Shown here in pieces: positions 1 to 37,791 of a stretch of 37,791 nucleotides of DNA (position 1 is the stretch's first letter; the number at the start of each line of letters is the position of its first letter). The stretch is from a virus, in IMG/VR virus record IMGVR_UViG_3300029267_002284, positions 1-37,791 of that record; one strand, 5' to 3'. Made by a program: the position numbers and the translations under genes. The notes beneath the pieces are model-generated. The model was not told the DNA's origin and did no database searches. It was given only the letters and a program-made list of their open reading frames with translations.

Positions 1-819
1 CTTGAGCCTCCGGATTCTAGCGTTCCACATCGAGGCGAACACCATCGGCTCGGAACGCGCTATCACTACGCTGATCTGTACGGACATTTGATCAAGAACG
101 AGCTTTCAAAGCGTCACCAGATCATCCCGGCGTTGGATGAAAAAGAACGAAGCCCTTGGCCTGAAAAGTATCCGCCTCATTGGTTTAAAGAGAAGCGCCG
201 GCGGGCAGGGACAATCATTTTCAATGCGCAATATCAGTGCGATACGGAAGCCATGAAGGGCGAGGTTTTCCAATACGACCATTGTCAACTTATTGACGAG
301 AAAGACATTCCGGATGATATCAGATTCTTCATGGGGATCGACTTGGCGATCAGCGAGAAGGACAGCGCAGCGCATTTCGCCATCGCCGTAGTAGCCAAGG
401 ACAAGCGGGACAATTACTATGCTTGGGACTTCTTTGAGGGCCAACTTAGATTCAAGGCGCAAACTGCCAAAATCTTGAAGTTCTATCGAAAGTATGATCC
501 GCTCAGGGCCGGGATTGAAACGAATGCTTACCAAGAAGCGCAATATCAAAATCTGAAAGACGAAGACCGTGAAATCAGGCTCACGCCGATGAAAACGGAC
601 AAGGACAAAACCACGAGAGCGTGGAAGCTCTCTGCTGTCTTCGAGGATGGGCGCTTCTTCTTCCGAAAAAGTCCAACGGCGCCGTTGTGGATCGAACAAT
701 TTGTGCTTTTCCCGAACTATCCGTACAAGGATTTGTTTGACGCAACGGATATGGCAGTCACAATCAGCAATCGCAAACGCAGAAGAAAGCGCCGGGGCAG
801 CGAACCCGGTTTGATTTGA
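1..819 (+). CDS. terL: Terminase large subunit, C-terminal part (5' truncated)
   Basis: This is the DNA-packaging motor and nuclease subunit that cuts concatemeric phage DNA and drives it into the prohead. The frame is open from base 1, so the start lies upstream; the TTG at 88 is internal, because the residues before it (LGTRYHYADLYG) match the conserved segment that follows the ATPase domain in large terminases. The remaining 272 residues hold an RNase H-like nuclease domain: Asp114 in MGIDLAIS, Glu173 in AGIETNAYQ, and Asp247/Asp250 in LFDATDMAV are candidate metal ligands. The end is very basic (RKRRRKRR). The portal gene follows 10 bases downstream, the usual order. Identification is by motif; the ATPase domain is outside the window. 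Confidence 0.93.
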   Translation, partial: LEPPDSSVPHRGEHHRLGTRYHYADLYGHLIKNELSKRHQIIPALDEKERSPWPEKYPPHWFKEKRRRAGTIIFNAQYQCDTEAMKGEVFQYDHCQLIDEKDIPDDIRFFMGIDLAISEKDSAAHFAIAVVAKDKRDNYYAWDFFEGQLRFKAQTAKILKFYRKYDPLRAGIETNAYQEAQYQNLKDEDREIRLTPMKTDKDKTTRAWKLSAVFEDGRFFFRKSPTAPLWIEQFVLFPNYPYKDLFDATDMAVTISNRKRRRKRRGSEPGLI

Positions 820-829
820 GGAGGTAATC

Positions 830-2644
830 ATGGCCGGAATGGAAATCACAAGAGATATGGTCAGGGCCAGTGCTTCCAACAAAGCTAACAAAGGTGCTCT
901 TCGGGCCGTAGTGATTGACGTCAGCAAGCGGTTGGAGAGCGCAGATCAAGCGTCGAAGTCGAAGGCATTGGACGAAGATCCTTTCACCGCTTTGACTGAT
1001 CAAGGGCGAATCATCAAGCCGCCTTTCGACCTGTTGACGATGGCGATGCTGCCCGAGCACAACACCGAACTTGAGCCTTGTATCGAAGCAATGGAAATCA
1101 ATTGTGAAGCGTTTGGGCATAGGTTCGTTCCTCGCAAAGAAGCCAAAGACGCCGAAGGCGAACTCAAAAACGCGGTCGCCAAAGAGCGAACGATGCTCAA
1201 GAATTGGTTCAACTACGCCAACATAGATGACAGTTTTTCGATGTTACGGCGAAAGGTTCGGAAGGATTTGGAGGCAACCGGCAACGGATATTGGGAGCTG
1301 ACGAGGAACATCGCTGGAAGACCGCAAGGTCTCACCCACATTCCCAGCTACCAAATGCGCTTGGGACGCATCGACCAGGATTCCATTATGGTTGACGTTC
1401 CGGTGCTCGAAATCCAAGACGATAACAGCGTCACGGTCAAAACGATCAAAGTGTGGAAACGCTTCCGCAAATTCGTGCAAAGTCGATTCCATTCGATTCG
1501 AGGGACGGCGGCGAGCGGCGGTTACAAGATACGATGGTTCAAAGAGTACGGCGATCCGAGGACGTACGACAACGAAACAGGCGCCGTTGTGCCGCCCGAG
1601 AAGGAAATGGATTGGGACGGCAAAGGAACGCCGATGCCCGAATCAAGGAAGGCAAGCGAGATCATCCATTTCAAACTTTATAGCACTCGGAGCGCATACG
1701 GTTTGCCAAGGTTCATAGGGAACCTGTTGTCCATCTACGGCGACCGGGCAAGCGAGGAAATCAACTATTCCACTTTGAGGAACAATAACATTCCGTCGAT
1801 GGTTGTATTGGTTTCCAATGGCCAATTGACGCAAGGAAGCATCGAACGCATCGAAAAGTTCGTGGAAACGCAAATTCAGTCACAAGACAACTACAGCAAG
1901 TTTTTGATCCTTGAAGCCGAGGGCGACTTGGAAGGCGAAGACGGGAACCAAGTCAAAGTCGAAATCAAACCGCTCGCCAACGTGCAACACAAGGATGCTC
2001 TCTTTCAGAACTATTCGACGAACAACCAAGACAAGGTTCGGCGAGCTTTCCGTTTGCCTCCCATTTTCGTAGGCCGAACGGAGGACTACACGAGGACGAC
2101 GGCAGAGACATCCCGGCGCCTTGCTGATGAGCAGATATTTGCTCCGGAGCGCGAAGAGTTCGACAATTGGATCAATCGCCGGCTTTTTCCGGAAATGGAA
2201 GTGGTGTACCACGAGTTTAGGAGCAACAGCCCGAATACGACGGATAACGCCGAACTGGTGAAGCTGCTCGCCGGCGCCGAGAAGACAGGCGGAATGACGC
2301 CAGAGATTGCTAGAATTATGCTCGAAGACATCTTGGGTCGAGAGCTTCCGAACTTCCCGGAAGACTTCAAGAAGGAAATGCCGTTCTCGCTATTGATGGC
2401 CGAAGCCGTGAAGAATAAAGCAGACCCAACGGAGCCGGGTCAACAAGTGACGGCTATCAAGAGCGAAGAGGGCGAAGAGGGCGAACTTTTCGAGGCCACG
2501 TGTGAAAAATGCGGCCATGAAGGGTTGGTGATGGGCATCGAGAAAGCAGATGAAGCCTTTGTGGATAGGTTGGTAAGCATCCAAAGGCGTTTGGAAAAAC
2601 GCTGGAAAGCGGCTATCCTAGAAGCCGAAGAGGACGAAGAGTGA
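830..2644 (+). CDS. Portal protein
   Basis: This is the dodecameric ring at one capsid vertex through which DNA enters and leaves and on which the tail is built. The 604 residues are typical of PBSX/SPP1-type portals. Family-like stretches are KLYSTRSAYGLPRFIGN (about 277-294), the helical segment that follows it, and FRLPPIFVGRTEDYTR (about 405-421) before a helical crown. The ATG at 830 has a strong GAGGAGGT site. An oddity is a C-terminal CEKCGHEG knuckle (Cys558/Cys561) near an acidic tail, possibly half of a zinc site shared between subunits. The gene sits directly after terL and overlaps the next gene by four bases (GTGA), which suggests translational coupling. Confidence 0.93.
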   Translation: MAGMEITRDMVRASASNKANKGALRAVVIDVSKRLESADQASKSKALDEDPFTALTDQGRIIKPPFDLLTMAMLPEHNTELEPCIEAMEINCEAFGHRFVPRKEAKDAEGELKNAVAKERTMLKNWFNYANIDDSFSMLRRKVRKDLEATGNGYWELTRNIAGRPQGLTHIPSYQMRLGRIDQDSIMVDVPVLEIQDDNSVTVKTIKVWKRFRKFVQSRFHSIRGTAASGGYKIRWFKEYGDPRTYDNETGAVVPPEKEMDWDGKGTPMPESRKASEIIHFKLYSTRSAYGLPRFIGNLLSIYGDRASEEINYSTLRNNNIPSMVVLVSNGQLTQGSIERIEKFVETQIQSQDNYSKFLILEAEGDLEGEDGNQVKVEIKPLANVQHKDALFQNYSTNNQDKVRRAFRLPPIFVGRTEDYTRTTAETSRRLADEQIFAPEREEFDNWINRRLFPEMEVVYHEFRSNSPNTTDNAELVKLLAGAEKTGGMTPEIARIMLEDILGRELPNFPEDFKKEMPFSLLMAEAVKNKADPTEPGQQVTAIKSEEGEEGELFEATCEKCGHEGLVMGIEKADEAFVDRLVSIQRRLEKRWKAAILEAEEDEE

Positions 2645-3720
2645 ACCAACTGGCCGAAATAACGATGGCCCAAGAGGATCAATTGTTTGACCGGCTGCAA
2701 GTCGTGGAGGAAACGCTTGCCAAAGTAGCCAAAGTCAGCGAGGTGTCCCAAATAGCTAGGATTGAAGTGCGTCTTCGGGAATACATGTTCCTGAAGTGGT
2801 CCAACTTGGCTAACGAAGCGGCGAAGAAGGCAAAGGCGATGGTGTCAAGCAAGAAAGGCGCCGTCAAGAAGGCCGAAGCCACGGCGGTGATTGCCGCCAT
2901 CTCGAAGATCATGAATGGTTGGCAAAAGACGGTAGGGCCAAGGCTCAAAGCCGACATCGCCAAATCATACAGGCTCGCCCGGTACGCAGGGCACAAGAAA
3001 GCAACGGGTCAATCCAAAGGCAAACTTACATACGATACGCCCGAGTACAAATTGGTGTCGAAAGCCGAAAAGAAGAAAATTCAGATTGAACCGGCTTTCG
3101 ACGTAGTGGATGAGGAAGTTGTCGCGGCCGTATCCGAATCGCAAGTCCATTGGATAGGCGAGCACTATGACGAAAGCGTGAGGATAGTTGTGGCCGATAG
3201 CGTTCGCCAAACTTTGAAGACGGGCGTCAGTCGGAAGGTTGCCGGCGAAAGGATTCAAGCGGCGGTCAGAGAAAGTCTTGACAAGATCAAGACGCCAACG
3301 GGCTTCTTTGGGACCTCGAAGGAATACTTCAAAGGGCTCGCCGCCAACGCGGCAACGGTAACAAGGGCGCACGGACAACTTCGTTCGTTTGATTTGGCGG
3401 GCGTTACGCGCTATGAAATTATGAATCCGCAGGACGAAAAGACTTGTCCTGTGTGTTCACATATGGACGGAAAGATCTTCAAGGTTTCCCACGGCGTTCG
3501 GCAGATGGAAGCGGAAATGGAGGCGGAAACGCCAGACGCTATGAAGAAGATCCATCCTTGGCTATCTCTCAAGGCGCTTAAAGCCATATCGCCAAAGTCA
3601 GGCGCCGTGGGGTCAAAAGACGCGGCAAGCTTGGCAGACGCGGGCTTCGCCTTGCCGCCATTCCACTTTATTTGCCGTTGTACCGTGGATATGGACACGA
3701 CGGAAGAGCCCGTGTTTTAG
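2641..3720 (+). CDS. Head morphogenesis protein, Mu gpF-like
   Basis: This is a minor head protein of the Mu gpF/SPP1 gp7 family, which associates with the portal during procapsid assembly. The diagnostic C-terminal pattern is present: DEKTCPVCSHMDGKIF with Cys269 and Cys272, then after a roughly 70-residue spacer FHFICRC with Cys345 and Cys347, probably a metal site. The N-terminal 120 residues are Lys/Ala-rich and helical. The length of 359 is normal for the family. The start is GTG in a GTGA overlap with the portal stop. Its place between portal and protease is standard. The exact role in this phage is inferred from family. Confidence 0.88.
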   Translation: MNQLAEITMAQEDQLFDRLQVVEETLAKVAKVSEVSQIARIEVRLREYMFLKWSNLANEAAKKAKAMVSSKKGAVKKAEATAVIAAISKIMNGWQKTVGPRLKADIAKSYRLARYAGHKKATGQSKGKLTYDTPEYKLVSKAEKKKIQIEPAFDVVDEEVVAAVSESQVHWIGEHYDESVRIVVADSVRQTLKTGVSRKVAGERIQAAVRESLDKIKTPTGFFGTSKEYFKGLAANAATVTRAHGQLRSFDLAGVTRYEIMNPQDEKTCPVCSHMDGKIFKVSHGVRQMEAEMEAETPDAMKKIHPWLSLKALKAISPKSGAVGSKDAASLADAGFALPPFHFICRCTVDMDTTEEPVF

Positions 3721-3729
3721 GAGGCGATC

Positions 3730-5508
3730 ATGGCTAACAGAAAATACAGGCGAGCGGCCATCCCGGCGGACGAGCGAGAGAAAATGACGGAGATCCGGAA
3801 GTCGGTGGTCACGGCCGAGAATCTTGGAAGCGGGAAGAAGAACCCGGCGAGCCTGCCAGGAGGCAGCAAAATCAAAGTCGAAGACGAGGAAGAAAAGAAG
3901 CCCAAGCTCAGAGTCGTGGAGAATAAGGCGAAAAAGCCGGCGAAAGAAGAGCCCGAGTTGGTAGAACCCGAACCCATTATGGAAGAGCCCGAAGACGGAA
4001 AGAAGTTGTCTTTGAGTAAAATAGCGTTTGGCGATGATCCGGCGGGTCTGACTACAGATGAATTGGCTTACACACACTTTGAGCTTCACAAAGCTTGGCG
4101 AAGCGCTCTGAAGAGCGAGGGCGAGCGCCCTTCATCCGTCGAGATGGCAAATATGCACGCCCTGGTGGTTGACGAGCTATACAAAAGGGGCGTGGAACAT
4201 CCCTCGCCGCCGGGATTCTGGCTTGATGACGTGTCGAAGGATTTGGAAGCCTTCGGAGAAGAACAACCAGATTCAAACAAAGAGCCTGAGTTGAAGGTCC
4301 GAAAGGTAAAGGCGAAGGAGGACGGAACGCTGGCTATCCGGAAGAAGATTGACCCGTACGAAGCGATCCCGAGCGGCGAAGAGCCTATGCCGTACGCCTT
4401 GTGTAAAAGATGGGTAGGCAAAAGCGTGGAATTGAGCCTGCTGCTCGGGTTGAGAAAAGAACGGGCCGCAATCGGATGGAAGCTTGGACAAGCTGCGGAA
4501 GGCGCTTCTCCGGAACCAGTGATCAGCGTATCGAAGGCGAAGGACGAACACGAAAAGGGTTCTCAAGATGACAACGAGGTCGGCATAGAGCAAGCCATAT
4601 CTGTGCCTATTTCGTGTTCCAAGCTGGGAGTGATACCCTACGCCTGGCTGAACATCGAGGCGAGGACTACGGCGCCAGAGAGCGGAGAAGTGGAACCGCT
4701 GGGAAGCGACGGGGAAAACCCAGCCGTGTATCATATCGTCGAGAAAGGCGAGATGGAGTATGGCGCACAAACGGAAGAGCTTCACGAATATTTCCTCAAG
4801 AGCGAGGGCGACATTTATCGCATCGTGTTCAAAACCTCAAAGGACGGATGGACGGCCGAGGTGAAAGCCGATCCGAGCCCATACGTATTGAGTGAAGAAG
4901 CCGTGGAGAAGGGGTGGATGCCTGCCAACGGACATTCGGCGCTACCTATCATCCTCAAAAGCCAGATCCCGGAAGTCCATCGCTATTGGGAAAACGACAA
5001 GGAAGGACGCAGTCAAAGGTATGAACTCTGCAAATCTATTGCCGAAGGCGAATTCAAATTGGACTTTGACGCAATCGACGAAGAAGCAATGGAAAAAGCT
5101 CGGGTGGAATTGCACAAACGCGCCGAGGTAGGCGTTTCCATCCTGAAGCTGAAAAAGAAGGGCGAGCGCCAACTCATCACCGGGATCGTTCTTGAACCAG
5201 ATGAAATCGACGCCCACAACGATACAATCAAATCAGAAGTTATCGAAGAAGCGGCATTCAACTTTTTGTCCAATTACAATAAGTCAACCAAGCTTGGCGT
5301 CATGCACAAGATATTCGGGTTGAACGGAATGGAATTGGTAGAAAGTTGGATCGCCAAATCCGATCACAAACTCAACGATAAGCCTGTGAAGAAGGGCTCT
5401 TGGTTGATTACCGTAAAGGTTACGGATGATCAATTGTGGAAGAAAATCAAAAAAGGCGAAATCACAGGTTTCAGCATCGGAGGTTCGGCGCTAGTCAGAC
5501 AAAGCTAG
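3730..5508 (+). CDS. XkdF-type prohead protease with degenerate LigD phosphoesterase-like region
   Basis: This is the prohead maturation protease, which cleaves scaffold and other head proteins. The C-terminal domain (about 480-592) has the XkdF/peptidase S78-2 pattern: TGIVLEPDEIDAHND, GVMHK with candidate catalytic His526, VESW with candidate Ser539, and GFSIGG near the end. The preceding 470 residues are unusual. Residues 220-400 resemble the LigD 3'-phosphoesterase fold in outline: KRWVGKSVELSLLL, IGWKL, then YHIVEKGEMEYGAQ and HEYFL. However, where an active enzyme has a VHxDLRL-like strand this protein reads VELSLLL, so the catalytic residues look lost. Residues 95-165 form a helical segment of unknown role. 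The ATG follows a TAGGAGGCG site. The protease call is firm; the LigD-like call is remembered similarity. Confidence 0.85.
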   Translation: MANRKYRRAAIPADEREKMTEIRKSVVTAENLGSGKKNPASLPGGSKIKVEDEEEKKPKLRVVENKAKKPAKEEPELVEPEPIMEEPEDGKKLSLSKIAFGDDPAGLTTDELAYTHFELHKAWRSALKSEGERPSSVEMANMHALVVDELYKRGVEHPSPPGFWLDDVSKDLEAFGEEQPDSNKEPELKVRKVKAKEDGTLAIRKKIDPYEAIPSGEEPMPYALCKRWVGKSVELSLLLGLRKERAAIGWKLGQAAEGASPEPVISVSKAKDEHEKGSQDDNEVGIEQAISVPISCSKLGVIPYAWLNIEARTTAPESGEVEPLGSDGENPAVYHIVEKGEMEYGAQTEELHEYFLKSEGDIYRIVFKTSKDGWTAEVKADPSPYVLSEEAVEKGWMPANGHSALPIILKSQIPEVHRYWENDKEGRSQRYELCKSIAEGEFKLDFDAIDEEAMEKARVELHKRAEVGVSILKLKKKGERQLITGIVLEPDEIDAHNDTIKSEVIEEAAFNFLSNYNKSTKLGVMHKIFGLNGMELVESWIAKSDHKLNDKPVKKGSWLITVKVTDDQLWKKIKKGEITGFSIGGSALVRQS

Positions 5509-5572
5509 ATCGATTTGTCGATTGGGCGTAGAATCCCAAATGTTGGCCAAACGGCGCATTGGAGGAGATCTC

Positions 5573-6457
5573 GTGAGCACAAAGAAAGGACCAAGAGAGT
5601 TGTTGTCTCTTCGTGTAGGCGAGGTGTCTGCTGTTGATGCGCCGGCTATTTTGAGAGAATTTTTAGTCATCAAAAGAAGAACGGAGGACGGTGAGATGGG
5701 AGCTTTTGCATCCGACTCAGAAGCCGGCGTCAACAAGCAGGAGCAGGCTAGTGAAGACGTCACCAAAGCGACTCAGCCTGAGAATCCTCAGACGGACGCC
5801 CAACCCGAAACACCCGAAACACCCGAAGCCAAAGTGGAGAAGAGCGGCGAAGTCCAAGAGACTGAGGCGCTGAAATCCGTGATGGCTTGGTTGGAGAAGG
5901 GCGGCGACAAAGCCGAAGCGCCCACGAAAGCGCTCGAAAGTGTCGCCGATCTCCTCAAGGGGATGTGCGGGGCCAAAGTAACCAAGAAAGAAGAGGAGGC
6001 CGATGTGAAGAAGGACGCAGCGCCTGAAGAAGAGCCTGTCGTGAAGATGATGGCCGATGGGACCATCAAAATCTCGGCGGCCGTCCAGAAGGGCAAAACC
6101 TTCACGAGCGGCCGAACCGATACCCTAAAGGACGCCATCAGCGGGCTCGCCGGCATCCTGAAGGAAGTAGACGAAGACGGCCTCAACGCCCTCATCGACA
6201 AACTGAAGACTTCGAAAGGCGCAATGGTGGATTCCGCCGTACGCCCGGTGGGCACGAAGAAGTCGGTGGAAGGCGAAGAGACGAAAGAAGACACCATCGC
6301 CAAGGCGTTGGCTCCTTTAGTCGAAGAGGTCAAGAACGTCTCCAAAAGGCTCGAAGACATCGAGAAGGCAAGGACGCCTTCCAAATCGGTGGAGGGCGAC
6401 GGCGGAACCGACGGCGCCATCGAGGTGAAGAAGTCCATGTGGGAAGGGGTGCTGTAA
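5573..6457 (+). CDS. Capsid scaffold protein
   Basis: This is the likely internal scaffold around which the major capsid protein assembles and which the upstream protease removes. The GTG at 5573 is chosen because it has GGAGGAG at 5561-5567; an in-frame TTG at 5522 lacks a ribosome site. The 294 residues begin with VGEVSAVDAPAILREFLVIKR, close to the 'EISLVDxPAN' motif usually found at the end of XkdF proteases. A Glu/Pro/Lys-rich low-complexity stretch and predicted helices with few aromatic residues follow. The protein ends in KKSMWEGVL, a candidate capsid-binding peptide repeated at the end of the 14410-14868 product. Position between protease and major capsid gene supports the role; there is no direct enzymatic signature. 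Confidence 0.78.
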   Translation: MSTKKGPRELLSLRVGEVSAVDAPAILREFLVIKRRTEDGEMGAFASDSEAGVNKQEQASEDVTKATQPENPQTDAQPETPETPEAKVEKSGEVQETEALKSVMAWLEKGGDKAEAPTKALESVADLLKGMCGAKVTKKEEEADVKKDAAPEEEPVVKMMADGTIKISAAVQKGKTFTSGRTDTLKDAISGLAGILKEVDEDGLNALIDKLKTSKGAMVDSAVRPVGTKKSVEGEETKEDTIAKALAPLVEEVKNVSKRLEDIEKARTPSKSVEGDGGTDGAIEVKKSMWEGVL

Positions 6458-6469
6458 GCGCTCTAAGTT

Positions 6470-6505
6470 GTTGACGAAAGGTAAACCGGTCAACGAAATT
6501 TTTTT
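6470..6505 (+). terminator. Possible weak terminator or processing hairpin before the capsid gene
   Basis: GTTGAC at 6470-6475 pairs with GTCAAC at 6489-6494, with a small GGT-AA-ACC hairpin inside, and is followed by seven T residues at 6499-6505. It lies in the 68-base gap between scaffold and major capsid genes. The stem is only six pairs and not GC-rich, so it could attenuate transcription, mark RNA processing, or be chance. Confidence 0.35.
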
Positions 6506-6525
6506 CCAAAAACGGAGGAAAGGTC

Positions 6526-7710
6526 ATGACAAACGAAGAACTGGTCCAGAAAGCCGTCGTCACGACTGATGCGCTCGCGGCAGCTGGAAAGCTCAACCCG
6601 GCGCAATCAGACAGGTTCATTGACTACGTGGTCGATGAGACGGTACTCAAAAACAACGCTCGTGTGGTGCGGTTCAGGAATGAATCGCTTGATATCGACA
6701 AGATCGGCATCGGAAACCGCGTGGCCGTGCCGAAGGCGGAAGCCAAAGACCCGGCGATCAGGCGCGGAATCACCACCACGAAGATCACTCTGACTCCCAA
6801 GGAGATCATGGTGCCCTTCGAGATTAGCGACAACTTCAAGGAGGTCAACATCGAAGGCGATGCGTCGGAAGATCACATCGTTCAGATTATGGCCAAAAGG
6901 TTGGCGAACAACCTTGAAGAGCTGTATCTCATGGGCGATCTTCTCGGGGCAGCCGTGATCGAGAACGAGATCTATGAGGGCGGTTCGTCCACCCAATACG
7001 TCAAGGATACCTATCTGGCTCTCCAGAAAGGCTGGCTCCGAGGCGCGGATGCCGGAAACGTCGTTGACGCCGAAGGCGCGAACATCGGCTTGAGCGTCTT
7101 CTCGAAGATGATCCGAGCGATGCCCACGAAATTCCGAAGGAACCGTGGCGAACTTCGTTGGTACATTTCTCCCGATCTGTGGCAGCTGTACCTGGAGAAG
7201 TTGGCGAGCCGCGCCACCGCTCTCGGCGACGCAGCCGCTGGTGGCTCTGGTCACCAACCGTTTGGTATCCCGGCGGTGCCCGTGCCGCTGTTCGACCTTC
7301 AGCCGAAAGTCGTACAGCACATCACCCTGAACGGCACAACTCCTACCGCATTGCGGTATGGGCCCGTGTCGAACGTCGTGGTGAGCAAGGAAACCCTGGG
7401 AAGCACTCCCGAGACGCCCTATGTCGAGACCACCAACTATACGGTGGACTACACGGCTGGTACGGTGGTCAGAGTGGGCTCCGGGATCGGCGACGGAGAA
7501 ACCGTGAAGGTTACTTACTCCGCCAATCCTCAGATGCTCCTCACCCACATGAACAATTTCATCGTGGGCATCGGTCGGGACATCCGGATCGAGCGCGACA
7601 GGGACATCTTCAAGAGCGTCAATCAGTACGCAATCACCGCGAAGGTGGCCGTGGAGTTCGAGGAGTACACCGCCATCGTGAAGGGCAAGAACCTGGGAAC
7701 AGGGATCTAA
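6526..7710 (+). CDS. Major capsid protein, HK97 fold
   Basis: This is the main shell protein. The 394 residues show the layout of myophage HK97-fold capsid proteins: an N-terminal arm, a charged spine segment (MAKRLANNLEELYLMGD at about 124-140), WYISPDLWQLY around 208, and a final P/A-domain strand block VGIGRDIRIERDRDIF near 350. Residues about 265-337 look like an inserted beta domain (NYTVDYTAGTVV then GDGETVKVTY), probably exposed on the surface. The ATG has a strong GGAGGAAAGGT site. Codon choice appears to use more C- and G-ending codons than neighbouring genes, as expected for the most abundant product. The gene is flanked by a weak hairpin upstream and a strong terminator downstream. 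Confidence 0.92.
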   Translation: MTNEELVQKAVVTTDALAAAGKLNPAQSDRFIDYVVDETVLKNNARVVRFRNESLDIDKIGIGNRVAVPKAEAKDPAIRRGITTTKITLTPKEIMVPFEISDNFKEVNIEGDASEDHIVQIMAKRLANNLEELYLMGDLLGAAVIENEIYEGGSSTQYVKDTYLALQKGWLRGADAGNVVDAEGANIGLSVFSKMIRAMPTKFRRNRGELRWYISPDLWQLYLEKLASRATALGDAAAGGSGHQPFGIPAVPVPLFDLQPKVVQHITLNGTTPTALRYGPVSNVVVSKETLGSTPETPYVETTNYTVDYTAGTVVRVGSGIGDGETVKVTYSANPQMLLTHMNNFIVGIGRDIRIERDRDIFKSVNQYAITAKVAVEFEEYTAIVKGKNLGTGI

Positions 7711-7728
7711 GCTTGGAGCGCTGACGAA

Positions 7729-7768
7729 GGGAATAGGCGCGGCGTAAGCCGCGCCATTCCCGTCTTCT
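7729..7768 (+). terminator. Rho-independent terminator after the major capsid gene
   Basis: A 14-pair stem with one bulged A runs from 7729 to 7761. The inner part GGCGCGGC pairs perfectly with GCCGCGCC around a GTAA (GNRA-type) loop, and the outer GGGAAT pairs with ATTCCC. The moderately T-rich GTCTTCT follows. It lies 18 bases after the capsid stop codon. The U tract is imperfect, so partial read-through into the downstream genes is likely. Confidence 0.75.
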
Positions 7769-7800
7769 AATCTCTCACCATCGCTTGGAGGATTCTCAAG

Positions 7801-8100
7801 ATGGTATTAGCAAGAGTGGAATTAGTGGAAGGCCACACCCACGAGGGCCGAGGACGGAAGTTCACGAAGGGAAGCCCTCAAGTGTTGACCAATCCTTCTG
7901 AAATCGAATACTACCGAAACATGGACAGCTTCAAGGTGGAAACTCTTCCGGAGCCTCGGGTCAAGGCAAAGGTCGTGGAACCGGAGCCCGAGAAGAAACC
8001 GGAACCCGAGAAGAAACCGGAACCCGAAGAGAAGAAGCCTGTCGCCAAGAAAGTCGCCAAGGCAAAAACCAAAACGACAACGAGGCGGAAGAAGAGCTGA
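7801..8100 (+). CDS. Small protein with Glu/Pro/Lys tail, unknown function
   Basis: This 99-residue product has an ATG start and a TTGGAGG site nine bases upstream. The first 60 residues form a small charged domain (VLARVELVEGHTHEGRG, then a segment ending in SEIEYYRNM). The rest is disordered: three tandem EPEKKP-type hexapeptides and then a basic KKVAKAKTKTTTRRKKS end. I do not recognise a family. It directly follows the capsid gene and terminator, so a minor head or DNA-contacting role is plausible but inferred only from position. Confidence 0.72.
   Translation: MVLARVELVEGHTHEGRGRKFTKGSPQVLTNPSEIEYYRNMDSFKVETLPEPRVKAKVVEPEPEKKPEPEKKPEPEEKKPVAKKVAKAKTKTTTRRKKS
7981..8034 (+). repeat. Three tandem 18-base units encoding EPEKKP-type hexapeptides
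   Basis: Units start at 7981, 7999 and 8017. The first two differ at one base (CCGGAGCCC versus CCGGAACCC); the third has further changes (GAAGAGAAG at its end). They lie in frame inside the 7801-8100 gene and form its disordered linker. Such units readily gain or lose copies by slippage. Confidence 0.8.
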
Positions 8101-8128
8101 CCGGCCGGTTGGTGATTGGAGGTAAAAC

Positions 8129-8491
8129 ATGCCACAAGTTAACGTACCGTCCCATCTCGGCCCGATGCAAATCGATGATTTCGGCCCCAAGGCGAAGCGT
8201 TCTCGCAAGGGCGCTCTTCACATTCGGCCATCTTCGACGTTGGTGCTGACGGATGACGAGCTTGCCTTCTTGAAAAAGGAGCACAAGGACGTTTTCAAAC
8301 AGCTCATCGTTCTGCCCTCCCAAAAGGCGGCTGCCCCGGTTCCGGCGAAAAAGCCGGCGCCGGTAGCAGTCGAGATCTCCGGCACAACGGATGACGACAA
8401 GCCGGAAGAAAAAACCGTGGAGAAGGAAGAAGAGAAGCCGAAAGAGCCGATCAAAAAGACCGTATCGAAGCGGAAGAAAGCCAAACTGTAA
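8129..8491 (+). CDS. Small head-region protein with disordered basic tail, unknown function
   Basis: The 120-residue product has an ATG start with a TTGGAGGT site. Residues 1-70 look folded: VNVPSHLGPMQIDDFGP, a basic KAKRSRKG patch, and a helix TDDELAFLKKEHKDVFKQL. Residues 71-120 are Pro/Ala, then Glu/Lys-rich, ending KRKKAKL. It shares the plan 'small domain plus charged tail' with the 7801-8100 and 10626-11195 products. No family is recognised. The position after the capsid gene suggests a virion or head-completion role, but this is inference. Confidence 0.7.
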   Translation: MPQVNVPSHLGPMQIDDFGPKAKRSRKGALHIRPSSTLVLTDDELAFLKKEHKDVFKQLIVLPSQKAAAPVPAKKPAPVAVEISGTTDDDKPEEKTVEKEEEKPKEPIKKTVSKRKKAKL

Positions 8492-8534
8492 ATTCCACTT
8501 TCAGCCTTGATTGGCTTTTGCTCAAGAGGTTGTC

Positions 8535-8906
8535 GTGGACAGACCCACTCTTGTCATACGTACGTCGGACGGTCGAACGCTGAAATTCGACCTGAAAGAC
8601 CACCTTCGAGCAAAGGAATGGTTCAAGCTAAGGGAACAACCAAAATTCCAGGATGCCATATCCGGAATCACTCTTCAAGACAAAGGTTTGCAATATTCTC
8701 TGCGGCGCCCCGAGAAATTCGATGAAGTGTTTTTCGATGCGTACGTGGTAGGACCGAATAGGGGAGAGCGTTTCAAAGGTGGCACGAAAGTGATCTGCAT
8801 CGCCGGCGACGTTACGATCAGTTTGTTGGTTCACGAAGAGGAAAAGGCTGGCAGATTTAGCATAGTACGCACAGGAAAGCAGAAATACAACCCTTTGCTC
8901 AAGTAA
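8535..8906 (+). CDS. Hypothetical protein, beta-rich, 123 aa
   Basis: I chose the GTG at 8535 because AAGAGG at 8524-8529 sits five bases upstream; an in-frame TTG at 8511 would add eight residues but has no ribosome site. The product opens with DRPTLVIRTSDGRTLKF, an alternating beta pattern, followed by a charged middle and GGTKVICIAGDVTISLLV. No signal peptide or membrane segment is seen and no family is recognised. It ends 120 bases before the next gene, a gap that holds a promoter-like element, so it may close a transcription unit. Confidence 0.65.
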   Translation: MDRPTLVIRTSDGRTLKFDLKDHLRAKEWFKLREQPKFQDAISGITLQDKGLQYSLRRPEKFDEVFFDAYVVGPNRGERFKGGTKVICIAGDVTISLLVHEEEKAGRFSIVRTGKQKYNPLLK

Positions 8907-8935
8907 AGGGCGTTTTGCACCTGTAAAAAGCGTAG

Positions 8936-8964
8936 TTTTGCGTTTTGAGCGCCAAGGGTATAAT
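8936..8964 (+). promoter_or_regulatory. Candidate sigma70-type promoter
   Basis: A perfect TATAAT lies at 8959-8964 in the 120-base gap before the 9027 gene. The best -35 partner at 17-base spacing is the weak TTTTGC at 8936-8941; TTTGCG one base downstream is similar. The gap contains no gene, so the element is free to act. The poor -35 box means a single TATAAT could be chance. Confidence 0.4.
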
Positions 8965-9026
8965 TCTTTATGGAGAGCGCTGGTACAACTCTTGGATGAT
9001 TCACCGCCTTGAGAAGGGAGTAACAA

Positions 9027-10562
9027 ATGACCGTTTCTTTGCAACGAATTGACCAGATCCACAAGCCGGATACCTGGGATGATACGCTGAATGCCGCAGC
9101 CGTGGCGGGCGTCGAAGGGAGTGCCGTTGACTTCGCCGATGCCGCCAATGGTATGCTCAGCCAGCTCAAAAGGATCATTTATGGTTCTTCGGCTGGTAAT
9201 TGGTACGATGATGTCGAGAGCGCGGGCGATTCGCTGAATGATCTCGCGGCTCGGGCCACGCTGGAAGGGAAACTCATCTTGCTCTGGAAGCTCAACCTGA
9301 CCGATGTTACGGTTGGAGGTTCCGACAACTGGGTGACTCTCGACGCGGCCGGTGAGCCTCCCAGCGAAAACATCGCAATCAACGTCACGACCAAGGGCGC
9401 TGTCGCCGCTCAATTGTCAGGCGCCGTCGGTTCAAATGATCTGACGGAGATCGCCGGGACGAATGCACTCAAGCCGAAGAACTTGTGCGCAGTCTTCGAC
9501 GGAGCAACTGGCGACGCCCTGTTGTCAGGCGGCCGAAGGATTTGGGCGCTGCTCCAAGTGGGAAGCGTGGCGACCGATGGAAACGCCTTCGCCACGAGTG
9601 GGAATGACCTCGGTCAACTTTCGTTCGTACGGCCCAACGCAACCTTCGATGATCTCGAAGCTTGCCCGGCGGCCGATATTCAGGGAAAGACGATCATCTA
9701 TGCCTACGCGCAGAGGAACGATCTTAACAGCTTCGCAGAAGACGCTTTCAGGGGCGACCTTGGAGAGGCAGATCCTTCGGTTGGTGTGACCGTCAGCCTC
9801 GATTCCGCTTATGATGGCGGCAACTCGATGGAAGTCGATGCGAACGACGTGGACATCCGGTTGGCGGATACCAAGAGTTGGATTTTCCGAAAGGGCGCAG
9901 CGGGCGTTATCCTTTGGCAGCTGACTCGAAACGACGGCGGAACGGACACGCTCACGTTTGGATCCGATCTCGACTTGTTCGACAACAACGCGGCGGACAA
10001 CGACTTCGCCCAGGGGATGGCTGTCGATTCAGCGGATCAAGCGATCAACATCGGCAAAACGGCCGTTGGCAAGATCGATTCGGCGAGCTTGACACTCACC
10101 GCGAACACCGGGGACAATTCGGTCGAATCAACCGCCGGTGACGTGAAGTTCAAAACGGTTCGAGAAACCACCGCTCTTCCGTTGGACGATGCCACTGCCG
10201 GAAAGATCAGCACGCTATTCGGCCAGAGCTTCGCTTCAATTTCGGCGGCGATCAAATACGCCGGCGAGCAGGGCGGCGTGGACTTGGCCTTCAAGACCTT
10301 CACGGCGGGTTCGAACTACGCCCAAGGCGTGAACATTCCGGCCGCTACTCTGGACCTTACGGCGTACAGCTTGGATGCGAACACCCCGGCGAACGTGAAC
10401 TTGTTCGTGTTCTTGAACGGCCGGCTGCTACATGGCGGCAACGGTACGACCAAGAACGATGTGTATGCTGGAACCACCCCGGCGAATGGCGACCTCATGG
10501 TTGACTTCCCGAAGGGTATCAAAACCGGCGACGTCATCCTTTCAATCGGTTTGAAGGAGTAA
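9027..10562 (+). CDS. Virion structural protein, head fibre or decoration type
   Basis: This 511-residue protein has an ATG start and a GAAGGGAG site. The N-terminus contains a segment (DAANGMLSQLKRIIYG and then NWYDD, about 34-60) that recurs at the start of many phage fibre or decoration proteins. The middle is rich in Gly, Asp, Asn and Ser with short beta strands (SLDSAYDGGNSMEVD, DNDFAQGMAVDSADQ), like trimeric fibres. The C-terminus (LFVFLNGRLLHGG, then GDVILSIGLKE) resembles a small beta-sandwich found in phage fibres. Position after the capsid genes suggests a capsid-attached fibre. A role in a neck fibre is also possible. Confidence 0.65.
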   Translation: MTVSLQRIDQIHKPDTWDDTLNAAAVAGVEGSAVDFADAANGMLSQLKRIIYGSSAGNWYDDVESAGDSLNDLAARATLEGKLILLWKLNLTDVTVGGSDNWVTLDAAGEPPSENIAINVTTKGAVAAQLSGAVGSNDLTEIAGTNALKPKNLCAVFDGATGDALLSGGRRIWALLQVGSVATDGNAFATSGNDLGQLSFVRPNATFDDLEACPAADIQGKTIIYAYAQRNDLNSFAEDAFRGDLGEADPSVGVTVSLDSAYDGGNSMEVDANDVDIRLADTKSWIFRKGAAGVILWQLTRNDGGTDTLTFGSDLDLFDNNAADNDFAQGMAVDSADQAINIGKTAVGKIDSASLTLTANTGDNSVESTAGDVKFKTVRETTALPLDDATAGKISTLFGQSFASISAAIKYAGEQGGVDLAFKTFTAGSNYAQGVNIPAATLDLTAYSLDANTPANVNLFVFLNGRLLHGGNGTTKNDVYAGTTPANGDLMVDFPKGIKTGDVILSIGLKE

Positions 10563-10625
10563 TTGTTACTCCGTAACTCTTAACCCGTGATTGGCCGTGA
10601 AAGACGGCTCAAGCGAGGAAAAAGT

Positions 10626-11195
10626 ATGCCTACCAACGAAACCCTAGAAGAAATCCAAGACGCTCCGACCAAATTCAAGTTGACTGGTATCCAAGAAGTC
10701 GTATTTGACATCGATGCCACGATTCTTGAAACGAAGAAGGCGCTCAGTATGAAGCGGGGCATCGTAGATGCCACGAACATCATCGCGGCCCGTCTTCACC
10801 AAGAGCGGTTGCCCATCCAGAAGATGGCGGACGAAGAAAAAATGGCCTTTGAAGAAGCGAAGGCCAGAATTGACCAGACCAACAAGCTTGTGTCGATTGT
10901 CCAAGCCATCGGCGAGGAAAACAAGATCGACCTCAATGTGATTCGAGGAAAGATCGAAGGGCTCGAACACGCCGTGAAGGTCAGCGAGCAACGGTTCAAA
11001 AATGAGCACGCGAAATACGAACGTTGGAGGCGCATCGAAGAAGAAGAGGCCGAGGACGATCCGTTGGGTCGGAAAGCAGCCGAGGCTGCCCCGGAATCAA
11101 AGAAGCCGACCAAACCTGTAGCTCGGGCCAAGGCCAAGGCCAAAACAGCGAGAGCGCCAAAGAAGAAGACGAGGGCGAAGAAGACGGGGGCATAG
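10626..11195 (+). CDS. Coiled-coil protein with basic tail, unknown function
   Basis: The ATG at 10626 is preceded by AGCGAGGAAAAAG; an in-frame GTG at 10587 lies inside a small hairpin (GCCGT 10594-10598 pairing ACGGC 10604-10608) and lacks a ribosome site. The 189 residues begin with a short beta segment (FKLTGIQEVVFDIDA), then about 100 residues of charged helix likely to form a coiled coil (EEAKARIDQTNKLVSIVQA, HAVKVSEQRF), then acidic EEEEAEDD and a Lys/Ala/Pro-rich tail ending KKKTRAKKTGA. No family is recognised. The tail could contact DNA or an acidic capsid surface. Confidence 0.7.
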   Translation: MPTNETLEEIQDAPTKFKLTGIQEVVFDIDATILETKKALSMKRGIVDATNIIAARLHQERLPIQKMADEEKMAFEEAKARIDQTNKLVSIVQAIGEENKIDLNVIRGKIEGLEHAVKVSEQRFKNEHAKYERWRRIEEEEAEDDPLGRKAAEAAPESKKPTKPVARAKAKAKTARAPKKKTRAKKTGA

Positions 11196-11651
11196 TTGCC
11201 AACTACACCCGATAGATTCCCTGGTTCCAGGAACGAAGACGAAGTCATTTTTTCTCCTGACGCGGCCGATCCAACATCCGAAGGGGCGATCCGATTCAAC
11301 GGATCGTCCTTTCGGATGAAGGACGGCACCGGGGTGTTTGATCCGAGGACGGGCGGAACTGGACTGACGGAAGCCTCACATGAATCGCTCGATACGCTCA
11401 CGCACAAACTTTCCGAATCGCATCATTCCGACGTTACAAGAACTGATGGGAAGGCCAGTAGCATCATCCAATGGACTGATGATCAAAAAACAACCAAAGT
11501 TCGGGAAACCATCATCACGCGAAGCAGCGGAAAGGTTTCACAAATAGTCGTGAAACAATACGACGGGAGCGGAACGCTGAAACACACGATGACGGGAACG
11601 ATCACGAGAAACGCCGGGAAGGTCGATTGCATTGACTGGGTGAAATCATGA
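11196..11651 (+). CDS. Small virion-type protein, 151 aa
   Basis: The start is a TTG that directly follows the previous TAG; GGGGG nine bases earlier may serve as a weak ribosome site, so the start is uncertain. The product opens with RFPGSRNEDEVIFSPDAA and has DPTSEGAIRFNGSSFRMKDGTG, a pattern common in phage tail or fibre subunits. It continues with amphipathic beta strands (TITRNAGKVDCIDWV). It overlaps the next gene by four bases (ATGA). I infer an accessory virion protein and cannot give a specific role. Confidence 0.65.
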   Translation: MPTTPDRFPGSRNEDEVIFSPDAADPTSEGAIRFNGSSFRMKDGTGVFDPRTGGTGLTEASHESLDTLTHKLSESHHSDVTRTDGKASSIIQWTDDQKTTKVRETIITRSSGKVSQIVVKQYDGSGTLKHTMTGTITRNAGKVDCIDWVKS

Positions 11652-12493
11652 GCTTTCAAATCGTAGAAGGCGAAGTTGAGCTTCAAACCCCTTCCAAGGG
11701 CACAACGCCGGCCGGCGCTCCCACTTCGGAAGGCGTAGACGATAACAGACAAGCTCTTCACGTCAAGGTGGTCGGCAACGCACAAGCGGGCATCCCGGAT
11801 CAATTCGTTACGCTAATGGACGACAGCGGAAACGTGGTTGGGGTGATCCTGGACGGTACGGTCTACAGAGTCCAAGCCGATGCGAAAGTCGCCAAGGGCT
11901 CTTCGGATCTTGTTCACCTTGACGCTTTAGACACATCTTCCGGGAAGGGGCGGCTCAAAGCCACGCTCTATTCAGCCGAGGGCGAAGCTGTTTCATTCAG
12001 CTCGGCGCCGCCCAACCCGGCTTCCATTTACAATGGCTTCGTGAAGAACGGCTCGAATGAATCTTTGTTGGTGGATGGTTCGACAACGCCAATAGTCTTC
12101 GAGTATCTTGCCCATGCTTCGCAAGACATCTCGATCCAGGAAATCAAGTTCGTTTTGGCTTCCAACTCGATCAAATTCGGAAGCGGTTCATTCGGCGCCG
12201 TGGCAGGCCCTTTGACGAACGGCCTCAAAATAGAAATTGTGGCGAGCGGGAACGCCGGAACGCTGGCGATCATTAAGCAGAATGAGTGTTTCATACATTT
12301 CGCTTCGCCGGGCGGATTCCAATGGGTCGTGTCAAGCAAAGACATGATGTCCGCCACATACCTGATAGGCGGCGGCTTGAAATTGGTCGGAGGAAGCGCC
12401 GACAAAGTCAGAGTAACGGTCCAAGACGACATAGACGCGGCGGGCGTTTACTTGAAATGTTTCGTCAAAGGCAATCTCTTGGCTGCCAGCTGA
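11648..12493 (+). CDS. Accessory virion protein, beta-rich, 281 aa
   Basis: The ATG overlaps the previous stop in ATGA. The N-terminal 85 residues (VDDNRQALHVKVVGNAQ, then a VGVILDGTVYRVQ strand) look like a small anchor domain. Residues 130-281 carry a pattern seen in other phage structural proteins: NGFVKNGSNESLLVDGSTTP, an EIKFVLAS strand, and LTNGLKIEIV. No enzymatic motif or signal peptide is visible. It lies in a run of coupled genes (11196, 11648, 12505), so the three products may belong to one sub-assembly such as collar or whiskers. Function is inferred. Confidence 0.65.
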   Translation: MSFQIVEGEVELQTPSKGTTPAGAPTSEGVDDNRQALHVKVVGNAQAGIPDQFVTLMDDSGNVVGVILDGTVYRVQADAKVAKGSSDLVHLDALDTSSGKGRLKATLYSAEGEAVSFSSAPPNPASIYNGFVKNGSNESLLVDGSTTPIVFEYLAHASQDISIQEIKFVLASNSIKFGSGSFGAVAGPLTNGLKIEIVASGNAGTLAIIKQNECFIHFASPGGFQWVVSSKDMMSATYLIGGGLKLVGGSADKVRVTVQDDIDAAGVYLKCFVKGNLLAAS

Positions 12494-12504
12494 TAGGAGG
12501 GGAT

Positions 12505-13263
12505 ATGCCGACCAGAACAGATATAGTTTGCCCGTCTACTTCGGACGGCAAATTGATCTTCCTGAACAACCTCTTTCCCGGCGGCGTTCTTTCAAATTTC
12601 ACCGGGCGGGGCGACAACATCACGGCAGGAACGAAGTGGAACGGCGAGCGCTTCGTGATCAATACGAGCGAATCCGGCTACCAAACTGTGGCTTGGCAAT
12701 TTCTGAAGTGGGTTTATCTCGCCGGCGGGTTGATACGGTGGAAGGGCGCCGACATCGACGATTGGGTCAATTTTCGCATCTATGCTCCGGCGACGGCGGG
12801 CGAAGCCAACGGCTCCGGAACCGGAGCTTACACCAAATATCAGATAGGGATCGGCAAGTACATTTTTGTGCCGCATCCAACGCAACAAGGCGATTGGGAT
12901 TTGGATCTAGAAGAAACTCTCAATCCGAATGTAGACTTCACGAAAGTGGTGCCGGTGCCCGCGACCGTAGACGAAGAGGACGAAGGCACCGGATGGTTCG
13001 ATTGGGATTCATCGACTGGCGCGGTGACGTTGAACTCGGAGCAAAAGGGCAGTTATCATCTGCTTGACCACGAGCAAAATATCGCCGTTTTCATGAACGA
13101 GATCAATTTGTTAGGAGACTGCCACGATGATTTCATCGTTCCGGCGGTGAAGCCAAAGAAGATCTTGCCGCACTGGAAGTTCGAGGTGAAAACTTACAAC
13201 GCATCGGCGAAATCACTCAAAGTGACGTGGAACATGTATTTGGCCAGAGAGGATACGACATGA
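12505..13263 (+). CDS. Accessory virion protein, 252 aa
   Basis: The ATG at 12505 is chosen because of the strong TAGGAGGGG just upstream; the frame is open further back but that region is covered by the preceding gene. The product is rich in aromatic residues and beta strands (AWQFLKWVYLAGGLIRW, GTGWFDWDSSTGAV, KKILPHWKFEVKTYNA) with an acidic EEDEG loop. It has no signal sequence. The overall pattern resembles environmental phage virion proteins, but I cannot name a family. It overlaps the following membrane-protein gene by four bases (ATGA). Confidence 0.65.
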   Translation: MPTRTDIVCPSTSDGKLIFLNNLFPGGVLSNFTGRGDNITAGTKWNGERFVINTSESGYQTVAWQFLKWVYLAGGLIRWKGADIDDWVNFRIYAPATAGEANGSGTGAYTKYQIGIGKYIFVPHPTQQGDWDLDLEETLNPNVDFTKVVPVPATVDEEDEGTGWFDWDSSTGAVTLNSEQKGSYHLLDHEQNIAVFMNEINLLGDCHDDFIVPAVKPKKILPHWKFEVKTYNASAKSLKVTWNMYLAREDTT

Positions 13264-13586
13264 GTTGGTATAACATTTTTTGGCCAATACGAACGGGTCA
13301 TACTTTGTTCTGTTTGTGGAGCGTTGTCCATTTTTGTTTCTGGGTGGTGCCTGGAGCAAATTGGGTCGCCATATCGCTCCGGAATGGTTGGAACTTTTCT
13401 TGGTGGTTTCCACTTCTGGTGGTTACTCTTCCGGGCGCTTACATATGGGAGATTGCCGAAGCTCTGTATTTTGAACCACACGGTTGGGTTGCTCATACGG
13501 AAATTTGGTACAATAGATGGATCGGCGATCCGATCATTTCCATCCTTGGGATGCTTCTCGGGATGTGGTTGATTAAACACCAATAG
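13260..13586 (+). CDS. Trp-rich integral membrane protein
   Basis: The ATG at 13260 sits in an ATGA overlap with the previous stop. The 108-residue product contains 13 tryptophans (12 percent), far more than its neighbours. Hydrophobic segments are at about 15-32 (LFCLWSVVHFCFWVVPG), 47-63 (SWWFPLLVVTLPGAYIW) and 89-105 (DPIISILGMLLGMWLI). The stretch WEIAE followed later by NRWIGDPIISILG loosely recalls small polytopic families such as VanZ/YjdF, but I would not assign it. The next gene, a cysteine hydrolase, starts eight bases after its stop, and the two probably act together at the envelope. A holin role is possible but unproven. Confidence 0.72.
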   Translation: MSWYNIFWPIRTGHTLFCLWSVVHFCFWVVPGANWVAISLRNGWNFSWWFPLLVVTLPGAYIWEIAEALYFEPHGWVAHTEIWYNRWIGDPIISILGMLLGMWLIKHQ

Positions 13587-13594
13587 GAGGGGAC

Positions 13595-14095
13595 GTGGAA
13601 GAGACGCTCAAAGATCGCATCGTGTTTTCGACCGGCAACGGGTTTGTTTCTCGGGCTATTAGGTGGCTCACAAGGTCGAAGGCTAGTCACGTTTCAATCG
13701 TGTACTACGATGTAGACTTCGAGCGGGATATGCTTATGGAGGCGACGGGCGACGGTTTTCATATGGTCTCTTTCGAGAAATTCAAATCCAAGAACAAGAT
13801 AGTCGGAGTGTATGAACCCAAGTATAGTTTAGAAAAAGGCCTCAAGGTTGCGGCCGAAAAGTTGGGAGAAAAGTATGACTTCGGCGGATTGTTCGGTATG
13901 TTATGGGTACTGCTAGGGCGCTGGTTGCGTAGAAAATGGTACAATCCGTTACAAAGCAACCAAGCTCTATTCTGTTCGGAGGCGGTGGCCGATATATTCG
14001 CTGATTCGGCTTATCCGAGCTTTGAGTTGATACCTTCGAGGACCGATCCACAAGACTTGATCGAGTTCTTGGAAGAGGAGAAAAGAGCGGCGTGA
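13595..14095 (+). CDS. Permuted papain-like (YiiX/NlpC-P60 type) cysteine hydrolase
   Basis: This is a predicted thiol hydrolase with the permuted NlpC/P60 arrangement, in which His precedes Cys: SHVSIV with His32, a following MEATGDGF strand, and FCSEAVADI with candidate nucleophile Cys127 and Glu129. KYDFGGLFG is the usual segment between them. Family members act as amidases or peptidases on peptides, peptidoglycan or lipids. The length of 166 fits. The GTG start has a TAGGAGGGG site. It follows a membrane-protein gene and overlaps the next gene by GTGA. It may help cross or remodel the host envelope; the substrate is unknown. Confidence 0.78.
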   Translation: MEETLKDRIVFSTGNGFVSRAIRWLTRSKASHVSIVYYDVDFERDMLMEATGDGFHMVSFEKFKSKNKIVGVYEPKYSLEKGLKVAAEKLGEKYDFGGLFGMLWVLLGRWLRRKWYNPLQSNQALFCSEAVADIFADSAYPSFELIPSRTDPQDLIEFLEEEKRAA

Positions 14096-14400
14096 CAGAC
14101 TACCACGAATCAAAGCTGATCGGAATGATCGGTCTGGTGAATGGCTCCAACAGGGAGTTTTCGACACCCAGCAAATTCGTGGCTGATTCTTTCCGCTTGA
14201 TTTGGAACGGCCAAGTGTACGAAGCGAGTGATGGCAAATGGGGCTGGACCGAAACGAGCGATCAGACAATAGAGCTGGTGACTGCTCCGAGAACGGGTGA
14301 CGTGTTACAAGGATTTTACCAAGACAAAGACGTGTCGGGGCAGTTGGGTTTGGACAACGTGAAGGGATCTCCCTTCCACCCAAGTGACCTGTACACATAG
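14092..14400 (+). CDS. Small beta-sandwich virion protein, 102 aa
   Basis: The start is GTG in a GTGA overlap with the hydrolase gene. The 102 residues form what looks like one compact beta domain: IGLVNGSNREFSTP, FRLIWNGQVYEASDG, then TIELVTAPRTGDVLQGFY. The 'aP..GD.l...Y' ending occurs in many phage neck, fibre and decoration proteins and resembles elements in the 9027 and 17012 products and the major capsid insertion of this phage. A small decoration or neck subunit is the best guess. Confidence 0.65.
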   Translation: MTDYHESKLIGMIGLVNGSNREFSTPSKFVADSFRLIWNGQVYEASDGKWGWTETSDQTIELVTAPRTGDVLQGFYQDKDVSGQLGLDNVKGSPFHPSDLYT

Positions 14401-14409
14401 GAGCCTACA

Positions 14410-14868
14410 ATGCATGACGTAAAGGTTGAGAAAGATCAGGCGACGGTGATGGTGGAAAAGGCGAAACTGCCTCTCAACAAGGGCGAGTCGATTGAGGAAT
14501 TCAGAGACTTGCTGTGTTCGGAACTGAGGGTCAAATACGGCTCCGGAACCGGCGAGAGCAGAACATACGTCTATCCGATGGAAGTATATGCGGAGAAGGC
14601 GATCATCGAGATTTTGCCGCCGATCAACTCGAACAGCAAAATCAAATTCCTATCCGTTCCATACAAGCGCCAAGGCGATAGCTTTGTGTTCGGCAGCGCA
14701 ACCGAAGTGAAACGAAAGACCACTTACGTGCCAAAGGTGCAAATCTCGAAGAGTCTGCGCGACGATATGGTCACCGTGTTTGGCGCAATCGTCGAAAAGA
14801 TGGGGCCTGAGAAGAAGGCCGAGAGCGAAGAACCGGTCAAGAAAAGCCTTTGGGAAGGCGTCATCTAA
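14410..14868 (+). CDS. Capsid-interacting protein candidate with scaffold-like C-terminus
   Basis: The ATG follows TAGGAGC. The 152 residues begin with a folded domain (KLPLNKGESIEEFRDLL, YVYPMEVYAEKAIIEI, and FVFGSATEVKRK) that recalls segments preceding scaffold regions in other XkdF-type phages. The final nine residues, KKSLWEGVI, nearly repeat the end of the scaffold protein (KKSMWEGVL), again after a charged linker. This suggests it binds the same partner, presumably the major capsid protein, or is processed by the same protease. It lies far from the scaffold gene, just before the connector genes. Function is inferred from this tail. Confidence 0.7.
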   Translation: MHDVKVEKDQATVMVEKAKLPLNKGESIEEFRDLLCSELRVKYGSGTGESRTYVYPMEVYAEKAIIEILPPINSNSKIKFLSVPYKRQGDSFVFGSATEVKRKTTYVPKVQISKSLRDDMVTVFGAIVEKMGPEKKAESEEPVKKSLWEGVI

Positions 14869-14883
14869 TAGGGGAGAGCGACA

Positions 14884-15987
14884 ATGCCGGCATTAGCGAG
14901 AGGACAAGAGAACGCGCCTAGCATCGTGAACTGGTTCATTACGGTGAACGGCGTGTTGACGGATGCTTATGAAGTAGGCTTCCGAATCCTTGATATCACC
15001 GGCGGACTTCCCGGCACCCAGATCTTTCCGACAACGCCCGGCGACTATGAGAACGTGTCTTCGCTTCCGGGCAAGTTCTCCGTAGGCTCATACTACGCAT
15101 ACGACAATGGCAACGCGCAGGGATGGACGCCTGGTTTAGCCGAACCCATTGGAACGCATCGGATCGAATGGCGGTGGAAGATCTCCGCTTCAGCGCCATA
15201 CCAAGCAGATTCGGAAGACTTCGAGGTGCTAGCTGCTTCGGCGGGTTCTTCGGCGGACACGTATTGTAGCGTTCAAGACATCAGAGACGAAGGGATCACC
15301 AGCGCCATGGCCGATGACGCCAAGGTTTTAGCGTATATCGAGGCGTGGCAAGCGTTCATAGAACGGGCTTGCCGCCAGTGGTTCAATGCCCGCCAGGTGG
15401 TTTTCAGCGTAGACGGAAATGATTCAGACACGCTATTTTTCAGCGTACCGATCATCCAAATCGACTATTTGAAGATCAACGGCAATACGGTTGAATTGGA
15501 TGAAGACCTTTTCAAGGTGTATTCGGGCCGGGACTTCCCGGATAGTCGAGGCAATCCTCATATTTCGCTGGTAGGACCGGACTATTACAGGGACATCTAC
15601 ACTGCGCCGCTGATAGACGGGCGTATGAAGTTCAGGAAGGGAAGGCAAAACCAAGAAATCAAAGGCATCTTCGGTTACACCGAGGCGGACGGGAGCACAC
15701 CTAAGCTGATCAAAAGAGCGCTGATGCTTTTGGTTGTCGAAAAGCTCACCAACCCAATGTATCCCGATCCGGCTTCTCCGATCACCCCTTCGCCTTCGGG
15801 CGCGGGAAGCGTATTAGAAGAATGGACGGACGGACACAAAATCAAGTATGGCACTAGGGGCGGCGAAGTAAGCGAGCGAAAACCGGGGTTGAGCGGCATC
15901 ACGACGAATGTTGAAATCCTCGACATTCTGAAGCTCTACAAAGGGCCAATAGGCATCGGCGCTCCGTCGCATTGGTCAATACGATGA
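14884..15987 (+). CDS. Head-tail adaptor (HK97 gp6-like) with N-terminal Ig-like domain
   Basis: This is the first connector ring below the portal. Residues about 125-240 carry the gp6-like helical pattern: YCSVQDIRDEGITSAM, then LAYIEAWQAFIERACRQWF, followed by beta strands (IIQIDYLKINGNTVELD). Residues about 15-118 form an extra Ig-like domain (VNWFITVNGVLTDAYEVGF, GSYYAYDNG, GTHRIEWRWK, DFEVL). At 367 residues it is much longer than plain gp6-type adaptors (about 100-200), the difference being the Ig-like front and a C-terminal extension. The ATG has an AGGGGAG site. The next gene overlaps in ATGA. Confidence 0.78.
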   Translation: MPALARGQENAPSIVNWFITVNGVLTDAYEVGFRILDITGGLPGTQIFPTTPGDYENVSSLPGKFSVGSYYAYDNGNAQGWTPGLAEPIGTHRIEWRWKISASAPYQADSEDFEVLAASAGSSADTYCSVQDIRDEGITSAMADDAKVLAYIEAWQAFIERACRQWFNARQVVFSVDGNDSDTLFFSVPIIQIDYLKINGNTVELDEDLFKVYSGRDFPDSRGNPHISLVGPDYYRDIYTAPLIDGRMKFRKGRQNQEIKGIFGYTEADGSTPKLIKRALMLLVVEKLTNPMYPDPASPITPSPSGAGSVLEEWTDGHKIKYGTRGGEVSERKPGLSGITTNVEILDILKLYKGPIGIGAPSHWSIR

Positions 15988-16394
15988 CGATCCCAAATTT
16001 GATTCATCCGGTTCCGATCAAGATCCAAAGAATCAGCACATCATCGACGATGTATGACGAGGACATGAGAGAACCGATACAACAGGCCAAGAGGGCGGCG
16101 ACGGCAACCATCCAAGGCCAAGTGAAATGGACGAGGCAATATGCTTTGGATTATCGGAAGGGCGGAGCTTCAGAGGAGGCGGCCGGTTACATCTTGTTCA
16201 GGAAGCTTGATATGGACGCGGCCGGTTTCACGGTTCAGCCAAACGACCGAATTGTTCAAATGGGAACAGTTGAAACCGACGTGTACGTGGAACGGCTGGA
16301 ATGGATCGGTCACTACTCCGATCAAGGCGGGCCAACTATGATGAAAGCCTACTTCGGCGACCGGAGGCCCTCCAAAGTAACAAGGGGCGAGTAA
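15984..16394 (+). CDS. Head-tail stopper-like protein
   Basis: The ATG at 15984 overlaps the adaptor stop. The 136-residue product opens with IPNLIHPVPIKIQRIS and contains VKWTRQYALDYRKGG, LFRKLDMDAAGF and QPNDRIVQMG, an OB- or SH3-like beta-barrel pattern typical of connector stoppers (SPP1 gp16/HK97 gp7 type), which plug the channel until tail attachment. The 'D.i..mG' turn in the middle is typical of the fold. The identification rests on size, beta pattern and position between adaptor and tail completion genes. Confidence 0.65.
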   Translation: MTIPNLIHPVPIKIQRISTSSTMYDEDMREPIQQAKRAATATIQGQVKWTRQYALDYRKGGASEEAAGYILFRKLDMDAAGFTVQPNDRIVQMGTVETDVYVERLEWIGHYSDQGGPTMMKAYFGDRRPSKVTRGE

Positions 16395-17008
16395 TGGCGA
16401 AGACCGGATTCAAAATGAAGGGATGGAAGAAGATGTCCCACGTTTTGAAAGAGGCGTTCGGAAGCCCGCTCAAGAAACATGTCGCCAAAGCAACAAGAAA
16501 CAATGCGCACTACGTACAAGCTCAAATACGCAAAGGACTACAGCGCGGCCGGTTTCGTCGGAACGCTCCATTGACGGTAGCTATCAAAGGCCACGGAAAA
16601 CCTCTCAACGAAACGGGCGCCCAGCTCTTTCCGGCTATTTCCACCGACGTGAAGAGTTGGAAGAAAGCGCTTGTAGGGGTGTTCGCCACAAGCGGCGTCT
16701 ACAACATTGCTTTGACAATTCACGACGGGGCGACCATCGCCGTAACACAAAAGATGCGCGGGCTCTTCTTCTTGCTATGGCAGGCTTCGATAGGCGGGAT
16801 CGATCCGGGCGAGCTTACGGGCCGAGCGGCCGAACTTTGGAGGAAGATGCCAGGAGGATGGAAACCCCTTCGGAAGAATACAACGCACATCAAAATACCG
16901 CCAAGACCTTTTGTCAAAAGGGTTTTCAACGATAAAAGGGTTCAACAACGAGTCAAAAACGTGTGGGCAAAGGCAGTTAAAGCGGCCATCAAAGAAACTT
17001 CGAGGTAG
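16394..17008 (+). CDS. Tail completion / virion morphogenesis protein (gpG/gp10-like)
   Basis: The ATG shares one base with the previous TAA (TAATG). The 204 residues show the phage virion morphogenesis pattern: a basic helical N-terminus (RNNAHYVQAQIRKGL), PLNETGAQLFPAI, and near the end KIPPRPFVKRVF, the hallmark 'P.RPF' motif of Mu gpG, P2 gpS and HK97 gp10-type proteins. The C-terminal helix is basic. The family acts at the head-tail junction or tail completion. The next gene follows after three bases with a strong GGTAGGAG site. Confidence 0.8.
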   Translation: MAKTGFKMKGWKKMSHVLKEAFGSPLKKHVAKATRNNAHYVQAQIRKGLQRGRFRRNAPLTVAIKGHGKPLNETGAQLFPAISTDVKSWKKALVGVFATSGVYNIALTIHDGATIAVTQKMRGLFFLLWQASIGGIDPGELTGRAAELWRKMPGGWKPLRKNTTHIKIPPRPFVKRVFNDKRVQQRVKNVWAKAVKAAIKETSR

Positions 17009-17011
17009 GAG

Positions 17012-18256
17012 ATGAGAACCAGAAAGTTGATCAAATACTTCGAGCTCATCGAGTACAATCGAAGCAGAATCGAGCTAGGGGCGGACGTCAGATTGAGTCC
17101 CGAAGAGAACCTGATACAACTGAAGGAAGGGGGCGCGGGTTATCCTACGGATTCAGACCTTTATGCGAAAACTTGGGTGACGAATCCGGCAAACGCTCGC
17201 CAATGGCTCGGCTTCGAGGCAGATCAAATCAACTACATCGTAGATGGGGTTCAGGTCACAAGCATAGGCTTTCGATTGTCCGATGGAACCGATGAATACT
17301 ACTGGAACGGAGCGAGTTGGGAAGTCAATACGACCTCGTGGAATACGGAAGAAGAGGTGGCGCCTAACATTTCGACCTTCCCGGTAACAGATCGAAAACT
17401 TCAAGTTGTCATAAATCTCAAAACAACGGATGGCGGTTATACGCCCAAATTGGGGTTGATCAAGGTTCTGTACTCTTCTGATATAGAGTTCCAAGAGGAC
17501 ATAATATACAGGAGTTTAGTGCCGAGTTTGCGGGAACAAATACGCCCGATCTCGGATTACCCGATTGAATTAGTCGCTGCAACTGATCAAATAAATCTGA
17601 AGGGCGACTACAAGTTGGATACGCCGTATAATATCCTCAGCATTGACGGAGTGTTCAACCATACCGATGATCCTGATCATTGGACCGACCTTTATCAGTC
17701 CTATGATTCGGTCACGCAGGTGATAACTCTGTCCGAAGAGGTAGGAGTTGGGAAAGTTGTCTGGGTGCGATTCATATATGAGCCCGAAGTGGCGGTCAAT
17801 ACGAGTAGAGATTTCTTGGAACCCGAAAGAGTGCCGGCAATCATTCTCGATGACGTCAACTACATCGAAGCGGCCCCATTGGCGCAAGACGATTCTGTCG
17901 TGGACAAGTCGGATGGGTCGGCTGTCAAAATTCCGGCACCTATCCAAGGAAATCTTGAAATCCAGGCTTTCATACTTACAGACAAAGACCGAGACCAACA
18001 CAGGTTGGCGGACCAAGTCAAGAAATTTTTCGAGGACAATCCTTTCCTTCGGTCGAGGGGCTTGGATGAAAATTATAGACTTTGGTTGGTCGAGGAGTAC
18101 GATATGAGAGCAGAAGCCAATAGCGCTGACATTCGGACGGGGCGATGTATGTTCCGCATTGAAAATGTTCGATATTGGTTGAAGGACGCCGTGGAAATGA
18201 CTGCGGTGAAGCGGTTCGTACTCCAAGGGGATATGAACGTAGTCATCGAACAGTAA
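17012..18256 (+). CDS. Neck protein, probable tail terminator with extra beta domains
   Basis: The 414-residue product has three parts. Residues about 45-160 form a beta domain (IGFRLSDGTDEYYWNG, TDRKLQVVINLKTTDG). Residues about 185-255 include LSIDGVFNHTDDP and TQVITLSEEVGVGK, a small sandwich of the kind noted elsewhere in this phage. Residues about 270-414 (RLADQVKKFFEDNPFLRSRG, LWLVEEYDMRAEANS, CMFRIENVRYWLKDA) fit a tail terminator: a helix-strand fold that caps the tube and joins the head. Ordinary terminators have about 130-200 residues, so this one is extended. The location directly before the sheath gene supports the call. ATG has an excellent AGGTAGGAG site. Confidence 0.65.
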   Translation: MRTRKLIKYFELIEYNRSRIELGADVRLSPEENLIQLKEGGAGYPTDSDLYAKTWVTNPANARQWLGFEADQINYIVDGVQVTSIGFRLSDGTDEYYWNGASWEVNTTSWNTEEEVAPNISTFPVTDRKLQVVINLKTTDGGYTPKLGLIKVLYSSDIEFQEDIIYRSLVPSLREQIRPISDYPIELVAATDQINLKGDYKLDTPYNILSIDGVFNHTDDPDHWTDLYQSYDSVTQVITLSEEVGVGKVVWVRFIYEPEVAVNTSRDFLEPERVPAIILDDVNYIEAAPLAQDDSVVDKSDGSAVKIPAPIQGNLEIQAFILTDKDRDQHRLADQVKKFFEDNPFLRSRGLDENYRLWLVEEYDMRAEANSADIRTGRCMFRIENVRYWLKDAVEMTAVKRFVLQGDMNVVIEQ

Positions 18257-18287
18257 ACATGTAACGGGAGATACGGAGGAAAAGGAC

Positions 18288-20570
18288 ATGGCTCAAAAAA
18301 TCTATGGTCCGATCAGGGGCGCTGGCGTCCAGATCATCGAGAAAGAAGGCGACAAGACCATTGAGCCCGGCGCCCTTGGCATGGTTGGATACGCCGGGAT
18401 GTTTGAGAAGGGCATGGTCAATCAGTTGGTCTTCTGCCAAAACAAAACCCAATTCTTGAAAAAGATGGGCTCTTATATCGCTGACGGACAGGCTCCGGAC
18501 GCTTGCATCGACTATTATGACGGTGCGAACGGCGCAGGCGGGATTTGGCTCATCAGGATCACCGACGGCAACGAACTTCCGGCTGAAAAGACGTTGTACG
18601 CTCGATACGGTAGCATTCTCACGCCGATGGGGACGCTCAAAGCCAAGAACGGTGGGCGCTGGGGCGGCAAGAAGGCCGAGTACACCAACGACGTATCCGC
18701 CAGCGGCGACATTGCCGAAACCGCTCTCACGACCGGCGTGGCCACGTGGAAAGCCGATCAATGGAAGGGCGGCTGGTTGGAATTGGCCGACGTGCCCAAT
18801 AAACGGTATCCAATCATCGGGAATACCGAAGCGGGCGTCATCAGCGTCGCAACCGATCAAACCATGAAAACAGACTACGGTTCGGGCACTAGTCTTCGCT
18901 ATTACTTGTATTTGGAGAACGAAGGGAAGGAAGTGACCTTTGTAATCCGAGAGGGCGAAGAACAACCCGATGCCGAGTTCGCTTTGGACGTTTATGTGGA
19001 CGGCGCCGGCCCTGTAGTCTCTTGGCCGAACCTTAACACCGATCCGACCTCGGCGAGGTATTGGGTGAACTTGATCAACAACGACGGTAGAAACGACGAA
19101 GTGGAAGCCGTCAATCTTTGGACTGGCGCGCACACAGCTTCGGTTCGGCCGGCGAACGCTTACGGCGTCATCGGTTCCGTCACCGCGACCGTGTTGACGG
19201 CCGTCATCCATGATTTCGCGATCAATTCGCCGGGCGGCGGTGATCCGACTTTTGCGTTGGGAACCACGACCGATGAGATGCTCGCCCAAAAAATCACGAT
19301 CACGATGACGAGCGCCACCGAAGGCGACGCCGTGAGTGACAAATTCGGCGCTTTGGGATCTGTTACCCTTGGAACGCTCTTCACGCCGAACAACAAATGG
19401 ACGCCTCCATTTACTGTAACGGCGGGCGGAACCGCGCTGGCGGCGACTGATACCTTGGTGATCAATTACAAGCCCTTTGTGGCCGACCAATTGATCAACG
19501 GTTCGTTGTATCCGGATAAAGTGAACGCCAAGCGCACCTTCTTCCGGATCGTAGACAACGATCACAAAACGATTACCGTGGCCGACGGAAGCGACCTTAC
19601 AGCCGACGGCGAAGCCGATGACGAGTTCTTGGTTATCGCCCCAACGCCTCTCGAAGGCGGAAGAGATGGCCATGCCGATGTAGGCGACGCCGAGTACAAC
19701 TCTCAAGCTTGGGATACAGGCGTCAGCCCCTATAACCGATTGCTCGGAAAGAACGCTGGTGTAGTGAAGTTTGCCACCCCTGGAGTGACTTCGACGGCCG
19801 TTCAAAAGGCGGGCGTGGCCTACGCTAAGGCCAAAAATCATCAATACCGATACGAGATCCCGTCAAACAAGATCACCGAGCAAGAGGCTGATGAGTACGT
19901 CAATGAAACTCTCGGCAGAAGCGACTATGCGGTGGTCAGCTTCCCGTCCTACGCTTATGTGCCCGATCCCGAGGCCGGAACCGAAGGGAAATGGAAGTTG
20001 GTCACTTGTACCGGAATGATTCACGGCGCTGAAGCGTCTGTGGCCAAGAACTATGAAGGCTACCACAAGGCGGAAGCTGGCGTGGACGTGGTTCTGGCGA
20101 AAATTCTGGATTTGCCGACGGGCGACGCTATTTTGGACGAGGAATACCTCAATCCTCTCGGCATCGGCCTGATCAAGAAGAACAAGGGAAATTACATCCT
20201 CTGGGGAGATCGAACCTTGTGGACGGATTCGACCTGGAAGTGGAAACACCAAAGAGAGTTGATGTCCTACTACGAAAATGTGCTCAGAGAGAACTTTGAT
20301 TGGATCGTGTTCGCGATCAACGATCCGGCCGAACAACCGAAGGCTCTGGTGGCGCTCCAAGCTTACTTCTTGCCGGAATGGCAGAAACGGGCGATCCGAG
20401 GGGACACCTTCCAGGACGCGGCCATCATCAAAATTGACGCCGAGAACAACACCGATGTAACCCGAGCGGCCGGCGATATGTTCGCCGACATCGGATTGAG
20501 GTTGGCGGACACCGTCGAGAGGTTCCGCATCCGAATCGGGAAACAGGGCATCTTCGAGGCGGCAGCCTAG
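18288..20570 (+). CDS. Contractile tail sheath protein
   Basis: This protein polymerises around the tube and contracts at infection. The N-terminus (YGPIRGAGVQIIEKEG, GMVGYAG, IDYYDGANGAGGIWLIRI) and C-terminus (NYEGYHKAEAGVDVVLAKI, GIGLIKKNKGNYILWGDRT, FDWIVFAINDP, then DIGLRLADTVERFRIRIG) are typical of the sheath family. The central part (about 270-470), with AYGVIGSVTATVLTAVIHD and an alternating beta pattern, looks like an inserted surface domain, which explains the 760-residue length versus about 400-660 in many phages. ATG has a GGAGGAAAAGG site. The tube gene is two genes downstream. This gene proves a myovirus-type tail. Confidence 0.92.
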   Translation: MAQKIYGPIRGAGVQIIEKEGDKTIEPGALGMVGYAGMFEKGMVNQLVFCQNKTQFLKKMGSYIADGQAPDACIDYYDGANGAGGIWLIRITDGNELPAEKTLYARYGSILTPMGTLKAKNGGRWGGKKAEYTNDVSASGDIAETALTTGVATWKADQWKGGWLELADVPNKRYPIIGNTEAGVISVATDQTMKTDYGSGTSLRYYLYLENEGKEVTFVIREGEEQPDAEFALDVYVDGAGPVVSWPNLNTDPTSARYWVNLINNDGRNDEVEAVNLWTGAHTASVRPANAYGVIGSVTATVLTAVIHDFAINSPGGGDPTFALGTTTDEMLAQKITITMTSATEGDAVSDKFGALGSVTLGTLFTPNNKWTPPFTVTAGGTALAATDTLVINYKPFVADQLINGSLYPDKVNAKRTFFRIVDNDHKTITVADGSDLTADGEADDEFLVIAPTPLEGGRDGHADVGDAEYNSQAWDTGVSPYNRLLGKNAGVVKFATPGVTSTAVQKAGVAYAKAKNHQYRYEIPSNKITEQEADEYVNETLGRSDYAVVSFPSYAYVPDPEAGTEGKWKLVTCTGMIHGAEASVAKNYEGYHKAEAGVDVVLAKILDLPTGDAILDEEYLNPLGIGLIKKNKGNYILWGDRTLWTDSTWKWKHQRELMSYYENVLRENFDWIVFAINDPAEQPKALVALQAYFLPEWQKRAIRGDTFQDAAIIKIDAENNTDVTRAAGDMFADIGLRLADTVERFRIRIGKQGIFEAAA

Positions 20571-20596
20571 CAAGCCAGGAATGGTGTGAGAAACAA

Positions 20597-20638
20597 CGCT
20601 AGGTAGGAAACCCATAGCGAGGTAGGGACAGAAACCGA
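20597..20638 (+). promoter_or_regulatory. Intergenic motif pair after the sheath gene
   Basis: This gap holds a possible small hairpin (CGCTA 20597-20601 with TAGCG 20615-20619) and two GGTAGG words: TAGGTAGGAAA from 20600 and GAGGTAGGGACAGAAACCGA at 20619-20638. Both have close copies in the gap at 28386-28454. There is no T run, so this is not a terminator. The function is unknown; it could be an RNA-level signal or a relic of module exchange. Confidence 0.4.
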
Positions 20639-20666
20639 AACTCATTAGGAACGCAGGAGGACAAAA

Positions 20667-20876
20667 ATGGCAGTCACACTCAAAAGGCTAGTTGGGCAAG
20701 GCGGCGCCGGGATGGACGATTCCATGGGCCACGACAACGTCTATGACGTTCTCAAAGGGCTTGTGGATGCTCACCAGCAAACCGTAGCTCAGTTCAACCA
20801 ACTGAAGGCAGACTTCGACGCATCGAGCACGCCGACATCGGCGACCGATCTGAGCTCCTACGTCACGGCTGAATAG
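20667..20876 (+). CDS. Small 69-aa protein between sheath and tube
   Basis: A strong GCAGGAGG site precedes the ATG. The product starts VTLKRLVGQGGAGMDD, continues with a predicted helix (YDVLKGLVDAHQQTVAQFNQL) and ends in a Ser/Thr-rich tail. A similar small gene is not always present between sheath and tube in myophages. No family is recognised. It may be an assembly factor for the tube or a small tail subunit. Its codon usage and ribosome site support it as a real gene. Confidence 0.7.
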   Translation: MAVTLKRLVGQGGAGMDDSMGHDNVYDVLKGLVDAHQQTVAQFNQLKADFDASSTPTSATDLSSYVTAE

Positions 20877-20926
20877 TCGTTCGAGGAAGCTGAAGTCAAC
20901 CTTTCGACAAGGGATAGGAGATAAAC

Positions 20927-21367
20927 GTGAAAGGTGCAATCAAAGAAGATCACATCCCGATCAACAAATACGAGCTAGTTGTGCTTGGCCTGCCCCCGAT
21001 CACTTTCACGTCGGTCACTGGTTTGGAAGACGAGATCCAGACTACCGATTTGCCCGACAGAACGCGGGCGACCGGCGGAAACCGAGGGCCAACCGAGCTT
21101 GTAGCTCGCCATCCGCTTCACCACACCGGGGATCGGGCGGCTATGGAGATTTGGTTCAGAGAGTCGCAAGACCCTGTGACGCCAACCTACAAAAAGCCGG
21201 GCTATCTCTCGATGAAATCGATCAGCGGTCAGACGGTCGTGACCTATCCGCTCATCGGTATGTTCCCTACCAAACGGGTGATTCCCGATTTGGAGATGGA
21301 GAACGAGGGCGAAATGGCCCAACTGGAGTGGACGATCTCCGCAGACGACGTGCTGCCGCCTGTCTAA
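20927..21367 (+). CDS. Tail tube protein
   Basis: This is the inner tube subunit (T4 gp19-like). The 146 residues include NKYELVVLGLPPITFTSVTGLEDEI, of which ITFTSVTGL is the family-typical turn, then an RATGGNRGPTELVARHPLHHTGD loop containing GPTELVARH, EIWFRESQ, and a closing beta segment LEWTISADDVLP. The start is GTG with ATAGGAGATAAAC upstream. Length and position (after sheath, before tail chaperone) agree. The 73 bases that follow carry a protein-like open stretch without a start codon. Confidence 0.85.
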   Translation: MKGAIKEDHIPINKYELVVLGLPPITFTSVTGLEDEIQTTDLPDRTRATGGNRGPTELVARHPLHHTGDRAAMEIWFRESQDPVTPTYKKPGYLSMKSISGQTVVTYPLIGMFPTKRVIPDLEMENEGEMAQLEWTISADDVLPPV

Positions 21368-21440
21368 TCGACAAGCGACGCGCATACTATAACGCATGGG
21401 CCTATCAAGACCGTGAGGACGGTCGGTTGGAGGTGATGCT

Positions 21441-22295
21441 GTGAAGCCCGAAAAAAACCAAGAAAACCAGGAAACAGAAGCACAACACAAAGGCGTCTAC
21501 GCAACAACTCTCAAGGAGCGCGGGCCGGTTCTGCCTCTCGGAACGCTCGACGGAAGCGGGAAACTCTGCAAAGATATGCTTTGCCGTCGATGGAGGATGA
21601 AGGAAGAAACCGAGCTTGGCGAATTGCGAGATCGTAACAAGGACGCCAACGTGGCCCAATACGTGAACATGGTCATCGCGACGATGTATGAAACGTTGGG
21701 CCATCACAAACTCTCCAAAACGCACGAAACAGAGCGGAAGATTCTGCTCAGCCAGATGGATACCGGCGACATTTTCTATGCCTATATCTGGTTGAGAGTT
21801 CAAGCTCTCGGCCCGGAACTTGATGTCAACATCAAATGTCCGAATTGCGGCAAGGAGATCGCGTTCACAGCCGACTTGAACACGACGGAGATCCGTTGTG
21901 CCGATACTCTCGAAGACACCCATTGGGAATACAACCTTTTGGAGCCCTTCGAGATCAGAAACAAGCCGGCGAAGACGCTGCTGATGCAATCTGCTCCCTG
22001 GAATACCTTGGAGAGCATGAGTCCGCAAGGCGGATTGAATACCGGCGCGGCGAAGGCGGCGATGATCAGAGCTTCTATCCGGGGCATCAAAGATATTGAG
22101 GGCGCTTCTATCATTTCGCCTACGGAACTGGAAGAGATGGCCAAACGAGATATTGAACATCTGACGAGCATGATGAACAAGAAATATCTCGGGCCGAGGA
22201 TGATCGTCAAGGATCAATGCCCGAAATGCAAAGACAAATTCGAGGCGCCCATGGACTGGGGTTATGACGGTTTTTTCGGCGTTTCTTCCCAATAA
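21441..22295 (+). CDS. Tail assembly chaperone, zero-frame product (G-like, zinc ribbon)
   Basis: The start is GTG with GGAGGTGA upstream. The 284-residue product has a charged N-terminus, a helical region (WRMKEETELGELRD, VAQYVNMVIATMYETL) and two widely spaced knuckles, CPNC (Cys133/136) and CPKC (Cys260/263), likely to bind one zinc. Proteins with this layout occur between tube and tape measure genes (T4 gp26/51-like or tail chaperone annotations). Near its end the gene contains T TTT TTC at 22271-22277, and an open -1 frame continues to 22471, so this is most likely the short partner of a G/GT chaperone pair that binds the tape measure. Confidence 0.8.
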   Translation: MKPEKNQENQETEAQHKGVYATTLKERGPVLPLGTLDGSGKLCKDMLCRRWRMKEETELGELRDRNKDANVAQYVNMVIATMYETLGHHKLSKTHETERKILLSQMDTGDIFYAYIWLRVQALGPELDVNIKCPNCGKEIAFTADLNTTEIRCADTLEDTHWEYNLLEPFEIRNKPAKTLLMQSAPWNTLESMSPQGGLNTGAAKAAMIRASIRGIKDIEGASIISPTELEEMAKRDIEHLTSMMNKKYLGPRMIVKDQCPKCKDKFEAPMDWGYDGFFGVSSQ

Positions 22296-22320
22296 CGCCA
22301 ACCAACGCGATATGGGAAGA
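22271..22320 (+). promoter_or_regulatory. Programmed -1 ribosomal frameshift signal
   Basis: The heptamer T TTT TTC at 22271-22277 is in the correct phase (codons TTT 22272-22274 and TTC 22275-22277 in the upstream frame), so both tRNAs re-pair after a one-base backward slip. Downstream, GGCGTT 22278-22283 can pair with AACGCC 22294-22299, and TCTTCCC 22284-22290, which lies in that loop, can pair with GGGAAGA 22314-22320. The second stem begins six bases after the slip site, the usual spacing; together the stems resemble an H-type pseudoknot, although the first connecting loop would be zero bases long, so they may alternate. Confidence 0.75.
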
Positions 22321-22471
22321 GATTTTTGCCATAACCTATTTGATGCCTGGCTTCGTTTACGCCGATCTACAAGAATTGTCGGTGGAAAGGCGAAACTGGC
22401 TCATCAATAGGTTGATGAAGCAAAAGAAATTGGAGGCCGAAGAAATCAGGAAAGCATCTAGGGCGAAGTAG
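22277..22471 (+). CDS. Tail assembly chaperone, T-like extension made by -1 frameshift
   Basis: After slipping at T TTT TTC the ribosome would read CGG at 22277 and continue for 64 codons to the TAG at 22469-22471, giving a fusion of about 343 residues (279 from the zero frame). The extension is strongly protein-like: AIWEEIFAITYLMPGF, LQELSVERRNWLINRLM, then a charged helix to the end. It resembles gpT-type tails of tail chaperones that precede tape measure genes. It has no convincing start of its own: the internal TTG-ATG near 22340 lacks a ribosome site. It stops nine bases before the tape measure ATG. Confidence 0.78.
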   Translation, partial: RRFFPITPTNAIWEEIFAITYLMPGFVYADLQELSVERRNWLINRLMKQKKLEAEEIRKASRAK

Positions 22472-22479
22472 GAGGCCGT

Positions 22480-25290
22480 ATGGAACAGCTTGGACTATTT
22501 GGGGACTTGACGTTCAATGAGAAACAAGCTGTCTCGGCCATGGGTAGAGCCAGGATGGCTTTCGGTCGATTGAACCAAGCCTCAACCAAGCTTTCGCCGG
22601 CTATGGCCGCCATCGGGACGGCTACACAGAACATGGCCGCAAGATCAGTTCAAGCCTTCCGGAAAATCACTTCAGCAGCAGCACGAATGGCAACGTCCGT
22701 AGGCGCTTCTTTGAAGCGTATGAAAAACAATATGGCGCAGGTGGGTAAGGGGCTGAGCCAAGTGGGAGGGGCGATGAGGAGCGCAGCTATGGCTGCGCTA
22801 CCGGCAACGGTTGGAATGGCCCTGGGAGCGAAAACGGCGGCGAACTTCGAGAGCCAGATGTCGGCGGTTTCATCCATCACACAACTTTCCTCGAAGAACG
22901 CCGAAGAACATGCCGCAAATATGTCGATGCTTGAGAGGAAAGCCAAAAAGATGGGCATAGAAAGCGCCTTCAGCGCTACAGAATCCGGCCAAGCTATGGA
23001 GTATATGGCAAGGGCTGGCGCCACCGCTACCGAGATCGTGAGCGGTTTGGATGGCGTGATGAACGCGGCGGCGGCGGACGGCATGGGTTTGGCGGAAGCG
23101 GCTAACACGATCTCGCAAGTGGTTCGAGGGATGGGGCTAGGCTTTGAGCAATCGAGCCACGTGGCCGACGTTTTGGCCATGGCTTCGGCAAAAGGCAATA
23201 CCAATATTTCGCAATTGGGCGAGTCGATGAGATACGCGATGGCCCAAGCCAAGAGCATGGGCATCCCGTTGGAACAGGTGGTAGCGTCGCTGACGAAGGC
23301 GGCGGACGCCGGTTTGCAAGGTTCCATCGGCGGAACTTCGTTCACGAACATGTTGGTCAAGCTATCGAAGCCGAGCGCGAAGGCGGCGGCGCAGATGAAA
23401 GCTTGGGGCATCAAGCTCACCGATAGCAAGAAACGAATGAAATCGATGGGCCAAATCGTAAACATGTTCAAGAAAAGGCTCGATGGAATCAAAGATCCCG
23501 TAGAAAGAGCCAGAATGGCCACCGAACTTTTCGGCATCCGAGGCGCGAAGGCTTACAGCGCTTTAGCTTCGCAAGGCGGGGAAGCTTTGGATCGCCTCAC
23601 CGGAGCTTTGAAGAGTTCGGAAGGGGCAGCGGCTCGAATGGCCGAAGAGCGCTTGGATAATGTGCTTGGCCAATTAACATTGCTCAAATCATCGGTTTCC
23701 GGATTCTTCATTGAACTCTTCGGGCCGTTGATGAAGCCGATGGCAAAGGCTCTCAAGGAGTTGATAAAGGGCATCAACAGCGTCGTATTCGCCATCCAGG
23801 CTATTAAGGATGTGGGCTCGGCCAAAACCATGAAAGAGCTGAATTCGGCGATGGACAATCTGACCAAGGCCAGCTCGGAGTACGGTTCCACCGTGATGGA
23901 TATCGCTTGGGGCGTGATGGACGCTATCAAGTGGATGAAGGACGGTTGGAATAGCATCGTGTCCACGATCAAAAATGTAGCAAAGTGGTTCGGGGTAACA
24001 TTCGGAAAGAAAGGCGGGCTCAGGGACGTCACCGCGATGATCATCAAAATAGGCGTGGTAGCAGCGGCCCTGGCTCCGATAGCCTTGGTGCTCGGCGGGC
24101 TCGCTTTTGTCATCACTTCCGTAGTCATCCCGGCGATAACAGGGATCTTTGCCGCCTTCACCGGAGTTCTTGGATTGATGATGGGGCCGTTTGGGATCGC
24201 GGTTCTTCTATTGATCAACCACTTCAAAGATTTCAAGAAGGAGAACGAAACTTGGATGCAAGCGGCGTCGAGAGCGTGGAAGGAGTTGAAAGCCTGGGTG
24301 CTCGACGTTTGGAACAACGCCATCAAACCGTTCTGGCAAGGTATGAAAGACGCCTTCGGGCCGATTCTGTCGGAACTTCGGACCACTTGGAACGACACAA
24401 TGAATGTCATCCGGACGGCTATGGATGATATGGGTCTGCAGTTCTCTTGGCTCTCGAATAAAGGCCAAACGGACTGGAGGGAAATAGGGCGAACGGTAGT
24501 CAACGTGATCGGCTCGATTGTGACGGGCGTAGCGAAGATGGTTGGCACCATCGTTCAGTTCTTCGCCTGGATGGCGACGGTGGTGGAGAAATACATCAAA
24601 CGACCGTTCATGAGAGCTTGGGACGGGATCGTCAGATTCAAGAATAGCGTGGTGGAATTGTTCACCGTGGACTTCATACAGGGGTTGAAAGGTATCGGCG
24701 CGCAAATTGTCGACACCTTGATGAAACCGTTTCGCCACGTGTTCATCGCTCTCGAAGGGCTCTTCAAAAAGGCAGGCATGGAGGTTCCGGCGTTCTTCAA
24801 ATTCTTCACAGAGAGCGCAAAGCGTGTAGACCTCGCCGAACGCTTGGAGAAGGCGGGCATCTACGCAACGCCCGGCAACGCCAAACAAAAGGCGGCCGAA
24901 GTAGCAAGGGCAGCGGCGGCGGCTCGGCTCCAAGAGGAAGCCAAGTTTGAGGCCATTCGGGCTCGTGCGCAAAAGAAGAAACGCCAAGCAGCAACAATAC
25001 CTCGCCGCCGGCGCTTAGAATCTGGCACCCAAATGTACGTGGACAAAGCCCGAGAGTTGGCGGCGCTCGAAGCGAAGGCGAAGGGCTCGAAGGCTTCCAA
25101 GAGCAAGGTCGAAGCGGACATCAAAACCAAGCTCGAAGGTTGTATCAAGAACGATATCAAGCTCAATATGGATGGGCGCGATACGGCGGTGGCGACAGAA
25201 AGGCACCGCAAGGAGATCTCCGAAAGAGCGGGGTTCAAGGCCACGCCTTGGGCTCGACAAATGGCCATGGACCACGCCGTGGCGAAGTAG
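22480..25290 (+). CDS. Tape measure protein
   Basis: This 936-residue protein sets tail length and occupies the tube lumen before being ejected. Residues about 110-400 match the TP901-type core: NFESQMSAVSSITQLSS, ATESGQAMEYMARAGATATE, VVRGMGLGFEQSSHVADVL, QGSIGGTSFTNML and FGIRGAKAYSALAS. Hydrophobic segments at about 528-585 (VVAAALAPIALVLGGLAFVI, and the GVLGLMMGPFGIAVLLLI stretch) may cross the host membrane. The C-terminus is basic and helical. The ATG has a TAGGAGG site and follows the frameshifted chaperone gene by nine bases, as usual. At 0.15 nm per residue the tail would be about 140 nm. Confidence 0.93.
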   Translation: MEQLGLFGDLTFNEKQAVSAMGRARMAFGRLNQASTKLSPAMAAIGTATQNMAARSVQAFRKITSAAARMATSVGASLKRMKNNMAQVGKGLSQVGGAMRSAAMAALPATVGMALGAKTAANFESQMSAVSSITQLSSKNAEEHAANMSMLERKAKKMGIESAFSATESGQAMEYMARAGATATEIVSGLDGVMNAAAADGMGLAEAANTISQVVRGMGLGFEQSSHVADVLAMASAKGNTNISQLGESMRYAMAQAKSMGIPLEQVVASLTKAADAGLQGSIGGTSFTNMLVKLSKPSAKAAAQMKAWGIKLTDSKKRMKSMGQIVNMFKKRLDGIKDPVERARMATELFGIRGAKAYSALASQGGEALDRLTGALKSSEGAAARMAEERLDNVLGQLTLLKSSVSGFFIELFGPLMKPMAKALKELIKGINSVVFAIQAIKDVGSAKTMKELNSAMDNLTKASSEYGSTVMDIAWGVMDAIKWMKDGWNSIVSTIKNVAKWFGVTFGKKGGLRDVTAMIIKIGVVAAALAPIALVLGGLAFVITSVVIPAITGIFAAFTGVLGLMMGPFGIAVLLLINHFKDFKKENETWMQAASRAWKELKAWVLDVWNNAIKPFWQGMKDAFGPILSELRTTWNDTMNVIRTAMDDMGLQFSWLSNKGQTDWREIGRTVVNVIGSIVTGVAKMVGTIVQFFAWMATVVEKYIKRPFMRAWDGIVRFKNSVVELFTVDFIQGLKGIGAQIVDTLMKPFRHVFIALEGLFKKAGMEVPAFFKFFTESAKRVDLAERLEKAGIYATPGNAKQKAAEVARAAAAARLQEEAKFEAIRARAQKKKRQAATIPRRRRLESGTQMYVDKARELAALEAKAKGSKASKSKVEADIKTKLEGCIKNDIKLNMDGRDTAVATERHRKEISERAGFKATPWARQMAMDHAVAK

Positions 25291-25299
25291 GAGGGCGAT

Positions 25300-26061
25300 A
25301 TGGGTTTGTTACCAAATTGGCGCGCCTGGCACATGATCAACGTGGATTCGGGCGAAGAGATTGAAGGCGACTATGAACCAACGGATCTCTCGGAGAACCT
25401 ATCTAACACATACCAAGAACATTTCGCGCTCAATCGCTCGAACCCAATCACCCAGTTCCTACACGGCAATTCAGACACGTTGAGCTTCCAGGCTCGGCTA
25501 TACGCAAGCCACATCCTTTCGAGCATCGACGACCAGTTGAAGACGATCAAAGAATGGATACGCCGGCGGGATGACGTGATGAGGCCGCCAATTATCGTCT
25601 TCTGGGTAGGCGATTCCACCATATACCAAGAATGTGTGATTGAAAGCATCTCGGATATTCGATATGACACGTTGACGTTCTTCGGCGCTCTTCGAGGGGC
25701 GACGATGCGGATCAACCTTCGTCAATATGTTCCATTTGATCCGGCGGGCGGCGAGCCTCCGGAAACTCGATACCATCGAGCAAAAGCAGGCGATTACTTC
25801 GAGATGCTGTGCTATCGAGAGTATGGCAATCCGGATCTTGGCGACGCCATCAGAAAGCGAAACCCGGAAAAACCAAATCTACAAGTGGCAGACGTGGTGA
25901 AATTGCCCTCGGCGGAAGCAATCCGGAAACACCGAACGGAGACCACATCGATTCCGCTACAAGACGCCTACGTCAAGAGAGAAACGCCGCAAAAAACCAA
26001 CAGACAATACTACTTCGACGCCCGGAACAGGGCGTATGTATCGCACGTGATTAAGGGGTGA
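25300..26061 (+). CDS. Baseplate/tail LysM-domain protein
   Basis: The 253-residue product resembles XkdP/gp53-type proteins that link the tube to the baseplate. The N-terminal part (about 1-150) is a beta-rich tail domain (LSENLSNTYQEHFALN, IVFWVGDSTIYQECVIESI). Residues about 157-205 form a LysM module: YHRAKAGDYFEMLCYREYG, then RKRNPEKPNL and ADVVKLP, which may bind peptidoglycan or serve as a protein contact. A short charged tail follows. ATG has GTAGGAGGG. The gene sits between tape measure and hub, the usual place. Confidence 0.85.
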   Translation: MGLLPNWRAWHMINVDSGEEIEGDYEPTDLSENLSNTYQEHFALNRSNPITQFLHGNSDTLSFQARLYASHILSSIDDQLKTIKEWIRRRDDVMRPPIIVFWVGDSTIYQECVIESISDIRYDTLTFFGALRGATMRINLRQYVPFDPAGGEPPETRYHRAKAGDYFEMLCYREYGNPDLGDAIRKRNPEKPNLQVADVVKLPSAEAIRKHRTETTSIPLQDAYVKRETPQKTNRQYYFDARNRAYVSHVIKG

Positions 26062-26065
26062 TGAT

Positions 26066-27226
26066 TTGCCGAGCGTAGACGAAAGACTGGCGCCCGTCTA
26101 TGTGATAGACGTAGAAGGCTCGGAGCTAGGAACGGGCGTCACACAGTTCGTGAAACGCGTGGAGTATGAATCTGCCGATGGTATTGCCGATATGGCCAAG
26201 CTCACCATTGTGAATCCCGATTTCACCTTCATCGATGCCAAGATGTTTCAACCGGGGAACGAAATGAGCATCTGGATGGGATACGGGACGGACATCAAGC
26301 ACATAGGGCGCGTGGTTCTAACGATGCCGCGCTACGTCTTCCCGGCCACAACCATCCCATTCGTGGAAATCATCGGTTACACCGCCGATCACAAAATGAT
26401 GTCGAACGCTCCGGAAGGCTCGAAGAAGAGTGGCAAAAAGGGGATCGGACGGGTATTCAAGGAGATGCCATATTCCCAAATCGTGGAAGATAAAGCGAGC
26501 GGGGCGCCCTATAACTTTGAAGTAGACGTTGATCCGACGGAGGAAACCAGGAATACCATACAGAGGGTAGGGCTCACCGACTACGATTTCATCAAAGGGC
26601 TCGCCAATATCTCGGGCTTTATGTTCTGGGTGGAGGGCGACGACCTTGGAATTTGGACGCTTCATTTCAAAGACCCGAAGACGTTCTCACCGGACGCCGA
26701 AAAGCAGACATACACGTACTATCAAGGTCAAGAATCCTCGCTCATTGACTTTGAGCCGGCCTATCTCATCAGCGAAGCAAAAACCAAGATCAAGGTCGAA
26801 GCGAAGGACACGAAGACTGGAAAGTTGATCACGACGGAGATCGAAGAAGAGCAGGGAGCACAACCCGATTCACAATACACCGGAGATCCAACAGAACAAA
26901 TAGCATCGGAACACGTGTCAGCGGCGGCAATCAAACTCTTCGTAGGCCAATTCAGCTTCGAGGCAATTACAAACAAGCGCTTCAAAGATGAAGCTGAGGC
27001 GAAGACTTGGGCGGAACAATGGTTCAGAAGGAACCGTGAAGAGTTCGTGAGCGGGCGAGGGCGAGTGATAGGCGATCAGAACCTTTTGGCTCGACAAGTT
27101 CACGAGCTAGCAGGGCTCAGCCCGGCGCTCGATGGAGACTACTATTTCAGCCGGGTACGACACGTCATGGACGCAAGCTCGGGTTATATTTGCGAATTCA
27201 ACGCGAGGAAGGTGCTATCATCGTGA
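26066..27226 (+). CDS. Baseplate hub protein, gpD/gp27-like
   Basis: This is the hub ring at the tail tip that receives the spike and continues the tube. The 386 residues match the late control gene D family: YVIDVEGSELGTGVTQFV, SADGIADMAKLTIVNPD, MSIWMGYG, IGRVVLTMPRY, and TDYDFIKGLANISGFMFWV, a well-known gpD signature. The start is TTG at 26066 with AAGGGGTG five bases upstream; the ATG at 26061 in another frame closes quickly. The end overlaps the spike gene start in GTGA, so hub and spike are probably made in ratio. Confidence 0.88.
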   Translation: MPSVDERLAPVYVIDVEGSELGTGVTQFVKRVEYESADGIADMAKLTIVNPDFTFIDAKMFQPGNEMSIWMGYGTDIKHIGRVVLTMPRYVFPATTIPFVEIIGYTADHKMMSNAPEGSKKSGKKGIGRVFKEMPYSQIVEDKASGAPYNFEVDVDPTEETRNTIQRVGLTDYDFIKGLANISGFMFWVEGDDLGIWTLHFKDPKTFSPDAEKQTYTYYQGQESSLIDFEPAYLISEAKTKIKVEAKDTKTGKLITTEIEEEQGAQPDSQYTGDPTEQIASEHVSAAAIKLFVGQFSFEAITNKRFKDEAEAKTWAEQWFRRNREEFVSGRGRVIGDQNLLARQVHELAGLSPALDGDYYFSRVRHVMDASSGYICEFNARKVLSS

Positions 27227-28080
27227 CGGCTGTAAGAGAAACATATCCCGCGATTGTGATGGACAATCAAGATGACGAACAACGCGGACGGATCAAAGTA
27301 GCTTGCGCGGCTCTTCTCGGCGACGAAGAGAGCGAATTGCCGATGTGGGTGGAACCGGATTATGATTGGGGTTGGTTCTATGTTCCGGACGTGGACGAAC
27401 AAGTGGAAATCGTGGTTACGACTTCGTCAGATATGGACGAAGCCTATGGCCAATCGAGCATAGACGATCTCGACGTACGCTGGAGGAACAAGAGATATTA
27501 CACGGATGAGGATGCCGAAAAGCCCACGCCTATCCACGAAGACTTCTTGACCAACTACGGGAAGCGGAGAGGGTTCGCAACGCCAAACGGACACATCCTT
27601 TTCTTCGACGACACAGAAGGCAAAGAGAAGATCCAGTTGGTATGGAAGCAAGGCGGCGACAAGTATCAGTATCTGACGATGGACGAAACGGGTTCCATCG
27701 TATTGGCCAATATGAACGGTTCAATCGTGTATCTCGACGCGAAGAACGCCGCGATCATGATAACCGATGAACACGGGAATACGTACACAACAAACGAAGA
27801 AGGGCTCAAGCTCATAGACAAATTCTCGAATATCATCGAGATGAAGGACGGCGTGGTCCAAGTTCTCTCGCAAGGCGAAATTGCGTTGATGGGCGGCGTT
27901 TTGAATGCGAAGGTAGCGAGCTATGACTTGGGAGACGGAGCGGATGAGCCTGTCATGAAAGGAACAACAACGCAGACTCACTTGGATACGCATACGCATC
28001 CGACCTCGATGGGGCCGAGCGGCCCACCGCTTCAGCCCCTTCCGCCGGCTGCTTTGAGCACGAAAGGTAAGGTGTTGTGA
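27223..28080 (+). CDS. Baseplate spike protein, gpV/gp5/VgrG-like
   Basis: This is the trimeric membrane-piercing spike. The GTG at 27223, in a GTGA overlap with the hub gene, is preferred over an in-frame TTG at 27190. The 285 residues begin with an OB domain (ETYPAIVMDNQDDEQRGRI, ELPMWVEPDYDWGWFYVPD, DVDEQVEIVV), continue through ATPNGHILFFDDT, and then a repetitive beta region (GSIVLANMNGSIVYLDAKN, IMITDEHGNTYTTNE) that fits a triple-stranded beta-helix. The end has HTHPTSMGPSGPP, common in gpV spikes. No lysozyme domain is present. The following Leu/Pro-repeat gene overlaps it by four bases. Confidence 0.88.
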   Translation: MTAVRETYPAIVMDNQDDEQRGRIKVACAALLGDEESELPMWVEPDYDWGWFYVPDVDEQVEIVVTTSSDMDEAYGQSSIDDLDVRWRNKRYYTDEDAEKPTPIHEDFLTNYGKRRGFATPNGHILFFDDTEGKEKIQLVWKQGGDKYQYLTMDETGSIVLANMNGSIVYLDAKNAAIMITDEHGNTYTTNEEGLKLIDKFSNIIEMKDGVVQVLSQGEIALMGGVLNAKVASYDLGDGADEPVMKGTTTQTHLDTHTHPTSMGPSGPPLQPLPPAALSTKGKVL

Positions 28081-28388
28081 GCAAATGTACACTTCCGACT
28101 TTACCGAGCTTGGCGTTGCCTATCCCTATGCCGGGACTTCCATCAATACCAAGCTTGCCGTCGTTGCCTATCCCGCCAATCGGGATCAACGTGACTCTTC
28201 CGTCGTTGAGTTTACCAATCCCGGTTCCGGGACTTCCGAGCATTCCGAGCTTGCCAAGTTTGCCTATCCCGCCGATAGGGATCGATGTGACGTTGCCAAG
28301 CCTATCGTTGCCAATTCCGATTCCGGGGCTGCCGAGCATTCCAAGTTTACCGAGCTTGCCGCTGCTTCCGCCGTGTCCGTTGGATTAG
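28077..28388 (+). CDS. Leu/Pro-rich triple-repeat protein coupled to the spike gene
   Basis: The GTG overlaps the spike stop (GTGA). The 103-residue product is almost wholly three 32-residue repeats of the form LPSLxLPIPxPGLPSIPSL plus PSLPIPPIGI[ND]VT, flanked by Cys4 and Cys100. About half of all residues are Leu or Pro. It has no charge pattern of a soluble enzyme and no signal peptide. I recognise the type (proline/leucine ladders beside phage spike genes) but no function. A rigid extended rod, a spike tip or a chaperone for the spike are possible. Competing open frames through the same bases have no start signal. Confidence 0.72.
   Translation: MSKCTLPTLPSLALPIPMPGLPSIPSLPSLPIPPIGINVTLPSLSLPIPVPGLPSIPSLPSLPIPPIGIDVTLPSLSLPIPIPGLPSIPSLPSLPLLPPCPLD
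28101..28388 (+). repeat. Three in-frame 96-base repeats in the Leu/Pro protein gene
   Basis: Units start at 28101, 28197 and 28293. The encoded peptides are nearly identical in units one and two (differences Ala/Ser, Met/Val, Asn/Asp), and the third diverges only at its end. The DNA is much less alike, with many synonymous changes including serine switches between TCG and AGC or AGT, so the amino acid pattern, not the DNA, has been kept. Confidence 0.85.
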
Positions 28389-28454
28389 GTAGGAAAGGTA
28401 GGGAATTGGCGTGAATTGGACTACTATGGGGTTGAGAGGTAGGGAAAGAACCGA
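28386..28454 (+). promoter_or_regulatory. Intergenic motif pair before the 28457 gene
   Basis: The 68-base gap between the Leu/Pro gene and 28457 contains TAGGTAGGAAA from 28386, a second GGTAGGGA around 28397, and GAGGTAGGGAAAGAACCGA at 28436-28454, ending two bases before the ATG. These are near-copies of words in the gap at 20600-20638. The last copy takes the place of a normal Shine-Dalgarno site for the 28457 gene, which otherwise has a weak one. The function is unknown. Confidence 0.4.
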
Positions 28455-28456
28455 CG

Positions 28457-29029
28457 ATGGCATTGAGTAAGAGCACACTTGAGACGGAGTTCAGGAAACT
28501 GATGGACCCTGACTTCGCCCAATTTGCCGGCTTTCCGGACGATGGCCCGGCGGCAGCAGCGAACTTCGCCAACGCATACGATCTATATGCATCAAATGCG
28601 GCGGATGCGAGCGGAGATTTGGTTGCCTCGAAAAACAAAGCCGGCTTCGAGAGCGCTCTTGCCGGAGTCATTTCACCCAATACGCCGGCGGCCGCAATGG
28701 GAGCGGCGTTTGAACAGGCGTTCGTGATGTATTGGACGGGAGCGGTTTTTGCCGTAGGGATACCACCTCCAAACGGAGTAGGCGGAACTGGCTTGTTCAG
28801 CGTAGAATTGACGAGTATGGTCGTGACGGTTACGCCTGGAGTGCTCTTGGCTTCGATTGTGCCCGAATTGTCATCAACGAGCGATGACGGGGCAGCGAAG
28901 GCGGCGGCATTTGCGGATTTGTTTCATACGGCCACGACCTCGGCGGTGATTGTATTGATAACCGGGCTTGATACAACGCCACCGCCGGCTGGCCCGTTGC
29001 CGATTACAAACACCGGGCCGTTACAATAG
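28457..29029 (+). CDS. Baseplate-region protein of unknown function, 190 aa
   Basis: The ATG lacks a strong ribosome site (nearest is GGTAGGG about 16 bases upstream). The Ala-rich product starts with a helical part (STLETEFRKLMDPDF, AANFANAYDLYASNAADA, KAGFESALAGVI) and has a hydrophobic middle (AAMGAAFEQAFVMYWTGAV) and a Pro-rich C-terminus (TTPPPAGPLP). Similar Ala-rich proteins occur near baseplate genes in environmental phages, but I know no function. A structural role in the baseplate is inferred from its neighbours, spike and gp25-like wedge. Confidence 0.65.
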   Translation: MALSKSTLETEFRKLMDPDFAQFAGFPDDGPAAAANFANAYDLYASNAADASGDLVASKNKAGFESALAGVISPNTPAAAMGAAFEQAFVMYWTGAVFAVGIPPPNGVGGTGLFSVELTSMVVTVTPGVLLASIVPELSSTSDDGAAKAAAFADLFHTATTSAVIVLITGLDTTPPPAGPLPITNTGPLQ

Positions 29030-29038
29030 GAGAAGACG

Positions 29039-29419
29039 ATGGCGAAGGGCTTAGCATTGCCGGTGAAGGCGAGCGGGAAAGGCGGCGCTATACTGAACGA
29101 AGGCGACGAACATGCTGATCAAATTATCAGAACGGCGCTAGGGGATTGTGATAGTGAGCACGCTTTCCAGCAAGACATCGGGATCGGCTCGGGTATGATC
29201 TTCGACATCGATGACGAGAATATGAGGGCCAAGGTCTTGAGGAGATTGTTCAACATCTTCAGACTCTTCGAGAACGAGAAGTTGTTCAAGCTCCAACGCG
29301 ATTCCATCAAATGGTCAAGCGAGCAAGACAAGGGAGAAACCACGCTTGAATTCAAGTACATCAACTTGGAGAGCGACGAAACGAAGACCTTTGTTCAGAG
29401 CTACCTGAAGAAGGGATAG
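29039..29419 (+). CDS. Baseplate wedge protein, gp25/GpW-like
   Basis: This small wedge subunit initiates sheath polymerisation in contractile systems (T4 gp25, P2 gpW, related to type VI TssE). The 126 residues have the family features: a GGAILNEGDEHADQII beta-turn-helix, IGIGSGMIFDID, and MRAKVLRRLFNIFRLFENEK, followed by a strand pair ending in YINLESDETKTFV. ATG has a TAGGAGA site. It lies directly before the gp6/J-like wedge gene, the conserved pair in nearly all contractile tails. Confidence 0.85.
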   Translation: MAKGLALPVKASGKGGAILNEGDEHADQIIRTALGDCDSEHAFQQDIGIGSGMIFDIDDENMRAKVLRRLFNIFRLFENEKLFKLQRDSIKWSSEQDKGETTLEFKYINLESDETKTFVQSYLKKG

Positions 29420-29428
29420 GAGAGATCG

Positions 29429-31585
29429 ATGGCTACCACGATCACAATACCGGACTTCGACTTCAGCGCCTTCTACTACCCTGAGTTGTTAGAAGCGTTG
29501 ATCCGATACAAACGGATTCACTGTCCGGAGCTTACTGACGAAAGCGATTATGAGCCCTTCATGCAATTCTTGAAGATGCAAGCTCTTACCGGACACCTGA
29601 GCAACACGCTGGTAGACCTGGTGGCGAATGAGTCCACTCTTCCGACGGCGAAGTTGGTCGAAACGGTTCGCAATATGCTCCGTCTCATCGATTACCATAT
29701 GAGCCCGGCTACGCCGGCGAACGTCGATGTGGTGTATGAATTGAGCAAAGTCTTCAACGCTTCGTTCAAGATCGTCTCGAATCGAGCACAAGCGGCGACC
29801 GTTCGCCAAGCCGATCAACCCGTTGTCCACTTCGAGGCGTTGACCGACTTGAATATGGACAGAACCGACCAATTCAGTTACGTGATAGCGGACGAGGACG
29901 GAACCTTCACGGACCATACCACAAAAGCCAACGACCAAACGCCCGGCGAAACATTCACGCCTTGGGCTACGCCGGCGGCCGGCGACGCTGTGTATTTTAT
30001 GCACAAACACGCGATGTGGGACAAGATGGAATTCGTCTTCGACACTTTCGCGGCGAACCTTGAAGGAGTTTGGGAATATTACGATGGCGAATGGAGAAAG
30101 ATTGCGCCCACCTCGGTCACGAATATGGGCGGCTATCTCCAATTTGACCTCACTAGCTATCTTGGAACAGACAATCGAGCGGGAACGAAGATCCGAGTAC
30201 AACTCAACGAAACCACAAGTTATGAAGAGCTTGAATCGACGTGGACGGGAACGAAGAACATCGTGGAAACAACCGGACTTCTAGGCCAAACGGCGCCGAG
30301 TACAGACCCGGATGATTACACGGTTGGGAGCGATTGGGAAGAGATCGAAGACTTGACGGACGGAACGGTTGGGATGACCGAAGACGGCGAGCTTGAATAT
30401 GTTTTGATGCAAAAGGTCGATGAAAACTGGATTCCGGCCGTTATCAATTCTTCGACCGGATACGCCATCCGCTTCCGAATTATCACCGCCGTAGGTCCGA
30501 CGGCTCCGGTCATCGAGTACGCTCGGATGGATACGGGCAAACAATACGTTCTCAGAAGTTGTACGCAAGGGAGAACGAACACGGAAGAGCCTTTGGGTTC
30601 TTCTTCGGGACTTCCCGATCAACGCTTTCAGACCAACCAAGACTACTTTGTGTCCGGCTCGATGGATTTGGAAGTGGATAGCGAGGAATGGACGGAGGTG
30701 GACAACTTCCTCAATAGCCGAGCAACCGATAAACACTATCGTGTGGAATTAGGGAAGAATGACCGAGCAACGGTGGTATTCGGCGATGGAGTAACAGGTA
30801 AGGTGCCGCCCGCAGGCGTGTCTAACATCAAAGCTGTATATCGGTATGGGTCCAATGAAAACGGCAACGTAGGCGCCAATACGGTAACGGTAGACAAATC
30901 CTCGCTCACCTTCGTGAACTCAATTTGGAACCCGAGGCCGGGCGCCGGTTGGGTCGAAAGCGAAGGAGCGAATCAAAGCAGCTTGGAACGGGCCAAAGTA
31001 GCAGGCCCGGCGAGCTTGCGAACCAAGGATGTAGCGCTCGGCCCGGATGACGTCGAGTACATGACGACTCAATTTGAGGCTTCCGACGGCGCCAAACCAT
31101 TCTCTCGGGCGAAGGCTTTTGAAGAAGGCTTCGGGCCGAAGACTGTAGAGTTGGTTGTCGTAGCGAAAGGTGGCGGCCAAGCTTCAAATGCCCAGTTGGA
31201 AGCGCTCCAAGAATACTTCAACGGGGATCGCTTCTCTTCGCCGCCGAAGAAGAAGCGGATCGTTCAAAACCAGGAAGTGGTGGTTGTGAATTTCACTACC
31301 CGAACGATCAACATCGAAGCAACCGTGTATGGAGACGTTGAAGAAGAGGCGATCACAAGCGCTCTTTCTCAAGTGCTTCAGCCGGAAGCTCTGAAAGATG
31401 ACGGAGTGACTTGGGAATGGGACTTCGGCGACGAAGTTCCAACATCTCGGATTGGCCATGAAATTTTCGACGCCGATCCTGATATCGAGAAGGTGACGCT
31501 GACTACGCCGGCGGCTCCAGTTCAATTGGGAGCGAGAGAGTTGCCAAAAGTAGGGACGATCAGCTTGAACATTGTAACGTCCTAA
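29429..31585 (+). CDS. Baseplate wedge protein, gp6/J-like
   Basis: This is the main wedge protein forming the iris of the baseplate. N-terminal residues 1-110 (MQFLKMQALTGHLSNTLVD, ESTLPTAKLVETVRNMLRLI) and the C-terminal half (VELGKNDRATVVFGDGVTG, SSLERAKVAGPASLRTKDV, LGPDDVEYMT, VELVVVAKGGGQASNAQLE) are the baseplate J signature. The end, PVQLGARELPKVGTISL, is also typical. Residues about 150-390 form a beta-rich insertion (FVFDTFAANLEGVWEYYDG, TGYAIRFRIITAVGPTAPV), making the protein 718 residues rather than about 300-500. ATG has TAGGAGAG. Confidence 0.88.
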   Translation: MATTITIPDFDFSAFYYPELLEALIRYKRIHCPELTDESDYEPFMQFLKMQALTGHLSNTLVDLVANESTLPTAKLVETVRNMLRLIDYHMSPATPANVDVVYELSKVFNASFKIVSNRAQAATVRQADQPVVHFEALTDLNMDRTDQFSYVIADEDGTFTDHTTKANDQTPGETFTPWATPAAGDAVYFMHKHAMWDKMEFVFDTFAANLEGVWEYYDGEWRKIAPTSVTNMGGYLQFDLTSYLGTDNRAGTKIRVQLNETTSYEELESTWTGTKNIVETTGLLGQTAPSTDPDDYTVGSDWEEIEDLTDGTVGMTEDGELEYVLMQKVDENWIPAVINSSTGYAIRFRIITAVGPTAPVIEYARMDTGKQYVLRSCTQGRTNTEEPLGSSSGLPDQRFQTNQDYFVSGSMDLEVDSEEWTEVDNFLNSRATDKHYRVELGKNDRATVVFGDGVTGKVPPAGVSNIKAVYRYGSNENGNVGANTVTVDKSSLTFVNSIWNPRPGAGWVESEGANQSSLERAKVAGPASLRTKDVALGPDDVEYMTTQFEASDGAKPFSRAKAFEEGFGPKTVELVVVAKGGGQASNAQLEALQEYFNGDRFSSPPKKKRIVQNQEVVVVNFTTRTINIEATVYGDVEEEAITSALSQVLQPEALKDDGVTWEWDFGDEVPTSRIGHEIFDADPDIEKVTLTTPAAPVQLGARELPKVGTISLNIVTS

Positions 31586-31605
31586 GCAAATAGGAGGCAA
31601 GGACC

Positions 31606-32004
31606 ATGAGTTTCAGCAACTATCTTGAAAACGAACTTCTGGATCACGTGTTCGGCGGAGCCGATTATGCTCGGCCGGGAACCCTGTATGTCGGACTTTC
31701 GACGGCTGATCCGGGCGAGGACGGAAGCGGCATTGCCGAACCTTCCAACGGTTACGCTCGGGTAGCAAAGACCAACAACTCAACTGAGTTTCCGGCTGCC
31801 TCGGGTGGCTCGAAGAGCAACGGCGCCGTCATCCAGTTTCCAACGGCTACGGGCAGCTGGGGGACCGTCACACACTTCTTCATTAGCGATGCGTCAAGCG
31901 GCGGGAACATGCTCGTGTACGGCGCCTTGAATCAATCGAAGACCGTGAACAACGGCGACTCCGTGAGGTTCAACGCTTCTCAGTTGACACTTGCTCTTGA
32001 TTGA
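31606..32004 (+). CDS. Small tail/fibre protein, 132 aa
   Basis: The ATG has TAGGAGGCAAGG. The 132 residues match a widespread small phage tail protein type: SFSNYLENELLDHVFGG, TLYVGLSTADPGEDGSG, YARVAKTNNSTEF, then a beta block TVTHFFISDAS and NNGDSVRFNASQLTLALD. Such genes are usually near baseplate wedges or fibres, and the product is thought to be a structural, possibly fibre-attached, subunit. The 47-base gap after it carries nothing else that I see. Confidence 0.75.
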   Translation: MSFSNYLENELLDHVFGGADYARPGTLYVGLSTADPGEDGSGIAEPSNGYARVAKTNNSTEFPAASGGSKSNGAVIQFPTATGSWGTVTHFFISDASSGGNMLVYGALNQSKTVNNGDSVRFNASQLTLALD

Positions 32005-32051
32005 TAACGTCTTGGGCTTCGGCTCCGACATTGGTTGAATGGTGATTTGGC

Positions 32052-35000
32052 GTGGCCGCTTCGTTTGTTGATTTCATAACTGGTTTAAACGGCCAGCTTG
32101 CAACGATTCCAACGGCTTCGTTTGCTTGCACGACTTTATTTACCACCCATTCAAATGACTCTTTTCTTGTTGCTACTATTGCCTTAGATAGCAACACGGC
32201 GTCGGTTTCTAGCATAACAACTAGCGGCGTCACTTGGACAAGAGCCGGATACATTTCCGCTAATTCACACCGCCTTGAATTGTGGTACGCCAAGAACGTC
32301 GATGCCGTAGACGGAACAAGCGTCACTTTCAATTTGTCAGCGGCGGTGAGGGCCGTTGCTCAAGTGTGTCGGTTCACCGGTGTTCCAACCGATGCGGTTC
32401 TTGACGTTGCGGTTGGAACGGCTTCTGGAATAAGCTCAATAATGTATACGGGATACAACGATCCAACCACGGCAGTTGATCTTTGCATCGGCGCGGTGTG
32501 TGCTATCCCGGATTACGCAGGGTTCTTGCTATCGCCGTGGTCTTCGCCACAAAATGGCTACGTTGATCCCAGTGGTTCGCTGATGGGCCAAAACCTATCG
32601 GTTGGTACATTTCCAAACGTAACATCCCTATTGCAATTGCTCACATTGTTCGACGTGACGCCCATAACGTCGAACCATCGAACGGGCGCTACATTCAGCA
32701 TCGCAAGCGTTCCAACTTCAAAGCCCTATATGGGAATTTTGGCCTCTTTCAAAGAAGGCTATGTTCCAGTCACACATTATCTTTCTGGAACGGCAAGCGG
32801 AACAAGTTCGGCGAGCGGAACGGCCGTTGCAAACCAGATCCGACGGATTCAAAGCAAGACGGCAATCGAAACGGCAACGTCAACGCTTTCGATGACATTG
32901 GACGCGGCGCCAACGCCAGGAAATGCGCTTCTTTTGGTCATTGGCGGCCAAGATGACGTTGATCCGTTTGTAACAAGCGTCGCCCAAACAGGGGTGACGT
33001 GGTCAAGAATAGCTTCGGAAAGAACAGAGCAATCGGGAAACTACCCTATCACGGAACTTTGGCTTGGAATTGTTGGCAATAGTCCGGGAACTGGGATCAC
33101 GGTTGTGACCATTTCGGATTCGGCGTCAACAAACCTTCAAGCGGTTTGTGCTGAATACTCCGGGGCGTCTCATGCGGACAAAACAGCAACGGCCCAAGGA
33201 CAACAGGCAGCAATTGAAGATCCGATGATTTTTGCCGATACGGCGGCGCCAACGTACACAAACGAGCTTTGGATCGGCGCAAAGGCCCATCGAGCAAACG
33301 ATCCGAGCCACGATGTAACAAACCATTATTCAATCGTTGGCGAAATCTCAGCGGGCTCTTTGAATACCGAGAATTGCGCGACAGGTCTATTCGAAAGGAT
33401 TGTTGACCAAAACACCGAAGACACTGGCTTTGAATGTTATGTTGACGCCCTTCGCTATTATGCATCGATCACGGTTACCCTTAGCGCTCTGAATCACGAG
33501 GTTTCCGGGACGGCAAGTGCCTCTTGCACGGCAAGCGCCGATCCTCATCCAATTAGCTTGATTCAGTCGAAAACCGTGGGCTCTTCCGGGGCTCAGTCTT
33601 CAGTCGTTGTGAATTTGGATCAGGCTCCACAGGAACGAAGCGTTTTGATCGCCTTTGTTCATGGCGGGCTCGATACGCAAAACTTGTCTAGCATCGTTCA
33701 AACCGGCGTTGTGTGGGCCGAGCTGAACAACTCGCCGGATCATCCGGATTCGGGAAGTCGTTGTCATCTTTGGTATGGAATAGTCGGAGCTGGGGCGGGC
33801 TCAAGCTTGACGATCAATTCGCCGGCGGCTCATATCCAAGTGATCGTCGTGAGCGAGTGGGAAGGGATCGATCTCGATACCCTTCATGATCAAACGGCCG
33901 GGAACCAAAACACAGGAACGACGCCTTCAACCGGAAACACGGCAACGACGACCTATCCCGTACAACTTTGGATTGGCGGGATGGGGTTTGGCGGAAGCGG
34001 GAAAAACTTTGCGCAAACGCCAACGAACGGTTTCCAAGTCCTCGGCCATTTAGACAACGCCGATACGGAAGCCGAATGCGTTTTCAGAAAAATGTTCGCC
34101 ACTGGCTCGGCCGGGTGTACGGATACACTTGGCGCTTCGGACCAAAATGTTGGTTTGATGACGACCTGGGATGCTATCCGGCCAACGGAAGTTTCCGGCG
34201 ACGTTGACGGGCAATCGAGCGAAAGTGGGACGCTCACCGGTGATTTTGGCATCATCGGCGCGGCGCTCGGCGTAGGTTCGGCGCCGCCAACGGACGTGGC
34301 CGTCATTTTTTCGGCCGAGGGCGACATTGGCGCCTTGTCTTCCGTTCCGTTGGCGGATCTTTCGGCTCTTTTCTCGGCCGAAGGTGACATCGCAGCGGCG
34401 CTTTCAATTGTCAACGCTCATACGGAAGTGATAATCACTTGTTGGGGGACGATTCAAGGTCAAAGCACGGTCGAAGGCGACGTTCAAAAGATCGTTGGTT
34501 GTATCGCCGATAATCTCTTGCAAAGTACAGTCGAAGGCGACGTTCAAAAGATCGTAGGGCTTTGGGGAACGGTTTGGGGGCAAGGATACGCGGCGGCACC
34601 TCTTACAGACACGCCTCGGGTCATGTTGATCGAAGCTCGAACCCCTACTTCATTCAGAGTGACATTCAGCGAAGAGATGTTGAAAGACGATAACCTGTCC
34701 AAGAAAACCAATTATACCATTACGCCTCAAACACCAGGTTCGGCTTTCTTGTACATCAACTCGATTCTTCCGGACAACGTTTTGAGGCCTTTTTTCGTAG
34801 ATGTGAACGTGTCGGAAATGACTGACGGCGCTGACTATAAAGTGGAAGTGAATAACATCACAGACAAGGACGGGAACCCCATAGACGTATCGTTGAACAA
34901 ATATACATTCGTGGGGCTCGGCGGGAAACCTTACGTGAAAAGAGTGGAAGCCGTCGCCGATAATCTGGTGAAGGTAGTTTTCAGCGAGCGGATGAAGAAC

Positions 35001-35147
35001 AATCCGGATTTGCGGAACCCGTCGAAATACGCCTTCAACAACGGTTTGATCGTGATAGCGGTCCAAAGCATTGAAGACGATGCTGTCATTCTGCTCACGA
35101 GCGAGCAAGACCCGAACCTTGTGTATGATTTGACCGTGACGCCGTAG
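32052..35147 (+). CDS. Large modular fibre-like protein A (three beta modules plus two Ig-like domains)
   Basis: The start is GTG with a weak ribosome site (GGTGAT). The 1031-residue product has three related beta modules at about 1-245, 262-485 and 501-712, each with a 'tGVtW' strand followed by an 'ELW.G.vG' strand, for example QTGVTWSRIASER and ELWLGIVGN. They are joined by Ser/Gly linkers such as HEVSGTASASCTASA. Residues about 713-850 hold repeats (SAEGDI, STVEGDVQKIVG), and residues 855-1031 form two tandem Ig-like domains of the SbsA type (FRVTFSEEM, LVKVVFSERM). It is probably a receptor-binding or surface tail appendage. The next gene encodes a shorter paralogue. Function is inferred. 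Confidence 0.72.
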   Translation: MAASFVDFITGLNGQLATIPTASFACTTLFTTHSNDSFLVATIALDSNTASVSSITTSGVTWTRAGYISANSHRLELWYAKNVDAVDGTSVTFNLSAAVRAVAQVCRFTGVPTDAVLDVAVGTASGISSIMYTGYNDPTTAVDLCIGAVCAIPDYAGFLLSPWSSPQNGYVDPSGSLMGQNLSVGTFPNVTSLLQLLTLFDVTPITSNHRTGATFSIASVPTSKPYMGILASFKEGYVPVTHYLSGTASGTSSASGTAVANQIRRIQSKTAIETATSTLSMTLDAAPTPGNALLLVIGGQDDVDPFVTSVAQTGVTWSRIASERTEQSGNYPITELWLGIVGNSPGTGITVVTISDSASTNLQAVCAEYSGASHADKTATAQGQQAAIEDPMIFADTAAPTYTNELWIGAKAHRANDPSHDVTNHYSIVGEISAGSLNTENCATGLFERIVDQNTEDTGFECYVDALRYYASITVTLSALNHEVSGTASASCTASADPHPISLIQSKTVGSSGAQSSVVVNLDQAPQERSVLIAFVHGGLDTQNLSSIVQTGVVWAELNNSPDHPDSGSRCHLWYGIVGAGAGSSLTINSPAAHIQVIVVSEWEGIDLDTLHDQTAGNQNTGTTPSTGNTATTTYPVQLWIGGMGFGGSGKNFAQTPTNGFQVLGHLDNADTEAECVFRKMFATGSAGCTDTLGASDQNVGLMTTWDAIRPTEVSGDVDGQSSESGTLTGDFGIIGAALGVGSAPPTDVAVIFSAEGDIGALSSVPLADLSALFSAEGDIAAALSIVNAHTEVIITCWGTIQGQSTVEGDVQKIVGCIADNLLQSTVEGDVQKIVGLWGTVWGQGYAAAPLTDTPRVMLIEARTPTSFRVTFSEEMLKDDNLSKKTNYTITPQTPGSAFLYINSILPDNVLRPFFVDVNVSEMTDGADYKVEVNNITDKDGNPIDVSLNKYTFVGLGGKPYVKRVEAVADNLVKVVFSERMKNNPDLRNPSKYAFNNGLIVIAVQSIEDDAVILLTSEQDPNLVYDLTVTP
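34461..34580 (+). repeat. Two tandem 60-base units encoding QSTVEGDVQKIVG
   Basis: Units start at 34461 and 34521 and differ mainly in their second halves; a third partial copy begins at 34581. The same type of unit occurs in the downstream paralogue at 36813-36932. The 20-residue period lies between the beta modules and the Ig-like domains. Confidence 0.75.
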
Positions 35148-35156
35148 GAGAACGAA

Positions 35157-37496
35157 GTGGCGCTTGGATTGGTACAATATGCTACCGCAACGACCAGCGG
35201 AGATGATCAGCTTAGCATCACGATCAATCTTCCAAGTGCGCCGAGGGCCAACGCATTCTTGGTGATGGTCATCGCCAACTCGAACTATGCCGGTCCAGTC
35301 TTCGATACGCCAATACAACAAGACGTGACTTGGCAACAAGTTGTTTGGGAAGACGCCGGCGCTTTGTTCCAAGATCAAGGTTGTACGCTCGAAGTATGGG
35401 CGGCGAACGAAGTCAATACAAGTGATCAATCCATCCAAGTGGATCTCACGGGTTTGGCCCCGATGCAACGAGACATCTGCGCCGTCGTGATGGAGTTCGA
35501 GGGCGTAGCAACCGGTAACCCCTTCGACGTATCGAACAACGGCGAAGGGGAAGATCCGGCGACTATGGACAGCGGCGGTGTTTCTACCAACGACGCACAC
35601 AGCCTTTGGATCGGCGGCGCGGTAAGTGGCGCCAACTCATCCATACCGAATCTGGGCGACGCTCAAAATGGGTTCACGACGGTAGCAAAAGTTTCAGCCG
35701 ACGATGACGGTCCAATATCCCTCGTAGCTGCGTACAAGATAGCGACGGCGACCGGAACCGCTCGGATGCAAGCCACAACGGATGGGAACGGATATTGGGT
35801 GGCCGCCGTTGCCGCCTTCGAGGGCGTGCCGCCAGCGACTCACGAGGTTTCAGGAACGGCAAGCGGATCGGCGAGCGCTTCAGGAAATCTCGACGCGCCG
35901 GGGATCAGCTTTGTTCAGGCGGCGACGGATTCGGGAAATGATAGCCATGCCTACCCTGAGTTGAGCGCGGCGCCGACCGAAGGGAACATGTTGATTTGTG
36001 CGTTGTGTATTGGGCAAAATGGGGTATCGCCTATTTTCTCACAGATCGGCGTCACATGGTATGAAGCCGAATCAATAGCCCATAGCGGTTCTAATATTTA
36101 TACATCTATTTGGTACGGGATAGTTGGTTCAAGTGCTTCAGTAAGTCTTGACATCAATTTGGGAACGTCGGACGATTATAGTTGTGAAGTGAGAGAATAT
36201 TCAGGCCTTCGCCCATCTTCGCCGGTAGATCAAACAGCAACGATTGAACACGACGAAGGCGAAGGCGCAACGTTGACCGTTGGGCCGACCGGAGCAACCT
36301 CGCAATCTGACGAGCTGGCGATGGTCAGCTTCGGGATAAACCATTCAACAAGAACGTGGCTTGACGACTTCACTGACGGATTCACAGAATCATACCAAAA
36401 CGACTATGAGAATCAAGTTCACGCTGTAGGATGGAAGATTCTTGACACAATCGGGACGGTTCAAACGTCTCGAACGATGGACAATGACGAAGACGCTTGC
36501 GCTACTTTGGCGACCTTCGAGGCGGCAATACTTCATTTGATCGCGGCGACCGAAAACAAGGGCGGACAGCTAACGGCAACTGCTCTTTTGAACATCAACT
36601 CGGTCATTTCATCTGGCATCTCGGCGATGGGCGGCGGTTGGGCGGAACTCAATTACAACCACGAGGTTTCCGGTTCCATCGCAGCGGCACTTTCGATCAC
36701 GGAAGCTCTCGCCAGCGTCAATCATCCGCTTGATGGCGAGATCTCGGCGGCGCTTTCCGTATCCAACGCAAACGCCGAGAGACAGCACGGAGCGGCCGGA
36801 AACATCTTGGTCCAGGGTACGGTACAGGGCGACGCCCAAAAGATTGTAGGATTGTGGGCGGACGCCTTTATCCAATCAACCGTAGATGGCGACGCCCAAA
36901 AAATCGTAGGATGCATCGGAACGTCTTGGTGCGTCGGTTATCTTGGGGCGCCACTTGTGGATGAACCGGCTTTGAGTACGGCGGAAGCAATTGGACCCAA
37001 TCACATTCGAGTGACATTCACCGAGCGTATGGAAAAGAATGACGCGTTGCTCGAAAAGACCAATTACATCCTCACGCCATTGACGCCGGGCTCGGCCTAC
37101 CTGTACATCAACGAAATTGAACCACAGAACAAAGATTATCCGACCTATGTGGACATCGTAGTCTCGGAAATGACTCAAAGCGCAAACTACCACTTGACTG
37201 TGATAAACGTACAAGACACGGACGGAAAATCCATCGACAATTCAATGAATCAAGCCTATTTTATCGGAGCCGGCGGGAAGCCTACGGTGAAGCAGGTCAT
37301 CGCCAAGAGCGATACGAGAGTGGACGTGGTGTTCACGGAAATCATGAAAGACAACGCGGATCTTCGCAACCCTTCAAAGTATACTTTCGACAACGGCCTA
37401 CAAGTGTTGGGCGTGGTGGATGTTGAAGGCGATACCGTCAGCCTTGTGACAAGCGTCCAATCGGCCGGCGAGATTTACAACCTGACGGTGGGGTGA
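35157..37496 (+). CDS. Large modular fibre-like protein B (paralogue of A, two beta modules)
   Basis: The start is GTG with TAGGAGAACGAA, nine bases after protein A stops. The 779-residue product has the same plan with two beta modules (about 1-225 and 248-462), linkers HEVSGTASGSASASG and HEVSGSIAAAL, GDAQKIVG repeats, and two C-terminal Ig-like domains (HIRVTFTERM, RVDVVFTEIM). The Ig-like part (604-779) aligns with protein A closely, e.g. NYILTPLTPGSAYLYIN versus NYTITPQTPGSAFLYIN. So A and B arose by duplication, and B has one module fewer. The role is likely host recognition or surface contact; whether both are displayed together is unknown. Confidence 0.72.
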   Translation: MALGLVQYATATTSGDDQLSITINLPSAPRANAFLVMVIANSNYAGPVFDTPIQQDVTWQQVVWEDAGALFQDQGCTLEVWAANEVNTSDQSIQVDLTGLAPMQRDICAVVMEFEGVATGNPFDVSNNGEGEDPATMDSGGVSTNDAHSLWIGGAVSGANSSIPNLGDAQNGFTTVAKVSADDDGPISLVAAYKIATATGTARMQATTDGNGYWVAAVAAFEGVPPATHEVSGTASGSASASGNLDAPGISFVQAATDSGNDSHAYPELSAAPTEGNMLICALCIGQNGVSPIFSQIGVTWYEAESIAHSGSNIYTSIWYGIVGSSASVSLDINLGTSDDYSCEVREYSGLRPSSPVDQTATIEHDEGEGATLTVGPTGATSQSDELAMVSFGINHSTRTWLDDFTDGFTESYQNDYENQVHAVGWKILDTIGTVQTSRTMDNDEDACATLATFEAAILHLIAATENKGGQLTATALLNINSVISSGISAMGGGWAELNYNHEVSGSIAAALSITEALASVNHPLDGEISAALSVSNANAERQHGAAGNILVQGTVQGDAQKIVGLWADAFIQSTVDGDAQKIVGCIGTSWCVGYLGAPLVDEPALSTAEAIGPNHIRVTFTERMEKNDALLEKTNYILTPLTPGSAYLYINEIEPQNKDYPTYVDIVVSEMTQSANYHLTVINVQDTDGKSIDNSMNQAYFIGAGGKPTVKQVIAKSDTRVDVVFTEIMKDNADLRNPSKYTFDNGLQVLGVVDVEGDTVSLVTSVQSAGEIYNLTVG
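36813..36932 (+). repeat. Two tandem 60-base units encoding GDAQKIVG
   Basis: Units start at 36813 and 36873. The shared core is GGCGACGCCCAAAA followed by an Ile-Val-Gly codon run. They are the counterparts of the units at 34461-34580 in the upstream paralogue; the central valine there is alanine here in both copies, which suggests that copies within a gene evolve together. Confidence 0.72.
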
Positions 37497-37500
37497 AGTT

Positions 37501-37791
37501 ATGGCAATTACAGATCTAGCCGGCAATCCTCTTGACTTGTTAGGCAATACCGGCCAATTGCTTGGTTACACGGAACCGCCGCCGCCAGAAGAAGTCTTGT
37601 CGTTGGACATGTACAAATTCTTGATCATGCCAATTCGACACCAGGATAAGATCAACGGGAATTTGTTTGTAAAGCGTCTTCTTCACGGCGGCCAGCAAAT
37701 ATGGCAATATACGCACCAAAAAGCAAACGACATCAAAAAGTTATGGTCCGTCACGGAATGTCCAGACGCCTTCTTGATTTACCTCAAAAAC
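37501..37791 (+). CDS. Tail protein, N-terminal part (3' truncated)
   Basis: An ATG four bases after the previous stop opens a frame that runs off the window (97 codons seen). The product begins ITDLAGNPLDLLGNTGQLLG with a Pro-rich PPPPEE linker, then a domain with MYKFLIMPIRHQDKING, a short helix ending in IKKLW, and CPDAFLIYLKN. The last part recalls the N-terminus of P2 gpI-like tail proteins ('...fL.yLkn.vGW...'). The ribosome site is weak (GGTGGGGTGAAG). The remainder of the protein is needed to confirm the family. Confidence 0.65.
   Translation, partial: MAITDLAGNPLDLLGNTGQLLGYTEPPPPEEVLSLDMYKFLIMPIRHQDKINGNLFVKRLLHGGQQIWQYTHQKANDIKKLWSVTECPDAFLIYLKN

Follow-up and report, generated by a model that had tools for sequence, protein, structure and literature searches.

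In bacteriophage lambda, gpG coats the tape measure protein, and gpGT recruits tail-tube subunits through its T part. The -1 frameshift that is conserved in long-tailed phages was described by Xu et al. (2004) and is taken up in a passage of a later review (Atkins 2016; PMC5009743), where T4 is quoted as an exception to the G-T frameshift and a likely +1 frameshift is reported in the myovirus HSTV-2. A chaperone frameshift is also annotated in Mycobacteriophage cluster C (PMC5122674). T4 gp26 and gp51 are counted among the hub assembly chaperones (PMC3004832); according to the same source gp51 is required yet absent from the T4 particle, with its function given as unknown, and older T4 genetics placed gp26 possibly within the hub.

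The DNA analyzed here (the window, 37,791 nucleotides in all) is a 37.8-kb virus contig, and because it carries a tail sheath gene we assign it to a contractile-tail phage. The tail genes run in the order sheath, small ORF, tube, a gene that we call G together with a -1 frame that we call T, tape measure, and further baseplate genes (Table 1). The product of the tube gene is probably a gp19-like tail tube, as judged from a profile match and its position.

Table 1. Features of the tail gene region, in coordinates of the window
Feature	Coordinates	Strand	Remarks
Tail sheath	18288..20570	+	phrog_23, E 6.4e-26
Tail tube, probable (gp19-like)	20927..21367	+	PF06841 E 6e-4, under curated cut-off; position 3' of sheath
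Zero-frame G	21441..22295	+	284 aa, 32 kDa; T4 gp26 family, candidate tail assembly chaperone
Slippery heptamer T TTT TTC	22271..22277	+	In phase; kept in 43 distinct clade sequences
-1 frame T domain	22277..22471	+	64 aa past slip; HMM match, selection in relatives
Stimulatory RNA hairpin, candidate	22281..22323	+	Outer stem 22281-22291/22313-22323; 3-6 nt past slip site
Tape measure protein gene	22480..25290	+	phrog_1533, E 1.2e-83

In profile searches the zero-frame product, which begins with a GTG codon and contains two zinc-ribbon-like CxxC motifs, matched PF12322 (T4_baseplate; E 1.6e-11, 44.8 bits, above the curated cut-off of 24.5 bits) and phrog_150 (baseplate hub; E 6.7e-12). By these matches it is a member of the T4 gp26/PF12322 family without sequence homology to lambda G. 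Proteins of this family are usually annotated as 'baseplate hub', and here the PF12322-type gene sits between the tube and tape-measure genes. Like lambda gpG/gpGT, the locus has its site just 5' of the tape measure gene, a slip close to where the first ORF ends, a short T extension and a predicted control of the product ratio. Unlike lambda, its zero-frame protein belongs to PF12322, carries the two CxxC motifs and is more than twice as long as the HK97 chaperone chain (107 residues), its slip site is U UUU UUC, and its stimulator is a hairpin. An earlier reading made from the letters of the window (the sequence-only reading) had proposed a G/GT tail chaperone pair; the slip, the position and the T extension agree with that proposal, but G itself is not a lambda-G sequence homologue.

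The G gene ends in ...GAC GGT TTT TTC GGC GTT TCT TCC CAA TAA, so that T TTT TTC has the canonical X.XXY.YYZ phase and stands shortly before the stop codon, where the sequence-only reading had placed it. The -1 frame stays open between 22268 and a TAG at 22469-22471, with the tape-measure ATG 8 bases further on, and is bounded on its 5' side by a TGA at 22265-22267. This stop leaves a 28-nt overlap between the two frames, and a switch into -1 is therefore possible only within that overlap. Among the 11,802 codon positions in the likely genes of the window, in-phase T TTT TTC occurs twice.

The second copy (34790-34796) lies in a long gene (32052-35147), and the -1 frame there is closed after 9 codons. 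An in-phase A AAA AAC is found early in the gp26-like gene, at 21452-21458, with a 59-codon -1 frame behind it; it is probably a chance occurrence. We know of no conserved extension for either of these two heptamers.

A single-sequence scan of viral_contigs with the G protein alone returned no close relatives, a scan of genome_contigs returned no relatives, and a scan with the tape-measure protein gave 31 loci with no PF12322 match among them. A clade was assembled instead by a scan with the sheath protein, which yielded 57 loci at 38-70% identity; in 50 of these the 3' end of the gene was readable, and together with the window they make 51 loci, or 43 distinct neighborhoods. Every one of the 51 loci has an in-phase heptamer (50 TTTTTTC and one TTTTTTT), and every one has the T domain in the -1 frame, where the sequence-only reading had allowed that stops might break it. 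The zero-frame stop lies 5 codons past the slip site in 28 of the 43 distinct sequences.

The heptamer is kept beyond what protein coding would need, judging by its codons. The codon preceding TTT TTC ends in T in all 43 sequences (AGT, AAT, GAT, TCT, GGT, CAT or GCT) while the amino acid it encodes varies among Ser, Asn, Asp, Gly, His and Ala; elsewhere in the gene, 16-50% of codons in the matching families end in T. The naive probability of this outcome is 10^-20, a figure that is overstated because the shared ancestry of the clade members is ignored. In addition, the first Phe codon of the heptamer is always TTT, and elsewhere TTC outnumbers TTT by 312:178. Among the indications that the slip site itself is selected, these codon constraints are the strongest.

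With base 22277 read twice, the GT fusion would comprise 343 aa (39 kDa), of which the T domain contributes about 60 conserved residues. We built an HMM of the T domain from the relatives alone, with the window left out, and used it to search a set of 1029 entries, made up of stop-to-stop ORFs from the window and a T4 region together with T4 gp26 and gp51; the -1 ORF of the window was the sole significant match (E 2.8e-16). Between relatives the T frame differs mostly at third codon positions, with dN/dS of 0.07-0.4 in pairs with unsaturated dS, a pattern indicating that the frame is under purifying selection. These results uphold the view of the 64-codon frame as protein-like, and its lack of a start of its own was likewise correctly read: the earliest starts are TTG 22340 and ATG 22343, which are codons 22-23 and lie beyond the conserved N-terminal half. 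In the clade, 20 of 43 members have no start at all 5' of a conserved E-x-F motif in this frame. Just as the sequence-only reading expected of ordinary gene calling, automatic annotation loses or misnames the T domain in the PF12322 family: in annotated relatives its ORF is either a stray 'hypothetical protein' or uncalled. DUF6760 was considered as a name for the domain and dropped; the T sequences have no Pfam match, and no paper was found to support the name.

Two pairings are present 3' of the slip site, GGCGTT (22278-22283) with AACGCC (22294-22299) and TCTTCCC (22284-22290) with GGGAAGA (22314-22320), the latter far above chance. The sequence-only reading had seen both and combined them into an H-type pseudoknot of unusual layout, without a first linker. 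We rejected this pseudoknot. Its first stem abuts the slip site at zero spacing, where by known ribosome geometry the ribosome would hold it open, and in relatives it is 47% paired, the same as slid controls, with no covariation. The second pairing belongs to a nested hairpin at ordinary spacing, and with it the unusual layout vanishes. Folded from 22283 (+5 after the heptamer), the hairpin has a predicted energy of -16.2 kcal/mol and a z that lies between about -4.7 and -6.5 according to how much sequence is folded. Across the clade its outer stem has 334 paired cells against 307.8 +/- 6.8 in permuted data (1/20000), and in a 27-sequence alignment 83.3% of cells are paired, as compared with 78.0 +/- 1.1 in shuffled (0/500) and 46-59% in slid controls. 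Six of its pairs show two-sided changes in that alignment, and one pair occurs as UA in 16 sequences, CG in 7 and UG in 4 with none broken. Covariation thus looked for in both stems was found in the second alone, and comparison argues that the stimulator is this covarying hairpin and not a pseudoknot.

The stem arms double as coding sequence (SS(R/Q)* in the zero frame, EE in the -1 frame), so part of their conservation comes from coding. The downstream fold has a z below -2 in 22 of the 43 sequences, and where the distal 3' arm is lost, the 5' arm often pairs into a closer hairpin instead (for example in L084, L088, L108, L112, L126 and L134). Four members (L087, L091, L111 and L137) keep the heptamer and the T domain with no strong downstream hairpin, which is also absent from the more remote L035-37; the hairpin is therefore not obligatory.

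Outside the clade, T TTT TTC/A/G is used in four remote lineages as well. The T domain follows in -1 at T TTT TTC in Agrobacterium phage Atu_ph07 (L069), L066 and L035-37, at T TTT TTA in L048, and at T TTT TTG in the L050-L063 group. Other phages likewise have the G family and T domain 5' of the tape measure gene but differ from the window in that T lies in +1 (or -2), among them SP-15, Streptomyces LuckySocke, Mel-JY01 and immuto. In this frame we found TTT TTT TGG in Microcystis Mel-JY01 and its kin and in Rhodothermus RM378, CTT TGG in Flavobacterium immuto, and CTC TGA or CTC TAA in Streptomyces phages L002, L044-L047 and L049; these Streptomyces sites resemble the autoregulatory prfB frameshift site CUU-UGA. 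In L041-L043, L056-L058, L060, L068 and L072 the T domain lies in +1 or -2 behind 7-8 consecutive T and then GG. The overlap in L058 is only 20 nt and starts with these Ts, so that the site is fixed there. SP-15 (L003), LIS04 (L064) and GXN1 (L065) have T in +1 with no obvious slip site. Candidate sites in these three are the T run or the CCC-CGA-like codons that follow.

T4 has two full-length PF12322 matches, gp26 (E 8.8e-64, residues 1-206 of 208) and gp51 (E 3.9e-52, residues 1-201 of 249, leaving 48 residues beyond), and in nine T4-like phages gp51 continues past the position at which gp26 ends. In profile-profile comparison, the clade GT aligned collinearly with gp51 through both G and T (P 1.2e-6), whereas with gp26 it aligned through G alone, ending ...FF at the slip-site position. 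The T domain by itself scored 32.8 against the gp51 C-terminus, with column-shuffled controls at or below 14.1 and the reversed control at 8.7. The T HMM search had given T4 gp51 no significant score (E 0.9), and the relation was recovered solely by profile-profile comparison. T4 gp26 thus resembles the G of the window in ending at the slip-site position, and gp51 resembles GT, except that its T-like tail is in frame in a separate gene with no frameshift. By profile searches there are two PF12322 copies in T4 and RB43 as compared with one in the frameshifting records, although one of these records, G046, also contains a second, marginal match (E 0.003-0.006).

An AlphaFold2 model of G (58 sequences, pLDDT 92.4) gave no significant match to the PDB by Foldseek. 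After re-alignment of 995 PDB chains, the HK97 tail assembly chaperone 2OB9 ranked top (Z 4.1, a value in the range of unrelated folds; 4.5 A over 92 of 107 residues) and the next chain had a Z of 2.0; 2OB9 was also top for an earlier, poorer model of G. HK97 2OB9 is 4% identical to G, which is far longer. The modeled resemblance is suggestive only, a modest tie to the classical G chaperones. Among predicted viral structures, the G model matched proteins of baseplate hub assembly, with SP-15 and gp51-like entries among them.

We consider it very probable that a -1 ribosomal slip at U UUU UUC gives rise to both G and GT, which would serve as chaperones of the tape measure and tube. The majority of ribosomes would finish the zero-frame gene and release G, and a minority, with tRNA-Phe on UUU in the P site and on UUC in the A site, would slip back one base, promoted by the hairpin meeting the ribosome a few nucleotides downstream, and read 64 more codons to make GT. 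By analogy with lambda, G would form a coat on the tape measure protein and GT would use its T part to recruit tail-tube subunits (the product of the probable tube gene being the expected partner), and both G and GT would be absent from the finished tail. All comparative tests that could be applied favor the frameshift. Comparison among relatives shows the phase, the conserved heptamer, a T domain under selection, the covarying hairpin and the gene order, and with them supports the original proposal of a short and an extended product encoded just 5' of the tape measure gene; from these we infer slippage itself, its rate and the binding roles.

A run of six consecutive Ts, which reaches 7-8 T in many +1-frame relatives, might also permit transcriptional slippage, with an inserted base giving a fusion mRNA. 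We judge this very unlikely, since six Ts followed by C, a run short for slippage, are kept in all but one of the 43 distinct sequences, other -1 lineages keep T TTT TTA/G, and the covarying hairpin stands at ribosomal spacing. Even less probable is that the -1 frame is a separate small gene with an internal start and no fusion, as annotations of relatives that call a short ORF would have it (LuckySocke 91, SP15_046 and RM378 p030); the late starts in the window and the many clade members lacking an early one speak against it, and it leaves the heptamer, the forced T and the short overlap unexplained. A one-base sequencing error, or an open frame arising by chance, could produce such an overlap in a gene that is naturally single-framed, but 43 distinct sequences from many contigs share one frame break at one and the same codon, which already refutes this reading and leaves it with practically no probability.

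A different alternative accepts the frameshift and takes G/GT for a baseplate-hub component or a hub-specific factor instead of a tape-measure chaperone. The PF12322 annotation as baseplate hub and the action of T4 gp26 and gp51 in hub assembly (PMC3004832) favor it, but tube and tape measure genes directly flank the gene, a position that it shares with lambda-type G/GT, T4 gp51 is needed without being in the particle (PMC3004832), and the HK97 chaperone fold match, although weak, points away from it as well. On balance we think a hub role unlikely and retain the G and GT chaperones as the preferred reading.

Extending the chaperone reading to the whole gp26 family, we find it reasonably probable that a large contractile-tail branch has this family as its G/GT chaperone, normally encoded by one gene with -1 or +1/-2 recoding, and that in T4-type phages the gene was duplicated, gp26 being a frozen G and gp51 a frozen GT. 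On the profile evidence, T4 likely swapped slippage for gene duplication. If true, this would assign gp26 and gp51 the concrete and testable roles of G and GT, and the family would offer an example of gene duplication taking over from recoding. Our literature search, mostly of openly available papers, found no report of a frameshift in the gp26 family and none pairing gp26/gp51 as G/GT. The mechanism is known in kind; what seems new is that the T4 gp26 family employs it and that it connects to gp26/gp51. In this uncultured contractile-tail phage, one frameshifted gp26-family gene appears to give two tail-building forms. T4 genes 26 and 51, at L070:4803-6229, are paralogues within one Pfam family, and in RB43 and KP5 genes 26 and 51 lie in tandem.
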